64,000 bases of DNA, taken from Acidimicrobiales bacterium. GTDB lineage: Bacteria; Actinomycetota; Acidimicrobiia; Acidimicrobiales; SKKL01. The notes under the pieces are model-generated. The model saw only the letters and a list, made by a program, of their open reading frames with translations, made no database searches and was not told the DNA's origin. Both the position numbers and the translations under genes were made by a program. Of this stretch, positions 1-64,000 are shown piece by piece. Within the stretch, counting starts at the first letter, position 1. Every line of letters begins with the position of its first letter. The stretch is from contig JAXHLR010000002.1 of NCBI GenBank assembly GCA_034521975.1, forward strand, positions 1 to 64,000. The letters run 5' to 3'.

Positions 1-73
1 GCATGTCGTCGAGGAGAAGGGTCTAGGGGAAGCCGTCGGGGAGACTAGATAGTTGTAGACATTTCGGGATACC

Positions 74-334
74 ATGGCTGGCATGAAGACGGTCTCGGTT
101 GGTGAACTGCGCCAGAACCCCACGGCGATGATCGATGATCTGGAACAGGGTGAGCCGTACACGCTGACTCGGCACAGCCGACCGGTAGGGACGATCATCC
201 CGGTCGCGTCGTCGACGACGATCATCGCCCCGAAGCGTGGGGGACCGGCGGACACGTCGTCCATTGCGCGCCACGAGCTCCGCACGGCGGGTTCGGTCGA
301 TGAACTGCTGGAGGACGAGAAGGGCGAGTGGTGA
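74..334 (+). CDS. Phd/YefM-type antitoxin
   Basis: Predicted antitoxin of a type II toxin-antitoxin pair. The 86-residue product has a Phd/YefM-like N-terminal DNA-binding half (VGELRQNP near residue 10, then a TLTRHSRPVGTIIP strand pair) and an acidic C-terminal tail (VDELLEDEKGEW) of the kind that wraps the toxin. It overlaps the downstream PIN toxin gene by 7 nt, which suggests translational coupling. A second ATG at 83 (MKTVSVGEL) is an equally plausible start. The family normally represses its own operon; no operator was identified here. Confidence 0.85.
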   Translation: MAGMKTVSVGELRQNPTAMIDDLEQGEPYTLTRHSRPVGTIIPVASSTTIIAPKRGGPADTSSIARHELRTAGSVDELLEDEKGEW

Positions 335-783
335 GCTCGCCCGCGGCGGAGCCCGGTTTCGAGGCGCCTGACCCGCCGAGTGGGATGTACTACCTGGACA
401 GCTCGGTCGGGGTGCGGATCATCCTCGGGCAGTCTCCGTCGGCGGCAGCATGGTTCGATCACGCGACGAGCGACGACACGTCGATGGTCGTGTCATCGCG
501 TCTCCTTCGGACCGAGATCACCCGGGTGCTGCGCCGAGAAGGTCTGCCGGTCAGCGAGCGGGACAAGCTGCTCTCCTACATCGGCACCATCCCGTTGGAT
601 CATGCGGTGCTGAACGAGGCTGAGGCCATCGTCCCTCACCTTCGTTCACTCGATGCGATCCATCTGGCCTCCGCCGTGCGATCCGGACTCGAGGACCTGA
701 TCATCGTCACCCACGATCAGGCCATGCGCGATGTCGCGGAGCAGATCGGCTTTCGGACCTACGACCCGGTGGCTTATCCATAG
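328..783 (+). CDS. PIN-domain toxin (VapC-like ribonuclease)
   Basis: Predicted PIN-fold endoribonuclease toxin. All four acidic metal-ligand positions expected of the family are visible: D24 (YLDSS), E63 (RTEITRV), D109 (LDAIHLA) and D130 (VTHDQA), counting from the GTG at 328. PIN toxins are about 130 residues, so the ATG at 385 (MYYLDSS, giving 132 aa) may be the true start; the GTG at 328 adds a poorly conserved-looking 19-residue leader but couples to the antitoxin stop. Target RNA cannot be inferred. The gene sits at the edge of an accessory module. Confidence 0.85.
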   Translation: MVSSPAAEPGFEAPDPPSGMYYLDSSVGVRIILGQSPSAAAWFDHATSDDTSMVVSSRLLRTEITRVLRREGLPVSERDKLLSYIGTIPLDHAVLNEAEAIVPHLRSLDAIHLASAVRSGLEDLIIVTHDQAMRDVAEQIGFRTYDPVAYP

Positions 784-844
784 CAACCCGACGGCACAGG
801 CCGATGGCCCCCAAGTCGGCTGACCCCCCACGTCCGGCTGAGGT

Positions 845-879
845 GCGGTAGCGCTTCTACACTTCTTCTACTGTGCGGG
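845..879 (+). repeat. 35-bp direct repeat, copy 1
   Basis: Begins GCGGTAGCGCTTCT and ends TTCTTCTACTGTGCGGG. It matches 2694-2728 at 32 of 35 positions. It lies 62 nt past the PIN toxin stop. Both copies carry GTAG/CTAC inverted tetrads. Function unknown. Confidence 0.75.
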
Positions 880-986
880 CTGGTACGGACCGACGCGGAA
901 CGTGACGCGACGGCATCTCGGTTTCGCGAATGCCCAGCTCAGTGGCACTGTCTGGTACGGAACGTGACGGGTTGGCATGGGTGTTA

Positions 987-1036
987 CCGGACTTCTCATC
1001 CGATGGTCGCAGGTTCGAATCCTGCCGGGGGCGCCA
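987..1036 (+). pseudogene. tRNA-Arg(TCT) 3'-half remnant, candidate attachment site
   Basis: The sequence reads as the second half of a tRNA: anticodon arm CCGGA/CTTCTCA/TCCGA with anticodon TCT (994-996), a 5-nt variable loop, a perfect T-arm (GCAGG-TTCGAAT-CCTGC, 1009-1025), acceptor 3' strand CGGGGGC, discriminator G and an encoded CCA (1034-1036). No matching 5' acceptor strand (GCCCCCG) or normal D-arm precedes it. One anticodon-stem pair is broken and position 37 is C instead of a purine. Integrases commonly leave a copied tRNA 3' half, so this is best read as an att scar beside the toxin-antitoxin genes. Confidence 0.7.
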
Positions 1037-1119
1037 ACGAGCACAAGAGTGCGTGAACGTCGATCGTGCTGTGCGGCGCGGTGAACTGATCGGGAGGTGA
1101 CCTGGCCTATGGGATGGGC

Positions 1120-1362
1120 TCACGCCGCGGACGGTGCGAGATCGTCCCAATGCGCTGCGGCGGTCTCGGCCCCGCTGGCGATGAGTCGGCGCAAGATCCC
1201 ATCCAGGGTCTCGGCGATGTCGAGCGACATCCAGCGTTCGCCACACGCGGGGCATTCCTCCATGGGCACACCGGTCACCACCGCGACCCGGCCATCGCGT
1301 TCGACCATCTTGGCTCGGTGCACGGCCACTCGATCGGCTTGGTCACATGTCTCACATCTCAT
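1120..1362 (-). CDS. YgiT-type zinc-finger protein (MqsA N-terminal-like)
   Basis: An 80-residue protein with two CxxC knuckles (MRCETC at residues 3-6 and ECPACGE in the middle), the pattern of YgiT/MqsA-type zinc-finger domains, followed by a helical tail (LDGILRRLIASG). In this family the zinc domain usually belongs to an antitoxin beside a small toxin gene. The start at 1362 overlaps the stop of the small upstream reading frame by one base (TGATG), which argues for coupling; an upstream in-frame start at 1392 would overlap that partner more. It has no C-terminal HTH, so it is shorter than full MqsA. Confidence 0.65.
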   Translation of the reverse strand: MRCETCDQADRVAVHRAKMVERDGRVAVVTGVPMEECPACGERWMSLDIAETLDGILRRLIASGAETAAAHWDDLAPSAA

Positions 1363-1508
1363 CAGCGTCTCGTCCTGTAGTCGTCGGACCAACGATCGGT
1401 GGATGGTTCGTACACGGTGATCAACCGGGAGCGGGTCGCCGCCTCCTCAGGGATCTCCTCGTACTCGATGGCGCCACGAGGCAACTGCAAGCGTTCGGTC
1501 CGGACCAC
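1362..1508 (-). CDS. Short, possibly truncated DUF4258-like partner of the YgiT-type gene
   Basis: A 48-codon reading frame from a GTG ends one base inside the start of the zinc-finger gene. Its C-terminus (LITVYEPSTDRWSDDYRTRR) resembles the end of DUF4258-type toxins that commonly precede YgiT-type genes. The upstream part of that domain is missing in this frame, and a second frame just upstream (starting at a GTG near 1560) also reads like protein. A frameshifted or decayed toxin is therefore plausible. Assignment rests on tail resemblance only. Confidence 0.4.
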   Translation of the reverse strand: MVRTERLQLPRGAIEYEEIPEEAATRSRLITVYEPSTDRWSDDYRTRR

Positions 1509-1610
1509 CCGGGTAGGTGACAGCGACGGTGTCGTCGGAGGTCGTCGCGATCGCGCTCACGGGCCGTGCAGCCCGTGGCGGAGGAACTAGGTTCGGCGGG
1601 TGTATTCGTG

Positions 1611-1616
1611 TACGCT
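1611..1616 (+). promoter_or_regulatory. -10 box for the HTH gene
   Basis: TACGCT sits 6 nt before the ATG at 1623, the leaderless arrangement seen throughout this window. It supports 1623 rather than an upstream in-frame start at 1566. Confidence 0.5.
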
Positions 1617-1622
1617 TACACT

Positions 1623-2144
1623 ATGACGGTTGGGGCTGAGGTTCGTCGGGTGCGTGAGCTTCGGGGGATGTCGATTCGTGAGCTGGCTGCTGCGGCTGGT
1701 GTGGCCCCATCGACGGTGTGGCGGATCGAGACCGATCGGGCTGACCCGAGTGCATCGACGCTCGCGGCGCTCTTTGACTCCATCCGGCTGGACCAGCGTG
1801 GTGGTGAGCCCACCCGTGAGGAGAAGGTGAGCCTCGCACTCGGCAGGCTGACTGCTGCTGAGGTGCTGCGCGATCCAGAGGCGGCGCTGGACCGCGCCCG
1901 TCGACGTCTGCAACACCAACTCGAGGACCCAGTGACACCACGAGCGTCGCGACGGTGGCTCACCGAGTGGAAGATGGTGATCGAACGGCCACTGGTCGAC
2001 ATCGTCGCCGTGCTGTTGGATCCGAGCCAGCGGGGCTGTGAGATGCGCCAGCACACACCGTTCGCGGGGCTGCTCTCTGACCAGGAGCGCCTCGACGTGA
2101 TCCGATCTCTCCGAGAGTGCCGGGATGAACGTCTCCCAGCTTGA
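1623..2144 (+). CDS. XRE-type HTH protein, likely antitoxin of the nucleotidyltransferase pair
   Basis: A 173-residue protein with an XRE-like helix-turn-helix at about residues 5-55 (RELAAAAGVAPSTVWRIE) and a longer C-terminal helical region without a recognised domain. It overlaps the next gene by 20 nt. An HTH protein directly upstream of a small nucleotidyltransferase is the arrangement of AbiE-like and related type II or type IV systems, so antitoxin/repressor is the inferred role. The start at 1623 is chosen because of the HTH boundary and the -10 box 6 nt upstream. Confidence 0.7.
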   Translation: MTVGAEVRRVRELRGMSIRELAAAAGVAPSTVWRIETDRADPSASTLAALFDSIRLDQRGGEPTREEKVSLALGRLTAAEVLRDPEAALDRARRRLQHQLEDPVTPRASRRWLTEWKMVIERPLVDIVAVLLDPSQRGCEMRQHTPFAGLLSDQERLDVIRSLRECRDERLPA

Positions 2145-2661
2145 ACACCTCATCCGGGCGGCGGGAGCGCTCCTGGGCGAGGACACGGTCATCGTGGTCG
2201 GAAGCCAGGCGATCCTCGCGACGGCGCCGATGGTCGACGACGAGTTGCTGACTCGGTCGATGGAGGCCGACCTGCTTCCTCTCGACGACGCGCACGGCGA
2301 CAAGGCAGACCTCATCGATGGAGTGCTCGGCGCAGGATCGAGCTTCGACGAACTGCACGGATACCACGGTGACGGGGTCAGCGAGCACACGCCTGTGCTG
2401 CCCGAAGGTTGGCGTGATCGACTCATTGAGCATGTGAACGACAACACCAACGGCGTGCGCGGTCTATGTCTCGAAGCGAACGATCTGGTGGTTTCGAAGC
2501 TGGCCGCAGGCCGCGAGAAGGATCTGGAGTTCTGCCGAGCGGCCCTGCGTGAACGCCTCGCCGAACATGACACCGTCGTGGCGCGCCTTGGGCTCACCGA
2601 GATCGATCCCGACCGGCGCGATGCCATCACCTCGATGCTGCGCTCGTGGCAGTCGGGGTGA
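2125..2661 (+). CDS. DUF6036-like nucleotidyltransferase, likely toxin
   Basis: A 178-residue protein with a minimal nucleotidyltransferase signature: the GS pair in VVGSQAIL (residues 26-27) and an acidic pair in MEADLLP (E47, D49), followed by a helical C-terminal half (VSKLAAGREKDLEFC). This is typical of DUF6036/AbiEii-like enzymes, some of which act as toxins by modifying tRNA or other substrates. The overlap with the HTH gene marks them as one unit. Substrate is unknown. A 35-bp repeat lies 33 nt after the stop. Confidence 0.65.
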   Translation: MNVSQLEHLIRAAGALLGEDTVIVVGSQAILATAPMVDDELLTRSMEADLLPLDDAHGDKADLIDGVLGAGSSFDELHGYHGDGVSEHTPVLPEGWRDRLIEHVNDNTNGVRGLCLEANDLVVSKLAAGREKDLEFCRAALRERLAEHDTVVARLGLTEIDPDRRDAITSMLRSWQSG

Positions 2662-2693
2662 GCCCCCCGACGACCGCATCTCTCGCGGGAGGA

Positions 2694-2728
2694 GCGGTAG
2701 CGCTTCTGCAGTTCTTCTACTCTGCGGG
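2694..2728 (+). repeat. 35-bp direct repeat, copy 2
   Basis: It begins GCGGTAGCGCTTCT and differs from the copy at 845-879 at three positions. Here it follows the nucleotidyltransferase toxin; the first copy follows the PIN toxin. Together they bracket the tRNA scar and two small toxin-antitoxin-like modules. Confidence 0.75.
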
Positions 2729-2833
2729 GCGGTCGGCCGGCGGTGCTGCGCAGCTGGCGCTCATGGGCATAGGGTCGGCGGAGGGGAAGACCATCCCGTC
2801 GGACCCGTCGGACGACGCTGAAGGGGAGATGTC

Positions 2834-3367
2834 ATGCAACGCCAGGTGTCGGAGCGGTGGGTCGTCCACGGGGTGATTGGGGCGATCGTCACCGCCGGTC
2901 TCGTGGCGTTCCCCGTCGTCACGACGGTCACGAGCGACGGTGAGGTCCCGTGGTTCTTGTGGCTCCTCCCCGTCGCGGGACTTGCCGTGGCGGCGTTCAC
3001 GTTGCGCACGGTGCTGCGGTCGGGCTTCGTCGTGTCGGCGGAAGGCCTGTCGGACACCCACGAGCTCGGCGACGAGACCGTTCCCTGGGACGACGTATCG
3101 GCATTCGAGTGGGAGATGTCGGGGTCGGGTTCGGGCGGCGGGCAGCAGCGCAACACCTACCGGCTCGTGGCCGTCACCTCGCACGGCCCGGTGCGCGTCA
3201 CCTCGATCGCCGCCACCGGCCGCAGCGCGCGTCGCATCACCCAGACGCTCTCCGCGGCACACGACGAGGGGCTCGTCCCTGAGCATGTGGCCGTCCACCG
3301 CCCACCGACCGCGGCCGAGCTTCTCCGCAAGCTGGGTGGGTTGTTCGACAGCAAGGACGAGCGCTAG
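2834..3367 (+). CDS. Membrane protein with a bacterial PH-like domain
   Basis: A 177-residue protein with two N-terminal membrane segments (about residues 10-30 and 38-58) followed by a soluble beta-rich domain (SGFVVSAEGLSDTHELGDETVPWDDVSAFEW) that resembles bacterial PH domains of membrane-anchored proteins. A GGGGAG ribosome-binding site lies 7 nt before the ATG. Its stop shares a base with the GTG start of the next gene, so the two are probably cotranscribed. Precise function is unknown. It is the first gene after the accessory module. Confidence 0.6.
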   Translation: MQRQVSERWVVHGVIGAIVTAGLVAFPVVTTVTSDGEVPWFLWLLPVAGLAVAAFTLRTVLRSGFVVSAEGLSDTHELGDETVPWDDVSAFEWEMSGSGSGGGQQRNTYRLVAVTSHGPVRVTSIAATGRSARRITQTLSAAHDEGLVPEHVAVHRPPTAAELLRKLGGLFDSKDER

Positions 3368-3873
3368 TGCATGCAGCACCGGCTCCGGTGAGCGGCCATG
3401 ATGGCGAGATGGCAGGTGTGCTCGCACTCGACGTCCCGCTCTCGGAGCTCGACGAACTGTTCCCCCAGACGCTCGGTCGGCCCGCACCCACGACCGAGAC
3501 CGGTGACGAGACCCTCGACCTGGTCGACGGGTTGGCGGGTGTCCTCTCGCCGGTGGTGGTGGACGCGCAGCTCCACTTCCTCCGGGACTCGGGCATCGAG
3601 GCCGGCTTGGACGAGGATCCCGACACCGGGCTGGTCCGCCCATCCGGGCCCGACGGGCCCTTCGCCCCCTTCGCCCCGATCGGGTACCGCGCCGAGGACG
3701 GCACCGTGTCGCTCGCCGTGCTCCTGGGGGCCAACTCGGGCGACACCGGGCTGGCGGTCGGTGCCGACGGCCGGCCGCTCGACGCCGAGCAGGCCGATCG
3801 CGCGGTCGCGTCGGTCCGCGCCCGTCTCGACCTCACCGGCGAGCTACGGGTGCTACCCGTCGTCGACCGCTGA
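3367..3873 (+). CDS. Hypothetical acidic protein
   Basis: A 168-residue protein I do not recognise. It is soluble, acidic, and has a proline/glycine-rich middle (SGPDGPFAPFAPIGYR) followed by an alternating hydrophobic strand (GTVSLAVLLGANSGDTGLAVGADGR). The GTG at 3367 overlaps the previous stop; an ATG at 3409 (MAGVLALDVPL) begins where the sequence becomes more regular and may be the real start (154 aa). No signal peptide or membrane segment is seen. Confidence 0.55.
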   Translation: MHAAPAPVSGHDGEMAGVLALDVPLSELDELFPQTLGRPAPTTETGDETLDLVDGLAGVLSPVVVDAQLHFLRDSGIEAGLDEDPDTGLVRPSGPDGPFAPFAPIGYRAEDGTVSLAVLLGANSGDTGLAVGADGRPLDAEQADRAVASVRARLDLTGELRVLPVVDR

Positions 3874-3910
3874 TCCCTGCTGCACGGACCGGACCGCCGC
3901 CGACCCCCGC

Positions 3911-3916
3911 TAGCGT
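3911..3916 (+). promoter_or_regulatory. -10 box for the helicase gene
   Basis: TAGCGT lies 10 nt before the ATG at 3927, at the long end of the leaderless spacing seen in this window. Confidence 0.35.
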
Positions 3917-3926
3917 CGGTGGGCCG

Positions 3927-5561
3927 ATGTCCCGCCCGATCCGCCTCCGCCGGTGGCAGAAGGAGGCTCTCGACCTCCTCGAACGCCATCCCGATCCCGA
4001 CTTCCTCGCGGTCGCCACCCCGGGGGCGGGCAAGACCACCTTCGCCCTTGCCGCTGTGGTCCGCCACCTCCACGCCAACCCCCAGCACCAGGTCGTGGTG
4101 GTGGCCCCGACCAGTCACCTGAAGCTGCAGTGGGCCCGAGCCGCCGCCCAGCTCGGCATCCACCTCGAGCCGTCGTGGTCGTCCGCTGCGGGCGAGCTCC
4201 CGTCGGACATGCACGGCGTGGCGGTCACCTACCAGCAGGTCGCCGCCAACCCCGACGTGCTGCGCCGCCACGCGCGACGCTGCATCGTCGTGCTCGACGA
4301 GCTTCACCACGCCGGCGACGAGCGAGCATGGGGCGACGCCACCCGCCACGCCTTCGACGCCGCCCCACAGCGACTGTCCTTGTCGGGCACCCCGTTTCGC
4401 TCCGACACCCACGCCATCCCCTTCGTCCGCTACGTGCAGGACGAGGCCGAGCCGGACTTCGACTACGGCTACCAGGCGGCGCTGACCGACCGCCGGGTGG
4501 TGCGGCCCGTCTACTTCCCCACCATCGGCGGGTTCATGGAGTGGACCGCGCCCGACGGATTGCTCAACGCGGCCAGCTTCGACGACGCCCTGGACCGCAC
4601 ACGGGCCTCGCAACGGCTGCGGACCGCGCTCAGCCTCGACGGCGAGTGGCTGCCCACCGTGTTGTCCCAGGCCAACGAACGGCTACTCGAGCTGCGGACC
4701 GTGCAACCCGACGCCGCCGGTCTGGTCATCGCCGCCGATCAGGACCATGCACGCGGCATCGCCGAGCTGTTGCGGGCCCGCCAGCGGGTCACCGCCATGG
4801 TCGTCACCTCCGACGACCCCACCGCGTCGCGACGCATCGCCGCCTTTGCCGACGGCGACCTGCCGTGGCTGGTCGCGGTGCGGATGGTGTCGGAGGGGGT
4901 CGACATCCCCCGCCTGCGGCTCGGGGTGTTCGCGACGACCACCACCACCGAGCTGTTCTTCCGGCAGGTGGTGGGACGCTTCGTGCGCCACACCGGGGGA
5001 CCGGCACGGCGTGAGCGAGCGTGGCTGTTCATCCCCGACGAACCCCGCCTTCGGCGCTACGCGGCGACCATCGCCGAGCAGCGCCGGCACAGCCTGCGAC
5101 GCAGTTGGGAGGACGGCGAGCGGCCCGAGGAGGCCGACGAGCCCGAGGCGCTCGACGAGGTGCCAGGGGAGGAGGAGCAGTTGTCGTTGTTCCAGGTGCT
5201 GTCCGCCGAGGTGGTCGAAGGCGCCGGCGCGGCATCGGTGTTCGACGACGATCCCGACGCCGAGCACTTCGACGAGGACGACGAGGACACCACGGTGCCG
5301 ATCGACCTCCCGCTTCCCCCGCCTCGCGGGCACGAGCGGTGGAGCGACGGCGGTGGTCGTCCGCTGGCCGAGGTGAAGCAGGAGCTGCGTGCTGCCAACG
5401 CCGAGATGGCCCGCCAGCTCGCTCGCTACACCGGTCTCAGCCACCAGGAGGTCAACGGCCGCCTCAATCGCGAGGTGTCGATCCTGCGAATCTCCGAAGC
5501 CAGCGCCGAGCAGCTCGAGGCACGGGTCGAGCGGGCCGAGAAGTGGCTGGCCAACCTCTGA
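3927..5561 (+). CDS. SF2 DEAD/DEAH-box helicase
   Basis: A 544-residue superfamily 2 helicase. The N-terminal RecA lobe shows a Q-like RRWQKEAL, Walker A TPGAGKTT (31-38), motif Ia APTSHLKLQW, Walker B/motif II DELHH (124-128) and motif III SGTPFRSD (153-160). The second lobe shows VSEGVDIPRL and motif VI QVVGRFVRH. An acidic linker (about 395-450) and a helical tail follow. The architecture matches the UvrB/type-III-restriction-like group that is usually a stand-alone DNA repair or defence ATPase; no nuclease or methylase is adjacent. It converges on the MFS gene with only 3 nt between stops. Confidence 0.85.
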   Translation: MSRPIRLRRWQKEALDLLERHPDPDFLAVATPGAGKTTFALAAVVRHLHANPQHQVVVVAPTSHLKLQWARAAAQLGIHLEPSWSSAAGELPSDMHGVAVTYQQVAANPDVLRRHARRCIVVLDELHHAGDERAWGDATRHAFDAAPQRLSLSGTPFRSDTHAIPFVRYVQDEAEPDFDYGYQAALTDRRVVRPVYFPTIGGFMEWTAPDGLLNAASFDDALDRTRASQRLRTALSLDGEWLPTVLSQANERLLELRTVQPDAAGLVIAADQDHARGIAELLRARQRVTAMVVTSDDPTASRRIAAFADGDLPWLVAVRMVSEGVDIPRLRLGVFATTTTTELFFRQVVGRFVRHTGGPARRERAWLFIPDEPRLRRYAATIAEQRRHSLRRSWEDGERPEEADEPEALDEVPGEEEQLSLFQVLSAEVVEGAGAASVFDDDPDAEHFDEDDEDTTVPIDLPLPPPRGHERWSDGGGRPLAEVKQELRAANAEMARQLARYTGLSHQEVNGRLNREVSILRISEASAEQLEARVERAEKWLANL

Positions 5562-5564
5562 CCG

Positions 5565-6815
5565 CTACCGAGGGGGTCGTACGAACAGCGCCACCACGGC
5601 CAAGCCCAGCGCCACCGCAGCCAGCACGTTGAGCACCGCCGAGTATGAGCCGAACCAGTCGGCGCCGAGTGACACGATCAGGGGACCGACGGCGCTGCAA
5701 CCGACCCCCGCGGCCATGACCACCCCGCGGATCTGGCCGATGCGCACGATCCCGAACCAACGGGGGAGGGCGGTGGCTTCGAGGGTGCGGATGGAGGCAC
5801 CGCTCGAGCCGAGCACGAACCCGTAGGCAGCGGCGGTGATCCCGGGGTGCACGGTCTGGACCATGACCGGCGCGCCCGCGAGCAGCACCAGACAGGCCCC
5901 GGTCAACAGCTTCGCGGGCACGCGGTCGGCGAGTGGGCCGATGAGCAGCGCGCTCCCCGCGCTGGAGACGGTGAGGGGGAGAAACGTCGCTGCGGCCTCG
6001 GTCGGGGTGAGTCCCCGCTGGGCCAGCAGGTCGACGTGGTGGAACATCAACCCGGTGCTGATCAGCGCCGACAGTGCGGTGGCAGCGGTCATCATGAGGA
6101 ACGCGGGATGACGGACCACCGCTGCCATCTCCCAGTCCGGCTGGTGCGCCCGGTGGGCGGTGGTCGCCTCGTCGCCGGTGGGTGCGGGGACCGTCGCCGC
6201 GTAGCGAGACGGTGGATCGGCGACGACCAGGACGCCCACCACCACGACGACGACCAGCACACCTGCCCCCAGGACCACCCAGCTCGTCCGCCATCCGAAG
6301 GCGGCGATGAGCGACGTCGAGACGATGGGCACCAGGGCCATCAGCGCACCGCCGGCCGCGGTCTTGATCCCGTTGGCGGTGCCGCGCGCCTTGTCGAACC
6401 ACACGGCCACGGTGGTCGTGGCGGTGAGGGTCAGCGCACCCTGGCCCAGGGCCCGGGTGCCGGCGAAGCCGATGGCCAGAGTGACGAACCCGACGACGCC
6501 GGACATGGCGACCAGCATCACGGCGAAGCCGCCGCCGAAGAGCAGGGTGGCGAAGCGCACTCCCTTGCGGTCGATGAGCCTCCCCGCGGCGGGCATGCTG
6601 AGCGCGCCGGTGAGCGTGCCCACCAGGTACGCGGCCGAGACGGCGGATCGTGAGAGGTCGAGATCGGCGGCGATGGGGTCGATGAACACCGACACCCCCA
6701 GCGTCTGCCCGGGTGCGGTCACACCCTGCAGGACCACCGCCGCGCCGAGGATCAGCCACGGCGACTGCCGCCAAGGGGCGCGGTTGGTGAGCGGTGACCG
6801 GTGGTCGAGGGTCAT
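5565..6815 (-). CDS. MFS transporter
   Basis: A 416-residue major facilitator with about 12 hydrophobic segments. The inter-helix loop after segment 2 carries the MFS signature (AGRLIDRKGVR, about residues 95-105), with a second copy at mid-protein (LIGPLADRVPAK). Sequence character (VLQGVTAPGQTLGVSVFIDPI at the N-terminus) resembles the oxalate/formate-monocarboxylate antiporter branch, but the substrate cannot be read from sequence. It starts 13 nt after the TetR gene and is very likely cotranscribed with it. Confidence 0.85.
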   Translation of the reverse strand: MTLDHRSPLTNRAPWRQSPWLILGAAVVLQGVTAPGQTLGVSVFIDPIAADLDLSRSAVSAAYLVGTLTGALSMPAAGRLIDRKGVRFATLLFGGGFAVMLVAMSGVVGFVTLAIGFAGTRALGQGALTLTATTTVAVWFDKARGTANGIKTAAGGALMALVPIVSTSLIAAFGWRTSWVVLGAGVLVVVVVVGVLVVADPPSRYAATVPAPTGDEATTAHRAHQPDWEMAAVVRHPAFLMMTAATALSALISTGLMFHHVDLLAQRGLTPTEAAATFLPLTVSSAGSALLIGPLADRVPAKLLTGACLVLLAGAPVMVQTVHPGITAAAYGFVLGSSGASIRTLEATALPRWFGIVRIGQIRGVVMAAGVGCSAVGPLIVSLGADWFGSYSAVLNVLAAVALGLAVVALFVRPPR

Positions 6816-6828
6816 CGGACGCGAGCGT

Positions 6829-7446
6829 CTACAGGTCGCCGAGACCGGCGGCGAGCGCGTCGAGGCTCACCTCGATGTAGCTGAGCAGGTCCTGGTCGGT
6901 GTCGGCGCTGACCCAGCGATCGACCGCCACCCGCAGTGCGCACACCGCTGTCGCGGCGAACAGGGTGGGGCGAATGTCGGTCTCGGGGTTGATCCCCGAG
7001 CGGTTGGCGACCACCGAGGCGATGGCGTCCTCGAGCTCGCCCTGGCGGCGCAGCATGTGGGCCTGCAGCGAAGGGTGGCTGTTGATGATCTCGGTGCGGG
7101 CGATCATGGCAGCCTGATCGTGGGTGAGCTCGTCGCCCAGGGCCCGAAGGGACTCGCGGACGGCAGTGAACGCCGACTCGGAGGGCGGGCGTCCCGCCAG
7201 CTCGCTGACGAGCTGTTCGACCAGCTCCTCGTGGGCGGGGTCGAGCAACGACTCCTTGGTCGGAAAGTACCGAAAGAGGGTGCGCTCGGCGACGTCGAGG
7301 GCCTCGGCGATCTCGGCCATGGTCACGTGCTCGTATCCTCGCTCGGCGAACATCTCGAGCGCGATGTCCTGCGCCTCGTTGCGGAGGCGAGCGCGGCGGC
7401 GAGCGCGGGTGTCGGAGTCGGCCGGATCGACCTCGGCGGCGGTCAT
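6829..7446 (-). CDS. TetR-family transcriptional regulator
   Basis: A 205-residue regulator with a classical TetR N-terminal HTH (ALEMFAERGYEHVTMAEI, then VAERTLFRYFPTKESLL) and a helical ligand-binding C-terminus. The ATG at 7446 is chosen over a TTG at 7455 because the latter overlaps the -10 box. It is the first gene of a TetR-MFS operon and is divergent from an RND exporter. A dyad lies between the two promoters, so it probably represses both in the absence of an exported ligand. Confidence 0.85.
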   Translation of the reverse strand: MTAAEVDPADSDTRARRRARLRNEAQDIALEMFAERGYEHVTMAEIAEALDVAERTLFRYFPTKESLLDPAHEELVEQLVSELAGRPPSESAFTAVRESLRALGDELTHDQAAMIARTEIINSHPSLQAHMLRRQGELEDAIASVVANRSGINPETDIRPTLFAATAVCALRVAVDRWVSADTDQDLLSYIEVSLDALAAGLGDL

Positions 7447-7454
7447 CGCCGCCA

Positions 7455-7460
7455 AGTGTA
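7455..7460 (-). promoter_or_regulatory. -10 box for the TetR-MFS operon
   Basis: On the minus strand TACACT ends 8 nt before the ATG at 7446. A GACACA lies 17 nt upstream as a possible -35. Confidence 0.5.
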
Positions 7461-7479
7461 CCGACCCACCTGTGAAATG

Positions 7480-7494
7480 TGTCAGTGACTGTCA
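7480..7494. promoter_or_regulatory. Candidate TetR operator
   Basis: TGTCAGTGACTGTCA is an imperfect dyad: half-sites TGTCAGT and ACTGTCA match at 6 of 7 positions around a central G. It sits between the two divergent -10 boxes, a typical position and size for a TetR-family operator. Confidence 0.5.
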
Positions 7495-7513
7495 ATGCGG
7501 CGGTCGCTGCCGA

Positions 7514-7519
7514 TACGAT
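7514..7519 (+). promoter_or_regulatory. -10 box for the RND exporter
   Basis: TACGAT is 7 nt before the ATG at 7527, consistent with a leaderless transcript. It supports 7527 over an upstream in-frame GTG at 7479. Confidence 0.5.
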
Positions 7520-7526
7520 CCCCAGC

Positions 7527-9923
7527 ATGCACCGCATCCTCCGCTTGATGGCCACCGGCGCGCAACGTCGACCCGGCCGCGTCCTCCTCGCCCTCGCGCT
7601 CGTCACCGTCGCACTCGGCGGGTTCGCCGGTCAGCAACAGACCGACACCGACCCGACCGCCTTCGCCCCCGAAGGCGAACTCGCCGAGTCGCTCGAGCTG
7701 GTGCAGGATCAGTTCGCCGCCGGTGGGGTCTCGACCCAGGTCATCTTCGACGCCGGTGAGGACGGCGACGTCCTTGCGCCGGACCACGTGGCGTTTGCCG
7801 ACGAGCTGGTCGCCGCGCTGGCCGGCGACCCCGAGGTGTCCGAGGCGCTCGCCGCGGGCGAGCGGGCGCTCGCCTCGTTCACCGCCGGACTTGCCGAGTC
7901 CGGGGCTCCGATGGCTCCGGAACTGCTGTCGCAGGACGACGCCGACGCCAGCTCTGCCAGGGCAGGGCTCGTGGTGGTCAACCTCGACGCGGATCTCGAG
8001 CTTGCGGATGCCGCCGAGGCCGAGCTGCGGGTCGGCGAGATCGTCGAAGGGATGGACCCACCCGACGGGCTCGACGTCGAGGCGTTCGGCCAGTTCATCC
8101 TCAACGACCGGCTCGAATCCGGCTCCGAGGGCGAGATGAGCAGCCTGCTCGGCCTGTCAATCCTCCTCATCGTCGGCATCCTCGCCCTGCAGTTCCGCAC
8201 CGCCAGCGACGTGGCCCTCGGCCTGGTCGGCCTGTTGGCCTCCATCACCTGGATGTTCGGCATCGGGGTCCTGCTCGGGCCCGACTACCTGGGGGTGGTT
8301 GGGTACTTCACCCAGGTCTCGATCATCGTGCCGGTCCTGCTGGTGGGCCTCGGGGTCGACTACTCGATCCACCTCACCTCGCGCTACCGCGAGGAACGTC
8401 GGCACGGCCTCGCCGCTGATCGCAGCGCCAGCGCCGCGGTCCGCACGGTCGGCGGCGCGCTGGCGCTGGCCACGGTGGCCACCATGCTCGGGTTCCTCAC
8501 CAACGTGATCTCGCCGTTGCCGCCGATGGGCGACTTCGGCATCTTCACTGCCGTCGGTGTGATCTCGGCGTTCGTCGTGATGGGGCTGCTGATCCCCTCG
8601 GCCCGCAACCTCCTCGACACCCGCCAGGTTCGCCGGGGTCGCACTCCCCGCTGGGCGAGGGCCGGATCGACTGCCGATGTCGATCCCCTGGGCCGGGTGA
8701 TGGCGAAGACCTCGGTCCTGGCCGACCGCGCGCCGAAGGCGGTGATCGGAGCAGCGCTGGTCGTCACCGTCCTGGCCGGGCTGGCCGCCACCCAGATCCG
8801 GACCTCGTTCAGCCAGGACGACTTCATCCCCGAAGAATCCGAGATCGGTCAGCTCCTCACCCGGATCGAGACCCTGTTCGGCGGCGACATCGCCGAGTCG
8901 ACCTTCGTGGTGATGGCGGGCGACCTGGCCGACCCGGCTGCGCTCAACGCCGTGGCCGCGGTCGGTGCCGACCTCGCCGACGTGGAGTACGTGCGGGTCG
9001 CCGGCGGGGTGGCCCAGGTGCAGTCGCCGTTCACCGTGTTGGCCGGCCTGGCCGGGTCGGATGCCGAGTTGGCAGCCCAGCTCGACGAGCTCGGTTTCAG
9101 CGCGACGGAGGGTGTCGCCGATGATGCCGACGTCGCCGCCATGTACGAGCTCGGGTTCTCCGCCGCACCTGCCCAGATGTCGACGGTGATCGATCCCGGA
9201 CACGACCTCGGGGTGCTCTCGGTCTCCACCCAGGCTGGGCAGGACAACGTGGGCGATCTGGCCGAGTCGATGAGCGCGGCCGTCGAGCCACTCTCGGGCG
9301 CCGGCGTCGACACCCGACTCACATCCGAGCTGTTGGTGATCGACGACACCCTCAACGCCCTCGCCGCATCCCAGGCCCGGGGGATCGCCTTCACCCTGGT
9401 CGCCGCCCTGGCCCTGCTGGTCAGCTACTACGGCATCGCCGAGCGCCGGCCGGTCATCGGGGTGATCACCATGATCCCCTCGGTGGCGGTGGTGGCATGG
9501 GTGCTGGGCACCATGTGGCTGTTGGGCTACAGCTTCAACGTGCTCACCGCGATGGTGGCCAGCCTCGGGATCGGCATCGGTGTCCCCTTCGGCATCCACA
9601 TGACCCATCGGTTCCTCGAGGACCGTCGCCGCTACGACACCCTCGACGAGGCGGTCCGCCAGACCCTCACCCACACCGGCGGTGCCATGGCCGGGTCGGC
9701 CGCCACCACTGCTGCGGGGTTCGGCGTGCTGGTGTTCGCGTCCCTCGTGCCCATCCAGCAATTCGGCACGATCGTGGCCATCACCATCTTGTACTCGTTC
9801 CTCGCCGCGGTGCTGGTGCAGCCCTCCTGTCTCAAGCTGTGGGCCGAGTGGAGGGCCCGCCGGGGCGACGTGGTCGAGCTGGACGACGCTGACGATCACC
9901 GGGTGCCCGAACCTGTAGGTTGA
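7527..9923 (+). CDS. RND/MMPL-family exporter
   Basis: A 798-residue member of the RND superfamily. It has the two-fold repeated plan: one N-terminal membrane helix (about 12-32), a large extracytoplasmic domain, five helices, then the same order again. The first repeat contains the conserved GLGVDYSIHLTSRYREE in its helical bundle, and the second has GIGVPFGIHMTHRFLEDRR. It most resembles the HAE3/MMPL group that exports lipids or hydrophobic compounds. It is divergent from TetR-MFS and 31 nt upstream of a broken MmpL gene. The ATG at 7527 fits the first membrane helix. Confidence 0.85.
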   Translation: MHRILRLMATGAQRRPGRVLLALALVTVALGGFAGQQQTDTDPTAFAPEGELAESLELVQDQFAAGGVSTQVIFDAGEDGDVLAPDHVAFADELVAALAGDPEVSEALAAGERALASFTAGLAESGAPMAPELLSQDDADASSARAGLVVVNLDADLELADAAEAELRVGEIVEGMDPPDGLDVEAFGQFILNDRLESGSEGEMSSLLGLSILLIVGILALQFRTASDVALGLVGLLASITWMFGIGVLLGPDYLGVVGYFTQVSIIVPVLLVGLGVDYSIHLTSRYREERRHGLAADRSASAAVRTVGGALALATVATMLGFLTNVISPLPPMGDFGIFTAVGVISAFVVMGLLIPSARNLLDTRQVRRGRTPRWARAGSTADVDPLGRVMAKTSVLADRAPKAVIGAALVVTVLAGLAATQIRTSFSQDDFIPEESEIGQLLTRIETLFGGDIAESTFVVMAGDLADPAALNAVAAVGADLADVEYVRVAGGVAQVQSPFTVLAGLAGSDAELAAQLDELGFSATEGVADDADVAAMYELGFSAAPAQMSTVIDPGHDLGVLSVSTQAGQDNVGDLAESMSAAVEPLSGAGVDTRLTSELLVIDDTLNALAASQARGIAFTLVAALALLVSYYGIAERRPVIGVITMIPSVAVVAWVLGTMWLLGYSFNVLTAMVASLGIGIGVPFGIHMTHRFLEDRRRYDTLDEAVRQTLTHTGGAMAGSAATTAAGFGVLVFASLVPIQQFGTIVAITILYSFLAAVLVQPSCLKLWAEWRARRGDVVELDDADDHRVPEPVG

Positions 9924-9954
9924 ACCGCACCATAGGTCGCCACGGAGGCCGCAG

Positions 9955-11045
9955 GTGTTCGCACGACTCGGGCGGTGGTGCTTCCACCACCGCTTCACGG
10001 TCCTCGGTCTGTGGCTGCTCACCGCCATCGTCGGTGGCGCGCTCCTGAGCGTCGCCGGTACCCAGACCCGGACCGAGTTCTCCCTGCCCGAGGTCGAGAG
10101 CCGCCTGGGCTTCGGTGGACTCGCTCGACGACGCCCGGGTCGTGAGCCCCTACGACCCCGAGGGAGCGAACCAGATCTCACGACAAGGACCGCTCGCCGG
10201 CCAGGTGGCCTACGCGTCGATCGAGCTGCCCGCCGACACCACCCTCGAGGAGGCCGAGGAGATCCGCGAGGTGATCGAGGCCAACACCCCCGACATCGAG
10301 GGGCTGGAGCCGGGTCATCCAGCACCGTCCCTGGCCCGCGGCGCTGGCCGGCGCCGCGCTGCTCCTGGTGCTCGCCGTCCCCCTCTTCGGACTGCGCCTG
10401 GGGTTCGCCGACGAGGGGAACTATCCCGAGAGCACCACGACCCGCCGCGCCTACGATCTGGTCGCCGAGGGCTTCGGTCCCGGCTACAACGGGCGACTGG
10501 TACTGGCCGCCGAGATGGTCGAGGGGATCGACGAGGCGTCGCTGACGGCGATCACGGGAGCACTCGACGACGATCCCGGCGTGGCGTTGGCCATGGGACC
10601 GATCATGAACGACCCCCAGGCACCCACCGCGGTCCTGTGGCAGGTCGTGCCGGCGACGGCCCCACAGGACAGCCAGACCAGCGATCTGGTGCACCGGTTG
10701 CGCGACGAGGTGCTGCCACCGGTCGTGGCCGGGACCGGCCTCGACGTCTCGGTGGCGGGACCGGTGGCGATGAACGTGGACTTCACCGACTACCTGGGCG
10801 AACGTCTGCCGATCTTCTTCGCGGCCGTGCTGTTGCTGTCGTTCCTGCTGCTGATGGTGGTCTTCCGGTCGCTGCTGGTGCCCGCCACCATGGAGCTGCT
10901 CGGCGACCGCAACTGGTGGATGCCCCGGTGGCTGGGACGTGTCCTGCCGACGATCGATGTCGAGGGTGAGGGCGGCAACACCGAGACGATCGGCACCGCC
11001 GGATCCCATTCCGCTGCCGAGGAGTCGACGCTCGAGTCGGTGTGA
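9955..11045 (+). pseudogene. MmpL-type transporter broken by three internal deletions
   Basis: Three consecutive reading frames together spell parts of one MmpL protein. Frame 1 (from GTG 9955) gives the N-terminal helix and FSLPEVESRLGF. Frame 2 (about 10112-10310) gives the first extracytoplasmic part (DSLDDARVVSPYDPEG, IEANTPDIEGLE). Frame 3 (about 10305-11045) starts at SRVIQHRPWPAALAG, continues through the second extracytoplasmic domain, and jumps in frame from FRSLLVP to ATMELLGDRNWW near 10872-10883. Compared with the family's 700-800 residues, most helices of both bundles are missing. A functional transporter is impossible. The start has a GGAGG about 10 nt upstream. Confidence 0.8.
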
Positions 11046-11051
11046 TCTGGC

Positions 11052-11639
11052 TCAGGCCCGCTCGGCCGGCTGCCGCTCGAGGTGCCACTCGCGCAGGTGG
11101 TCGGCGATGCCGACCGCGGTGAACGGGAACACCGGTGCCGGGAGGAGGACCAGGTTGCCGACCGTGCGGACCAGGACGAAGGTGTAGACCGCGGCGAAGG
11201 CCACCGCCGCTGCCCGCCACTGCCAGTGGTGCGCGGCGTCGGAGCGGAGTGCGACCACGCCACCGGCGCCGATGCCGGCCACGAGACCGGTGACCGCATC
11301 GGCGGCCAGGGCCGACACCAGACCACCGACGAGCAGCGACAGTCCCATCGCCTTCACCACGGCCATGGGGGCGTTGGGGTTCCATGAGAGGAACGCCAGG
11401 ACGATGAACACGAACGGGATCAGTGCGAACCCCAGCGCCAACGCAGCAGCTGGGTCGGGGCCCCCCTGGGCTTCGTCGGAGGCGAGGCTGATGAGCCCGG
11501 CGAGCATGGACCAGAACGCCGGCACCAGCACCAGGGTGGCGATGGTGATGGCTCGCCACTTGCGCCGGGGTGACAGCGGCTCGGCCACGATGGTGGCCTC
11601 GCGACGCTTGGTCCGGCGCGGGTTCTGGCGCAGCGTCAC
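11052..11639 (-). CDS. Small multi-pass membrane protein ending the ABC importer operon
   Basis: A 195-residue protein with four to five hydrophobic segments (for example ITIATLVLVPAFWSMLAGLI, LALGFALIPFVFIVLAFL, VVALRS then WRAAAVAFAAVYTFVLV) and a positively charged N-terminus (RQNPRRTKRRE). Its GTG start overlaps the MalG-like permease stop (GTGA), so it is translated with the importer, but it is not a standard ABC component. I do not recognise a family. It converges with the MmpL pseudogene, 6 nt away. Confidence 0.65.
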   Translation of the reverse strand: MTLRQNPRRTKRREATIVAEPLSPRRKWRAITIATLVLVPAFWSMLAGLISLASDEAQGGPDPAAALALGFALIPFVFIVLAFLSWNPNAPMAVVKAMGLSLLVGGLVSALAADAVTGLVAGIGAGGVVALRSDAAHHWQWRAAAVAFAAVYTFVLVRTVGNLVLLPAPVFPFTAVGIADHLREWHLERQPAERA

Positions 11640-12601
11640 CCCTTGACCGAGCCGGCGGTGAGCCCTCGGACGAAGTAGCGCTGCAGCGAGAAGAACACGG
11701 CGAGGGGCAGCGCCATGGAGATGAACGCGGCCGAGGTGAGCAGGTGCCAGTCCTGGCCGCGCGAGCCCGACAGGTTGGCCAGCGCCAGGGTGACGACTCG
11801 GGTGCTGCTGGTGCCGCCGAGAAACACATAGGCCACGAGCAGGTCGTTCCACACCCACAGGAACTGGAAGATGGTGAAGGCGGCGAGCGCCGGCACCGAC
11901 AGGGGGATGATGAGACGCCAGAAGATCGTGAAGTGGTCGGCCCCGTCGATCTTGGCCGACTCGATGATCGACGACGGCAGGGACCCGATGTAGTTGCGCA
12001 GCAGGTAGGTGGCGAGGGGCAGGCCGAATCCGGTGTGGGCCAACCAGACGCCGAGGAAGCTGCCGTTGAGGTTGAGGTCGGGGAACACCGTCACACCCCA
12101 GAGCTGTGCGCCTTCGACGTACAGGGTGAGGATCGGGATCAGCGCCATCTGCAGCGGCACCACCATGAGACCCACCACGAGGACGAACAAGATGTTGCGT
12201 CCGCGAAACTTCATCCACGAGAAGGCGTAGGCCGCAAAGGCGGCGATGGTGATGGGGATGACCGTCGACGGGACGGCCACGGCCACGCTGTTCAGGAAGG
12301 CGTTTCCGAACCCGCCGGCGTCGAGTGCCTGCCGGTAGTTCTCGATGGTCCACGCTCCGGCCTCGAACGGGCTGGCGAGCGCGGTCCACCACCCGGAGGT
12401 GTTGGCGAGGTCGGGCGGTCGGAACGAGGTGACCAGCACCCCGGCGATGGGGATAAGCCAGATGACGACGGTCACCAAGATGGTGATGCGCACGAACCAG
12501 CCACCACCGCCGCCGGTGCCGACGGTGCCCTGCGCGGTGTTGAGCCGGTCGGGCCGGGAGGCCTCGGGGAGCTCGGCGGGAACAGGGGTGGTCAGGGTCA
12601 T
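11636..12601 (-). CDS. Carbohydrate ABC transporter permease (MalG-like)
   Basis: A 321-residue inner-membrane permease with six hydrophobic segments after a short cytoplasmic N-terminus. The EAA loop that contacts the ATPase is visible as IIESAKIDGADHFTIFWRL (about residues 215-235). MalG-type length and the C-terminal placement of the loop are as expected. The ATG at 12601 overlaps the MalF-like stop (ATGA). It is part of the five-gene importer operon read from 16484 down to 11052. Confidence 0.9.
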   Translation of the reverse strand: MTLTTPVPAELPEASRPDRLNTAQGTVGTGGGGGWFVRITILVTVVIWLIPIAGVLVTSFRPPDLANTSGWWTALASPFEAGAWTIENYRQALDAGGFGNAFLNSVAVAVPSTVIPITIAAFAAYAFSWMKFRGRNILFVLVVGLMVVPLQMALIPILTLYVEGAQLWGVTVFPDLNLNGSFLGVWLAHTGFGLPLATYLLRNYIGSLPSSIIESAKIDGADHFTIFWRLIIPLSVPALAAFTIFQFLWVWNDLLVAYVFLGGTSSTRVVTLALANLSGSRGQDWHLLTSAAFISMALPLAVFFSLQRYFVRGLTAGSVKG

Positions 12602-13764
12602 CGCATCTGCTCCTGTTCCCGGAACTTGCGAACGTTCCACACCATCACCGGGATGACGGCGACGAAGAGCACCATGGCGATGGCCGCAGCACGTCCGTCG
12701 TGGTTGGCCAGGAAGAACCACCGGATCATCCGCTCGGCGATGACCTCGGTCTGGTTGGCTTCGGGGCTGCCCATCACGAACACGATGTCGAACACCTTCA
12801 GCGCGTTGACCACCATGTAGGTGGTGACCACGACGATGGTGGGCAGGATGCTGGGCAGCAGGATCCTGCGGAACAGCTGGAACTCGGTGGCACCGTCGAT
12901 GCGGGCGGCTTCGAGGATGTCGTCGGGGATGGCCTTGATCGCCGCCGACAGCACCACCATGGCGAAGCCGGTCTGCATCCAGATCATGATCACCATCAAC
13001 AGCAGGTTGTTCCACGGCTGCTGGGACAACCAGGCGACAGGGTCCTGTCCGAACACGTCCATGACACCGTTGAGCAGCCCGACATTGCTGCCGAACCCTT
13101 CGGGCCGGTAGCTGTAGATGAGCCGGAAGGTGACAGACGCACCGACGAAGGAGACCGCCATCGGCAAGAAGATGAGCGACTTGGCGACGGCCTCCATTCG
13201 ACGGAGCCGGTCGGCCAAGGTGGCGAACACCAACCCGATGGTGACCGCCACCGCGGGGACCACGATGATCCAGGCCACGGTGTTGCGGATGGAGCGCAAC
13301 ATCGAGGAGTTGGTGAACACGAACTCGTAGTTCTCGAGTCCGACCCAGGCTTGGCCGCGCGAGTCCTGGAAGCTGAGCAGGGCGGTGTTGATGACCGGGT
13401 AGATCAAGAAGACGCCGAGCACGACGAGGGCGGGGCCGACGTAGATGTAGGGCCGCAGTCCTTCGCCGACGCGCTCGGGCAACCAGTTGACGAGCCGGTC
13501 CATCGCCCAGAACAGGGCGAACACTCCCGCCACTCCCAAGGCGATGGCGACGGCGGCGATGACCATGCGGTTGGCGTCGTCATCGCGCAGGAACCCGAAG
13601 GCCCAGGTGAACACGACGAACGCGACGATCGGGACCGCGAGGGTGCCGCCGACCCGGAGCGCGATCGCCCACGGATCGCGACGGGTCTCGAGCATGGTGT
13701 CGAGATCGTCGTCGCCCGGTGTGTCGGGTTCTTGGTCGGTGTCGGTCGGAGCGGTGTCAGTCAC
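12598..13764 (-). CDS. Carbohydrate ABC transporter permease (MalF-like)
   Basis: A 388-residue permease. The N-terminus carries an acidic cytoplasmic stretch and two extra membrane segments (about 30-85) before the conserved six-helix domain. The EAA loop reads ILEAARIDGATEFQLFRRI (about 290-308). It pairs with the MalG-like subunit to form the sugar channel. It begins with GTG and is separated from the binding-protein gene by a strong hairpin, which probably lowers its expression relative to the binding protein. Confidence 0.9.
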   Translation of the reverse strand: MTDTAPTDTDQEPDTPGDDDLDTMLETRRDPWAIALRVGGTLAVPIVAFVVFTWAFGFLRDDDANRMVIAAVAIALGVAGVFALFWAMDRLVNWLPERVGEGLRPYIYVGPALVVLGVFLIYPVINTALLSFQDSRGQAWVGLENYEFVFTNSSMLRSIRNTVAWIIVVPAVAVTIGLVFATLADRLRRMEAVAKSLIFLPMAVSFVGASVTFRLIYSYRPEGFGSNVGLLNGVMDVFGQDPVAWLSQQPWNNLLLMVIMIWMQTGFAMVVLSAAIKAIPDDILEAARIDGATEFQLFRRILLPSILPTIVVVTTYMVVNALKVFDIVFVMGSPEANQTEVIAERMIRWFFLANHDGRAAAIAMVLFVAVIPVMVWNVRKFREQEQMR

Positions 13765-13803
13765 GGCATTCGCCCACGCTGGTCTCCCGGGGGAAGCGAA
13801 TCA

Positions 13804-13830
13804 GGGGGGCGGCCCAGCGGGCCGCCCCCC
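13804..13830 (-). terminator. Strong intra-operon hairpin between binding protein and permeases
   Basis: A perfect 12-bp stem (GGGGGGCGGCCC against GGGCCGCCCCCC) with a 3-nt AGC loop lies 20 nt beyond the binding-protein stop. No T-run follows in the minus direction. It is best read as a partial terminator or mRNA-stabilising element that raises binding-protein levels above permease levels, as in other sugar importer operons. Confidence 0.65.
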
Positions 13831-13849
13831 TCGACTCGGACGAACGTTG

Positions 13850-15193
13850 CTAGCTGTCTTCCTCGTCGCCTCCGTCGGCGCCACCCTCGGGCCAGGCGGC
13901 GTCGATGCTGGCGAGCACGTCGTCGAGCACGTCGGGTCCGCCACGGACGTAGTCGATCATGCCGACCCAGAAGGCGTCGCTGCCGACCTGGGCGGGCATG
14001 AGGTCCGAGGCGTCGAAGCGTCCCGTGTCCTCGGCCAGCGCCTCGGTCAGCACCGCGGATGCATCAGCGAGGATGTCGTTGCCGTAGCAGTCGGCAGCGA
14101 CCTCGACGTGCGGTGAGATGCGCGACGAGGCTTCGACGCCACCCATGGCGCACTGCACGTCCTGGGCGATGAACCGCTCGAGGAAGTCGACGACCTCGGG
14201 ACGGTTGGCGTTCTGGCCGACCACGGTCAGCTCACCGGCGTAGAGGATGCCCTCCTGGTCGATGGGGGGCAGCGGGAACCAGTCGTAGTCGACACCGGCC
14301 TCGGTGTCCTCGGGGAAGAAGGCGTTGATGAAGCTCGCCTGGCGGTGCAGGTAGCAGTTCGGCGGATCCTCGAACATGGGAGCCGGTGCGTCGCCGAAGG
14401 CGATGTCGGCGGTGGCCTCGGCCCCGCCGAGGACGTAACCCTCGGTGAAGAGGATGTCGCCGAAGACCTCGGCGGCGTTGCGCACCTCGTCGCTGGTGAA
14501 GGCCAGCTCGCCCTCGACCCACTGGTCGTAGGCCTCGGGCCCCGCGGTGCGGAGCATGATGTCTTCCATCCAGTCGGTGGCCGGCCAGCCGGTGGCACCC
14601 TCGCTCTCGAAGCCGATGCACCACGGTGCCGCGCCGTCCTCGACGATCTGGTCGCTGAGCGCGATCAGCTCGTCCCAGGTCTCGGGGACCTCGTAGCCCG
14701 CCGCATCGAAGTCGTCCTTGGGGTACCACACCATCGACTTGAGGTTGATGTTGGTGGGTAGGCCGTAGTGCTGGCCCTCGTACTCGCCGAGCGCCACGAA
14801 CGACTCACCGAAGGTGTCGTTCAGCTCGTCGATGTCGAAGCCCATGTCCTCGAGCGAGACGATCTCGCCCCGCTCGACCAGGTCGGGGATGGCCCCCGGC
14901 TGGGGCACGGCGGCGATGTCGAGGTCGCCGGCCCGGGCCCGGATCTGGAACTGCTCCTCGAAGTTGCCCGAGGACTCGATCTCGGCGGTGTAGTCGGTCT
15001 CGGAGTTGATCATCTCGTCGAAGATCTCCTGGACGGCCTCGCCCTCCTCGGGCTCGACCGCAGCGAGGAGGTTGACGTTGCCGGTGTTCTCCGCTTGGTC
15101 GCTGCCGCCGTTGTCTCCGTCATCGTCGTTGCCGCAGGCTGCTGCCAGCAACGCGAGGACGAACAGTGGGACCAATAGTCGTCGTAGTCGCAT
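13850..15193 (-). CDS. Extracellular sugar-binding lipoprotein of an ABC importer
   Basis: A 447-residue substrate-binding protein. It begins with a basic MRLRR, a hydrophobic segment and a lipobox (LLAAACGND), so it should be lipid-anchored outside the membrane. A low-complexity linker of D/G/N follows, then a MalE-type fold (AVPQPGAIPDLVERG, WYPKDDFDAAGYEVPETWDELI, WCIGFESEGATGWPATDW). The pattern resembles alpha-glucoside or oligosaccharide binding proteins, but the ligand is inferred only. Confidence 0.88.
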   Translation of the reverse strand: MRLRRLLVPLFVLALLAAACGNDDDGDNGGSDQAENTGNVNLLAAVEPEEGEAVQEIFDEMINSETDYTAEIESSGNFEEQFQIRARAGDLDIAAVPQPGAIPDLVERGEIVSLEDMGFDIDELNDTFGESFVALGEYEGQHYGLPTNINLKSMVWYPKDDFDAAGYEVPETWDELIALSDQIVEDGAAPWCIGFESEGATGWPATDWMEDIMLRTAGPEAYDQWVEGELAFTSDEVRNAAEVFGDILFTEGYVLGGAEATADIAFGDAPAPMFEDPPNCYLHRQASFINAFFPEDTEAGVDYDWFPLPPIDQEGILYAGELTVVGQNANRPEVVDFLERFIAQDVQCAMGGVEASSRISPHVEVAADCYGNDILADASAVLTEALAEDTGRFDASDLMPAQVGSDAFWVGMIDYVRGGPDVLDDVLASIDAAWPEGGADGGDEEDS

Positions 15194-15266
15194 GTGTGTA
15201 CCCCTTCATGTGGGTGTTGGGTGCTGCTTGGATCGGGACCGGAGCCGTCGTGGCCACGGCCGGGTG

Positions 15267-16484
<1,218 letters not shown>

Positions 16485-16490
16485 TGACAA

Positions 16491-16859
16491 CTCCCCATCT
16501 GGTCGGGGTCGAACGACCCACTATGATGATACTTACCTAGTAGAGCCGATGACGGACAGAGGCAAAGGTCCCGGGCCGGGTCCGGTCACCGCTTGGCCGG
16601 GCGAGCGAGGAGATCCTCCCACAGCTCGCGGGTCGGTGGCTCGGGATCGAGGTGCACCGAACACCCGTCCCGGTCGAAGTACATCGTGGCGCGATCGAGC
16701 CGGACACGGCTACGAGATCGTCTACCCCGCAGGCCGACCTCGGCGCTCGGTCGATTCCTTCCTCACCTCGCACCCGGTGAGCGGTTCGCTGTCCGGTGGG
16801 GTGATCGCCCGAACCTCGGGCCGGTCCACTGCTGGCGGCCGCGGCTTGGAGGTGGGGAC
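16491..16859. other. Intergenic region upstream of the importer operon
   Basis: This 370-nt stretch must hold the importer promoter. TACTAGG and TATCATCATAG strings near 16520-16540 are the only AT-rich part. A 32-codon minus-strand frame (16586-16684, MYFDRDGCSVHL...) is protein-like but too short to call. Nothing else is recognisable before the tRNA-Gly. Confidence 0.5.
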
Positions 16860-16934
16860 TGGAGCGGGTGGGGGGAATCGAACCCCCATCATCAGCTTGG
16901 AAGGCTGAGGTTCTGGCCGTTGAACTACACCCGC
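16860..16934 (-). tRNA. tRNA-Gly(TCC)
   Basis: Minus-strand cloverleaf: acceptor GCGGGTG/CACCCGC, D-arm GTTCAACGGCCAGAAC, anticodon arm TCAGC-CTTCCAA-GCTGA (anticodon TCC), T-arm GGGGG-TTCGATT-CCCCC, discriminator T and encoded CCA. Confidence 0.95.
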
Positions 16935-16961
16935 GGGTGGCCGCTCCCGGAGGAGCGGCAC

Positions 16962-17038
16962 TGGTCGGGGAGGCCAGATTTGAACTGACGACCCCCTGCT
17001 CCCAAAGCAGGTGCGCTACCAAGCTGCGCCACTCCCCG
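16962..17038 (-). tRNA. tRNA-Pro(TGG)
   Basis: Minus-strand cloverleaf: acceptor CGGGGAG/CTCCCCG, D-arm with AGCTTGGTAGCGC, anticodon arm CCTGC-TTTGGGA-GCAGG (anticodon TGG), T-loop TTCAAAT and encoded CCA. It lies 27 nt upstream of the tRNA-Gly in the same direction. Confidence 0.95.
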
Positions 17039-17116
17039 GTCCGACGTGGCGATGGTAGTCGCTCCGCCGGCCCGATCGGACACGAGCATCCGCGCGAGGG
17101 CGGTCGGGGTGACCGG

Positions 17117-17122
17117 TACACT
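17117..17122 (+). promoter_or_regulatory. -10 box for tig
   Basis: TACACT is 9 nt before the GTG at 17132. Confidence 0.5.
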
Positions 17123-17131
17123 CACCAATCT

Positions 17132-18544
17132 GTGAAGAGCACTGTCGAACCCCTCGAGGGGAACAAGGTCCGTCTCTCGATCGAGGTGGACGAGTCCGAG
17201 CTCGAACCCGCGATGGACGAGGCGTTCAAGCGCATCGCCCGCGAGGTCCGCCTGCCCGGCTTTCGGCCGGGCAAGGCCCCGCGCAAGCTCCTGGAGGCCC
17301 GCCTCGGGCCGGGGGTGGCACGCGAGGAGGCCCTCCGAGAAGCGGTGCCTGGCTACTACGCCGAAGCGGTCGCCACCCACGAGGTCGACGTCATCGCCTC
17401 GCCCGAGATCGAGATCACCGACGGAGCCGAGACCGGTCCGGTCAGCTTCGACGCAGTGGTCGAGGTCCGACCCGTGGTCAACGTGGCCGGCTACGCCAAC
17501 CTCCGGGTCGAGGTTCCGTCACCGACACCCAGCGACGACGACGTCGATGCCCAGCTCGAGCGCATGCGGGAGCAGTACGCCGAGCTGGTCACCGTCGACC
17601 GCCCCGCCCAGGACGGCGACCACATCGTCATCGACATCGAGGGGTCCCGCGACGGCGAACCGCTCGAGGGGTTCACCGCCACCGGCTACACCTACGAGCT
17701 GGGTCAGGGATCGGTCATCCCCGAGATCGACGAGAACCTCCGAGGAGCATCCGCCGGCGACACGCTCACCTTCACCGGCGACGACCACTCCCACGAAGAG
17801 GAGGACGAACCCGATCACGGTCCCATCGACTTCGTGGTCGAGGTCGCCGAGGTCCAGGAGAAGGTCCTACCCGAGCTCACCGACGAGTGGGCGGCCGAGG
17901 CGTCGGAGTTCCCGACCCTCGACGAGCTGCGCGCCGACCTCCGGAACCGACTGGTCGAGACCCGGGCCTCCCAGGCCCAGTCGGCCATCCGCGAGAACAC
18001 CGCCGCCGCGGTCGCCGAGCTGGTCGACCTCGAACCTCCCGAGGCCCTGGTGTCGTCGGAGATGCAGAACCGCGTCCAGGACATGGCCATGCGGCTGCAG
18101 GCCCAAGGGATCGAGCTCGACCAGTTCCTGGCCATGACCGGCCAGACCCAGGAGTCCTTCGTCGACGGGCTGCGCGACACCGCCAGCCAGGCGGTGCTGG
18201 TCGATCTCGCGTTGCGGGGGGTGGCCGAGGCAGAAGCGATCGAGGTCTCCGACGACGACGTCGAGGCCGAGTTCGCCGACGTCGCCGAGCGGGTCGGTGA
18301 GTCGATCGAGGCGGTTCGCGAACAGTTCGAGCACAGTGGCCAGTTGGCGGCGATACGCTCGGATCTGGCAAAGCAGAAGGCCCTCGATTGGCTCATCGAG
18401 CAGGTCGAGGTGGTCGATGAGGAGGGCAAGCCCATCGATCGGTCCGAGCTCGACGCGGTGCTCGCCGCGGCCACCGAGGATGCCACCGACCCAGACGACA
18501 CCGACCCAGACGACACCGACCCAGACGACGAGGACGAGCAGTGA
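17132..18544 (+). CDS. tig: Trigger factor (ribosome-associated chaperone/PPIase)
   Basis: A 470-residue trigger factor. The ribosome-docking loop GFRPGKAPRKL (about residues 44-54) is intact. The central FKBP-like domain (about 155-240) includes GDHIVIDIEGSRDGEP and a histidine/glutamate-rich insert (DDHSHEEEDEPDHG). The C-terminal chaperone arms follow. The tail ends in a repeated acidic PDDTD motif. The GTG at 17132 agrees with the family N-terminus (KSTVEPLEGNKVRLSIEV); longer readings run into the tRNA genes. It overlaps clpP by 4 nt, the usual tig-clpP-clpX order. Confidence 0.95.
   Translation: MKSTVEPLEGNKVRLSIEVDESELEPAMDEAFKRIAREVRLPGFRPGKAPRKLLEARLGPGVAREEALREAVPGYYAEAVATHEVDVIASPEIEITDGAETGPVSFDAVVEVRPVVNVAGYANLRVEVPSPTPSDDDVDAQLERMREQYAELVTVDRPAQDGDHIVIDIEGSRDGEPLEGFTATGYTYELGQGSVIPEIDENLRGASAGDTLTFTGDDHSHEEEDEPDHGPIDFVVEVAEVQEKVLPELTDEWAAEASEFPTLDELRADLRNRLVETRASQAQSAIRENTAAAVAELVDLEPPEALVSSEMQNRVQDMAMRLQAQGIELDQFLAMTGQTQESFVDGLRDTASQAVLVDLALRGVAEAEAIEVSDDDVEAEFADVAERVGESIEAVREQFEHSGQLAAIRSDLAKQKALDWLIEQVEVVDEEGKPIDRSELDAVLAAATEDATDPDDTDPDDTDPDDEDEQ
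18485..18529 (+). repeat. Three tandem 15-bp units in the 3' end of tig
   Basis: The unit ACCGACCCAGACGAC occurs three times without a gap and encodes the repeated DPDDT tail of trigger factor. It keeps the reading frame, so copy-number changes would lengthen or shorten the acidic tail by 5 residues. Confidence 0.9.
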
Positions 18545-19170
18545 CCTACATCCCGAACCCCGAGATCTGGGAGCAGACCAACCGGGGTGAACGCAGCTCC
18601 AGCCTGTTCGGCAAGCTGTTGCGCGAACACATCGTGTTCCTGGGGTTCCCCATCAGCGACGACGTCGCCAACGTGGTGTGCGCCGAGATGATCTTCCTCG
18701 AGTCGGAGAACCCCGACAAGGACATCAACCTCTACATCAACAGCCCTGGTGGCGACATCAACGCCATGTTCGCCATCTACGACACGATGTCCTACATCAA
18801 GGCCGACATCAACACGATCTGTCTGGGCCAGGCCGCGTCGGCGGCCGCGGTGCTGCTCGCCGCCGGGACACCCGGGAAGCGCCTCGCGCTCCCGCACTCA
18901 CGGATCATCATCCACCAGCCCTACTCCGGGGCACAGGGCCAGGCCTCCGATGTCGAACTGGCGGCCAAGGAGATCCTGCGCCTCAAGAGCTCACTCGAGG
19001 ACGTGCTGGCGTTCCACACCGGCCAGTCCGTCGAGAAGATCCAGGCCGACACCGACCGCGACTTCGTCATGGACGCCAACGCGGCCAAGGAGTACGGGCT
19101 CATCGACGAGGTCCTCACCTCGAGGGCCGATGTCGACAACACTGGAGCGATTCGCGCTGCGAGCGCCTAG
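18541..19170 (+). CDS. clpP: ATP-dependent Clp protease proteolytic subunit
   Basis: A 209-residue ClpP. The serine-protease triad is visible: Ser in GQAASAAAVLLAAG (about 101), His in ALPHSRIIIHQP (about 126) and Asp in TDRDFVM (about 175). The residue after the catalytic Ser is Ala instead of the common Met. The N-terminus (PNPEIWEQTNRGERSSSLF) fits the processed ClpP start region. GTG overlaps the tig stop (GTGA) and clpX follows 30 nt later. Confidence 0.95.
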   Translation: MTYIPNPEIWEQTNRGERSSSLFGKLLREHIVFLGFPISDDVANVVCAEMIFLESENPDKDINLYINSPGGDINAMFAIYDTMSYIKADINTICLGQAASAAAVLLAAGTPGKRLALPHSRIIIHQPYSGAQGQASDVELAAKEILRLKSSLEDVLAFHTGQSVEKIQADTDRDFVMDANAAKEYGLIDEVLTSRADVDNTGAIRAASA

Positions 19171-19200
19171 CCGGAACGACCCGAATCGGGGGATGTAGCA

Positions 19201-20481
19201 GTGGCCAAGTTCGGAGACGGAGGCGAGCTTCTCAAGTGCTCGTTCTGTGGCAAGTCACAGAAACAGGTCAAGAAGCTGATCGCCGGCCCGGGTGTCTACA
19301 TCTGCGACGAGTGCATCGACCTCTGCAACGAGATCATCGAGGAAGAGCTGTCCGAGGGCGCCGACCTGTCGTTCGACCAGCTTCCCAAGCCCCGAGAGAT
19401 CTACGAGTTCCTCAACGACTACATCATCGGACAGGAACTGGCCAAGAAGATCCTGTCGGTGGCGGTCTACAACCACTACAAGCGGGTGCAGCACTCGGGC
19501 GGACGTGACGACGAGGTCGAGCTGTCCAAGTCGAACATCATGTTGATCGGGCCCACGGGCTGCGGCAAGACCGAGATGGCTCGCACCCTGGCCCGCATGC
19601 TCAACGTGCCCTTCGCCATCGCGGACGCCACCGCCCTCACCGAGGCCGGCTACGTGGGCGAGGACGTCGAGAACATCCTGCTCAAGCTCATCCAATCGGC
19701 CGACTACGACGTCAAGAAGGCCGAGACCGGCATCATCTACATCGACGAGGTCGACAAGGTCGCCCGCAAGAGCGAGAACCCCTCGATCACCCGCGACGTC
19801 TCGGGCGAGGGCGTGCAGCAGGCCCTGTTGAAGATCCTCGAAGGCACCACCGCCTCGGTGCCGCCCCAGGGCGGGCGCAAGCACCCCCACCAAGAGTTCA
19901 TCCAGATCGACACCACCAACATCTTGTTCATCTGTGGTGGTGCCTTCGCCGGCATCGAGAAGATCATCGAGAACCGCATCGGCAAGAAGGGCATGGGCTT
20001 CGGTGCCGAGCTGCGCACCCGCGACGACTCCGACCTTGGTGAGCTGGTCGCCCAGGTGCTGCCCGAGGATCTGCTCAAGTTCGGGCTCATCCCCGAGTTC
20101 GTCGGTCGGTTGCCGGTCATCGGCCCGGTGTCCAACCTCGACCAGGAGGCGCTGATCCGCATCCTGTCCGAACCGAAGAACGCGCTGATCAAGCAGTACC
20201 AGCGCTTCTTCGAGCTCGAGGATGTCGAGCTCGAGTTCAGCACCGACGCCCTCGAAGCGGTGGCCGACCAGGCGTTGTTGCGGGGTACCGGGGCGCGTGG
20301 CCTTCGGGCCATCCTCGAAGAGGTGCTGCTCAACGTCATGTACGACCTGCCCAGCCGCGACGACATCGAGAAGTGCGTCATCGACGCCACGGTCGTGCTC
20401 GACAAGGTCAACCCCACGCTGGTGCCCAGGGGAGAGGCTCCCCGCGAGCAGCAGCAGCGGCCTCGCCGCGCCGCCTCCTGA
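19201..20481 (+). CDS. clpX: Clp protease ATPase subunit ClpX
   Basis: A 426-residue AAA+ unfoldase. The N-terminal C4 zinc-binding domain (CSFCGKS ... CDECIDLC, residues 13-43) is intact. Walker A is GPTGCGKTE (about 117), the pore loop GYVGED (about 150), Walker [10 protein letters not shown] (about 178) and the sensor/arginine region follows ([13 protein letters not shown]). The IGF-type ClpP-docking loop is present as [13 protein letters not shown]. The start is a GTG with GGGGG about 11 nt upstream. Confidence 0.96.
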
Positions 20482-20501
20482 CCGATGACCCAGGTGCGCC
20501 G

Positions 20502-21830
20502 GTGAACTACCGCGAGGCCCTCGCCTGGCTCGATCGCCACATCAACCTCGAAGCCAACGCCGGGCGTCCGCAGGGAGCGTCGCTCGAGCGCACGCGCGAG
20601 ATGGCGCGGGTACTGGGCGACCCGCACCAGGCCTACCCGGTCATCCACCTCACGGGTACCAACGGCAAGGGGTCGGCGGCCCGCATGGTGACCAACCTGC
20701 TCGCCGCCAGCGGACTCAAGGTCGGCACCTACACGAGCCCCCACCTCGAACGCATCAACGAACGCATCTCGGTCGACCTCGAGCCGATCGCCGACGATGA
20801 GCTGGCCGCCGCCATCAGCTCGGTCGCCACGATCGAGTCACTCATCGACGGCCCGCCGTCGCACTTCGAGATCCTCACCACGGCCGCCTTCGCCCACTTC
20901 GCCGACGTGGCCATCGACGTCGCAGTGCTCGAGGTCGGCCTGCTCGGTCGCTACGACTGCACCAACATCGCCGACGCCGACGTCGCCGTCCTGACCCGCG
21001 TCGCCGCCGACCACACCGACGGCGCCATCGGGTGGCGCGCCGCCGTCGCCGAGGAGAAGGCGGGCATCGTCACCCCGTCCAGCACCTTCGTGCTGGGCGA
21101 AGCCGATCCCGAGCTGCGGCCCATCTTCGAGGCGGCGGGTGCAGCCCGGCTGTGGGTCCGTGGCGAGGACTTCGAGACGGTGTCGAACCAGTTGGCGGTC
21201 GGAGGTCGGTTGGTCGATCTCCGCACGCCGCACGGGCGTTACGACGAGCTGTTCGTCCCCGTCCACGGAGCGCACCAGGCCGACAACGCTGCCTGCGCGG
21301 TGACCGCGGTCGAAGCCTTCTTCGATCGGTCGCTCGACCCCGACCTGGTCACCGAGGCTTTTGCCAACCTCACCATCCCGGGCCGGCTCGAAGCGGTCGC
21401 TCACAGCCCGTCGGTGCTGCTCGACTGTGCCCACAACCCCGATGGCGCGGCTTCGCTGGCGGGTGCGCTGGCCGAGAGCTTCTCGGTCATCGGCAGCCGG
21501 TACCTGGTGTTCGGCTGCCTCGCCCAGCAGGATCCCTCCGAGATGCTGGCCGCCCTCGAGGTCAACTCGTTCGACCTCGTCGTGGTGTGCAGTCCCGACT
21601 CCCCCCGGGCCCGCTCGGCCGCCGAGCTGGCACCGGTCGTCGAGGGTGCCGGAGTGGCGGTCGAGATCGTCCCCGATCCCGTCGAGGCGGTGGCGCGCAC
21701 CGTGGCGCTGGCCGACGAGGAGGACCTCATCGTGGTGGCAGGGTCCATCTACGTCGTCGGCGAGGTCAGGGCCGAGTACACCCGGGCGGCCGAAGCGGCG
21801 CTGGCCAAGGCCGACGAAGAGCTCCTGTAG
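20502..21830 (+). CDS. folC: Folylpolyglutamate synthase / dihydrofolate synthase
   Basis: A 442-residue Mur-ligase-family enzyme that adds glutamate to folates and probably also makes dihydrofolate. It has the N-terminal [11 protein letters not shown]-loop [11 protein letters not shown] (about 50-60), the [14 protein letters not shown] loop (about 78-91), [13 protein letters not shown], and the C-terminal domain with [11 protein letters not shown]. The GTG at 20502 starts at the expected family N-terminus; an out-of-frame ATG at 20485 was not used. It follows clpX closely. Confidence 0.92.
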
Positions 21831-21864
21831 GTCCGCGGTTTCGACCCACCGAACCTCGGTCGCC

Positions 21865-21870
21865 TACCGT
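21865..21870 (+). promoter_or_regulatory. -10 box for ndk
   Basis: TACCGT is 7 nt before the ATG at 21878. Confidence 0.5.
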
Positions 21871-21877
21871 TCCGGCC

Positions 21878-22288
21878 ATGAACCGCACTCTCGTCATCTG
21901 CAAGCCCGACGCCGTCGAGCGGGGTCTGGTCGGAGAGATCATCGGCCGGATCGAGCGCAAGGGCCTTCAGGTCGCGGCCGCCGACCTGCGCACCATCGAT
22001 CGTGATACCGCCGCCGCGCACTACGCCGAGCACGAGGGCAAGCCCTTCTACGAGGACCTGGTGAGCTTCATCGGCCGCTCCCCGGCGATGGTCATGGTGG
22101 TCCAGGGGCCCGACGACACCTGGCAGGTGGTCCGCTCCATGATGGGCGCCACCAACCCGCTCGATGCCGCTCCGGGCACCATCCGTGGCGACCTCGCCAC
22201 CGAGCTGGGCGAGAACCTCATCCACGGATCCGACGGTCCCGAGTCGGCCGCGCGAGAGATCGCACTCTTCTTTCCGGGCCTGAGTTGA
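21878..22288 (+). CDS. ndk: Nucleoside diphosphate kinase
   Basis: A 136-residue NDK of standard length, which balances nucleoside triphosphates through a phospho-histidine intermediate. It begins with the canonical RTLVICKPDAVERGLVGEI. The active-site His lies in ENLIHGSDGPESA (about 115), and the ATP-binding RSMMGATNP is intact. The ATG at 21878 is the only reasonable start and has a -10 box 7 nt upstream. Confidence 0.96.
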   Translation: MNRTLVICKPDAVERGLVGEIIGRIERKGLQVAAADLRTIDRDTAAAHYAEHEGKPFYEDLVSFIGRSPAMVMVVQGPDDTWQVVRSMMGATNPLDAAPGTIRGDLATELGENLIHGSDGPESAAREIALFFPGLS

Positions 22289-22359
22289 CCGGCCTCTCGG
22301 TGCCCAAGGTTGCATTCTTGTTACGAGTGGGCCAATCTTGGTGCCGGAGTAGGGGCTGT

Positions 22360-22375
22360 CACGGCACAGGCCGTG
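22360..22375 (+). promoter_or_regulatory. Hairpin in the mreB leader
   Basis: CACGGC-ACAG-GCCGTG forms a perfect 6-bp hairpin 38 nt before the mreB start. The CTCCC right after it is complementary to the GGGAG of the mreB ribosome-binding site (22397-22404), so it could mask that site. Speculative. Confidence 0.3.
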
Positions 22376-22412
22376 CTCCCACCACATCCCGCTGATGGGG
22401 GAGGCACGCCGC

Positions 22413-23450
22413 ATGGCCGACAACATGCTCTCAGGGATCGTCGGTCGTGACATCGCCGTCGACTTGGGCACGGCCAACACCCTGGTCTACGTACGTGGCC
22501 AGGGCATCGTGTTGAACGAACCGTCGGTGGTCGCCATCAACATCCATGACGGCCGGCCGCTCGCGGTCGGGCTCGAGGCCAAGAAGATGATCGGGCGCAC
22601 CCCGAGCCACATCCAGGCCATCCGCCCACTCAAGGACGGCGTCATCGCCGACTTCGAGATCTGCGAGAAGATGTTGCGCTACTTCCTGCACAAGGTGCAC
22701 CAGCGCAAGTTCTCCAAGCCGCGCATGATCATCGCCGTGCCGTCGGGAATCACCGGTGTCGAACAGCGTGCCGTGCAGGAAGCCGCCGAGTACGCCGGTG
22801 CCCGCAAGCCGGCCCACATCATCGAAGAGCCCATGGCCGCAGCCATCGGTGCGGGCCTGCCGGTGCAGGATCCCACGGGCAACATGATCGTCGACATCGG
22901 AGGCGGCACCACCGAGGTGGCGGTCATCTCCCTCGGCGGCATCGTGGCCAGCCAGTCGGTCCGCGTGGGTGGCGACGAGCTCGACCTCGCCATCATGGCC
23001 TTTGTCAAGAAGGAGCACTCGGTGGCGCTGGGCGAGCGCACCGCCGAGGAGGTCAAGATCCAGCTCGGATCGGCATGGCCCCTCCGCGAGGAGCTCTACG
23101 CCGAGATCAGGGGCCGCGATCTGGTCACCGGACTCCCCAGGACCATCGTCACCTCCACCGAGGAGCTGCGCGACGCCCTCGAAGAGCCGGTGTCTGCCAT
23201 CGTGGACGCCGTGAAGGTCACCCTCGACAAGACCCCGCCCGAGTTGGCGGCCGACATCATGGAAGAGGGCATCACCCTCGCCGGTGGTGGCGCGCTGTTG
23301 AACGGGCTCGACCAGCGGTTGGCCAACGAGACCGGTATGCCCATCAAGGTGTGCGCGAACCCGCTCTACGCGGTGGCCATGGGCGCGGGCCAGTCGCTCG
23401 AGGAGTTCGACGCGCTGAAGGACATCCTGTTCTCGTCGGGCAACCACTAG
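22413..23450 (+). CDS. mreB: Rod shape-determining protein MreB
   Basis: A 345-residue actin homologue that forms membrane-associated filaments guiding lateral wall synthesis. Phosphate 1 (IAVDLGTANTLVYV), connecting region, phosphate 2 (MIVDIGGGTTEVAVISLGG) and adenosine (ITLAGGGALLNGLDQRL) motifs are all intact. The ATG at 22413 is preferred over 22395 because GGGGGAGG lies 8 nt upstream. It heads the mreB-mreC-mreD-mrdA-rodA cluster. Confidence 0.96.
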   Translation: MADNMLSGIVGRDIAVDLGTANTLVYVRGQGIVLNEPSVVAINIHDGRPLAVGLEAKKMIGRTPSHIQAIRPLKDGVIADFEICEKMLRYFLHKVHQRKFSKPRMIIAVPSGITGVEQRAVQEAAEYAGARKPAHIIEEPMAAAIGAGLPVQDPTGNMIVDIGGGTTEVAVISLGGIVASQSVRVGGDELDLAIMAFVKKEHSVALGERTAEEVKIQLGSAWPLREELYAEIRGRDLVTGLPRTIVTSTEELRDALEEPVSAIVDAVKVTLDKTPPELAADIMEEGITLAGGGALLNGLDQRLANETGMPIKVCANPLYAVAMGAGQSLEEFDALKDILFSSGNH

Positions 23451-23466
23451 TCGCCTTCGCGCCGAC

Positions 23467-24336
23467 GTGTTGTCGCTTCAGCGCGGCGGTCGCCCCCGGT
23501 TCATCCTCGCCCTGTTGGTGCTCACGGCGATCACCCTCGTCACCCTCGACGCGCGTGGCTTCGGTCCGGTCGAGACCGCCCGAGGCGCGGCCCTCACCGT
23601 GCTGTCGCCGTTCCGGAGCGCGCTCGACTGGACCACGAGTCCGGCACGGTCGGCGTGGGACGGCATCTGGAACCATCGCGAGCTCGAGGACGAGAACGCC
23701 CGGCTGCGGGCAGAGCTGGCCGAGCTGCGGGGACAGGAGTTCCGCGAGACGACCGCCCGTGAGGTGCTCGAGCAGGTCTACACCCAATCGGACCTGACCT
23801 TCGCCGGGGACATCCCCAACGTCCTCGGCCGGGTCGTCAGCGGTCCGGTCAGCAACTTCGAGGAGACCGTCACCATCGACAAGGGCAGCAGTGATGGCAT
23901 CGAGGTCGGAATGCCCGCGGTGACCGGAGCCGGCCTGGTGGGACGGGTCCACCGGGTGACCCCAGACGAGGCTGTGATCCAGTTGCTCACCGACCCGAGG
24001 ATGAGCGTCGGGGTCCGGCTCATCCCCTCCGGGGCCCCCGGTCTGGTCGAGGGGCAGGGACGTGGCGCCGAACCCGAGCTGGTCGTGTCCGGTTCCCTCG
24101 TCCTGGCCGACGGCGCCCAGCTGCAGACCAGCGGGCTCGACCGAAGCCTGTATCCGCCCGACATCCCGGTGGGCAGGGTCGGTCCCCTGACCGGCGAGGC
24201 GCCCGACGATGACGAGACCGGTGAGGGCGAACTGCCCGAGCTCGATGCCGTGGTGAGCCAGCGACAGGCGGTGGAGCTGGCGGCCGACCTCGATGCGCTC
24301 ACCTTCATCACCGTCTTGCTCTGGTCGCCCAGCTGA
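23467..24336 (+). CDS. mreC: Rod shape-determining protein MreC
   Basis: A 289-residue protein: short cytoplasmic start, one membrane helix (about 10-28), a coiled coil (ELEDENARLRAELAELRGQ, about 72-90) and the extracytoplasmic beta-domain pair (VVSGPVSNFEETVTIDKGS, VTGAGLVGRVHRVTPDEA). It links MreB to the wall synthases. It starts 17 nt after mreB and overlaps mreD by one base. Confidence 0.92.
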   Translation: MLSLQRGGRPRFILALLVLTAITLVTLDARGFGPVETARGAALTVLSPFRSALDWTTSPARSAWDGIWNHRELEDENARLRAELAELRGQEFRETTAREVLEQVYTQSDLTFAGDIPNVLGRVVSGPVSNFEETVTIDKGSSDGIEVGMPAVTGAGLVGRVHRVTPDEAVIQLLTDPRMSVGVRLIPSGAPGLVEGQGRGAEPELVVSGSLVLADGAQLQTSGLDRSLYPPDIPVGRVGPLTGEAPDDDETGEGELPELDAVVSQRQAVELAADLDALTFITVLLWSPS

Positions 24337-24854
24337 TGACGGAGATGGTCCCTGTCCCGGTGCGGGTGGGGGTGGTCCTCTTCGTCGCGCTCGTGGTCCA
24401 ACTCGCGGTCCTCAACCGCATCGAGCTGTTCGGGGCCACCGGCGACGTCATGGTCGTCATCGCGGTGGCGTCGGGGTTCACGCTCGGACGCGAGCGAGGT
24501 GCGGTGGTCGGCTTCGTCGCGGGGTTGGCGGTCGACCTGGTGCTGACCACCCCGCTCGGGCTCACCGCGCTGGTGTTCACCGGGGTCGGCTACGTGTCGG
24601 GGATCGTGGCCACCAACCTGCTTCGCAGCTCGCGTCTGGCGGTGGTCGCGCTCGCCGTGGTCGTCGCTCCGGTCTCGGTGTTGCTGTGGGCGGTCGTCGG
24701 AGCCCTGTTCGGTCAGAGCCACCTGCTCGACGCGCCGCTGATGCGCATCGCGGCGGCCAACGCCATGGTGGCGTTGGCGACCATCTGGGTCGTGTTCCCC
24801 GTCGTCCGGTGGGCGGTCGAGGATCCCCACCGACGGGTGAGGCACCTCGCGTGA
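24336..24854 (+). CDS. mreD: Rod shape-determining protein MreD
   Basis: A 172-residue integral membrane protein with about five hydrophobic segments and the weakly conserved MreD pattern (DVMVVIAVASGFTLGRERGAVVGFVAGLAVDL). Length and position between mreC and the PBP2 gene are standard. The ATG overlaps the mreC stop (TGATG). Confidence 0.88.
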   Translation: MTEMVPVPVRVGVVLFVALVVQLAVLNRIELFGATGDVMVVIAVASGFTLGRERGAVVGFVAGLAVDLVLTTPLGLTALVFTGVGYVSGIVATNLLRSSRLAVVALAVVVAPVSVLLWAVVGALFGQSHLLDAPLMRIAAANAMVALATIWVVFPVVRWAVEDPHRRVRHLA

Positions 24855-24912
24855 ACCGCAGCGGAGCCCGCCCCACGCACACCGGGGCGATCTGCTGGAC
24901 TGGTGCGCGGCC

Positions 24913-26928
24913 ATGAACGACTCCCAGCCCCTGCGCCTCAGCATCCTCGCCATCGTCGCCATCGCACTGTTCACCGCCCTGGTCTCCCGGCTGTGGTTCC
25001 TGCAGGTGATGGCGGCCCCCGAGTACTCGGCCCAAGCCGAGACGAACCGGACGCGCACCATCGTGGTCGAAGGTCCGCGGGGCCGGATCCTCGATCGTGA
25101 CGGCAAGGTCCTCGCCGACAACCGCGAGTCGATGGAGGTCGTCGTCGACCTCGAGGCGGTCGCCGCCGCCGAACGCGACGAGCCCGGTCAGCGGGCCGAG
25201 ACCCTCCAGATGCTCTCGACCGAGCTGTCCCGCAGCGGCACACCGGTCACCGTCGACGAGCTCGAGCAACGGATCGACAGCTGGCAGGGTGAGCCGCACC
25301 AGCCGGTGGTCGTGGCCGAGGACGTGGATCCCGACCTGTGGATCACCATCAACGAGCGCACGGCGATGATGCCGGGGGTCGCGGTGCGTCCCTCGTGGCG
25401 GCGCGACTACCCCTACGGGACGCTGGCGGCCCACGTGGTGGGGTACGTGGGCGAGATCAACGGCGAGGAGCTCATGCAGGTGCGCGACTCGCCCAAGCCC
25501 TATCGGGGTGGCGATTCGATCGGCAAGGCGGGGGTCGAGCAGATCTTCGAGGAGTTCCTCCGGGGCACTCCGGGCCGAATCGTGTTCGAGGTCGACTCGG
25601 TGGGGCGAGTCGTCGGGATCCGCGAGCGGGTCGAACCCGAGCCTGGAGCCGACGTGCGACTGGCGCTCGACATCGATCTGCAGGGCGTGGTCGAGCGGTC
25701 ACTGCACGAGGAGATGGCGCTGGCCCGCACCCGCACCCAGGGCGGACGCGCCGCTCCACCTGCTCCTGCCGGCTCGGCGGTGGTGGTCGATCCCCGCAAC
25801 GGCGAGCTGCTCGCCATGGCGTCGGCACCCGCGTTCGACCCCAACGAGCTCACCTCAGGTGTGTCGCAGGCCCGCTACGAGGAGTTGAGCAGCCGCGAGC
25901 ACTACAGCCCGCTCACCAACCGTGCCGTTCGCAACCCCTCCCAGGTCGGTTCGACGTTCAAGCTCTTCACCGGCTACGCGGCGGTCGCCTCGGGCCTGCG
26001 CTCGCCGGGGTTCGCCATCGACGACCCCGGTTACTACCGGTTGCAGGACTGCGAAGACCGCTGCACGTTCTACAACGCCGGCCGCCAGCCCCACGGCCGG
26101 GTCGATCTGCTCCGGGCGTTCGAGGTCTCCTCCAACGTGTACTTCTACCGCGTGGGCGAGGACTTCTGGAGACAGCGCAACGTCTACGGCGAACGGCCCA
26201 TCCAGGACTTCGCCGCCGAGCTCGGGCTCGGTCAGCGCACCGGCGTCGCGCTGCCACTCGACCACCCGGGCCTGCTGCCCGATCCCGACCTCAAGGCCAG
26301 TCGCCACGAGGAGAACCCCGAGGCCTTCCCCTACGGAACCTGGTTCCCGGGCGACAACGTCAACATGGCGATCGGTCAGGCCGATATCGGTGTGACCCCG
26401 CTGCAGCTGGCGAACGCCTACGGCACCTTCGGCAACGGGGGCACGTTGCATCAACCGAACGTGGTGCTCGAGATCATCGACCCGCTCACCGGTGAGGTGC
26501 TGAGGTCCAACGCCCCCCGGGTGGCCAACGAGGTCGATCTCGACCCGTCGATCCAGCAGGTCATCACCGATGGGCTGGTCCGGGTCACCCAGGGATCCGA
26601 GGGCACTGCGTCGTCGGTCTTCGCCGGGTTCCCCCACAGCGGGTTCCCGGTCGCCGGCAAGACCGGCACCGCCCAGGTGGGAGGCGACCGCCGCGACACG
26701 TCGTTGTTCGCAGCCTGGGCCCCCGCCCCTGCTCCGCGCTACGCGGTGGCCGTCGTCGTCGAAGAGGCCGGGTTCGGGTCGAGAGTGGCGGCTCCGGTGG
26801 CCCGGCGCATCCTCGAGCCGCTGGCCGAACGCGACCTCCAGGGTGTGGCACTCACCCCCGCTCCCCTCCGGGGCGAGACCGTCGACGACGAGCGGCCCGA
26901 CATCGACGTGGGCAGCGCGCTCGACTGA
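24913..26928 (+). CDS. mrdA: Penicillin-binding protein 2 (elongasome transpeptidase)
   Basis: A 671-residue class B PBP that cross-links peptidoglycan during elongation. A membrane anchor (about 9-30) precedes the dimerisation domain (GPRGRILDRDGKVLADNRE). The transpeptidase motifs are complete: SxxK as GSTFKLFTG (Ser about 347), SxN as SSNVYFY (about 405) and KTG as GKTGTAQVGG (about 583). Its stop overlaps the rodA start (TGATG), consistent with the PBP2-RodA pair acting together. Confidence 0.95.
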   Translation: MNDSQPLRLSILAIVAIALFTALVSRLWFLQVMAAPEYSAQAETNRTRTIVVEGPRGRILDRDGKVLADNRESMEVVVDLEAVAAAERDEPGQRAETLQMLSTELSRSGTPVTVDELEQRIDSWQGEPHQPVVVAEDVDPDLWITINERTAMMPGVAVRPSWRRDYPYGTLAAHVVGYVGEINGEELMQVRDSPKPYRGGDSIGKAGVEQIFEEFLRGTPGRIVFEVDSVGRVVGIRERVEPEPGADVRLALDIDLQGVVERSLHEEMALARTRTQGGRAAPPAPAGSAVVVDPRNGELLAMASAPAFDPNELTSGVSQARYEELSSREHYSPLTNRAVRNPSQVGSTFKLFTGYAAVASGLRSPGFAIDDPGYYRLQDCEDRCTFYNAGRQPHGRVDLLRAFEVSSNVYFYRVGEDFWRQRNVYGERPIQDFAAELGLGQRTGVALPLDHPGLLPDPDLKASRHEENPEAFPYGTWFPGDNVNMAIGQADIGVTPLQLANAYGTFGNGGTLHQPNVVLEIIDPLTGEVLRSNAPRVANEVDLDPSIQQVITDGLVRVTQGSEGTASSVFAGFPHSGFPVAGKTGTAQVGGDRRDTSLFAAWAPAPAPRYAVAVVVEEAGFGSRVAAPVARRILEPLAERDLQGVALTPAPLRGETVDDERPDIDVGSALD

Positions 26929-28070
26929 TGGCCATCACCGCATCGCCCCCAGGTCGGCGGCGCCTCAGCCGGGCATCCACGTCACCGTGGCAGCACATCG
27001 ACGGTGTGTTCGTCGTGGTGCTGGCCGCGCTGTCGATCCTGAGCGTGGTCACCGTGCTGGCCGCCACCCACGGTCCCCGCACCACCACCGACGACACCTT
27101 CTTCATGGTCCGCCAGGGCTTCTACATCGTGGTCGGCTGGGGCGTCCTGGCCGCGGTCGCCTCGATCGACTACCGCAAGATCGGCGAGTGGTGGGGGATC
27201 CTCTACGGCGCTGCCGTGGTGTCGCTGATCATGGTGGCGCTCTTCGGGTCCGAAGCGCGCGGCGCCCAGCGGGGGTTCGAGCTCGGTGGGCTGCAGGCGC
27301 AGCCGTCGGAGTTCGTCAAGCTGGCGGTCATCGTGGCGCTGGCCGGCTACCTGACCGCCGACGCCGAGGACCGCACCTGGAAGCGCACGCTGTCGGCGCT
27401 CGGGCTGGTCGCGGTCCCCGTGCTGTTCATCGTGACCCAACCCGACCTGGGAACGGCCATGGTGTTCGGTGCCATCACCCTGGCGGTGCTGCTGGCGGCC
27501 GGGGTGCCGGGCAAGCAGATGCTGGTGCTGCTGGTGCTGGCGGTGGTGGGCGGCACGCTGCTCGTCACCTCGCCGGTGCTCGAGGAGTACCAGCGCGAGC
27601 GCCTGATGGTGTTCGTCAACCCCGAGGCATCCGACATCGCCGAGCGGTACAACGTCGAGCAGTCCCAGATCGCCATCGCCAACGGCGGAGTGACCGGCGA
27701 GGGTCTGCTGCAGGGTGGCCAGACCGCGAACGGCTACGTGCCGGCCCAGGAGACCGACTTCATCTTCACCGCGGTGGCCGAGGAGCTGGGTTTCCTCGGT
27801 GCCTCGACCCTGCTCCTGCTCTACGGGGCGTTGCTGTGGCGGATGCTGCGGGCGGCCCAGCTGTCGCGTGACCTGTACGGCACGCTCGTGTGTGTCGGGG
27901 TGTTCGCCGTGGTGCTCTTCCAGATCTTCGAGAACGTGGGCATGACCATGGGGATCATGCCCGTCACCGGCATCGCCCTGCCGTTCATGTCCTATGGCGG
28001 ATCGTCGATCCTCATGATGTTCGCCATGGCCGGCCTGGTCGTCAACGTCCACATGCGGCGGTTCAGCTGA
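26928..28070 (+). CDS. rodA: Peptidoglycan glycosyltransferase RodA (SEDS family)
   Basis: A 380-residue SEDS protein with about ten membrane segments. Family signatures are visible: GAQRGFELGGLQAQPSEFVK (about 110-128), the essential-Asp region ETDFIFTAVAEELGFLG (about 273-289) and the C-terminal GIALPFMSYGGSS (about 346-358). It polymerises lipid II with PBP2 as partner. It ends the mre cluster and converges with the SRPBCC gene 21 nt away. Confidence 0.93.
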   Translation: MAITASPPGRRRLSRASTSPWQHIDGVFVVVLAALSILSVVTVLAATHGPRTTTDDTFFMVRQGFYIVVGWGVLAAVASIDYRKIGEWWGILYGAAVVSLIMVALFGSEARGAQRGFELGGLQAQPSEFVKLAVIVALAGYLTADAEDRTWKRTLSALGLVAVPVLFIVTQPDLGTAMVFGAITLAVLLAAGVPGKQMLVLLVLAVVGGTLLVTSPVLEEYQRERLMVFVNPEASDIAERYNVEQSQIAIANGGVTGEGLLQGGQTANGYVPAQETDFIFTAVAEELGFLGASTLLLLYGALLWRMLRAAQLSRDLYGTLVCVGVFAVVLFQIFENVGMTMGIMPVTGIALPFMSYGGSSILMMFAMAGLVVNVHMRRFS

Positions 28071-28091
28071 GCCTGTTCGGACCCGACCAGG

Positions 28092-28580
28092 TCAGGCGGA
28101 TGGGTGGACGCCGCCTCGAACGACGGTGCGGGCCAGGATTCCGAGCGTGGCTCTCAGCGCGGCCTCGGAGATGACGGGGAAGATGTCGGCTTCTCGCCAC
28201 TTCGGGTCGATGTTCGACCAGTCGTAGTACGAGGTGACCAGGGTGCCGCCCTCGATCGGTTCGAGCCGGTAGCCGTAGATGTGGCCGATCTGGGGCTTGA
28301 TCTGGCCGGTGATCGTCCAGGCGATCTCGTGGTCTTGTTCGAAGGCGGTGATCTCCACGGTCACGTCGTAGCGGCCGAGCGGATAGTCGTTGAGTGCCTC
28401 GCGGTCCATGTGCACCACGAAGGTGTCGCCGACCGCGGTGACGGGGTCGCCGGTGGCGTCCATGAGCATCCCCGACGCATCGATGGCCACGTGACCCTGG
28501 GGGTCGGCGAGCACGCGGAAGACCTCGGCGGGCGGCGCCGCGATGGTGCGCTGCACCTCGAATCGCTCGGTGTTCGTCAT
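28092..28580 (-). CDS. SRPBCC-family (START/polyketide cyclase-like) protein
   Basis: A 162-residue protein with the START/Bet v1-like layout: an N-terminal strand and helix (FEVQRTIAAPPAEVFRVLADP) followed by antiparallel strands (DVTVEITAFEQDHEIAWTI, GHIYGYRLEPIEGGTLVTSYY) and a long C-terminal helix. Such proteins bind small hydrophobic ligands or act as cyclases/dehydratases; substrate unknown. It is divergent from the radical SAM gene, 67 nt apart. Confidence 0.75.
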   Translation of the reverse strand: MTNTERFEVQRTIAAPPAEVFRVLADPQGHVAIDASGMLMDATGDPVTAVGDTFVVHMDREALNDYPLGRYDVTVEITAFEQDHEIAWTITGQIKPQIGHIYGYRLEPIEGGTLVTSYYDWSNIDPKWREADIFPVISEAALRATLGILARTVVRGGVHPSA

Positions 28581-28633
28581 GCCTGCATCCTGCCAGGTGA
28601 CGGCGCGGTACCAGAAGCGTAAGGTTCATCAGG

Positions 28634-28639
28634 TAGGAT
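28634..28639 (+). promoter_or_regulatory. -10 box for the radical SAM gene
   Basis: TAGGAT is 8 nt before the ATG at 28648. Confidence 0.5.
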
Positions 28640-28647
28640 GGCCAGGG

Positions 28648-30612
28648 ATGAGCACCCTGTGGACACAGCTCGAACCGCTGCTATCCAAGGTGCAGAAGCC
28701 TGCCCGCTACATCGGTTGCGAGGACGGATCGCTGCATCCGCACCCACGCGCCGGTCAGGTCGGATGGCTGTTCACCTATCCCGACACCTACGAGATCGGC
28801 CTGCCCAACCAGGGGCTGCAGATCCTCTACGAGATCGTCAACGAGCGCGACGACGCCTGGGCGGAGCGCTCCTACGCTCCCTGGGTCGACCTCGAGGGCG
28901 AGCTTCGTCGCCACGGTCTGCCGCTGTTCTCGGTCGACACCCACCGTCCGGCAGCGGAGTTCGACCTGCTGGCGTTCAACCTCTCCGCCGAGCTCGTCTA
29001 CACCAACGTCCTCAACTGCATCGACCTCGCCGGCGTGCCGGTGCGCGCCACCGACCGACGTCCCGAGCACCCGCTGGTGGTCCTCGGTGGACACTGCACC
29101 TACAACCCCGAACCGCTCGCCGACTTCGTCGACCTGGTGGTCCTCGGCGACGGCGAGGAGGTCGTCAGCGAGATCACCGACATCGTCCGCGAATGGAAGT
29201 CGTCGGGCCGAACCGACGGGTCGCGCGAGCATGTCCTGCGGGCGCTGGCCCAGGTTCCCGGCGTCTACGTACCGTCGCTGTACGAGGCCGAGTTCGACGG
29301 CGAGCACCTGGTGGGGGTCTTCCCCAAGCACCCCGACGTGCCCGAGGTGGTCGAGAAGCGCACCATCGCCGACTTGGGCGAGTGGCCCTATCCCAAGCAC
29401 CAGTTGGTGCCGCTCACCGAGGTCGTCCACGACCGGCTCAACGTCGAGGTCTTCCGAGGATGCACCCGCGGCTGTCGCTTCTGCCAGGCGGGCATGATCA
29501 CCCGTCCGGTGCGCGAGCGTCCCGCCGACCAGGTCCGCGACATGGTCCAGGGCGGACTGCGCCGCACCGGCTACGACGAGGTCGCCCTCACCAGCTTGTC
29601 CACCGCCGACTTCAGCGGCATCGACAAGGTGGTCGCCGACACCGTCAACGACCCCTCCAACTGCGGCCAGGTGTCGGTGTCGCTGCCCAGCCTCCGGGTC
29701 GACGCCTTCACCGTCGGCATCGCCGCCGAGATCCAGAAGGCTCGTCGCACCGGGCTCACCTTCGCCCCCGAGGCCGGCACCTGGCGCATGCGTCAGGTCA
29801 TCAACAAGCTCATCCGCAACGACGACCTCTACGGTGCGGTCGACTCCGCCTACTCCCAGGGCTGGCGGCGCATGAAGCTCTACTTCATGACCGGTCTCCC
29901 CACCGAGACCGACCCCGACACCCTGGGCATCGCCGAGCTGGCCACCAACTGCGTCGAGCTGGGGCGGGCCCATCACAAGAACCCGTCGGTCACCGTGTCG
30001 GTCGGTGGGTTCGTGCCCAAGCCGTTCACCCCGTTCCAGTGGTTCGGGCAGAACACGGTGTCCGAGCTGTACCGCAAGATCGGGCTCCTGCGCGACGCCA
30101 CCAAGCGCACCCGTGGCGTGCAGCTCAAGTGGCACGACCCCAAGGCCACCCTCATCGAGGGCATCATGAGTCGCGGCGATCGCCGTCTCGGCCCGGTGAT
30201 CGAGGCGGTGTGGCGCTCCGGCGGCACGTTCCAGGAGTGGTCCGAGTACTTCGACCACACCCTCTGGGTCGAGACCATGGCTGCCCACGGCTTGTCGGTC
30301 GACTGGTACGTGCACCGCCACCGCACCGAGGACGAGGTCATGCCCTGGGACCACCTCTCGGCCGGGCTCCACCGCGACTTCCTCTGGCAGGACTGGCGTG
30401 ACGCGCTCGATGAGGTCGGCCTCGAGGACTGCCGGTGGACCCCCTGCTACGACTGTGGTGCGTGCACCGGATACGGCATCGAGCACATCGTCGCATCGGC
30501 CACCCCGCCGGCGGGTGGCAGTCAGGGCACGGGCCAGGACCTCGCCACCGGCGGGATCGTCCCGGTCACCATCGACGGCGTTCGCCGTCCCGCGGGAGTG
30601 GGTGCGCCATGA
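28648..30612 (+). CDS. TIGR03960-type B12-binding radical SAM protein
   Basis: A 654-residue protein with an N-terminal cobalamin-binding-like region (about 30-200) and a radical SAM core whose cluster motif is C272-x3-C276-x2-C279 (RGCTRGCRFCQAG). A C-terminal cysteine pair (YDCGACTGYG) lies near residue 610. It matches the uncharacterised family that is found next to, or fused with, a DUF2344 partner, and both are present here with an ATGA overlap. The family often sits near RNase E/G and rplU, as here, which hints at RNA or ribosome modification; substrate unknown. Confidence 0.85.
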   Translation: MSTLWTQLEPLLSKVQKPARYIGCEDGSLHPHPRAGQVGWLFTYPDTYEIGLPNQGLQILYEIVNERDDAWAERSYAPWVDLEGELRRHGLPLFSVDTHRPAAEFDLLAFNLSAELVYTNVLNCIDLAGVPVRATDRRPEHPLVVLGGHCTYNPEPLADFVDLVVLGDGEEVVSEITDIVREWKSSGRTDGSREHVLRALAQVPGVYVPSLYEAEFDGEHLVGVFPKHPDVPEVVEKRTIADLGEWPYPKHQLVPLTEVVHDRLNVEVFRGCTRGCRFCQAGMITRPVRERPADQVRDMVQGGLRRTGYDEVALTSLSTADFSGIDKVVADTVNDPSNCGQVSVSLPSLRVDAFTVGIAAEIQKARRTGLTFAPEAGTWRMRQVINKLIRNDDLYGAVDSAYSQGWRRMKLYFMTGLPTETDPDTLGIAELATNCVELGRAHHKNPSVTVSVGGFVPKPFTPFQWFGQNTVSELYRKIGLLRDATKRTRGVQLKWHDPKATLIEGIMSRGDRRLGPVIEAVWRSGGTFQEWSEYFDHTLWVETMAAHGLSVDWYVHRHRTEDEVMPWDHLSAGLHRDFLWQDWRDALDEVGLEDCRWTPCYDCGACTGYGIEHIVASATPPAGGSQGTGQDLATGGIVPVTIDGVRRPAGVGAP

Positions 30613-31322
30613 GGTTGCGCATTCGCTTCACCAAGCACGGCAAGGTCCGGTTCCTGGGGCACCGCGACCTGGCCCGCATCTGGGAGCGCACCTTGCGACG
30701 CGCCGAGCTCGACGTCGCCTACTCCGAGGGGTTCTCCCCCCGACCCAAGCTCAGCTTCGGGTTGGCGTTGTCCACCGGCTACGAATCCGAGGGTGAGTAC
30801 CTCGACCTCGACCTGGCCCCGTCGGCACCCCCGCCCCACCTGGCCGCTCTCCCCGGGCGGCTCTCGGCCCTCCTCCCCGAGGGCATCGACACCACCGCGG
30901 TCTGTGAGGTGAGCCGGAGCGAGCCCTCGCTCCAGCAGGCCGTCACCAGTTGCTCATGGCTCATCGACGTGGTCGACACCACGGTGGCCGAGGCCACCGA
31001 CGCGGTCGACCGGGCGCTCGCTGCTCCCCACCTGATGCACACCCGCGAGCGCAAGGGTAAAGAGGTCACCGACGACCTCCGCCCCTACCTGTTGGACCTC
31101 ACCATCATCGGTCCGACGCCCACCGGTGCCCGGCTCTCTGCCGAGCTGGGCACCCAACCACGTACCTTGCGACCTGCCGAGCTGCTCGCCGCGCTCGACC
31201 CTCCGCTCTCCGAGGGCCTGGTCCGCAGAACCCACCAATGGACGACACACGACGGCGCGCGCCGGGAGCTGCTCCCGGTCGACGCGACGTCCGCCCAGCA
31301 CGACGGCGAGCGTGCGTCATGA
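30609..31322 (+). CDS. TIGR03936/DUF2344 radical SAM-associated protein
   Basis: A 237-residue partner of the preceding radical SAM enzyme. The N-terminus RIRFTKHGKVRFLGHRDL and YSEGFSPRPKLSFGLALSTGYES are hallmark segments of DUF2344. The ATG overlaps the upstream stop (ATGA), so the two should be made in equal amounts. Function unknown, probably in the same RNA/protein modification step. Confidence 0.85.
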   Translation: MRLRIRFTKHGKVRFLGHRDLARIWERTLRRAELDVAYSEGFSPRPKLSFGLALSTGYESEGEYLDLDLAPSAPPPHLAALPGRLSALLPEGIDTTAVCEVSRSEPSLQQAVTSCSWLIDVVDTTVAEATDAVDRALAAPHLMHTRERKGKEVTDDLRPYLLDLTIIGPTPTGARLSAELGTQPRTLRPAELLAALDPPLSEGLVRRTHQWTTHDGARRELLPVDATSAQHDGERAS

Positions 31323-31337
31323 GAAGGGACCATCCCG

Positions 31338-33338
31338 ATGTCCGATCCCGCTACGAGCGGCGCACCCGACTCCTCCGGCTCCGGCCGGACCGGAGCTGAT
31401 CCGTCACCACCTCCCCAGCGAGCCAAGACCGACCCCGATCCCAAGACCAGCCCCGAACCAGAACCGCGAACGAACGATGTCGCCGACGGCCGCGACCGCT
31501 CGGCCGATGGCCAAGGCTCCCGCCAGGGATCGGGGAACCGGCGGCGCCGGGGTTCTCGAGGCGGACGGAGCCGCAACCGACCGAACCGAACCCAGGGGGA
31601 AGGTTCCGACGACACCGATCGCGGCGGCAACGCCGGCGATGAGGGAGACGCTCGGCGTCTCGCCGGCGAGGACCGATCCGGTGGCGGCGACGAGGCGGAC
31701 CGAGGGGGGCGCAAGCCCAAGATCGGCGACACCAGGCCGGCGCCGGAAGCGGCCAGCTCGGCGAGATCGAAGGGATCAGGCTCGTCCAAGCAGAACAAGG
31801 GCGGCGGCCGATCCGGCGGAGGCGAGTCCTCCAGCTCCGGTTCGGGCTCTGGATCGAGCTCTGGGTCCGGGTCCTCTGGCCGTCGGCGGCGACGCCGTGG
31901 CGGCCGCGGCCGTGGCAGCGGGGGCGGACAGGGCAACCAGGGCAGCGGGGGCGGACAGGGCGCCAAACCGTCTCCCGTCGAGGCGGTCCTCGGCGACGAG
32001 GACCCCATCGAGCTCGACGCCGCCACCCTGAAGCGGCGGCGGGGACGCGAGCGCAAGGGTCGGCCCGTCGGCCGCTACCTCATGGCGGTGTCCAAGGGGC
32101 CCAACGCCACCCAGATCTCGGTGCTCGAGGGCCGCAACCTCATCGAGCACTACGTGTCGCGCCCCTCCGACAACGAGACCCAGATCCACGGCAACGTCTA
32201 CCTGGGCAAGGTGCAGAACGTGTTGCCGGGCATGGAGGCCGCCTTCATCGACATCGGCACTCCGAAGAACGCCGTGCTCTACCGAGGCGACGTGCAGTAC
32301 GACCCCGACGACATCGAGACCAAGGGTGACCAGCCCCGCATCGAGCAGATGCTCAAGGCCCGCCAGACCATCATCTGCCAGGTCACCAAGAACCCCATCG
32401 CCCACAAGGGCGCCCGCCTCACCCAAGAGGTGTCGCTGCCCGGCCGGTTCGTGGTCCTCATTCCCAACAGCACCACCTACGGCATCTCCAAGCGACTGCC
32501 CGACAACGAGCGCAAGCGCCTCCGCTCGATTCTCGACCGGGTCAAGCCGGCGGGGCACGGGATCATCGTGCGCACCGCTGCCGAGAACGTCACCGCCGAG
32601 GAGATCGAGCGCGACGTCGGACGCCTGTCCAGCCAGTGGCAGCAGATCGAGAAGCTGGCGTCGTCGTCCAAGGCGCCGGCGCTGCTCTACCGCGAACCCG
32701 ACATGGCCGTGCGGGTCATCCGCGAGGAGTTCAACAAGGAGTACCGGTCGGTGGTCATCGACGACCGAGAGCTGTTCGAAGAGGTCCGTGACTACGTGGC
32801 CGCCATCAGTCCGGCTCTGGCCGACCGGGTCGACTACTACGACCCCGAGGCCGAGAAGCTGCCGCTGTTCGAGAAGCACCACGTCCACGAGCAGATCCAC
32901 AAGGCGATCGACCGCAAGGTGTGGTTGCCGTCGGGCGGCTCGCTCATCATCGAGCACACCGAGGCGCTCACCGTCATCGACGTGAACACCGGCAAGAACG
33001 TCGGCAAGTCGAACCTCGAAGAGACCGTCTACCGCAACAACCTGGAAGCGGCCGAGGAGATCGCCCGCCAGCTCCGGCTGCGCGACATCGGCGGCATCAT
33101 CGTGATCGACTTCGTCGACATGGAGATCAAGGCCAACCGCGAGGAGGTCACCAGGGTCTTCCGCGACGCGCTGGCCCGCGACAAGACCCGAACCCAGGTG
33201 TTCGAGATCTCCGATCTGGGACTGGTCGAGATGACCCGCAAACGCATCGGCGAGGGACTGCTCGAGTCGCTCACCATCCGCTGCCCCGAGTGCGAGGGAC
33301 GGGCCCTGGTCGTCAACACCGACCTGCTCGAGGAGTGA
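31338..33338 (+). CDS. RNase E/G family ribonuclease
   Basis: A 666-residue endoribonuclease. About 245 N-terminal residues are low-complexity, rich in Ser, Gly, Arg and acidic residues, and have no fold I recognise. The S1 domain (GNVYLGKVQNVLPGMEAAFI) and RNase H-like/DNase I-like core follow. Catalytic acids lie in TVIDVNTGK (about 550) and IIVIDFVDM (about 595), and the zinc-link RCPECEG is near 650. It processes rRNA and degrades mRNA. The N-terminal disorder could bind RNA or partners, replacing the C-terminal scaffold of proteobacterial RNase E. Confidence 0.92.
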   Translation: MSDPATSGAPDSSGSGRTGADPSPPPQRAKTDPDPKTSPEPEPRTNDVADGRDRSADGQGSRQGSGNRRRRGSRGGRSRNRPNRTQGEGSDDTDRGGNAGDEGDARRLAGEDRSGGGDEADRGGRKPKIGDTRPAPEAASSARSKGSGSSKQNKGGGRSGGGESSSSGSGSGSSSGSGSSGRRRRRRGGRGRGSGGGQGNQGSGGGQGAKPSPVEAVLGDEDPIELDAATLKRRRGRERKGRPVGRYLMAVSKGPNATQISVLEGRNLIEHYVSRPSDNETQIHGNVYLGKVQNVLPGMEAAFIDIGTPKNAVLYRGDVQYDPDDIETKGDQPRIEQMLKARQTIICQVTKNPIAHKGARLTQEVSLPGRFVVLIPNSTTYGISKRLPDNERKRLRSILDRVKPAGHGIIVRTAAENVTAEEIERDVGRLSSQWQQIEKLASSSKAPALLYREPDMAVRVIREEFNKEYRSVVIDDRELFEEVRDYVAAISPALADRVDYYDPEAEKLPLFEKHHVHEQIHKAIDRKVWLPSGGSLIIEHTEALTVIDVNTGKNVGKSNLEETVYRNNLEAAEEIARQLRLRDIGGIIVIDFVDMEIKANREEVTRVFRDALARDKTRTQVFEISDLGLVEMTRKRIGEGLLESLTIRCPECEGRALVVNTDLLEE

Positions 33339-33368
33339 CCCGAATAGCGTGCGGTACCCGCGCCGCGA

Positions 33369-33374
33369 TAGAGT
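33369..33374 (+). promoter_or_regulatory. -10 box for rplU
   Basis: TAGAGT is 9 nt before the ATG at 33384. Confidence 0.45.
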
Positions 33375-33383
33375 CGCATCCCT

Positions 33384-33692
33384 ATGTATGCAGTCATCAA
33401 GACCGGTGGCAAGCAGTACCGGGTCGAACAGGGACAGACGCTCGATATCGAGCGCTTGGGTGCGGGTGAGGGCGACGTATCGCTCGCGCCGGTGCTGCTC
33501 GTCGACGGCGACACGGTGCTGTCCACGCCCGATCAACTCTCCAAGGCCAACGTCTCGGCCAAGGTCGTAGGCGACGCCAAGGGCCCCAAGATCACGGGCT
33601 TCACCTACAAGAACAAGACCAACAGCAGCCGGCGGTGGGGCCACCGCCAGCAGTACGACACCATCGAGATCACCAAGATCACCAAGGGCTGA
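33384..33692 (+). CDS. rplU: 50S ribosomal protein L21
   Basis: A 102-residue L21 of normal length, beginning MYAVIKTGGKQYRVEQGQ, with the C-terminal signature KNKTNSSRRWGHRQQYD. It binds 23S rRNA. It is followed 3 nt later by rpmA, the invariant bacterial pair. Confidence 0.96.
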   Translation: MYAVIKTGGKQYRVEQGQTLDIERLGAGEGDVSLAPVLLVDGDTVLSTPDQLSKANVSAKVVGDAKGPKITGFTYKNKTNSSRRWGHRQQYDTIEITKITKG

Positions 33693-33695
33693 GCC

Positions 33696-33950
33696 ATGTC
33701 GAAGACCAAGGGTGGCGGTTCCACCAGGAACGGCCGCGATTCAGAGAGCAAGCGCCTCGGCGTCAAGGTGTTCGATGGCGGCGCCGTCAACGCCGGCGCC
33801 ATCATCGTGCGCCAGCGCGGTACCCGCATCCACCCGGGCGAGAACGTGGGTCGTGGCCACGACGACACCCTGTTCGCCACCGCCCCGGGCAAGGTGAAGT
33901 TCGGGTCGCGCAAGGGCCGCAAGCTGGTCGACGTCCTTCCCGGCGACTGA
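33696..33950 (+). CDS. rpmA: 50S ribosomal protein L27
   Basis: An 84-residue L27. It starts [20 protein letters not shown] and contains the conserved [19 protein letters not shown]. There is no cleavable Firmicute-type N-terminal extension. In most bacteria obgE comes next, but here a strong hairpin and about 4.4 kb of other genes intervene. Confidence 0.96.
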
Positions 33951-33970
33951 CCAGTCGCACCAACCGATCC

Positions 33971-34000
33971 GTACGAGGCGGCCTGCGGGCCGCCTCGTAC
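33971..34000. terminator. Bidirectional hairpin terminator between rpmA and the coiled-coil gene
   Basis: A perfect 13-bp stem (GTACGAGGCGGCC / GGCCGCCTCGTAC) with a TGCG loop lies 20 nt past the rpmA stop and 5 nt from the convergent gene's stop. There is no T-run, as is common in high-GC actinobacteria. Confidence 0.75.
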
Positions 34001-34005
34001 GCGTG

Positions 34006-34416
34006 TCAGGCCAGGGTGGTGATCGCAGCCAGCATGGTGATCAGCGCGGACACCCCGCCGAGGGTGAGGTATGCATTGGTGCGCATAGTGGCGTGAAAGT
34101 CGGTGCGCATGTCAGCGAGCTCGACCAGGAGCCGACTCTCCACGCCGTCGATCTTGTGGTCGAGCCGCTCGCCGAATGCGTCGATCTTGTGGTCGAGCGT
34201 GCTGGCCTCAGCATCGATCTTGTGGTCGAGGCCGCCGATGCGTGCGCCCAGCCGCAGTTCGATCTCTTCTGTCTGGCGCGCCAGGTCGTCCTTGGTGGCC
34301 AGATCGGACCAGGTGAAGGGTGGGAGATGCGACATGAGCGTGTTCGCCTCGTCGGGGCCGAGGATCTCCTCGAGCCGCTGATGCAGTTGGTGTCGAGCGG
34401 GTTCTGCAATGGACAT
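34006..34416 (-). CDS. Hendecad coiled-coil protein with a C-terminal membrane anchor
   Basis: A 136-residue protein of unknown function. After an N-terminal helical part (HQRLEEILGPDEANTLMSHL) there are three exact LDHKID units spaced 11 residues apart (about residues 63-95), then LLVELADMRTDFHATMRTN and a C-terminal hydrophobic helix (GVSALITMLAAITTL). An 11-residue period is a hendecad coiled coil. The plan resembles DUF1640/CCDC90-like membrane-anchored coils. It lies alone between the rpmA terminator and the dGTPase-like gene. Confidence 0.7.
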   Translation of the reverse strand: MSIAEPARHQLHQRLEEILGPDEANTLMSHLPPFTWSDLATKDDLARQTEEIELRLGARIGGLDHKIDAEASTLDHKIDAFGERLDHKIDGVESRLLVELADMRTDFHATMRTNAYLTLGGVSALITMLAAITTLA

Positions 34417-34500
34417 GGTACGAGACTCCGGTCAGATGCGGAAGGCGACGGGAGCGGTGACTCCGATCTGGGGAGTGGCTCAAGCGTGTGTGACGGGCGA

Positions 34501-35700
34501 TCAGATGAGCTCGCGCAGGTCGATTCCCATGGGGAGCCGGGTGCGCTCCCAGCCGAGCAGGGTGACCGCCTGGGTGAAGGCGTAGCGGTCGGTCATGCCG
34601 CCGACGTAGGTGACGGCTTGGTGCAGGGCGTCGGGGCTGCCGGGCGGCCGATCGATCGGGGTGCTGGCGCCGATCCCGTCGAGGGGGAGCGGCTCGGGGA
34701 GGTCGGCGTAGTGCTCGACGAGGTTGCGCAGCACGTCGATGACGAGCTTGGCCTGGGCCACCGACTCGGGGCGCATGTAGATGTGGTCGTAGTTGAAGCG
34801 ACGGAAGACGGCGAGGGTCTCGGCCATGGGCTCGGCCATGCCGATCGTGCCGGTGGAGGTGGCAGCGTCGACCACGGCACCGATGAACGAGTCGAGCTGG
34901 GCGCGGCGGGTCGCTCCGGCGCGCTCGCGCACCAGTTCGGGCAGGTCGTCGAAGGAGACGATCCCGACGTGGGCGGCGTCCTCGAAGTCGTGGCACACGT
35001 AGGCGATCCGGTCGGCCCAGGACACGGCCTCGCCTTCGGGAGTGGCCGGTGCCGGTCGTGACCACGAGTGGTTGCGGACGCCGTCGAGGGTCTCGGCACA
35101 CAGGTTGAGCGGGGCGAGGACCACGTCGGCGCCCCACACGGCGTGGTCGTAGCCGCCGTCGACGTAGGGGCTGAAGGCGTCTTCGCTGGCGTGGCCACCG
35201 GGCCCGTGGCCACAGTCGTGGCCGAGGGCGATGGCTTCGGTGAGGGCGACGTTGAGCCGGCATGCCCGGGCGATGGCGGTGGCGACCTGGGCGACCTCGA
35301 GCGCGTGGGTGAGTCGGGTGCGCTGGTGGTCCTCGGGGAAGATGAACACCTGGGTCTTGCCTGCCAGCCGGCGGAAGGCGGTGGTGCCGTGCAGGATGCG
35401 GTCGCGGTCGCGCTCGAAGCAGGTGCGGGCGGGATCGGGCGCTTCCGGGAGGGCCCGGTTGCCGGCATCGACCGCCCGTGTGGCTCCGACGGCGAGGTGC
35501 AGGTCCTCGAGGGCCTCGCGTTCGGTCCGCTCGAGTGGGGGAGTGGCCTCGATGTCGGCCGCGCTGTCGCCGTGGGCACGGTGAACGGTGCCGCTGCGAT
35601 GGCTGTGCATGGTGGCTGCCCACCGCCGGGCGCGCTCGGTGGGTGGGCCGGCGGCAGCGACCGACTCGGGTCGTGCCGGCGGGGGTCGGTGTTGGCTCAC
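34501..35700 (-). CDS. dGTPase-like HD-domain triphosphohydrolase
   Basis: A 399-residue HD-superfamily enzyme of the deoxyguanosinetriphosphatase type. Metal ligands are visible in LTHALEVAQ (first His, about 146), GHDCGHGPGGHASED (HD pair, about 178-187) and the later WADRIAYVCHDFEDA (Asp, about 250). It should hydrolyse dNTPs to nucleoside and triphosphate, which affects nucleotide pools and sometimes phage resistance. The GTG at 35700 is supported by a -10 box 6 nt upstream; the first 70 residues are weakly conserved. Confidence 0.85.
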   Translation of the reverse strand: MSQHRPPPARPESVAAAGPPTERARRWAATMHSHRSGTVHRAHGDSAADIEATPPLERTEREALEDLHLAVGATRAVDAGNRALPEAPDPARTCFERDRDRILHGTTAFRRLAGKTQVFIFPEDHQRTRLTHALEVAQVATAIARACRLNVALTEAIALGHDCGHGPGGHASEDAFSPYVDGGYDHAVWGADVVLAPLNLCAETLDGVRNHSWSRPAPATPEGEAVSWADRIAYVCHDFEDAAHVGIVSFDDLPELVRERAGATRRAQLDSFIGAVVDAATSTGTIGMAEPMAETLAVFRRFNYDHIYMRPESVAQAKLVIDVLRNLVEHYADLPEPLPLDGIGASTPIDRPPGSPDALHQAVTYVGGMTDRYAFTQAVTLLGWERTRLPMGIDLRELI

Positions 35701-35706
35701 GGTGCC

Positions 35707-35712
35707 AGCGTA
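35707..35712 (-). promoter_or_regulatory. -10 box for the dGTPase-like gene
   Basis: Minus-strand TACGCT is 6 nt before the GTG at 35700. Confidence 0.45.
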
Positions 35713-35788
35713 GGACACGCCTGTGACATTCTCCGCGGCGAGAAAAACCGGGGCGCGTGCGCGCAGCGGCCACCGATAGTGGTAGAAC

Positions 35789-35870
35789 GTGGGTCCTGGG
35801 ACCCACCCTGAGTGGGCCCAATACCTCAATTCAGCAATCGCTGGTGCCGATGAAAAGGATACGGGCCCAC
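35789..35870 (+). promoter_or_regulatory. Switch-like RNA leader before tadE
   Basis: Four short segments can pair in two exclusive ways. A (GTGGGTCC, 35789-35796) pairs with B (GGACCCAC, 35799-35806). C (GTGGGCCC, 35812-35819) pairs with D (GGGCCCAC, 35863-35870). Alternatively CCCAC of B pairs with GTGGG of C (35812-35816). Between C and D lies CAGC-AATC-GCTG and an A-rich GATGAAAAGGATAC. This is the topology of an attenuator or riboswitch. It matches no riboswitch class I know. Confidence 0.45.
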
Positions 35871-35908
35871 CAGGTGCCCCAGAGCCGACCCTCGGGCGGA
35901 GTGCCATC

Positions 35909-36553
35909 ATGACGAATCGAGCATTCAGAGTCGCCACGACCAATAGGTCCACGGCGCGGCGCACGCCCAGGTGGCGACGTTCGCTCTCGCGGGACGACGA
36001 CGGTGCTGTGCTGGTCGAGGCAGCCATCGTCATGCCCCTGCTCCTGCTCATCGTCTTCGGGATCCTCGAGTATGGCCTGGTCTTTCGGACCACGCTCTCG
36101 ATCAGCGAGTCGACGCGAGCCGGGGCGCGCGTCGCCGTGGCCCAACCGAGGGTCGAAGGTTACGAGGACTCGGCAGCGGCAGCGGTCTCCGGTGCCCTCG
36201 CATCCGCAGGGATCCCGGCAGATGACATCGAGGAGCTGGTCATCTACAAGGCCAATCCCACCACCGGTCAGACCGTCGCGGGAGGCGCGCCCCAGGACTG
36301 CACCGCCGACTGCTGGAAGTTCGTGTGGAACGCGGGCGACCAGCGCTTCGACCTGGCTCCGAGCAGTCCCACCTGGGAGGCAAGCTCACAGTTCGCGTGT
36401 GGATCCCAGGATCAGACCGACTTTCTCGGGGTCTACGTCCGGGCGAACTACACGTTCATCACCGGGTTCTTCGGCGAGAGCATGACCATGCAGGAGCGTT
36501 CGGTCATGCGACTGGAACCCTTGCCCTTGGCCGATACCTGTGCGCCGGCCTAG
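35909..36553 (+). CDS. TadE-like pseudopilin-type protein
   Basis: A 214-residue protein. An arginine-rich N-terminus ends in a DDDGAVLVEAAIVMPLLLLIVFGI segment: the TadE signature (Glu 5 residues into the hydrophobic stretch), followed by TLSISESTRAGARVA. A C-terminal extracytoplasmic domain with paired cysteines (DCTADCW, FACGS) follows. It lies 14 nt upstream of a TadG-like gene. No TadA ATPase, TadB/C or prepilin peptidase is nearby. The ATG at 35909 is the only start close to the signature. Confidence 0.8.
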   Translation: MTNRAFRVATTNRSTARRTPRWRRSLSRDDDGAVLVEAAIVMPLLLLIVFGILEYGLVFRTTLSISESTRAGARVAVAQPRVEGYEDSAAAAVSGALASAGIPADDIEELVIYKANPTTGQTVAGGAPQDCTADCWKFVWNAGDQRFDLAPSSPTWEASSQFACGSQDQTDFLGVYVRANYTFITGFFGESMTMQERSVMRLEPLPLADTCAPA

Positions 36554-36567
36554 CGGGGAGCGGAACG

Positions 36568-38349
36568 ATGTCGCCTGAACCAAGAGTGCCGGACAAAGAA
36601 TCAGCGCCAGAGGACGCCGACGAGCGTCCCGACGAACGACGCCTGCGCGACCAAGGATTCGTTCTGGCATGGCTCGCGCTCATGCTCGTCGTGCTGGTCG
36701 GCTTCGCTGGGTTCGCGGTCGATATCGGGCACTGGTATCTGACGGCGTCGCGAGTCCAGAACGCAGCGGACGCGTCGGCGCTCGGAGGGGTGGTCTTCCT
36801 GCCGGATCAGATGTCCGAGGCCGAGCAGGTCGCCTGGGATCTGGCCGAGGGGCACGGATATCCCTCCGGCGACGTGAATGTGGCACCCGGCGAGCGGCCC
36901 AATCAGCTCGAGGTCAGCGTGACGAAGGAGGTCGACAACTTCTTCGTCGGGATCTTCGGGATCGACACGACGAGCATCACTCGGAGCGCGATGGCCGAGT
37001 TCGAAGGTCCGGTCCCCATGGGCAGCCCCGAGAACTTCTTGGGGAACGACCCCGAGCTCGGAGAGAGCCCGGACCATTGGATGAACCTGGCTTCGGTCCG
37101 CAACAACGCGGTGAACGGTGATCGGTTCGCCGCCGGGTTGTGTCCATCCGGAGGCGCCCTCGGCCCCTGCGGAAACCCCAATCCAAGCATCAACAACCCC
37201 AGCTACGATCCGAACGGTCACATCTTCGCCATCGAGGTGGCGCCAGGGACGGCAGGGCCTCTCCGGGTCGACGTGTTCGATCCCGGGTTCTACGAGGTGG
37301 GCGACACCTGCACCACCAACCAGAGCGATGTCTTCAACACCGGCACCGGGGATCTTCAGGCCCACGCGGCAGGCGACCCTGACGTTCCCGACGACTGGTA
37401 CGACGACGCCGACAGTCGCTTTGTCGGAGGCGCCAGCCCGACATGGTGTCCAGGAGACCACCGCGCCGGCGCATCGGGTGGTTCCGCCCCGCTCGTGTCG
37501 ACCTTCATCGTCCGCTCACCCGACAACTCGCCCTGGATCGATACCGACAACCCCGTCGTGAACACCGCCACCTGCCAACCTCGCCAGTTCGAGGGACGGG
37601 ACAACGGGTGGCTGCGTGGTTCGGGAGGCCTGCAGGGGAAGCTGACCGACCCGGACGAGGGACGGGTCACCTTCCCTCCCGGAGCTTGGGAGCAGACCGT
37701 TGCCAACTCGTTCCGTCGGTGGGTCACCGTGTGTGAGATCGCCAACCCGCAGCCGGGTCGCTATCTACTCCAGATCAAGAGCAACGCTCCGCTCGGGAAC
37801 CCGCTCGCGACCAACACCGCCATCGACACCTGGGGTCACAACCGCTTCTCGCTACGTGTCGGCAACGGTGCGCCGTCGGACCCGGGTTGGGACAGCGGTG
37901 TCCGGTTGTTCGGGAACGGACGGCTACCCATCTATGTCAACGCATCGGGTGCCGACACCGAGTTCTTCCTCGCTCGCGTGACGCCGAGTACCACGCAACG
38001 GCTGCTCAACATCTCGTTGTGGGACATCTCCGATGGAGGCAGCTCGGGTTCCATGCGGGTGGTTCCGCCGCCCGACTCCGGCCTGTCGAACTTCTCGGGT
38101 TGCGCCTTCGGCAGCAGTGGGGGCAGCTATGCACCGAGTCCTGGTGACTGCTCGTTCACCTTCGGCGCGGGGGCCCTGAACGGTGAGCTGATGCAGGTGG
38201 AGATCCCCCTTCCCGACGGCTATAGCTGTGCCGAGAGCAACCCGTTCGGTTGCTGGATCAAGGTCGAGGCGCCGTTCGGGGGCTCGGTGAACGACACGAC
38301 GACCTGGTCCGCCGACATCGTCGGTGATCCGGTACGCCTCGTCGAGTAA
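36568..38349 (+). CDS. TadG-like secreted/membrane-anchored protein
   Basis: A 593-residue protein. A charged N-terminus (residues 1-30) is followed by a membrane helix (VLAWLALMLVVLVGFAGFAV) and the TadE/TadG-type DIGHWYLTASRVQNAADASALGG. The remaining about 500 residues form an extracytoplasmic region rich in Gly, Asn and Pro with scattered cysteine pairs (CPSGGALGPCG, CTTNQSD, SGCAFGSSGG, SYSCAESNPFGCW) that I cannot assign. GGGGAG lies 7 nt upstream of the ATG. It is longer than usual TadG proteins and may be a surface adhesin. Confidence 0.75.
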   Translation: MSPEPRVPDKESAPEDADERPDERRLRDQGFVLAWLALMLVVLVGFAGFAVDIGHWYLTASRVQNAADASALGGVVFLPDQMSEAEQVAWDLAEGHGYPSGDVNVAPGERPNQLEVSVTKEVDNFFVGIFGIDTTSITRSAMAEFEGPVPMGSPENFLGNDPELGESPDHWMNLASVRNNAVNGDRFAAGLCPSGGALGPCGNPNPSINNPSYDPNGHIFAIEVAPGTAGPLRVDVFDPGFYEVGDTCTTNQSDVFNTGTGDLQAHAAGDPDVPDDWYDDADSRFVGGASPTWCPGDHRAGASGGSAPLVSTFIVRSPDNSPWIDTDNPVVNTATCQPRQFEGRDNGWLRGSGGLQGKLTDPDEGRVTFPPGAWEQTVANSFRRWVTVCEIANPQPGRYLLQIKSNAPLGNPLATNTAIDTWGHNRFSLRVGNGAPSDPGWDSGVRLFGNGRLPIYVNASGADTEFFLARVTPSTTQRLLNISLWDISDGGSSGSMRVVPPPDSGLSNFSGCAFGSSGGSYAPSPGDCSFTFGAGALNGELMQVEIPLPDGYSCAESNPFGCWIKVEAPFGGSVNDTTTWSADIVGDPVRLVE

Positions 38350-38376
38350 CGGGTCGGACCCGCACCAAGCCTGCCG

Positions 38377-38382
38377 TAGCAT
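38377..38382 (+). promoter_or_regulatory. -10 box for obgE
   Basis: TAGCAT is 8 nt before the GTG at 38391. Confidence 0.45.
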
Positions 38383-38390
38383 GAGCGGCC

Positions 38391-39653
38391 GTGTCCGGTT
38401 TCGTCGACGAGTGTGGTCTCAACGTCAAGGGTGGTGACGGCGGCGCGGGCGCCGTGTCGATGCGACGCGAGGCCCATGTGCCCCTCGGCGGCCCCGACGG
38501 CGGCGACGGCGGTCACGGCGGCAACGTGTGGCTCGTCGCCGACCACAACGTCGCCTCGCTGATCGCGTTCCGGGACCATCCCCACCGCAAGGCCGAGTCC
38601 GGCACCCACGGGTCGGGCAAGCGCAAGCACGGCGCGACCGGCACCGACCTCGAGGTCTCTGTGCCCGTCGGCACCCAGGTGTTCGATCAGACCGGCACCG
38701 AGGTGCTCGCCGACCTGGTGCACCAAGGCGACCGTTGGCTCGCCGCCCAGGGAGGCCAAGGGGGCCACGGCAACTACGCCTTTGCCTCCCAGCGCCGGCG
38801 GGCGCCGACCTTCGCCGAGCAGGGCGAGGTGGGCGAGGAACGGTGGCTCCGCCTCGAGCTCAAGCTCATGGCCGATGTGGCGTTGGTCGGCTTCCCCAAC
38901 GTGGGCAAGAGCACCCTCATCGCCCGCATCTCGGCCGCGAAGCCCAAGATCGCCGACTACCCCTTCACCACCCTCGAACCCAACCTCGGGGTCGTTCGCC
39001 TCGACGACGGCTTCGAGATGGTCGTCGCCGACATCCCCGGTTTGATCGAAGGGGCAAGCGAAGGTCGTGGGCTCGGGCACCAGTTCCTCCGTCACGTCGA
39101 ACGGGCCCGGGCCCTGGTGGTGCTGGCCGATCTGGCCGACCTCGGCGGACACACCCCCGCGGAGCAGGAAGCGGTCTTGCTCCGCGAGCTGGCCAGCTAC
39201 CAGCCCGACCTGGTCGAACGTTTCCGCGTCGTGGTCGGGTCCCGAGCCGACCTCGAGGGCATCGTCGAGGGTGCCGCCGACACCTCCGGGTTCGACGGGT
39301 TGCGCATCTCGGCGGTCACCGGGCAGGGGATCCCCCAGCTGCTCGGGGCGATGCGCGAGATGGTCGACGCGGCCCGCACCACCGAGGCCGAACCCGAGGG
39401 CTTCGTGGTGCATCGTCCAGCCGGCGAGGGGATCAGGATCGAGCGTGACGACGACGGCGCCTACGTGGTGATCGGACGCCAGGCCGAACGGGCCGTGGCG
39501 CTGTCCGACCTCACCAACCCCGAGGCGCTCGACTACGCCCAGGGACGACTCAAGAAGCTCGGCGTCGACAAGGCACTGGCCAAGGCCGGAGCCAAGCCCG
39601 GCGATCTCGTCCGCATCGGCGCGGTCAGTTTCGAGTACGAGGACGACCGGTGA
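38391..39653 (+). CDS. obgE: Obg-family GTPase
   Basis: A 420-residue Obg GTPase acting in 50S assembly and stress control. The glycine-rich Obg domain (about 1-158) is intact (GGDGGAGAVSMRREA, GGPDGGDGGHGGNV). The G domain has G1 GFPNVGKST (about 166), G2/switch I DYPFTTLEPNLGVV and G3 ADIPGLIEGA. The C-terminal OCT domain (about 330-420) is present. The GTG at 38391 fits the family start. It overlaps proB (GTGA). Its own promoter compensates for its separation from rplU-rpmA. Confidence 0.95.
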   Translation: MSGFVDECGLNVKGGDGGAGAVSMRREAHVPLGGPDGGDGGHGGNVWLVADHNVASLIAFRDHPHRKAESGTHGSGKRKHGATGTDLEVSVPVGTQVFDQTGTEVLADLVHQGDRWLAAQGGQGGHGNYAFASQRRRAPTFAEQGEVGEERWLRLELKLMADVALVGFPNVGKSTLIARISAAKPKIADYPFTTLEPNLGVVRLDDGFEMVVADIPGLIEGASEGRGLGHQFLRHVERARALVVLADLADLGGHTPAEQEAVLLRELASYQPDLVERFRVVVGSRADLEGIVEGAADTSGFDGLRISAVTGQGIPQLLGAMREMVDAARTTEAEPEGFVVHRPAGEGIRIERDDDGAYVVIGRQAERAVALSDLTNPEALDYAQGRLKKLGVDKALAKAGAKPGDLVRIGAVSFEYEDDR

Positions 39654-40747
39654 TCGTCGTCGCCAAGATCGGCACCTCCTCCATCACCGACAGCGGCGGC
39701 GAGGTGTCACGCGCGGCCATCGAGCGGCTCTGCACCGAGGTGGCCACGCTGCGGGCCGTCGGGCACCAGGTGGTGATCGTCACCTCGGGGGCGATCGCCG
39801 CCGGACTGCCGGCGCTGGGCATGGGCGACGACGACCGGCCCCGCGACGCCCGCACCCTCCAGGCGGTCTCGGCGGTCGGCCAGAGTCGTCTCATGCGGGT
39901 CTACGACGACGTGCTGGGCTCGCATGGGCTGGTCGGCGGCCAGGTGCTGATCGCGCCGCTCGACTTCATGATCCGCCAGCAGTACCTCCACGCCCGCGGC
40001 ACCCTCACCCGGTTGCTCGAGCTCGGCGCGGTGCCGGTGGTCAACGAGAACGACGCCATCGCCGACGACGAGATCCGCTTCGGTGACAACGACCGCCTCG
40101 CCGCCCTCGTCGCCCACCTCGTCGACGCTGAGCTGCTGGTGCTGCTCACCGACACGCCAGGCCTGCTCACCGCCGATCCGCGCCTCGACGACTCGGCCTC
40201 GCTCATCGAGGAGATCGTCGAGATCGACCACGAGCTCGAGGGCCTCGCCGGGGGAGCGGGCACCGTCCGGGGGAGCGGTGGGATGGCCTCCAAGATCGCC
40301 GCCGCGAAGATCTCGGCCTGGAGCGGTGTTCGGTCGGTGATCGCTGCCGCGGGACGCGACGGGGTGCTCGTCGACGCCGTCGACGGCGTACCCGGGGTGG
40401 GCACGGTGGTGCAGCCCCGGGCCACCCGCCTCGGCGCCCGCAAGCTGTGGATCGCGTTCGCGGTGGGCTCCGCCGGTCAGATCGTCGTCGACGACGGCGC
40501 CCGCGCCGCGCTGGTCGATGCCAACCGGTCGCTGCTGCCGGCAGGGGTGGTCGCGGTCGAGGGGCACTTCGTTCCCGACGACGCGGTCGAGCTGGCCACC
40601 GCCGACGGTCGGGTGTTCGCCAAGGGGCTGGTGCGGATGGGCAGCGCCATGCTCGCCGAGTACAAGGGCCGTCGCACCGGTGATCTCCCCGCCGGGGTCG
40701 ACCACGAGGTCATCCACCGCGACGACCTCGTGATGCTGCCCGGGTAG
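39650..40747 (+). CDS. proB: Glutamate 5-kinase
   Basis: A 365-residue enzyme for the first step of proline synthesis. The amino-acid-kinase domain begins VVAKIGTSSITD and includes VIVTSGAIAAGL, VPVVNENDAIADDEIRFGDND and a substrate region VRGSGGMASKI. A C-terminal PUA domain (about 275-365) is present, as in the long bacterial form that can be feedback-inhibited by proline. It overlaps obgE by 4 nt. proA lies 2.2 kb downstream. Confidence 0.93.
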   Translation: MIVVAKIGTSSITDSGGEVSRAAIERLCTEVATLRAVGHQVVIVTSGAIAAGLPALGMGDDDRPRDARTLQAVSAVGQSRLMRVYDDVLGSHGLVGGQVLIAPLDFMIRQQYLHARGTLTRLLELGAVPVVNENDAIADDEIRFGDNDRLAALVAHLVDAELLVLLTDTPGLLTADPRLDDSASLIEEIVEIDHELEGLAGGAGTVRGSGGMASKIAAAKISAWSGVRSVIAAAGRDGVLVDAVDGVPGVGTVVQPRATRLGARKLWIAFAVGSAGQIVVDDGARAALVDANRSLLPAGVVAVEGHFVPDDAVELATADGRVFAKGLVRMGSAMLAEYKGRRTGDLPAGVDHEVIHRDDLVMLPG

Positions 40748-40771
40748 CGACGCTGCGATCCAGTGCTGGGG

Positions 40772-40777
40772 TATCCT
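40772..40777 (+). promoter_or_regulatory. -10 box for the 39-residue protein
   Basis: TATCCT in GGGGTATCCTGGG lies 25 nt past the proB stop. If used, it gives a 5' leader of about 150 nt before the ATG at 40933. The leader can form a hairpin (GGTGC ... GCACC near 40870-40893), and I do not recognise it as a known RNA. Confidence 0.35.
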
Positions 40778-40932
40778 GGGTCCATCAGCTGAGGACGAGT
40801 CGCCTCGCTTGGGCTGGACGGTCAGTAGCGCTGTCGCCTCGTGCAGGCCCGACGCCTCGAACTCTCCTGGTGCGATGCAACCTCGCAGCACCCGATGTGG
40901 GCGCGTGAGGACACCACCACGAGGAGCAGACC

Positions 40933-41052
40933 ATGCCTGAGAAGTCCCCACAGAAGCCGGCCGGCAAGAAGGCGGGCAAGTCCCTCAAGGAGAAGCGCGC
41001 CGCCAAGCGCGACAAGAAGTCACCGCAGACGACGGTGCTCAACCAACGCTGA
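40933..41052 (+). CDS. 39-residue lysine-rich basic protein
   Basis: A short, very basic protein (MPEKSPQKPAGKKAGKSLKE and then KRAAKRDKKSPQTTVLNQR). GGAG lies 7 nt before the ATG. About a third of residues are Lys or Arg, and there is no hydrophobic core. Small Lys-rich proteins of this kind are annotated as conserved hypotheticals in actinobacteria. A nucleic-acid or ribosome association is plausible but unproven. Codon usage matches its neighbours. Confidence 0.6.
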   Translation: MPEKSPQKPAGKKAGKSLKEKRAAKRDKKSPQTTVLNQR

Positions 41053-41074
41053 TCCGGCCCGATCGATCCGGCGG

Positions 41075-41908
41075 CTAGGTGTCGTCGTCGGAGGACGGCT
41101 CTGACCCGGCGGCCTCGCCCTCGCCGGTGGCGGCCTTGAGTTCCTCGATCTTGTGCTGCAGCTCGTTCGCCCCCGCGGGCTCGGGAGCCGACAGCCCCAA
41201 CTGGCCACGGATCTCGTCGAGACGCCCCCGGGCCTCGTTGTTCATGGCGGCCTGTTCGATCTCGAACATCTTCGAGTCGAGCGACCCTTCGCTGAGCTCA
41301 CCCATCCCCTGCGCCTTGGCGTAGCGCATCTCGATCTTCTCGCGGATCTGGTCGAACGAGGGCGTCTCGTCGCTGACGGTCTCGGAGAGTGAGGCCATGG
41401 CGGTGTTCATCTGCTCGGCCATCTGGGCTTGGTCGAGCTGGCCCATCAGCCGCTGGCGCTCGGCCAGCTTCTGTTGCATCGCCGCCGAGTTCTGCTCGAC
41501 CGCGGCCCGCGCCTGCTCGGCGGCCTGTCCGGCCTGGCCGTGCAGCTCCTTGAGATCGTCGACCTCGCGCTCGAGACCGATCATGCGGTTGGCGAACGCC
41601 TCGGCGGCCGAGGTGTACTCCGCGGCCTTTGCGGTGTCGCCGGAGCGGTTGGCCTCGTCGGCCATGATCACCGCCTGGCGGGCGTTGTTGCTCACCTTCT
41701 CGTAGTCCTCGAGGGTGCGCGACAGGCGCATCTCGGTCTGCTTCTGGTTGGCGATGATGCTGGCTGCCTGCTCCTTGAGCCGGCGGTGCTGATCCTGGGC
41801 CTCCTGGATCGCCTGCTCGAGCTGGACCTTGGGATCGGCGCGTTCCTCGAACTTCCCGGTGAGCCGGGTCGTCGTGTACCGCCACCAGCGCTTTAAGAGC
41901 TTGATCAT
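41075..41908 (-). CDS. PspA/IM30 (ESCRT-III-like) membrane-stress protein
   Basis: A 277-residue, almost wholly helical protein. It starts with an amphipathic helix (MIKLLKRWWRYTTTRLTGKF) that would bind membranes, then long coiled coils (EQAIQEAQDQHRRLKEQAAS, AAEQARAAVEQNSAAMQQKL). This is the PspA/Vipp1 plan. It should bind and protect stressed membranes. A -10 box lies 7 nt upstream. The next gene upstream in the same direction encodes a membrane/coiled-coil protein, possibly a partner. Confidence 0.85.
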   Translation of the reverse strand: MIKLLKRWWRYTTTRLTGKFEERADPKVQLEQAIQEAQDQHRRLKEQAASIIANQKQTEMRLSRTLEDYEKVSNNARQAVIMADEANRSGDTAKAAEYTSAAEAFANRMIGLEREVDDLKELHGQAGQAAEQARAAVEQNSAAMQQKLAERQRLMGQLDQAQMAEQMNTAMASLSETVSDETPSFDQIREKIEMRYAKAQGMGELSEGSLDSKMFEIEQAAMNNEARGRLDEIRGQLGLSAPEPAGANELQHKIEELKAATGEGEAAGSEPSSDDDT

Positions 41909-41915
41909 GGGGGTG

Positions 41916-41921
41916 AGCCTA
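41916..41921 (-). promoter_or_regulatory. -10 box for the PspA gene
   Basis: Minus-strand TAGGCT is 7 nt before the ATG at 41908. Confidence 0.45.
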
Positions 41922-42022
41922 TCGGCCCAGGTGGGCACGGGTCGGGGGGTCGAGGACTTGAAGCGGGCCGGCCTCCAGCGACCGGTGCTCACACCGGAGG
42001 TCGTCGATGCCCGCATCGGAGC

Positions 42023-42814
42023 TCACCCGTCCGACGGTGGCAGCTCCCACGAGCCCGACCCCCGCGCCGAGGACTGACTCGATTCGTCGAGCGCGGCGCG
42101 CAGCGACTCCAGATCGATCACCACCTGGTCGACCGCGGTGCCGACACCGGTGAGCTCGTCGTCGTGGCCCGCCAGCGCGCTGACCTCGATCGCCCGGGTG
42201 ACCGCCTCGGTGAGCTTGGCCTCGAGGACCTCGAGACGCTTGGTGACGTCGCCGAGCACCGCGTCGAGTCGCGCGGCCGACTCGAGTTGCGACCTGACCG
42301 CCCGCTCGGTGGCGGTGGTGTCGGCGTCGCGGGACTCGAGCGACTCGAGCCGGCGACGCAGCGACGGCACGTCGATCACCTTGCGGGCATCGGAGATCGT
42401 CTGAGCCTGCTTGGCGACCTCCCAGCACTCGCGGACCCCGGACTCGACCGAGCCGCGAATGTGCACCAGACGATCCTTCAGCGGACCGGGACGCGTGTTG
42501 CGCAGCGCCTCGTCGAAGCGGTTGCGGGCGGTGACGGCGTCGCGGACGAAGTACCGCCACGGCTCGTTCACGGCGAACGGGTCGATCCGGTCCTGACGGC
42601 CGGCCCCGGTACCCCGCCGGCCGAGGAGATACCCACCTGCGGACCCGCCGAGCCAACCCAGCAGCACCAGCACCACGATGCCGAACACTCCGGTGCCGGC
42701 GAGCAGCGCCACGACGAACCCGCCGAACGCCCCACCCGCGGCGAGCGGCGACAGCGACGCCCTGAACACCGCAGGCATGGACGCGGAGGCAGAGGCAGGG
42801 ACCGGAAGGTTCAC
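42023..42814 (-). CDS. Membrane and coiled-coil protein of unknown function
   Basis: A 263-residue protein. Two hydrophobic segments separated by a glycine-rich turn (LAAGGAFGGFVVALLAGTGV, VLVLLGWLGGSAGGYLLG) form the N-terminal quarter. A soluble helical region follows, with RRRLESLESRD and KRLEVLEAKLTEAVTRAIE typical of coiled coil. I do not recognise the family. It lies directly before the PspA gene in the same direction and may act in the same envelope-stress response. GTG at 42814 is supported by GATACT 6 nt upstream; ATG at 42778 is an alternative. Confidence 0.6.
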   Translation of the reverse strand: MNLPVPASASASMPAVFRASLSPLAAGGAFGGFVVALLAGTGVFGIVVLVLLGWLGGSAGGYLLGRRGTGAGRQDRIDPFAVNEPWRYFVRDAVTARNRFDEALRNTRPGPLKDRLVHIRGSVESGVRECWEVAKQAQTISDARKVIDVPSLRRRLESLESRDADTTATERAVRSQLESAARLDAVLGDVTKRLEVLEAKLTEAVTRAIEVSALAGHDDELTGVGTAVDQVVIDLESLRAALDESSQSSARGSGSWELPPSDG

Positions 42815-42820
42815 CTCCCC

Positions 42821-42826
42821 AGTATC
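42821..42826 (-). promoter_or_regulatory. -10 box for the membrane/coiled-coil gene
   Basis: Minus-strand GATACT is 6 nt before the GTG at 42814. Confidence 0.35.
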
Positions 42827-42901
42827 GCGGCTGGGCCCGGCAACGCCACGAGCACCCCGCCGATCGGCCTCGTTCCGGTGAACCGCGAGGGTGTCGCCGG
42901 A

Positions 42902-42907
42902 TAGCCT
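42902..42907 (+). promoter_or_regulatory. -10 box for proA
   Basis: TAGCCT is 8 nt before the ATG at 42916. Confidence 0.45.
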
Positions 42908-42915
42908 GGGCGGCG

Positions 42916-44175
42916 ATGACCACGCACTCCACCCCCACGCCGGTGGCCGAGCTCGGGGCACGGGCCAAGGTGGCCGCCCGCGTGCTGGCAACCGCCTCCA
43001 CCGCGGCCAAAGACGCGGCGTTGGTCGCGGCCGCCGACCTGCTCGTCGCCCGCGCGCCCGAGATCCTCGACGCCAACGCCACCGATGTGGCTCGGGCCGA
43101 ACGAGACGGCGCCACCGCGACGGTCATCGACCGGCTGCGGCTCACCGAAGCCAAGGTCGACGCCATGGCCAACGGCCTGCGCCAGGTCGCCACGCTGCCC
43201 GATCCGGTGGGCGAGATCATCGGCGGTTGGGTGCGGCCCAACGGCCTGCGCATCTCCCAGGTGCGGGTCCCGCTCGGCGTGGTCGCCATCATCTACGAGA
43301 ACCGACCCAACGTCACCAGCGACGCCTTCGGCCTGTGCCTCAAGTCGGGCAACGCCGCGTTCCTGCGGGGGTCCTCCGGTGCGCTGTCGTCCAACCTGGC
43401 CATCGCCGCGGTGCTGCGCGACGCCGTCGCCAAGGTCGGCCTGCCCGCCGACAGCCTCGTGATGGTCGACGATGCCAGCCGGGAGTCGGCGGTGGAGTTC
43501 ATGCAGCTCCGGGGTGTCATCGACTGTCTCATCCCCCGTGGTGGCCCGTCGCTCATCCAGGCGATCCTCGACCATGCCACCGTTCCCTATGTCATCGACG
43601 GCGACGGCAACTGCCACGTGTACGTCGATGCCTCCGCCGACCTCGACATGGCCCGCGACATCGTCGTCAACGCCAAGACCCAGCGGCCCTCGGTGTGCAA
43701 CGCCGCCGAGTCGCTCGTGGTGCACGCCCAGGTGGCCGACACCTTCCTGCCCACCGTCGCGGAGGCGCTGGCCGGGGTCGAGCTGGTAGGCGACGAGCGG
43801 GCGTGCGCGCTGGTCCCGACGATGGGCGAGGCCACCGATGCGGACTGGGACACCGAGTTCCTCGCCCTGAAGATGTCGGTGCGGGTCGTCGACTCCCTCG
43901 ATGACGCCATCGCCCACGTGTCGACCCACAGCTCGGGCCACAGCGAGGCCATCATCACCACCGATCTGGGTGCCGCCGACCGCTTCTGCGCCGAGGTCGA
44001 CGCGGCGGCGGTGGTGGTGAACGCCTCGACCCGATTCGTCGACGGAGAGGAGTTCGGGTTCGGTGCCGAGATCGGCATCAGCACCCAGAAGCTCCATGCC
44101 CGCGGGCCCATGGGGTTGCGTCAGCTGACCACCGCCAAGTACCTGGTTCGAGGCGAGGGCCAGACCCGGGGCTGA
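42916..44175 (+). CDS. proA: Gamma-glutamyl phosphate reductase
   Basis: A 419-residue aldehyde-dehydrogenase-fold enzyme for the second step of proline synthesis. The nucleotide-binding NRPNVTSDAFGLCLKSGNA (about 118-136) and catalytic Cys in RPSVCNAAESLVVH (C261) are intact, as is the C-terminal FGFGAEIGISTQKLHARGPM. It has its own promoter and is separated from proB by the small basic gene, pspA and its neighbour, which run on the other strand. Confidence 0.95.
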   Translation: MTTHSTPTPVAELGARAKVAARVLATASTAAKDAALVAAADLLVARAPEILDANATDVARAERDGATATVIDRLRLTEAKVDAMANGLRQVATLPDPVGEIIGGWVRPNGLRISQVRVPLGVVAIIYENRPNVTSDAFGLCLKSGNAAFLRGSSGALSSNLAIAAVLRDAVAKVGLPADSLVMVDDASRESAVEFMQLRGVIDCLIPRGGPSLIQAILDHATVPYVIDGDGNCHVYVDASADLDMARDIVVNAKTQRPSVCNAAESLVVHAQVADTFLPTVAEALAGVELVGDERACALVPTMGEATDADWDTEFLALKMSVRVVDSLDDAIAHVSTHSSGHSEAIITTDLGAADRFCAEVDAAAVVVNASTRFVDGEEFGFGAEIGISTQKLHARGPMGLRQLTTAKYLVRGEGQTRG

Positions 44176-44235
44176 GCCCCCATCGAGCCCCGACCAGGGT
44201 CCCGACCAGATTGACTCCGCGGTCAAGGCGGCCGC

Positions 44236-44241
44236 TAGGGT
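44236..44241 (+). promoter_or_regulatory. -10 box for the MoxR-VWA operon
   Basis: TAGGGT is 7 nt before the ATG at 44249. Confidence 0.5.
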
Positions 44242-44248
44242 CGCTCCC

Positions 44249-45139
44249 ATGGACTATCGCTTCGAGTCGGTGCCCGCGGTCCGTGAGGGGCTGGACAACG
44301 TCAACTACTTGGCCGACGAGGGGATCGCCGGCGTCGTCTACCTGGCCGACCGCCTCCAGAAGCCGGTGCTGGTCGAGGGGCCCGCCGGGACGGGCAAGAC
44401 CCAGCTGGCGAAGTCGGTCGCCGAGATGATGGGCGCCCGCCTGATCCGCCTGCAGTGCTACGAGGGGCTCGATGAGTCCAGGGCGCTCTACGAGTGGAAC
44501 TACAAGAAGCAGCTGCTCCGGATCCAGGCCGAGCGCAACACCGACGGCACCTGGTCCGACATCGAAGAGGACATCTTCTCCGACGACTTCCTCCTCACCC
44601 GCCCGCTGCTCGAAGCCATCAGGGCCGAGGACCCGGTCGTGCTGCTCATCGACGAGGTCGACCGGGTCGAGATCGAGACCGAGGCCCTGCTGCTCGAGAT
44701 CCTCTCGGACTACCAGGTCTCGATCCCCGAGCTCGGTACCGTCAGCGCCACCCAGATCCCGATGGTGTTCCTCACCTCGAACAACACCCGGGAGCTGTCC
44801 GAGGCGCTCAAGCGGCGGTGCCTGTTCCTCCACATCGACTACCCCGACCTCGACCGCGAGAAAGAGATCGTGCTGGCCAAGGTGCCGGGCATCACCGACA
44901 GTCTCGCCGATCAGGTCGCCCGCATCGTCCGGTCGATCCGTGCGCTCGAGCTGAAGAAAGCGCCGTCGGTGTCGGAGACCCTCGACTGGGCGAACACCTT
45001 GATGCTGCTCAACATCAACCAGGTCAGCGCCGAGGACGCCAGCGAGACGATCAACATCTTGTTGAAGTACCGCAGCGACATCGACAAGGCCATCAAGGAG
45101 TTCAGCTCCAACGGTGCCGAGTTCGCCCAGCAGTCCTGA
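44249..45139 (+). CDS. MoxR-family AAA+ ATPase
   Basis: A 296-residue MoxR-type AAA+ protein. Walker A is GPAGTGKTQ (about 46-54), Walker B is VLLIDEVDR (about 132-140), and sensor 1 is FLTSNNTRELSEALKRR. A C-terminal lid domain follows. MoxR proteins work as chaperone-like activators together with a VWA-domain partner, which is encoded 25 nt downstream. The target complex cannot be seen here. Confidence 0.92.
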   Translation: MDYRFESVPAVREGLDNVNYLADEGIAGVVYLADRLQKPVLVEGPAGTGKTQLAKSVAEMMGARLIRLQCYEGLDESRALYEWNYKKQLLRIQAERNTDGTWSDIEEDIFSDDFLLTRPLLEAIRAEDPVVLLIDEVDRVEIETEALLLEILSDYQVSIPELGTVSATQIPMVFLTSNNTRELSEALKRRCLFLHIDYPDLDREKEIVLAKVPGITDSLADQVARIVRSIRALELKKAPSVSETLDWANTLMLLNINQVSAEDASETINILLKYRSDIDKAIKEFSSNGAEFAQQS

Positions 45140-45164
45140 CCCGGAAGGGGCCGAGGGGGTCGCC

Positions 45165-46628
45165 ATGACCGACACCACCCGTGAACCGTCGCCGATGCTC
45201 GAACTGCTCGGCGGGTTCATCCGCGAGCTGCGCGAGGCCGGGATCCCGGTCAGCCTCAGCGAGAACATCGACGCCATGGAAGCGGTTCGCCACATCCCCC
45301 TCGAGGACCGCGAAGCGCTCAAGTACGCGCTGGCCGCCACCATGGTGAAGAACGACAGCCACTGGCGCGCCTTCGAGACCGTGTTCGAGGTCTACTTCTC
45401 GCTGCGGGGCAAGGAGTACGGCATCGCCGAGGAAGGCGAGGGCGAGGGAGACAGCGACAGCCTCGACATGCAAGGCGTCGCCCAACAGGGTCAGGGTGAC
45501 GGCAGTGGCGGGTCGCAGATGACCGCCGAAGAGCTGGCCGAGATGCTGTACCAGGCGCTCATGCGGGGTGACGACGCCATGATGCGTGCCATCGCCCGCC
45601 AGTCGGTGCAACGCTTCGCCGGCATGGAGCCGGGTCGCCCCGTCGGTGGTACCTACTACCTGTACCGCACGCTGCGAAACCTCGACCTCGACGGCGTGCT
45701 CGACAAGCTGATGGAACAGGCCCGTCAACAGGCTCCCGATCCTGGGCTCACGTCGCTCGAGGAGCGCTTGGAGCGCGACGAGTACGAGGCTCGCATCGAC
45801 CGGCTGAAGAAGGAGGTCGAGGCCGAGATCCGACGCCGTCTCGTCGCGGACCGCGGTGTCGAGGCCATGGCCAAGACGTTGCGCAAGCCCTTGCCCGAGG
45901 ACGTCGACTTCATGCACGCCAGCCGCGAGGAGATGGCCAATCTCCGCAAGGCCATCTACCCGCTCACCCGCAAGCTGGCGGTGCGACTCGCCCGCAAGCG
46001 TCGCCACGGCCGCAAGGGGCCGCTCGACTTCCGGAACACGGTCCGCCACTCGCTGAGCTATGGCGGTGTCCCCGCCGAGCCCAAGTTCAAGTACCCGCGT
46101 CCCGCCAAGCCCGAGATCTTCGTCGTGGCCGACATCTCCGGCTCGGTCGCGGCCTTCGCCCGGTTCACGTTGCACCTCGTCTACGCCATCAGCAACCAGT
46201 TCTCCAAGGTGCGCTCGTTCGTGTTCATCGACGGCCTCGACGAGGTCACCACCTACTTCGAAGGGGTCGAGGACATCACCCAGGCGATCCACCGGGTCAA
46301 CACCGAGGCCGATGTGGTGTGGGTCGACGGCCACAGCGACTACGGGCACGCCTTCGAGGCGTTCTGGGAGACCTACGGCAAAGAGATCGGTCCCAAGACC
46401 ACGGTGCTGGTCCTCGGCGATGCCCGCAACAACTACCACGCGTCCCAGGCGTGGGTCATCCAGGAGATCGGCAAGAAGGCCCGCAACGTGTTCTGGCTCA
46501 ACCCGGAGCCGCACTCGTACTGGGACACCGGCGACTCCATCGTCGGCGAGTACAGCGCCCACTGCGACGGCACCTTCGAGGTGCGCAACCTGCGCCAGCT
46601 CGAGGGCTTCGTCGAGAACCTGGCCTGA
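45165..46628 (+). CDS. VWA (CoxE-like) domain protein, MoxR partner
   Basis: A 487-residue cytoplasmic protein. The N-terminal half is helical and charged, with a GEGEGDSDSLDMQGVAQQG linker near residues 95-120. The C-terminal half is a von Willebrand A domain with a MIDAS motif ADISGS (about 323) and a later VVWVDGHSDYGHA. It fits the CoxE-like partners of MoxR ATPases. The ATG at 45165 has GAGGGGGT 4-11 nt upstream. It is cotranscribed with the ATPase. Confidence 0.88.
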   Translation: MTDTTREPSPMLELLGGFIRELREAGIPVSLSENIDAMEAVRHIPLEDREALKYALAATMVKNDSHWRAFETVFEVYFSLRGKEYGIAEEGEGEGDSDSLDMQGVAQQGQGDGSGGSQMTAEELAEMLYQALMRGDDAMMRAIARQSVQRFAGMEPGRPVGGTYYLYRTLRNLDLDGVLDKLMEQARQQAPDPGLTSLEERLERDEYEARIDRLKKEVEAEIRRRLVADRGVEAMAKTLRKPLPEDVDFMHASREEMANLRKAIYPLTRKLAVRLARKRRHGRKGPLDFRNTVRHSLSYGGVPAEPKFKYPRPAKPEIFVVADISGSVAAFARFTLHLVYAISNQFSKVRSFVFIDGLDEVTTYFEGVEDITQAIHRVNTEADVVWVDGHSDYGHAFEAFWETYGKEIGPKTTVLVLGDARNNYHASQAWVIQEIGKKARNVFWLNPEPHSYWDTGDSIVGEYSAHCDGTFEVRNLRQLEGFVENLA

Positions 46629-46762
46629 CCCGCGACGGCCCCGGCCACGCATCCAATCGGGGTCGCCACGACGAAGCATGGGTGATGAGCATCGCCCTCG
46701 CGGACGCCCCGCCCGACCCGGTCACCGCCTCCGGGTCCACCACCGCCTCCTCGACGGGTCGG

Positions 46763-46768
46763 TATGCT
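46763..46768 (+). promoter_or_regulatory. -10 box for the ECF sigma factor
   Basis: TATGCT is 6 nt before the GTG at 46775 (9 nt before the one at 46778). It supports a start there rather than at the ATG at 46685. Confidence 0.4.
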
Positions 46769-46774
46769 GCCGGT

Positions 46775-47314
46775 GTGGTGTCGGAGGACCAGCTTGGCGT
46801 GCTGTTCGCGGCGGGCGACGAGCAGGCTCTGCGCTTGGCCTATGACCGCTACGGCGCGCTGGTGTACTCGCTGTGCAAGCGGGGCGTGAGCGCCGAAGCC
46901 GACGCCGAGGACATCACCCAGCAGACCTTCATCGCCGCGTGGAAGAGCCGACACCGCTATGACCCCGAGCGCGCCCCGTTGGGTGCGTGGATCGTGGGCA
47001 TCGCCAAGTTCAAGATCATCGACGCGCAACGAGCCGCCGGTCGCCGGCGCGACACGGTGACTGACGCCACCAACAACACCGAGGGTGGGCCGGTTCGCGA
47101 TCCGCTCGACCAGCTCGCCGACCGCATGGTGCTCGTCGACGCCCTCACGACCCTGCCCAGCGAGCGGCGCACCGTGCTCGAGCGGGCGTTCTTCTCCGAC
47201 CTCACCCACCCCCAGATCGCCTCCGAGCTCGACCTGCCCCTCGGTACGGTCAAGAGCCACATCCGGCGAGGGTTGGCATCGCTACGAACACACCTGGAGG
47301 GGGCCAATGTCTGA
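46775..47314 (+). CDS. ECF-type sigma-70 factor
   Basis: A 179-residue extracytoplasmic-function sigma factor. Region 2 (about residues 15-80: AYDRYGALVYSLCKRG, DAEDITQQTFIAAWKSR) and region 4 (about 115-170: TLPSERRTVLERAFFSDLTH, PLGTVKSHIRRGLASLR) are complete. Start is ambiguous: GTG 46775 is favoured by the -10 box; ATG 46685 would add a low-complexity 30-residue leader. It overlaps the anti-sigma gene by 8 nt, the usual pairing. Confidence 0.88.
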   Translation: MVSEDQLGVLFAAGDEQALRLAYDRYGALVYSLCKRGVSAEADAEDITQQTFIAAWKSRHRYDPERAPLGAWIVGIAKFKIIDAQRAAGRRRDTVTDATNNTEGGPVRDPLDQLADRMVLVDALTTLPSERRTVLERAFFSDLTHPQIASELDLPLGTVKSHIRRGLASLRTHLEGANV

Positions 47315-48029
47315 TCAGCACCCTCACGATCCCGACCAGCGCCTGCGCCGCCTCCTCGGCGAACCCGAGCCCGGCGACGACGAGCTCATCGCCGACCCCG
47401 AGATGCACCGCCTGCTCGAGCTGCTCGACACCATCGGGCCCGACGATCAACTCGAGACCCCGCCGCCAGGGCTGTGGGACGCCATCGCCCAGGGCGCCGC
47501 GTCCGAGGGCGACGACCACGATGGCGACGAGTCCGACGTCGACACTGCCGCGGGTGGCACGGGTGGACCCGGTGCGCGCGTGGTGCGGATGCGCGGTGTG
47601 GCGCCGCCATGGTGGCTCGGCGCGGCGGCCGCGGTGGTGGTCGTCGCGGTGGTCGCGGTGGGCGCGCTGGCCATCTTCGCCAACCGGGTCGCCGGTCCCG
47701 AACGGCTCGCCACCGCCGATCTCGAGGTGCTGGTCGACACCGAGGTGGCCGGCGAGGCGACCCTGGTGCGCGACCACGATGACCTGGTGCTCCAGCTCGA
47801 GGTCGACGGGCTCGCATCGATCGACGGCTACTACGAGGTGTGGCTGCTCACCCCCGAGGTCGACGGTCTGGTCTCGCTCGGTCCGCTCCGCGGCGACGGT
47901 CGCTACGAGCTTCCCGACGGTCTCGACCACACCGAGTTCTCGGTGGTCGACGTGTCGGTCGAGCCCCACGACGGCGATCCCACCCATTCGGGCAACAGCG
48001 TGCTGCGCGGTGGGCTCGTCGAGGCCTGA
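47307..48029 (+). CDS. RskA-type anti-sigma factor
   Basis: A 240-residue single-pass membrane protein. The cytoplasmic N-terminal part (RLRRLLGEPEPGDDELIADP) is acidic and short; it lacks a clear zinc HxxxCxxC motif. A membrane helix (WWLGAAAAVVVVAVVAVGAL, about 107-126) precedes an extracytoplasmic RskA-like domain (ASIDGYYEVWLLTPEVDG, HTEFSVVDVSVEPHDGDP). It should hold the adjacent ECF sigma factor until an envelope signal leads to proteolysis. Its stop is 1 nt from the convergent DAHP synthase stop. Confidence 0.85.
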   Translation: MSDQHPHDPDQRLRRLLGEPEPGDDELIADPEMHRLLELLDTIGPDDQLETPPPGLWDAIAQGAASEGDDHDGDESDVDTAAGGTGGPGARVVRMRGVAPPWWLGAAAAVVVVAVVAVGALAIFANRVAGPERLATADLEVLVDTEVAGEATLVRDHDDLVLQLEVDGLASIDGYYEVWLLTPEVDGLVSLGPLRGDGRYELPDGLDHTEFSVVDVSVEPHDGDPTHSGNSVLRGGLVEA

Positions 48030-48030
48030 C

Positions 48031-49368
48031 TCACATCTTGCGGAGCAGTTCGGCCAACCGGAAGGCGAGGTCGAGGGACTGACGGCCGTTGAGCCGGGGA
48101 TCGCACACCGTCTCGTACCGCGTGTCGAGGTGATCGGAGAGCACTTCGCTGGAGCCGCCGAGGCACTCGGTGACATCGCCACCGGTGAGCTCGATGTGCA
48201 CGCCTCCGGGCCAGGTGTTCTCCGCCCGGTGGGCATCGAAGAAGCCGCTGATCTCGACCAGGACGTCCTCGAGGTGGCGGGTCTTGTGCCCGGACTCGCT
48301 GGTGAAGGTGTTGCCGTGCATGGGGTCACAGGCCCACACGACCGGATGACCGGCGTCGGTGACCGCGCGGAGGATGGGCCGAAGCGTGTCGGTGACCTGG
48401 TCGGCGCCCATGCGGCTGATCAGGGTCAAGCGTCCCGGGATGCGGCTCGGGTTGAGACGTTCGCAGATGGCCAGCGCCTCGTCGGGAGTGACCTTGGGGC
48501 CGAGCTTGCACCCGATCGGGTTGCCGACCCCGGCGAGGAACTCCATGTGGGCGCCGTCGAGCTGACGGGTGCGTTCGCCGATCCAGAGCATGTGGGCCGA
48601 GCAGTCGTACCAGTCGCCGGTGAGCGAGTCCTGGCGGGTGAGCGCCTCCTCGTAGCCCAGCACCAGCGCCTCGTGGCTGGTCCACAGGTCGGCCTGGTGG
48701 AGCTGCGGGTCGGTCTCGGTGTCGACGCCGCAGGCGGCCATGAACCGCAAGGCCCGGTCGATCTCGGCCGCGACCTCTTCGTAGCGCTGGCCGGCCGGCG
48801 AGCTGGCGACGAACTCGCGGTTCCACTGGTGCACCCGGGTGAGGTCGGCGAAGCCCCCTTGGGTGAAGGCTCGGAGGAGGTTCAAGGTGGCCGCCGACTG
48901 GTGGTACGCGGCCAGGAGCCGTTCGGGGTCGGGCAGCCGCGACGCCTCGGTGAATCCGGGATCGTTGACCAGATGGCCACGGAACGAGGGCAGCTCGACG
49001 CCGTCGACGGTCTCGGTGGGGGAGGAACGAGGCTTGGCGAACTGACCGGCGATACGGCCCACCTTGATGGCCGGGACCCCGGACGAGTAGGTCAGCACGA
49101 CCGCCATCTGCAGGATGATCTTGAGCTTGTCGCGGATCGCGTCGGCGGAGAACTCGTCGAACGACTCGGCACAGTCGCCCGCCTGGAGCAGGAACGCCTC
49201 GCCGCGGGCGGCGCGACCGAGCTGCTCGGTGAGGTTGCGGGCCTCGCCCGCGAACACGAGCGGCGGCAGGGTCGCGATCGTCTTGAGCACCCGCTCGAGG
49301 TCGGCCGGATCAGGCCACTCGGGCTGCTGCAGGGCGGGAAGTGACTGCCACGACGACGGGGTCCACAT
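48031..49368 (-). CDS. Class II 3-deoxy-7-phosphoheptulonate synthase
   Basis: A 445-residue class II DAHP synthase, the first enzyme of the shikimate pathway. Recognisable segments are SLPALQQPEWPD, FLLQAGDCAESF (about 60-71), VGRIAGQFAKPRS, SAHMLWIGERTRQLDGAHME and VVWACDPMHGNTFTSESGHK with metal ligands. ATG at 49368 matches the short family N-terminus and has GGTGAGG upstream; in-frame GTG 49380 and TTG 49416 are possible. It follows the sigma factor gene by about 50 nt. Confidence 0.92.
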   Translation of the reverse strand: MWTPSSWQSLPALQQPEWPDPADLERVLKTIATLPPLVFAGEARNLTEQLGRAARGEAFLLQAGDCAESFDEFSADAIRDKLKIILQMAVVLTYSSGVPAIKVGRIAGQFAKPRSSPTETVDGVELPSFRGHLVNDPGFTEASRLPDPERLLAAYHQSAATLNLLRAFTQGGFADLTRVHQWNREFVASSPAGQRYEEVAAEIDRALRFMAACGVDTETDPQLHQADLWTSHEALVLGYEEALTRQDSLTGDWYDCSAHMLWIGERTRQLDGAHMEFLAGVGNPIGCKLGPKVTPDEALAICERLNPSRIPGRLTLISRMGADQVTDTLRPILRAVTDAGHPVVWACDPMHGNTFTSESGHKTRHLEDVLVEISGFFDAHRAENTWPGGVHIELTGGDVTECLGGSSEVLSDHLDTRYETVCDPRLNGRQSLDLAFRLAELLRKM

Positions 49369-49421
49369 GTGCTGGTTCACCTCACCAGCGTCACCCGCGG
49401 GTGTCCGCTGATGCAACCTGG

Positions 49422-50252
49422 TTACGCGGCGTCGATCTTGGCGCCGGCCTGCTCCCGCACCACCGAGACAGCCCGCTTGACCAGCCGGCGGGCGGCCTCT
49501 GCGGTCACGCCGAGCTCTTCGCCGACCTCGCGGTAGCTCTTCTTGCGACCGTCATCGAGACCGAAGCGCTGTTCGACCGCCCTGCGGGCACGGTCGTCGA
49601 GCACGTCGAGCAGTCCGGTGACCGCAGCTTCGTCTGCCCGGGCCACCATCTCCTGTTCGGGGGTGGGTCCACCATCGGAGAGCAGATCGACCAGCTCGTT
49701 GCTGTCGTCGTCGCCGATGGTGCGATCGATCGAGGTGGGGGTGGTGAGCCGGTGCAGGCGGGCGTGCTCGTCGTCGAGCTCGTCGCCATCGCCCGACACC
49801 TGGCGCAGTGCGGCGCGGAGGCTGGCCGAGCGGTCGCCGGGCAGGCGGACCAGGCTGGCCTTCTGGTCGAGGGCCCGGCCAATGGCCTGGCGGATCCAGA
49901 AGGTGGCATAGGTGGAGAACTTGAAGCCCTTGCGCCAATCGAACTTGTCGACGGCGTGCTCGAGGCCGAGGTTGCCCTCCTGGATGAGGTCGAGCAGCTC
50001 CATGCTGGGAGGCAGGGGATAGCGCCGGGCGACGCTGACCACCAGGCGAAGGTTGGCCCGGATGAACCGGTCCTTGGCCGCGGCTGCGGCCCGCACGGCC
50101 CGCTTGAGCTCGCGCCCGGTCTCGCCGGCGTCGAGTCGAGCCTGGGCTTCGGCGCCGCGCTCGATGGTCTGGGCGAGCTCGCGCTCCTCCTCGGCGGTGA
50201 GGAGGGAGACGGCTCCGATCTCGTTGAGGTACTGACCGACTGAATCACTCAT
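49422..50252 (-). CDS. Sigma-70 factor (group 2, SigB/HrdB-like)
   Basis: A 276-residue sigma factor. Region 1.2 (SVGQYLNEIGAVSLLTAEEE), region 2 (LRLVVSVARRY, LDLIQEGNLGLEHAVDKFDW, FSTYATFWIRQAIGRAL), region 3 and region 4 (RAVEQRFGLDDGRKKSYREV, TAEAARRLVKRAVSVVR) are all present. Region 1.1 is absent, so it is an alternative rather than primary factor. ATG at 50252 begins at region 1.2 with TTGGAG upstream. It is divergent from nadD across 289 nt. Confidence 0.9.
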   Translation of the reverse strand: MSDSVGQYLNEIGAVSLLTAEEERELAQTIERGAEAQARLDAGETGRELKRAVRAAAAAKDRFIRANLRLVVSVARRYPLPPSMELLDLIQEGNLGLEHAVDKFDWRKGFKFSTYATFWIRQAIGRALDQKASLVRLPGDRSASLRAALRQVSGDGDELDDEHARLHRLTTPTSIDRTIGDDDSNELVDLLSDGGPTPEQEMVARADEAAVTGLLDVLDDRARRAVEQRFGLDDGRKKSYREVGEELGVTAEAARRLVKRAVSVVREQAGAKIDAA

Positions 50253-50420
50253 GGCACATAGCTCCAACAAGAATGACAGCGACGTCATTCCCGGGTGGGG
50301 TGGGGGGAGAGAAAGAATAGGGGGGTGACTGGGGTCTGATGGGTACAACGCCCCTTACCCGCGAGGCCTTCCGCTCAGACGCGTGAACTTGGTCACGAAT
50401 CACGTGCACAGGTTGTCGTT

Positions 50421-50461
50421 CTCCACCAGTCGGCGATAACGCCGGTCAGATGAGGGTGGAG
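50421..50461. other. Two-tier hairpin in the sigma/nadD intergenic region
   Basis: An outer stem CTCCACC/GGTGGAG (7 bp) encloses an inner hairpin CGGCG-ATAA-CGCCG. It could belong to the 5' leader of the minus-strand sigma factor transcript. No known RNA family is recognised. Confidence 0.35.
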
Positions 50462-50528
50462 CGGAACTCCTGACCGTCCGGTCTACACCCGAGGGCGGTC
50501 CTGCGTCACGTCGGTTCGGGCCGGGCCG

Positions 50529-50534
50529 TACACT
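50529..50534 (+). promoter_or_regulatory. -10 box for nadD
   Basis: TACACT is 7 nt before the GTG at 50542. Confidence 0.5.
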
Positions 50535-50541
50535 CGCCGCA

Positions 50542-51144
50542 GTGGGAGCGAGGAGACCAGAACGACTCGGGCTGTTCGGGGGGACCTTCGATCCGCCGCA
50601 CGTCGGTCACCTCGTGGCGGCGGTCAACGCCCGCCACGAGGCCCGTCTCGACCGGGTGCTGCTGGTCGTGGCCAACGAACCATGGCAGAAGTCGGGGTCG
50701 CGCGACCTCACCCCGGCCGCTGATCGCCTGGCCATGGTGGCCGCCGCGGTCGACGGTGCCGACGGGTTGGACGTGAGCGACCTCGAGATTCGTCGAGGTG
50801 GCCCCTCCTACACTGCCGACACCCTACAGGAGCTCCACGACGAGGATCCGACCCGCGATCTGTTCCTCATCCTCGGCAGCGATGCCGCAGTCGGGTTGCC
50901 CACCTGGGAGGGTGTCGACACGGTGAGGAAGCTGGCAAGGGTCGTGCTGGTCGAGCGGCCCGGCACCGAGGGCGGGCGGCCGCCGGAGGGCTTCGGGTAC
51001 GAGGTGGTGTCGGTGCCCCTGCTCGATGTCTCCAGCACCGAGGTCCGTTCCCGCGTGGCCGACGGGCGGCCACTCGACTACCTGCTCACGCCGGCGGTCA
51101 TCGACTGCATCCGCAGTCGCGGCCTCTACGGAGCCCCCCGGTGA
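50542..51144 (+). CDS. nadD: Nicotinate-nucleotide adenylyltransferase
   Basis: A 200-residue enzyme that adenylates NaMN in NAD synthesis. The nucleotidyltransferase signature GLFGGTFDPPHVGHLVAA (about 9-26) is intact, including the GxxxPxxxH core, and SSTEVRSRVADGRPLDYL marks the second motif. It begins the nadD-LytR_C-rsfS group and overlaps the next gene (GTGA). Confidence 0.93.
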   Translation: MGARRPERLGLFGGTFDPPHVGHLVAAVNARHEARLDRVLLVVANEPWQKSGSRDLTPAADRLAMVAAAVDGADGLDVSDLEIRRGGPSYTADTLQELHDEDPTRDLFLILGSDAAVGLPTWEGVDTVRKLARVVLVERPGTEGGRPPEGFGYEVVSVPLLDVSSTEVRSRVADGRPLDYLLTPAVIDCIRSRGLYGAPR

Positions 51145-52301
51145 CCCGGCGGCGCCGCGCCCACCTGGTGGTCTATGGCGTGTCCTTCGCGATCGCGGTG
51201 ATCGCGATCCCCGTGCTGTCGATCGTGGGGGTCCAGGCCCTGCTCGACAGTCGCGACGGCGAGATCATCGACCCGGTGCTCGATCCGACCCTCCCCGGCT
51301 ACCAGGCACTCGTGTCGCCCTCGCCGACGCTGGCGGTCCTGCACCTCGACCCCGACGGTTCGCTGGTGGGCACGGCGATGCTGTCCCTCGCCGGGGAGGA
51401 CGACGACGATGCCGGCGGTTCGGTCCTGCTCATGGCGCCCTCCACGGTCGCGTCGGTGCCCGATCTGGGCGATCTCACCCTCGAGTACATCCAGAACATC
51501 AACGGCACGGAGTCCACCTGGTCGCTCATGGAGTGGGTCCTGGGGATCGGCATCGACGAGGTGACCGAGATCGACCACGACACCTGGGCCGACGCGGTGG
51601 AACCGCTCGGGGGCCTCACCATCACCAACCCCGACGCGCTGAGCACTGCGGACGGCGCGCTGACCTTCGAGGCCGGTGAGGTGACCCTGGCCCCTGAGGA
51701 GGTCGGGCCGTACCTGTCGGTGTTGGCGCCCGGTGAAAGCCCGCTCAACCGCGTGCTGCGCCAGGAGCTGGTGTGGAACGCCTGGTTACAGGCGCTCGCA
51801 GACCAGCCCGACGCGCCACGCTTCGCCGGTGAGCAGGACCGGGGACTGGCCCGCTTCGCCCCGACGGTCGCAGCCGGACCCCATCGGGTCGAGACGCTGC
51901 CGGTGACCACCGAGGGTGTCGTCCCCGAGGCCGGAGAGCCGTTGCTGGTCCACCCCGACGACGACGCCATCGCCGAGCTCATCCCCGAGCTCGTGCCGTT
52001 CCCCGCCGGCGCCCGACCGGGGGACCGGCCCCTCGTGCGGGTCCTCGACGGATCGGCCCGACCCGAGCTGCTCCCGGTCGTGGTGCGTGAGGTGGCCGTC
52101 GCCGGCGGTCAGGTGGTCCTGATCGGCAACACCGACGAGTTCGGCGTGGCCGAGACCGAGATCCGCTACGACGATCCCGAGCTCGACGCGTTCGCGCGAT
52201 CGGTGGTCGAGACGCTCGGGGTGGGTAACGTGGTGGAGGTCGACCACATCGACGACAACGCCGAGCTCGTGATCGTGCTCGGCGAGGACTACACGGGCTG
52301 A
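51141..52301 (+). CDS. LytR_C-domain envelope protein
   Basis: A 386-residue protein with an N-terminal membrane helix (about 8-32), a middle domain with weak similarity to the LCP/LytR fold (LAVLHLDPDGSLVGTAMLSL, TEIDHDTWADAVEPLGGLTI) and a C-terminal LytR_C domain (VREVAVAGGQVVLIGNTDEF, VVEVDHIDDNAELVIVLGED). The Arg-rich catalytic motif of LCP phosphotransferases is not obvious, so activity is doubtful. It lies between nadD and rsfS, a common actinobacterial order. Confidence 0.75.
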   Translation: MTRRRRAHLVVYGVSFAIAVIAIPVLSIVGVQALLDSRDGEIIDPVLDPTLPGYQALVSPSPTLAVLHLDPDGSLVGTAMLSLAGEDDDDAGGSVLLMAPSTVASVPDLGDLTLEYIQNINGTESTWSLMEWVLGIGIDEVTEIDHDTWADAVEPLGGLTITNPDALSTADGALTFEAGEVTLAPEEVGPYLSVLAPGESPLNRVLRQELVWNAWLQALADQPDAPRFAGEQDRGLARFAPTVAAGPHRVETLPVTTEGVVPEAGEPLLVHPDDDAIAELIPELVPFPAGARPGDRPLVRVLDGSARPELLPVVVREVAVAGGQVVLIGNTDEFGVAETEIRYDDPELDAFARSVVETLGVGNVVEVDHIDDNAELVIVLGEDYTG

Positions 52302-52321
52302 AGGCCCCGGAAGGACACGAC

Positions 52322-52702
52322 ATCGACGCGCACACCACCTCCCTCCCCGACACCGCCGAGTGGGCACTGCTCGCGGCCAGAGCGGCCGATCAGAAGGGAG
52401 GCATCGACACGGTGGTGCTCGACGTCGGCGAGATCTTCGCCATCACCGAGGCGTTCGTCATCTCCAGCGCCGGCAACTCGAGGTTGGTCAAGGCCATCGT
52501 CGACGAGGTCGAGCTCGCCGTGGTCCAGGCTGGTGGCCCCAAGCCGCGCCGGGTCGAGGGGCTCGACGGCCTCGAGTGGGTGCTGATCGACTACGGCGAC
52601 TTCGTGGTCCACGTCTTCAGCGACGAGACCCGCGAGTTCTACGAACTCGAACGCCTATGGTCCGACGTGCCCCGCCTGGCCTGGGCCCCCGCCGACGCCT
52701 GA
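52322..52702 (+). CDS. rsfS: Ribosomal silencing factor RsfS, apparent ATC start
   Basis: A 126-residue RsfS, which blocks 50S-30S joining by binding L14. Core segments are DTVVLDVGEIFAITEAFVIS, VEGLDGLEWVLIDYGDFVVH and the C-terminal ERLWSD. The family needs about 25 residues before VVLDV, but no ATG, GTG or TTG occurs in frame there. An ATC at 52322 lies 6 nt after a strong GGAAGGA (52309-52315) and gives the expected length. A CTG at 52298 overlapping the upstream stop is the other choice; the first standard start is GTG 52412, which would delete the N-terminus. Confidence 0.8.
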   Translation: MDAHTTSLPDTAEWALLAARAADQKGGIDTVVLDVGEIFAITEAFVISSAGNSRLVKAIVDEVELAVVQAGGPKPRRVEGLDGLEWVLIDYGDFVVHVFSDETREFYELERLWSDVPRLAWAPADA

Positions 52703-52752
52703 CAACGGCCGGGACGCCGAAACGGGCGCGAGCTGGTCGCACACCCGGAGAG

Positions 52753-52825
52753 TGGAGCTAAAGGGAATCGAACCCTTGACCTCTTCCATGCCATGGAAGC
52801 GCTCTACCAACTGAGCTATAGCCCC
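52753..52825 (-). tRNA. tRNA-Ala(GGC)
   Basis: Minus-strand cloverleaf: acceptor GGGGCTA/TAGCTCC with the alanine-specific G3:U70 wobble pair, D-arm TAGCTCAGTTGGTAGAGC, anticodon arm CTTCC-ATGGCAT-GGAAG (anticodon GGC), T-loop TTCGATT and discriminator A. CCA is not encoded, unlike the tRNA-Gly and tRNA-Pro. Confidence 0.95.
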
Positions 52826-52926
52826 GAGTGGAAGGGCCACTCTATCGCGGTGCGATCGGGTGCTGACAAGCCACGATGTCCCAACGGGTTCGGGGCCCAC
52901 ACCGACCGGTCACTACCATGCGGCCC

Positions 52927-55392
<2,466 letters not shown>

Positions 55393-55408
55393 ACGAGGGA
55401 GATCCACC

Positions 55409-55981
55409 ATGATGTGGCGCCTGCTCGCCCTGCTCGGGGTCCTCGCGCTGGCTGCGGCCGCCTGCGGCGACGATTCCACCACGATCACCGCTGACGACCC
55501 GACCTCGACGTCGGCCACCGTCTCCTCCACGACGACCTCGACCACGACGCCACCGCCCGACGATGATCCGGCCGACGAGGGCGACGAGGGAGAGGACCCG
55601 GTCGATGCCCGACCCGACTACGAGGGTGGCTACGACGTCGACCCCGAGTCCGGCGAGGTCGACGTCTCCGAGTACGCGGACTTCCTCGCCGACCACGGCC
55701 CCCCGACCGGCGGAGGGCCCGTCGACGCCGCGCTCGAACTGCTCGGCGAGGCCTACGGCGAGGTCGAACCCGATGTTTCGTCCCGACCCGCCGACGGAGG
55801 TCGAACGATCGTGGCCGTCGAGCTCGGTCCCCTCCAGGACGACTCGGTCGCCGCCGTGCGCTTCGAGCTGATCTTCATCGGCGGAGAGGCGGGCGATCTG
55901 GTGCTCGAGTCGGCGTCGTGGGCCAGTCGATGCCAGCCCGGCCGTGGGCACCAGGAGTTCTCCACCGGCCTGTGCCGGTGA
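55409..55981 (+). CDS. Hypothetical lipoprotein
   Basis: A 190-residue lipoprotein. The signal peptide ends in a lipobox (LAAAACGDD, Cys about 20), followed by a Thr/Ser/Pro/Asp-rich linker (about 22-60) and a small soluble domain (EYADFLADHGPPTGGGP, TIVAVELGPLQDDSVAAVRF) that I do not recognise. Two C-terminal cysteines (SRCQPGRG, STGLCR) may form a disulphide. A GGGAG lies 8 nt before the ATG. It follows leuS by 16 nt. Confidence 0.7.
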   Translation: MMWRLLALLGVLALAAAACGDDSTTITADDPTSTSATVSSTTTSTTTPPPDDDPADEGDEGEDPVDARPDYEGGYDVDPESGEVDVSEYADFLADHGPPTGGGPVDAALELLGEAYGEVEPDVSSRPADGGRTIVAVELGPLQDDSVAAVRFELIFIGGEAGDLVLESASWASRCQPGRGHQEFSTGLCR

Positions 55982-56024
55982 CCGCCGGCGGTAACCTGCC
56001 TGTCACCGTGGAGGTCGAACCGGC

Positions 56025-57680
56025 ATGATCAGTCTTGCGTCGCGGATCGAGCAGTCAGCGGGGCGTGGCGGCGCCGTCACCTTCATGAGCGGGAACGAAC
56101 CCGACCGGGTCGAGTGGGACCGCCTCGTCGACGAGGCGAGGGGCATGGCGGCGGTCATGCAGGCGCGAGGAGTCGAGCCCGGCGATCACGTCGCGCTCCT
56201 CGGGCCGACCAGCCGCGACCTGGTGACCGCCATCGCCGCGGTGTGGCTGGCCGGAGCGACGATCGTCGTGATGCCCATCCCCATGCGGATGGGGTCGTTG
56301 GACGAGTTCATCGGGGCCACCCGACGCCGCCTGCACCGCGCCGACGTGTCGTTGTTCGCCATCGATCCCGAGCTGGCTCCCTTCGTCGAGCCGCAGCCCG
56401 GCGACCCACCCATGGTCCGCTTCGACGAGCTGCGCCCCGAAGCGGGTCGGGCCACCGCGTCGACCTTCGAGCGACCCGCCGACGACCCCGACCGCCTGGC
56501 CGTCCTCCAGTTCACCAGCGGCTCGACCTCCGACCCCAAGGGGGTCGCGCTGCCGCACCGGGCGGTGGCCAGCAACCTCGACGCCATCTCATCGGCAGCC
56601 GAGCTCGACCCCGCGTCCGACGTGTTGGTGTCGTGGTTGCCCCTCTACCACGACATGGGTCTTGTGGGTCTGCTCACCCTTCCCATGACCACCGGCACCG
56701 AGCTGGTTCTCGGCGCGCCGCAGGACTTCATGGCCTCGCCGCTGCGGTGGATGCAGTGGATCTCCGACTACGGCGGCACTGCAACGGCCGGTCCCAACTT
56801 CGCGTGGGTTCTCGCCACCCGCGCGCTGCGGCGCGCCTCGGGGCTCGACCTGTCCTCGCTGCGGATCGCCCTCAACGGTGCCGAGCCGGTCGACCCCGAC
56901 ACCGTCGAGTCGTTCGTCGAGGCAGCCACCCAGCACCACATGCGGCCAGGCGCGGTCTTCCCTGCGTTCGGCATGGCCGAGATCGCCATCGCGGGGACGT
57001 TCCCGCCGCCTCTTGCCGGTCTGCGCACCGACGCCGTCGACCTCCGCGTCCTCGAGACCGAGCGCTACGCGGCCCCCGTCGAGCCGGGGGTGCCGGGTGC
57101 CCGTCGCCTGGCCAGGCTGGGCAAGCCCGTTCCCGGGCTCGAGATCCGCATCGTCGATCCGGGGTCGGGCATGGAGCTGCGCGAGCGCGAGGTGGGCGAG
57201 CTCGAGATCCGGGGCACCTCGGTGTGCAACGGCTACTACAACGACATCGCCGCCACCGAGGCCCTGTTCCACGACGGATGGCTGCGCACCGGAGATCTCG
57301 CCTACCTCGTCGACGGCGAGCTGGTCATGTGCGGTCGGATCAAGGACGTGATCATCGTCGGTGGCCGCAACGTGTTCCCCGAGGACATCGAGCGGGCCGT
57401 GGGCGAGGTCGACGGCGTGCGCGCCGGCAACGTCATCGCCTTCGGCGTCGAGGGCCGCAACGGCAGGGAGGCCATCGTGGTGGTGGCCGAGACCAAGCTC
57501 GACGACACCAAGGCGTTGCACGCCACCATCAACGAGCACGTCCGTTCGGTGGTCGGGGTCCCCGCCAAGGAGATCGTGCTCGTCCCGCCGAGCACCCTTC
57601 CCAAGACCTCGTCGGGCAAGTTGCAGCGGTCGCTGTGCCGTGACCTCTACCTGGAGACCGATCTCGAGCGGGTCGGTTGA
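56025..57680 (+). CDS. Fatty acyl-AMP ligase-like (ANL superfamily) enzyme
   Basis: A 551-residue adenylate-forming enzyme. The P-loop FTSGSTSDPKGVALPH lies at about 162-177. SWLPLYHDMGLVG, IALNGAEPV and FGMAEIAIAG are typical of fatty acyl-AMP ligases rather than acyl-CoA ligases. The C-terminal hinge and Lys are in GRIKDVIIVGGRNVFPEDIE and LPKTSSGKLQRS. It activates a fatty acid as acyl-AMP. No polyketide or NRPS gene and no acyl carrier protein is nearby, so its acceptor is unclear. GGAGGT is 9 nt upstream. Confidence 0.85.
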   Translation: MISLASRIEQSAGRGGAVTFMSGNEPDRVEWDRLVDEARGMAAVMQARGVEPGDHVALLGPTSRDLVTAIAAVWLAGATIVVMPIPMRMGSLDEFIGATRRRLHRADVSLFAIDPELAPFVEPQPGDPPMVRFDELRPEAGRATASTFERPADDPDRLAVLQFTSGSTSDPKGVALPHRAVASNLDAISSAAELDPASDVLVSWLPLYHDMGLVGLLTLPMTTGTELVLGAPQDFMASPLRWMQWISDYGGTATAGPNFAWVLATRALRRASGLDLSSLRIALNGAEPVDPDTVESFVEAATQHHMRPGAVFPAFGMAEIAIAGTFPPPLAGLRTDAVDLRVLETERYAAPVEPGVPGARRLARLGKPVPGLEIRIVDPGSGMELREREVGELEIRGTSVCNGYYNDIAATEALFHDGWLRTGDLAYLVDGELVMCGRIKDVIIVGGRNVFPEDIERAVGEVDGVRAGNVIAFGVEGRNGREAIVVVAETKLDDTKALHATINEHVRSVVGVPAKEIVLVPPSTLPKTSSGKLQRSLCRDLYLETDLERVG

Positions 57681-57692
57681 GCGCCGGCGCGC

Positions 57693-58700
57693 TCAGGCGT
57701 CCTTCAGCTCGGCGATGACCTGAGCCTGGGTCTCCTCCGACCCGGCGAGGCCGAGGTAGAACCCGACCCGGTCGAGCAGCCCGCCGAAGCGCTCCTTCAG
57801 CCCCGCCGCCACCTGGTCGGGCTCGGCGATCACGGCGAAGGTCGCCAGCATCTCGTCGTCGATGAGCCCGGCCATCTCCTGCCACGCACCCTGTTTGGAC
57901 AGCCGGTTCAGCTCGGTCTGCAGCTCGCCCCAGCCGTGGTGCTCGAGCACCGGTCGGTAGGCCGGTGTGGAGCCGTAGAACGCGAGCTGGCCCCGCGCAG
58001 CCGCCTTGGCCTTGTCGATCTCGTCCTCGTTGTTGCCGGTGACGACGAAGGCGGTGAGGCTGACCTCGAAGTCGGACCGCTGTCGGCCGCCGATCGCCAT
58101 GCCGTCATCGAGCGCGGGCACGGTGACGTCGCGCAGGTAGGCGTCGGTGGTGAAGGGATGTACGAGGAACCCGTCGCACACCTCGCCCGCGACCTTGGTC
58201 ATCAACGGGCCGACCCCGGCGATGAAGATCTTGGCGTCGCCGTGGGGGTTGGGACCCGGGTTGAAGAACGGGGTCATCAGGGTGTGGGAGTAGAAGTCAC
58301 CCCGGAAGTCGAGCTTGGTGTCGTTGGTCCAGCAGTCCCAGATGGCCCGGATGGCCAGGATCATCTCGCGCATCCGAGGCGCGGGGTGCGACCACTCCAT
58401 CGAGAACCGCCGGGTGATGTGGGGCTTGATCTGCGAACCCAGTCCGAGGGTGAACCGGCCGCCGGAGAAGGCCTGGAGATCCCAGGCGGTGGTGGCGAGG
58501 GTCATGGGGTTGCGGGCGAAGGCCACCGCGATGGCGGTACCGAGCTCGATCCGTTCGGTGTGTTCGGCCGCGAGCAGCAGCGGCATGAACGGGTCGTGGC
58601 TGGTCTCGGCGCTCCACACGCCGTCGTAGCCGCGCTGCTGTGCCTGTTGGGCGGCGGCGGCCACGCCGTCGAGCCCCCCGATCCCCGAGTCGACCTTCAT
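57693..58700 (-). CDS. F420-dependent LLM-class oxidoreductase (TIGR03617-like)
   Basis: A 335-residue luciferase-like TIM-barrel enzyme. Features are the N-terminal GYDGVWSAETSHDPFMPLLL, GTAIAVAFARNPMTLATTAW and GRFTLGLGSQIKPHITRRF, and the C-terminal FAVIAEPDQVAAGLKERFGG. These match the TIGR03617 group that uses deazaflavin F420. It probably oxidises or reduces an unknown small molecule. It is the last gene of a three-gene minus-strand group (phosphotransferase, PAC2, LLM), though a -10 box just upstream suggests its own promoter. Confidence 0.85.
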   Translation of the reverse strand: MKVDSGIGGLDGVAAAAQQAQQRGYDGVWSAETSHDPFMPLLLAAEHTERIELGTAIAVAFARNPMTLATTAWDLQAFSGGRFTLGLGSQIKPHITRRFSMEWSHPAPRMREMILAIRAIWDCWTNDTKLDFRGDFYSHTLMTPFFNPGPNPHGDAKIFIAGVGPLMTKVAGEVCDGFLVHPFTTDAYLRDVTVPALDDGMAIGGRQRSDFEVSLTAFVVTGNNEDEIDKAKAAARGQLAFYGSTPAYRPVLEHHGWGELQTELNRLSKQGAWQEMAGLIDDEMLATFAVIAEPDQVAAGLKERFGGLLDRVGFYLGLAGSEETQAQVIAELKDA

Positions 58701-58707
58701 CTCGGCG

Positions 58708-58713
58708 ACCCTA
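58708..58713 (-). promoter_or_regulatory. -10 box for the LLM oxidoreductase, overlapping the PAC2 stop
   Basis: Minus-strand TAGGGT is 7 nt before the ATG at 58700. Its TAG is also the stop codon of the upstream PAC2 gene. Confidence 0.4.
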
Positions 58714-59601
58714 GCGGTTGCCCTGGTCCCGTAGGAAGCGCTCGATCTCGGTCGCCAGCTCGTCGCCGGAGGGCAACGGGCCCTGCGGTCCGGCGGGTTC
58801 CTCCCGGTCGGCGGGCCCGCTGGCGGCCTGGTCCGCCTGTTCCTCGAGCTGGCGCAGGAGGGCGACGTGTTCGGCCGAGTCGGCCACCAGCTCGTCGAGG
58901 CGGTTGGTGGTCTCGGTGGCCTCCTGGGCGAGGGTCCCGGTGGGGACCGACAGCCCCCCGACGTCGTTGAGGGTCTCGACCAGTGCCAGGGCGGCCCCGG
59001 GGTAGGGCATCGTGGCCGCGTAATGGGGCACCTGGGCCCACAGACCGACCGCGGGGAGCCCGACCTCGGCGCAGCGCTCCTCGATCGCGCCGCCGATGCC
59101 GGCGGGGACGTCGATGTTCGACCGCATCGAACCAACCTGGGTGGCGATCGCGGCGTCGGTGGCGGTGGTGGTCAGCGTCGCTGGTCGGGTGTGGGGGACC
59201 GGCGCCGGATAGGCACCGAGGCCCACCACCATGCGCACGCCGAACTCGAGCGCCAGGTCGACCACGGCGCGGGTGAAGGCCCGCCACAGATGGTCGGGTT
59301 CGGCCCCGGTCAGCATCAACATGTCGTTGCCCGTGGTGTCGCTGAAGGCCACCAGTTCGATCGCCGGCCAGGTGAGGCCCGTGTTCACACCCTCGCGAAG
59401 GTGCAGGGTGGGCCGGCGCGACCGGTGGTCGAGCAGCACGTCGGCATCGAAGGACACCACGGTGGTGGTCTCGATCCCTTCGAGGATCGCGGCCGCGGCA
59501 CGGGCTCCGGCACCACCGGCATCGACCCAACCTTCGGGTGCGAGGATCAGTACCGGTGAGTCGAGGTCGGGGCGTTCGTGGAACTCGTACAGGGTGGTCA
59601 T
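58711..59601 (-). CDS. PAC2-family protein
   Basis: A 296-residue PAC2 (proteasome assembly chaperone-like) protein, a family common in actinobacteria that may act as a ligase or chaperone. Segments VLILAPEGWVDAGGAGARA, GLTWPAIELVAFSDTTGND, VVGLGAYPAPVPHTRP and GLPAVGLWAQVPHYAA are characteristic. The C-terminal 60 residues are acidic. The ATG overlaps the phosphotransferase stop (ATGA). No proteasome gene is in this window. Confidence 0.88.
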   Translation of the reverse strand: MTTLYEFHERPDLDSPVLILAPEGWVDAGGAGARAAAAILEGIETTTVVSFDADVLLDHRSRRPTLHLREGVNTGLTWPAIELVAFSDTTGNDMLMLTGAEPDHLWRAFTRAVVDLALEFGVRMVVGLGAYPAPVPHTRPATLTTTATDAAIATQVGSMRSNIDVPAGIGGAIEERCAEVGLPAVGLWAQVPHYAATMPYPGAALALVETLNDVGGLSVPTGTLAQEATETTNRLDELVADSAEHVALLRQLEEQADQAASGPADREEPAGPQGPLPSGDELATEIERFLRDQGNR

Positions 59602-60641
59602 GACAGTCCCAGCAGTCGGTGGGCGGTGGCCGCGTAGTGGTCGACCTGGTGCTTGAACGCCTCGAACCCGGCGGGGTCGCGGGACCCCATCGAGCCACCG
59701 ATGTAGCGGGCGTAGACCCCCTCGACGATGCAGGCCAGCTTCCAGTAGCCGAACGCCGTGTAGCGGTCGAGGTCGCCGATGTCGCGCCCGGACCGCTCCG
59801 CATAGCGTTCGGCCAGCTCGCTTCGACCGGGGAAGCCGTCGAGGGCGGTCGCCGGCGAGAGCATCCCCGAGTCGGGATCGTCGCGATCGGCCCAGTAGAC
59901 CATCAGCAGGCCGAGGTCGGCGAGCGGGTCGCCCAGGGTGCAGATCTCCCAGTCGAGTACGGCCACGACCTCGCCGTCGGGGCCGATGAGGCAGTTGTCG
60001 AGGCGGTAGTCGCCGTGGACGATGGTGGCCTCGCGCTGGGCCGGCAGGTCGGACGCGAGGTGGTCGTGCACCTCGTCGACCGCGGGCAGCTCTCGGGTCT
60101 TGGACTGGTTCCACTGCCCGTACCATCGCTTGAGCTGGCGGGCGAGGTAGTCCTCGCGGCGGCCGAGGTCGCCGAGGCCGACCGCGTCGAGGTCGACGGC
60201 ATGGATGTCGACCAGCGTGTCGACCAACGACTCGGCCGCCCGCCGCCGGACGTCGGGGGTGAGCTGGAGACCGACCTCCTCGGACTGCACGACCAGGCCG
60301 TCGACGAAGTCCATCACGTAGAACGGGGCATCGTTCACGTCGGGATCGGTGCACAGGCCGACGACGGGGGCGACCGGCACCGGGGTCGGTGCCAGGGCCG
60401 AGATGATGCGGTGTTCGCGCTCCATGTCGTGGGCGGTCGCCAGCACCTGGCCCGTGGGGGGCCGGCGCAGCACCCAGCGGTGGCCGGCGGTGTCGGTGAC
60501 CTCGTAGGTGAGGTTGGAGTGCCCGCCGGCGATGAGGGAGAAGGCGAGCGGTGGCGCGGCGCCCGCGACGTTGGACTCGAACCAGGCGGTGACCCGTTCG
60601 GGGTCGATGCCGGCGAGATCGGGGGAGGAGCGGTCGGTCAC
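59598..60641 (-). CDS. Phosphotransferase-family protein (APH/ACAD10-like)
   Basis: A 347-residue kinase-fold protein. The Gly-rich GGHSNLTYEV (about 40-50), catalytic loop VHGDYRLDNCLIG (about 205-217) and metal-binding VLDWEICTLGDPLADLG (about 225-241) follow the aminoglycoside phosphotransferase pattern. In actinobacteria this subfamily is usually linked with acyl-CoA metabolism rather than drug resistance. GTG 60641 has a -10 box 7 nt upstream and is divergent from the thioredoxin-like gene 38 nt away. Confidence 0.85.
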   Translation of the reverse strand: MTDRSSPDLAGIDPERVTAWFESNVAGAAPPLAFSLIAGGHSNLTYEVTDTAGHRWVLRRPPTGQVLATAHDMEREHRIISALAPTPVPVAPVVGLCTDPDVNDAPFYVMDFVDGLVVQSEEVGLQLTPDVRRRAAESLVDTLVDIHAVDLDAVGLGDLGRREDYLARQLKRWYGQWNQSKTRELPAVDEVHDHLASDLPAQREATIVHGDYRLDNCLIGPDGEVVAVLDWEICTLGDPLADLGLLMVYWADRDDPDSGMLSPATALDGFPGRSELAERYAERSGRDIGDLDRYTAFGYWKLACIVEGVYARYIGGSMGSRDPAGFEAFKHQVDHYAATAHRLLGLS

Positions 60642-60648
60642 GGGTTCG

Positions 60649-60654
60649 AGACTA
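60649..60654 (-). promoter_or_regulatory. -10 box for the phosphotransferase group
   Basis: Minus-strand TAGTCT is 7 nt before the GTG at 60641, in a 38-nt divergent intergenic region. Confidence 0.45.
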
Positions 60655-60666
60655 TCGGCGGCCCCC

Positions 60667-60672
60667 TATCCT
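60667..60672 (+). promoter_or_regulatory. -10 box for the thioredoxin-like gene
   Basis: TATCCT is 7 nt before the ATG at 60680. The two -10 boxes of this divergent pair lie 12 nt apart. Confidence 0.5.
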
Positions 60673-60679
60673 GACCCTC

Positions 60680-61384
60680 ATGAGCATCGATGTCACCGAC
60701 GCCACGTTCCAGACCGAGGTCATCGACCGATCGGAGACCACCCCGGTCGTGGTCGACCTGTGGGCGCCCTGGTGCGGTCCGTGCAAGACCCTGGGACCCA
60801 TCCTCGAGTCCGTGGTCGCCGACACCGGGGGCAACGTGGTGCTGGCCAAGGTCAACGTGGACGAGAACCCCCAGACCTCGGCCGCGTTCCGGGTTCAGGG
60901 CATCCCCGCCGTGTTCGCAGTGAAGGACCGCAACGTCGTCGACGGGTTCGTCGGCGCCCAGGGCGAAGCCAAGGTGCGCGAGTTCGTCGACAAGCTGGTG
61001 CCGTCCGAGCAGGAGACCGAGCTCGAGGGCCTCGTTGCTGCCGGCGACGAGGCGTCGCTGCGCTCGGCGCTCGAGATCGATCCCGGTCATCCTCCTGCGG
61101 TGGTCGCCCTCGCCGAGCTGATGGTCGACAAGGGCGAGACCGACGAGGCGCTCGAGCTGCTCGGGCGCATTCCCGAATCCGCCGAGACCCGTCGGGTGGC
61201 GGCCCTGGCCCGCACCCAGGGCGCGGTGGGCGACGACATCGAGCGCCAGCTCGACGAGCTGCTCGACCGGGTCAAGGGTGACGACGAGGCTCGCCAGCAG
61301 TTCCTCGACCTGCTCGAGCTGCTCGGCCCCGACCACCCGAAGACGGCCAGCTACCGCAAGGCGCTCACCGCCCGCCTCTTCTGA
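60680..61384 (+). CDS. Thioredoxin-TPR co-chaperone (YbbN/CnoX-like)
   Basis: A 234-residue protein. The N-terminal thioredoxin domain (about 1-110) has an intact WCGPC active site at 31-35, unlike E. coli CnoX which lacks the second cysteine. The C-terminal half (about 115-230) is helical with TPR-like repeats (PAVVALAELMVDKGETDEAL, ARQQFLDLLELLGPDHP). It probably holds and protects oxidised proteins for chaperones. The promoter is leaderless. Confidence 0.88.
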   Translation: MSIDVTDATFQTEVIDRSETTPVVVDLWAPWCGPCKTLGPILESVVADTGGNVVLAKVNVDENPQTSAAFRVQGIPAVFAVKDRNVVDGFVGAQGEAKVREFVDKLVPSEQETELEGLVAAGDEASLRSALEIDPGHPPAVVALAELMVDKGETDEALELLGRIPESAETRRVAALARTQGAVGDDIERQLDELLDRVKGDDEARQQFLDLLELLGPDHPKTASYRKALTARLF

Positions 61385-61473
61385 GCCACCAGGCCCTTCC
61401 CCCGACCGGTACGCGGCGGTAGTCTCGGTCCGAACCTTCCCCCTCGTGCGCACCCCGAACGGGGAGGGTTCCC

Positions 61474-62253
61474 GTGTCGCCGCCAACACCGTTTCCCTCG
61501 CAGGAGGCCGACGAGCCGCTGTGGGAGGGTGACCCGCGGTCGAGCTCGGTCGGGTCGTCGGTCCTCGCGGGCCTCGTCGACCGTCTGAACGACCTGGCCG
61601 ACCGACTCGGCACGTCGACGACCGCCCTCCTCGTCGGGACCGTGGTCACCGCCGTCGGGGCCGCGGTGGCAGTCGTCGCCGTCACCGCCGGCGGGTCCTC
61701 GCCGCCGGAGCTGTCCATCCCGTACGCGGCCTCGACCACGACCGCCTCCAGCGACGAGACCGGTGCCGCGTCGGGAACAGACCCATCCGATGAGCCCGCC
61801 CAGGTGATGGTCCACGCCGCGGGCGCGGTGAGCCATCCCGGCGTCTATGCCATGGGGGACGACGCGCGGGTCGGCGATCTGCTGGCTGCTGCGGGCGGAC
61901 CGGTGGCGGGCGCCGACCTCGACCGGGTGAACCTGGCGGCGCCGCTGTCGGACGGCACGCGGGTGTATGTGCCCGAGGTGGGCGAGGACCGGCCGCCGAC
62001 GGTGCTGGCCGGCAGGGAGGCACCCGGCGCCGACCCCGAGGGTGCCGGCACCGACCCCGGGGCCCTGATCGATGTGAACCGGGCGACCGCAACCGAGCTC
62101 GAGCGCCTGCCGGGCATCGGGCCGGCGACCGCAGCGTCGATCATCGATCACCGCGAGCGTCACGGCCCCTTCGCACGGGTCGACGATCTGTTGTCGGTGC
62201 GTGGCATCGGCGATGCCAAGCTCGCCGCGCTGCGCGACCTCGTCCATGTGTGA
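61474..62253 (+). CDS. comEA: Competence protein ComEA (DNA receptor)
   Basis: A 259-residue membrane-anchored DNA-binding protein. A membrane helix (TALLVGTVVTAVGAAVAVVA, about 50-70) precedes a Ser/Thr-rich linker, an SLBB domain (VMVHAAGAVSHPGVYAMGDD, about 110-129) and C-terminal helix-hairpin-helix repeats (IDVNRATATELERLPGIGPA, VDDLLSVRGIGDAKLAALRD). It receives double-stranded DNA for ComEC. The GTG has GGGGAGGG upstream. It overlaps comEC by one base. Confidence 0.9.
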   Translation: MSPPTPFPSQEADEPLWEGDPRSSSVGSSVLAGLVDRLNDLADRLGTSTTALLVGTVVTAVGAAVAVVAVTAGGSSPPELSIPYAASTTTASSDETGAASGTDPSDEPAQVMVHAAGAVSHPGVYAMGDDARVGDLLAAAGGPVAGADLDRVNLAAPLSDGTRVYVPEVGEDRPPTVLAGREAPGADPEGAGTDPGALIDVNRATATELERLPGIGPATAASIIDHRERHGPFARVDDLLSVRGIGDAKLAALRDLVHV

Positions 62254-64000
62254 TGCCGAGGCGATGGTGCGGGCTGTCCCCGCTCACCTGGATGGCGGCG
62301 GCGGCCTGGCTGGGCGCGCTCGTGGCCGTACCGGTCCCGTTGGCCGTTGGCCCGGTGGTCGCCGCCGCCGGATGGCACACCAGACGGACCGCGGTGGTGG
62401 GTGTCGGGCTGCTGTTGCTCACTTCGGCGCTCGCGGCACGGACCCACCAGGCGCTCGACCCGGCCGACCACGAACGGTTCCACGGCGTGGTCACCGTGGT
62501 CGGCGACCCTCAGTCCTTCGGGCCGTCGCTACGGGTGGATCTCCGTGTCGGCGACCGACGCTTCGAGGCATGGGCGCGTGGCACTTCGGCGGCAGACCTG
62601 GCCGACCGCCTCACCGGCGAGCAGGTCGAGGTCGCCGGGCGCCTCGGTCCACCACCACCGGACGCGCCGTGGTTGGCCCGGCGCCACGTCGTGGGCCGCA
62701 TGACCGTCACCGAGGTGGGCCAGTGGCGTCCGGGCGACCCCGCCAGCCGGGCGGCCAACGGGCTACGGCGGACGCTGGTCGCGGGCGCGCGGACCATGGA
62801 CCGCGACACCCGGTCGCTCTATGTGGGTCTGCTGTTGGGCGACCAGCGGGACCAGTCGCCCGAGGTGGCCGACGCGTTCATCGGCTCGGGCCTGACGCAC
62901 CTGCTGGCGGTGTCGGGACAGAACGTGGCCTTCGTCCTGGCGCTGGCCGGGCCGCTGCTGGTCCGCATGCGGTTGGGCAGCCGGCTGGTGGCCACCCTGG
63001 CCGTGCTGGGGTTCTTCGCCCTCGTCACCCGCTTCGAACCGTCGGTGCTGCGGGCCACCACCATGGCCGGGTTCGCGGCGATGGCGGTCACCTTCGGCAA
63101 CGAGGCCGACAGTCGCGACATCCTGGCGCTCGCGGTCGTCGCCTTGTTGCTCGTCGATCCGCTGATCGCCACCCAGCTGGCGTTCCAGCTGTCGGTCGCG
63201 GCCACCACCGGCATCCTGGTGTGGAGTCGCCGCATCGCCGATGCGCTGCCGGGGCCCGGGCCGCTGGCCAACGCGATCGGGATCACCGTGGCGGCCCAGC
63301 TCGCCGTGGCCCCGCTGCTCATCCCGACCTTCGGAGGCATGCCGGTGGCCGCGCTGGTGGCCAACGTCCTCGCGGCCCCGGTGACCGGCCCGGTCGTGGT
63401 GTGGGGCCTGCCGGCAGGGATCGTGGCCGGGGTGTTCGGTGGGACGGTGGCCGAGCTGGCTCACCTTCCCACCTCGGTGCTGGTGGGATGGATCGGCGGT
63501 GTTGCCGAGCGGTGCGCGGTCCTTCCCCTCGGCGAGGTCCGGACCCCGCACCTGGTGCTGGCGACGCTGGGGGCGGTCCTGGTGTGGATCGGTCGGCGCT
63601 GGTCCCGACGGGTGCCGGCCACGGTGGGGGTGGTGGTGATCCTGGCGGTGGTGCTGCATCCCGCGGTCGTGCTGCGCGGCGGGCCGGATCCGGTCACCGA
63701 GCTGGCCGACGGCAGCCGCCTGTACGCCTCGGGCGGTGCCACCGTCCTCGAGCTCGACAGCGGGGCCCGGCCCGACGTGGTGCTCGAGGCGCTGCGCCGC
63801 ACCGGTGTCGGGCGGGTCGACGTGGTGGTCGCCCGCCACGGCGGTCGCGACGTGGCCGAGACCGTCGCCGTCCTCCGGACCCGGGCCGAGCCCCGCCTGG
63901 TGCTCGCTCCACCGGGTCACCGGGTGCCGGGTGGTTCGGTGGCGGTTGCCGGCTCCACCATCGCCGTCGGCGATCTCGAGATCCGTGTCGAGGAGGTCGG
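62253..64000 (+). CDS. comEC: Competence protein ComEC/Rec2, 3' end beyond window
   Basis: At least 582 residues, running off the right edge. The ATG overlaps the comEA stop (TGATG). An N-terminal multi-helix part (LTWMAAAAWLGALVAVPVPL) and a periplasmic OB-like domain (VVTVVGDPQSFGPSLRVDLR) precede the competence domain with LTHLLAVSGQNVAFVLALAG (about 214-233) and many helices. The C-terminal region (about 475 onward) aligns in position with the metallo-beta-lactamase domain, but no HxHxDH motif is seen up to the window end. It transports single-stranded DNA inward. Confidence 0.9.
   Translation, partial: MPRRWCGLSPLTWMAAAAWLGALVAVPVPLAVGPVVAAAGWHTRRTAVVGVGLLLLTSALAARTHQALDPADHERFHGVVTVVGDPQSFGPSLRVDLRVGDRRFEAWARGTSAADLADRLTGEQVEVAGRLGPPPPDAPWLARRHVVGRMTVTEVGQWRPGDPASRAANGLRRTLVAGARTMDRDTRSLYVGLLLGDQRDQSPEVADAFIGSGLTHLLAVSGQNVAFVLALAGPLLVRMRLGSRLVATLAVLGFFALVTRFEPSVLRATTMAGFAAMAVTFGNEADSRDILALAVVALLLVDPLIATQLAFQLSVAATTGILVWSRRIADALPGPGPLANAIGITVAAQLAVAPLLIPTFGGMPVAALVANVLAAPVTGPVVVWGLPAGIVAGVFGGTVAELAHLPTSVLVGWIGGVAERCAVLPLGEVRTPHLVLATLGAVLVWIGRRWSRRVPATVGVVVILAVVLHPAVVLRGGPDPVTELADGSRLYASGGATVLELDSGARPDVVLEALRRTGVGRVDVVVARHGGRDVAETVAVLRTRAEPRLVLAPPGHRVPGGSVAVAGSTIAVGDLEIRVEEV

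Follow-up and report, generated by a model that had tools for sequence, protein, structure and literature searches.

The 64,000-nucleotide stretch of Acidimicrobiales DNA analysed here (referred to as the window) contains a gene for the ribosome-silencing factor RsfS, and the locus raises a simple question: at which codon does translation of this gene begin? The frame lies on the forward strand and is uninterrupted from 52229 to its stop codon at 52700-52702. The first ATG, GTG or TTG in it is the GTG at 52412-52414, downstream of the codons for the first helix. The original prediction that the frame has no usable ATG, GTG or TTG was borne out, as none precedes this GTG. Three solutions had been offered: an AUC start behind a Shine-Dalgarno (SD) sequence, a start at a CTG overlapping the stop codon of the upstream gene, or a sequencing error.

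The rsfS frame and its proposed start codon

When read from the ATC at 52322-52324, the coding sequence (52322-52702, forward strand) specifies 126 amino acids plus the stop codon. The translated product matched PF02410 (E=1.8e-27, 95.8 bits, cut-off 21.6; domain from about 52373) and the NCBIfam model TIGR00090 (91.9 bits, cut-off 56.9). By these curated models, both above cut-off, it is identified as a member of the RsfS / Iojap family. The closest solved structure by sequence was RsfS of M. tuberculosis (4wcw, E=1.2e-21, with the alignment beginning at residue 11). An AlphaFold model built from 20 sequences (pLDDT 90.6) showed an alpha/beta fold including an N-terminal helix.

The gene is the last of a closely packed group (50542-52702, forward strand) in a genome of 3.3 Mb assembled in ten contigs. 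The group begins with nadD (50542-51144), which served as a control gene in the comparisons described below. It is followed by a gene with LytR_cpsA_psr and LytR_C domains (51141-52301), which overlaps nadD at 51141-51144 and ends 20 nt before the ATC. Promoter and terminator patterns were sought around the rsfS locus and none was found. A tRNA-Ala (GGC) gene is located on the reverse strand at 52752-52825, between rsfS and leuS.

The SD-like sequence GGAAGGA (52309-52315, forward strand) ends 6 nt before the ATC, and the coordinates given for this arrangement in the original prediction were confirmed. The site had been described as perfect; with a computed pairing energy of about -6.0 kcal/mol, compared with -8 to -12 kcal/mol in many relatives, it should rather be called moderate. 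A generic anti-SD sequence was assumed in this calculation because the 3' end of 16S rRNA, sought in the window genome by exact pattern, was not found. At the AUC, the initiator tRNA would pair with a mismatch in the third position and would initiate inefficiently.

The start region in the same family

The collection contained four genomes of the window's family, three of which carry rsfS. In the fourth, G001, which belongs to the window's genus, the contig ends inside the upstream gene (L343, C57:12955 of 12955) and rsfS is missing, so this genome says nothing on the start codon. The other two carriers, G003 (loci L003/L032; also deposited as JAENWR010000060.1, an Acidimicrobiia MAG) and G002 (L004), belong to a genus other than that of the window. 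Comparison of the codon in relatives had been proposed as a check, and in both genomes the site was occupied by ATC, not ATG, 7 nt after GAGAGG and without any canonical start. The ATC is thus found at the same place in 3/3 family genomes with an assembled rsfS, two of the three being multi-contig assemblies. Among the 17 codons compared (-4 to +12) it was the only one invariant in the three family members, which exceeds what chance would give, and in each of them a conserved Trp codon follows exactly 13 codons after the ATC. G002 is a single contig of 3.7 Mb, in which the TAG of the upstream gene lies in the rsfS frame four codons before the ATC; therefore, in G002 the start cannot be located further upstream.

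Taken with the SD sequence at 52309-52315, which would set the start, these comparisons argue for translation of RsfS from the AUC at 52322, a reading to which we assign a probability of roughly 0.8. The first of the three proposed solutions was thus supported by the conservation of the ATC. Three other explanations of the start region were weighed against it.

The first is that a shorter RsfS of 96 amino acids, lacking helix 1, is made from the internal GTG at 52412. This GTG is the first canonical in-frame start and the only rsfS start that a gene caller limited to ATG, GTG and TTG could call. An SD-like sequence, AAGGGAGG, which had not been noted before, is located at 52394-52401, 10 nt upstream of it. 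However, initiation at this codon would delete helix 1 with part of strand 1 and shorten the Pfam domain by 13 residues. Moreover, AAGGGAGG encodes Lys-Gly-Gly of RsfS, and L003 has the weaker AAGGGCGG instead. The sequence upstream of the GTG is also under constraint at the protein level. In pairwise comparisons of codons 13-26 (Trp to Gly-Gly) among the three family members the ratios of synonymous to nonsynonymous differences were 6:2, 6:2 and 8:2, and the linker preceding these codons varied freely. Judged by these ratios, the region between the Trp and the internal GTG is evolving as protein, and it is predicted to form a confident helix. The N-terminal helix had been placed at 52340-52412 in the original prediction. 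It is indeed encoded there, but the predicted helix lies slightly inside that span, at 52352-52393 (model residues 11-24 of the AlphaFold model), upstream of any canonical start. On this evidence we consider it improbable that the short polypeptide is the RsfS of this bacterium; a minor short form started at the GTG is possible.

The second is a start at the CTG at 52298-52300, which overlaps the TGA of the upstream gene (52299-52301). CTG was the codon seen most often in other lineages whose rsfS has no canonical start (see below). Within the family, however, the CTG is not conserved: L003 has no counterpart, and in L004 the frame is closed by the in-frame TAG. A start at this position would also add eight unconserved residues, and we regard it as very unlikely. 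Least likely of all is that an assembly or sequencing error turned an ATG into ATC, since the identical codon occurs at the identical place in both of the other rsfS-carrying genomes of the family, of which one is a single contig, and the error would need to have been repeated in three independent assemblies.

Start codons of rsfS beyond the family

To read start codons in other genomes, rsfS was scored as forced to use a non-canonical start when no ATG, GTG or TTG occurred in the interval running from the upstream stop (no more than 45 codons away) to the fifth codon before the helix anchor. ATG, GTG or TTG codons within the last approximately four codons before the anchor, inside the helix (e.g. 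in L197, L210, L231, L236, L243 and L244), were not counted. The infC gene, known to start at a non-canonical codon, provided a control. Of the 30 infC loci read in the order, which included four of the window's family, all had ATA or ATC at a constant position, usually preceded by an SD-like sequence, and 22/30 had no canonical codon within 45 codons. The method of reading starts thus recovers the known non-canonical case, and AUA and AUC starts seem to be functional in these bacteria and, for infC, the normal case. The infC loci of the window's family (L191, L192, L193 = G000:C2:306890-310096, and L194) all read GAGGAGTGA-GTG-GCR-ATA-GCT (4/4); comparison with the 30/30 ATA or ATC of the order indicates that the ATA is the real start despite the GTG two codons before it.

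Among the nearest distinct loci, a set from which duplicates had been removed and in which 60 loci (L131-L190) had been picked by hand, mostly for short open frames, rsfS was forced in 15/167 and nadD of the same loci in 2/124. When the margin before the anchor was omitted, the numbers were 12/147 nearest loci for rsfS (including three duplicates) and 1/136 for nadD. The 15 forced cases comprised the three members of the window's family with ATC and three members of one genus with the arrangement TGA-GGAGACACC-CTG; most of the others had CTG. In most relatives within the order an ATG, GTG or TTG that could serve as the rsfS start is present, so the AUC is not a requirement of this gene.

A search of the phylum detected rsfS in 282/296 genomes. 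It was forced in 10/30 of the loci with the best HMM hits (L195-L224) and in 11/40 loci picked by hand to favour short open frames and to range over many families (L225-L264). In the controls, which came from the 30 rpmA loci ranked highest in the phylum draw, no forced gene was encountered (rpmA 0/29, obgE 0/17, rplU 0/19). Nor was hpf, which encodes another ribosome-silencing factor, forced in any of 29 loci (30 were drawn; L371, in which the match begins at profile position 9, was excluded). Fisher tests gave p=0.0097 for rsfS versus nadD and p=3e-6 for the 10/30 tool-picked phylum loci versus 0/65 controls, values that overstate independence because f83 (six loci) and f24 (four loci) contribute repeatedly.

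The common pattern in forced rsfS genes was a strong SD sequence followed by a weak codon. CTG was dominant, being found in all six f83 loci and also in f79 and f119. ATA or ATT occurred in f81, f88, f94 and f102, and f68 perhaps uses GTC. Three f81 members had GTG, ATA and ATA behind a similar SD sequence. In L225 and L243 (f81) and in L231 and L239 (f80) an SD-like sequence was present, TCG or GCG occupied the expected start, and there was no near-cognate codon. Four further forced loci (L014, L152, L207, L212) had no clear candidate start.

A shortage of ATG was considered as a peculiarity of rsfS and rejected. At loci with a single canonical candidate the counts were GTG 36, ATG 34 and TTG 14 for rsfS, and GTG 40, ATG 21 and TTG 7 for nadD, which is GTG-rich as well. 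For this reason only the forced cases were used as evidence. Isolated observations were also made in the control genes. In L072 and L021 the part of the nadD frame from the upstream stop to the conserved motif holds no canonical start, and ATC is present upstream. In L265, which lies outside the 0/19 rplU count, rplU has CTG at the expected start behind AAGGGGGAG.

When E. coli and 22 named records were read, rsfS was seen to begin with TTG in E. coli, Klebsiella, Proteus, Aeromonas and Listeria; these starts were annotated except in Proteus and Aeromonas, where they were read from context. ATG was found in, among others, Pseudomonas, B. subtilis, Limosilactobacillus, Paenibacillus, Parabacteroides and Tsukamurella. 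Because many of these records show ATG, weak rsfS starts are not universal.

Possible control of RsfS by initiation stringency

According to published work, initiation factor IF3 hastens the loss of 30S complexes that are non-canonical and keeps the 50S subunit from joining prematurely (PMC8266586), and RsfS, as known for S. aureus, binds uL14 on the 50S subunit and blocks subunit joining (PMC7125091). Because IF3 destabilises non-canonical 30S complexes and RsfS blocks joining, the synthesis of RsfS from an AUC should be sensitive to both factors. Complexes formed at the AUC would be weak and rejected by IF3, and the output of RsfS would stay low, tracking the stringency of initiation. If IF3 were short relative to 30S subunits, the output would rise. 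If RsfS slowed the joining of 50S subunits, the output would fall, as mismatched 30S complexes would dissociate before a 50S subunit arrived. RsfS would thereby limit its own synthesis, as IF3 does. The original prediction had suggested that RsfS is controlled through the fidelity of initiation factors. In view of the ATA or ATC starts of infC in this order and of the repression of Streptomyces sigR by IF3 (see below), control of RsfS through IF3 or subunit joining is in our opinion plausible, but the proposal is tentative.

Published observations in E. coli bear on it from two sides. In cells without RimM both IF3 and RsfS were raised (PMC13246957). The regulatory model would predict such a rise, but other causes are possible, and 'start codon' is not mentioned in that study. 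On the other hand, translation of E. coli rsfS was unchanged by polyamines, compounds said to favour weak or minor starts (PMC10917681), and this counts against the regulatory reading.

An explanation without control is the main rival and deserves serious consideration, even if we would not call it probable. Little RsfS might be needed, and ribosomes that have terminated on the upstream gene might re-initiate on any near-cognate codon near an SD sequence; the codon would then drift among weak ones. The AUC start holds in this reading too, which rejects no more than its regulatory role. The short distance between the upstream stop and the ATC (20 nt in the window, 12-22 nt in the relatives) is in accord with this, as are the variation of the codon across lineages, e.g. 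GTG, ATA and ATA among the three f81 members, and the rsfS leader, which was less structured than shuffled sequences (z 2.1, 0.6, 1.4). Drift alone, however, should often give back ATG, GTG or TTG, and nadD, which belongs to this gene run as well, is seldom forced (2/124). The strong SD sequences and the CTG conserved in all six f83 members also look selected.

If weak starts do serve control, rsfS and infC might be viewed together. Both would commonly be given poorly initiating starts, at least across deep Actinomycetota, and would form an initiation-stringency regulon sensing the balance of free subunits; this broader suggestion is speculative, and we consider it rather unlikely. Each factor would limit its own synthesis, since mismatched 30S complexes would survive only if a 50S subunit joined quickly. 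The codon would turn over (AUC, CUG, AUA, AUU, GUG, UUG, perhaps GUC or non-cognate triplets) and its weakness would be kept.

Few bacterial non-canonical starts have, to our knowledge, a known regulatory role (infC, sigR and pcnB). In E. coli pcnB an AUU start limits expression; like the start of rsfS it is a non-canonical AUH codon, but the products are unrelated. Another parallel is infC, which is autoregulated through an AUU, AUC or AUA start. Both genes encode a factor that separates ribosomal subunits and have an AUH start behind an SD sequence. They differ in that IF3 acts on the 30S subunit and takes part in the selection of the start codon, whereas RsfS acts on the 50S subunit (uL14) and has no known role in codon reading. 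A study in Streptomyces describes repression by IF3, in vivo, of the GTC start of sigR, and an ATC start for infC (PMC5472188). Like rsfS, sigR is an Actinomycetota gene with a non-canonical start that is missed by start-codon prediction; unlike the AUC proposed for rsfS from sequence, its GTC was proven experimentally, and the product is a sigma factor (PMC5472188). For rsfS itself a UUG start has been published in E. coli (PMC10917681). It is a weak start of the same gene, but UUG is a canonical minor start and AUC is not.

Apart from this UUG, the open-access literature searched yielded no description of rsfS starting at a non-canonical codon, subscription papers being mostly outside the search. 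Non-canonical starts of the IF3 type are known; as far as the open-access literature shows, rsfS as a recurrent member of this group is new. If the proposal is true, the group gains in rsfS a gene that is widespread and encodes, as infC does, a protein separating the subunits; the metering of ribosome silencing by cells could then be described by a model that is simple and testable. Where annotation accepts only ATG, GTG and TTG, many Actinomycetota would be left with a truncated RsfS or with none annotated. As a separate observation, the rsfS matches in G024, G089, G094, G109, G154, G257 and G349 each contained one reported in-frame stop codon.
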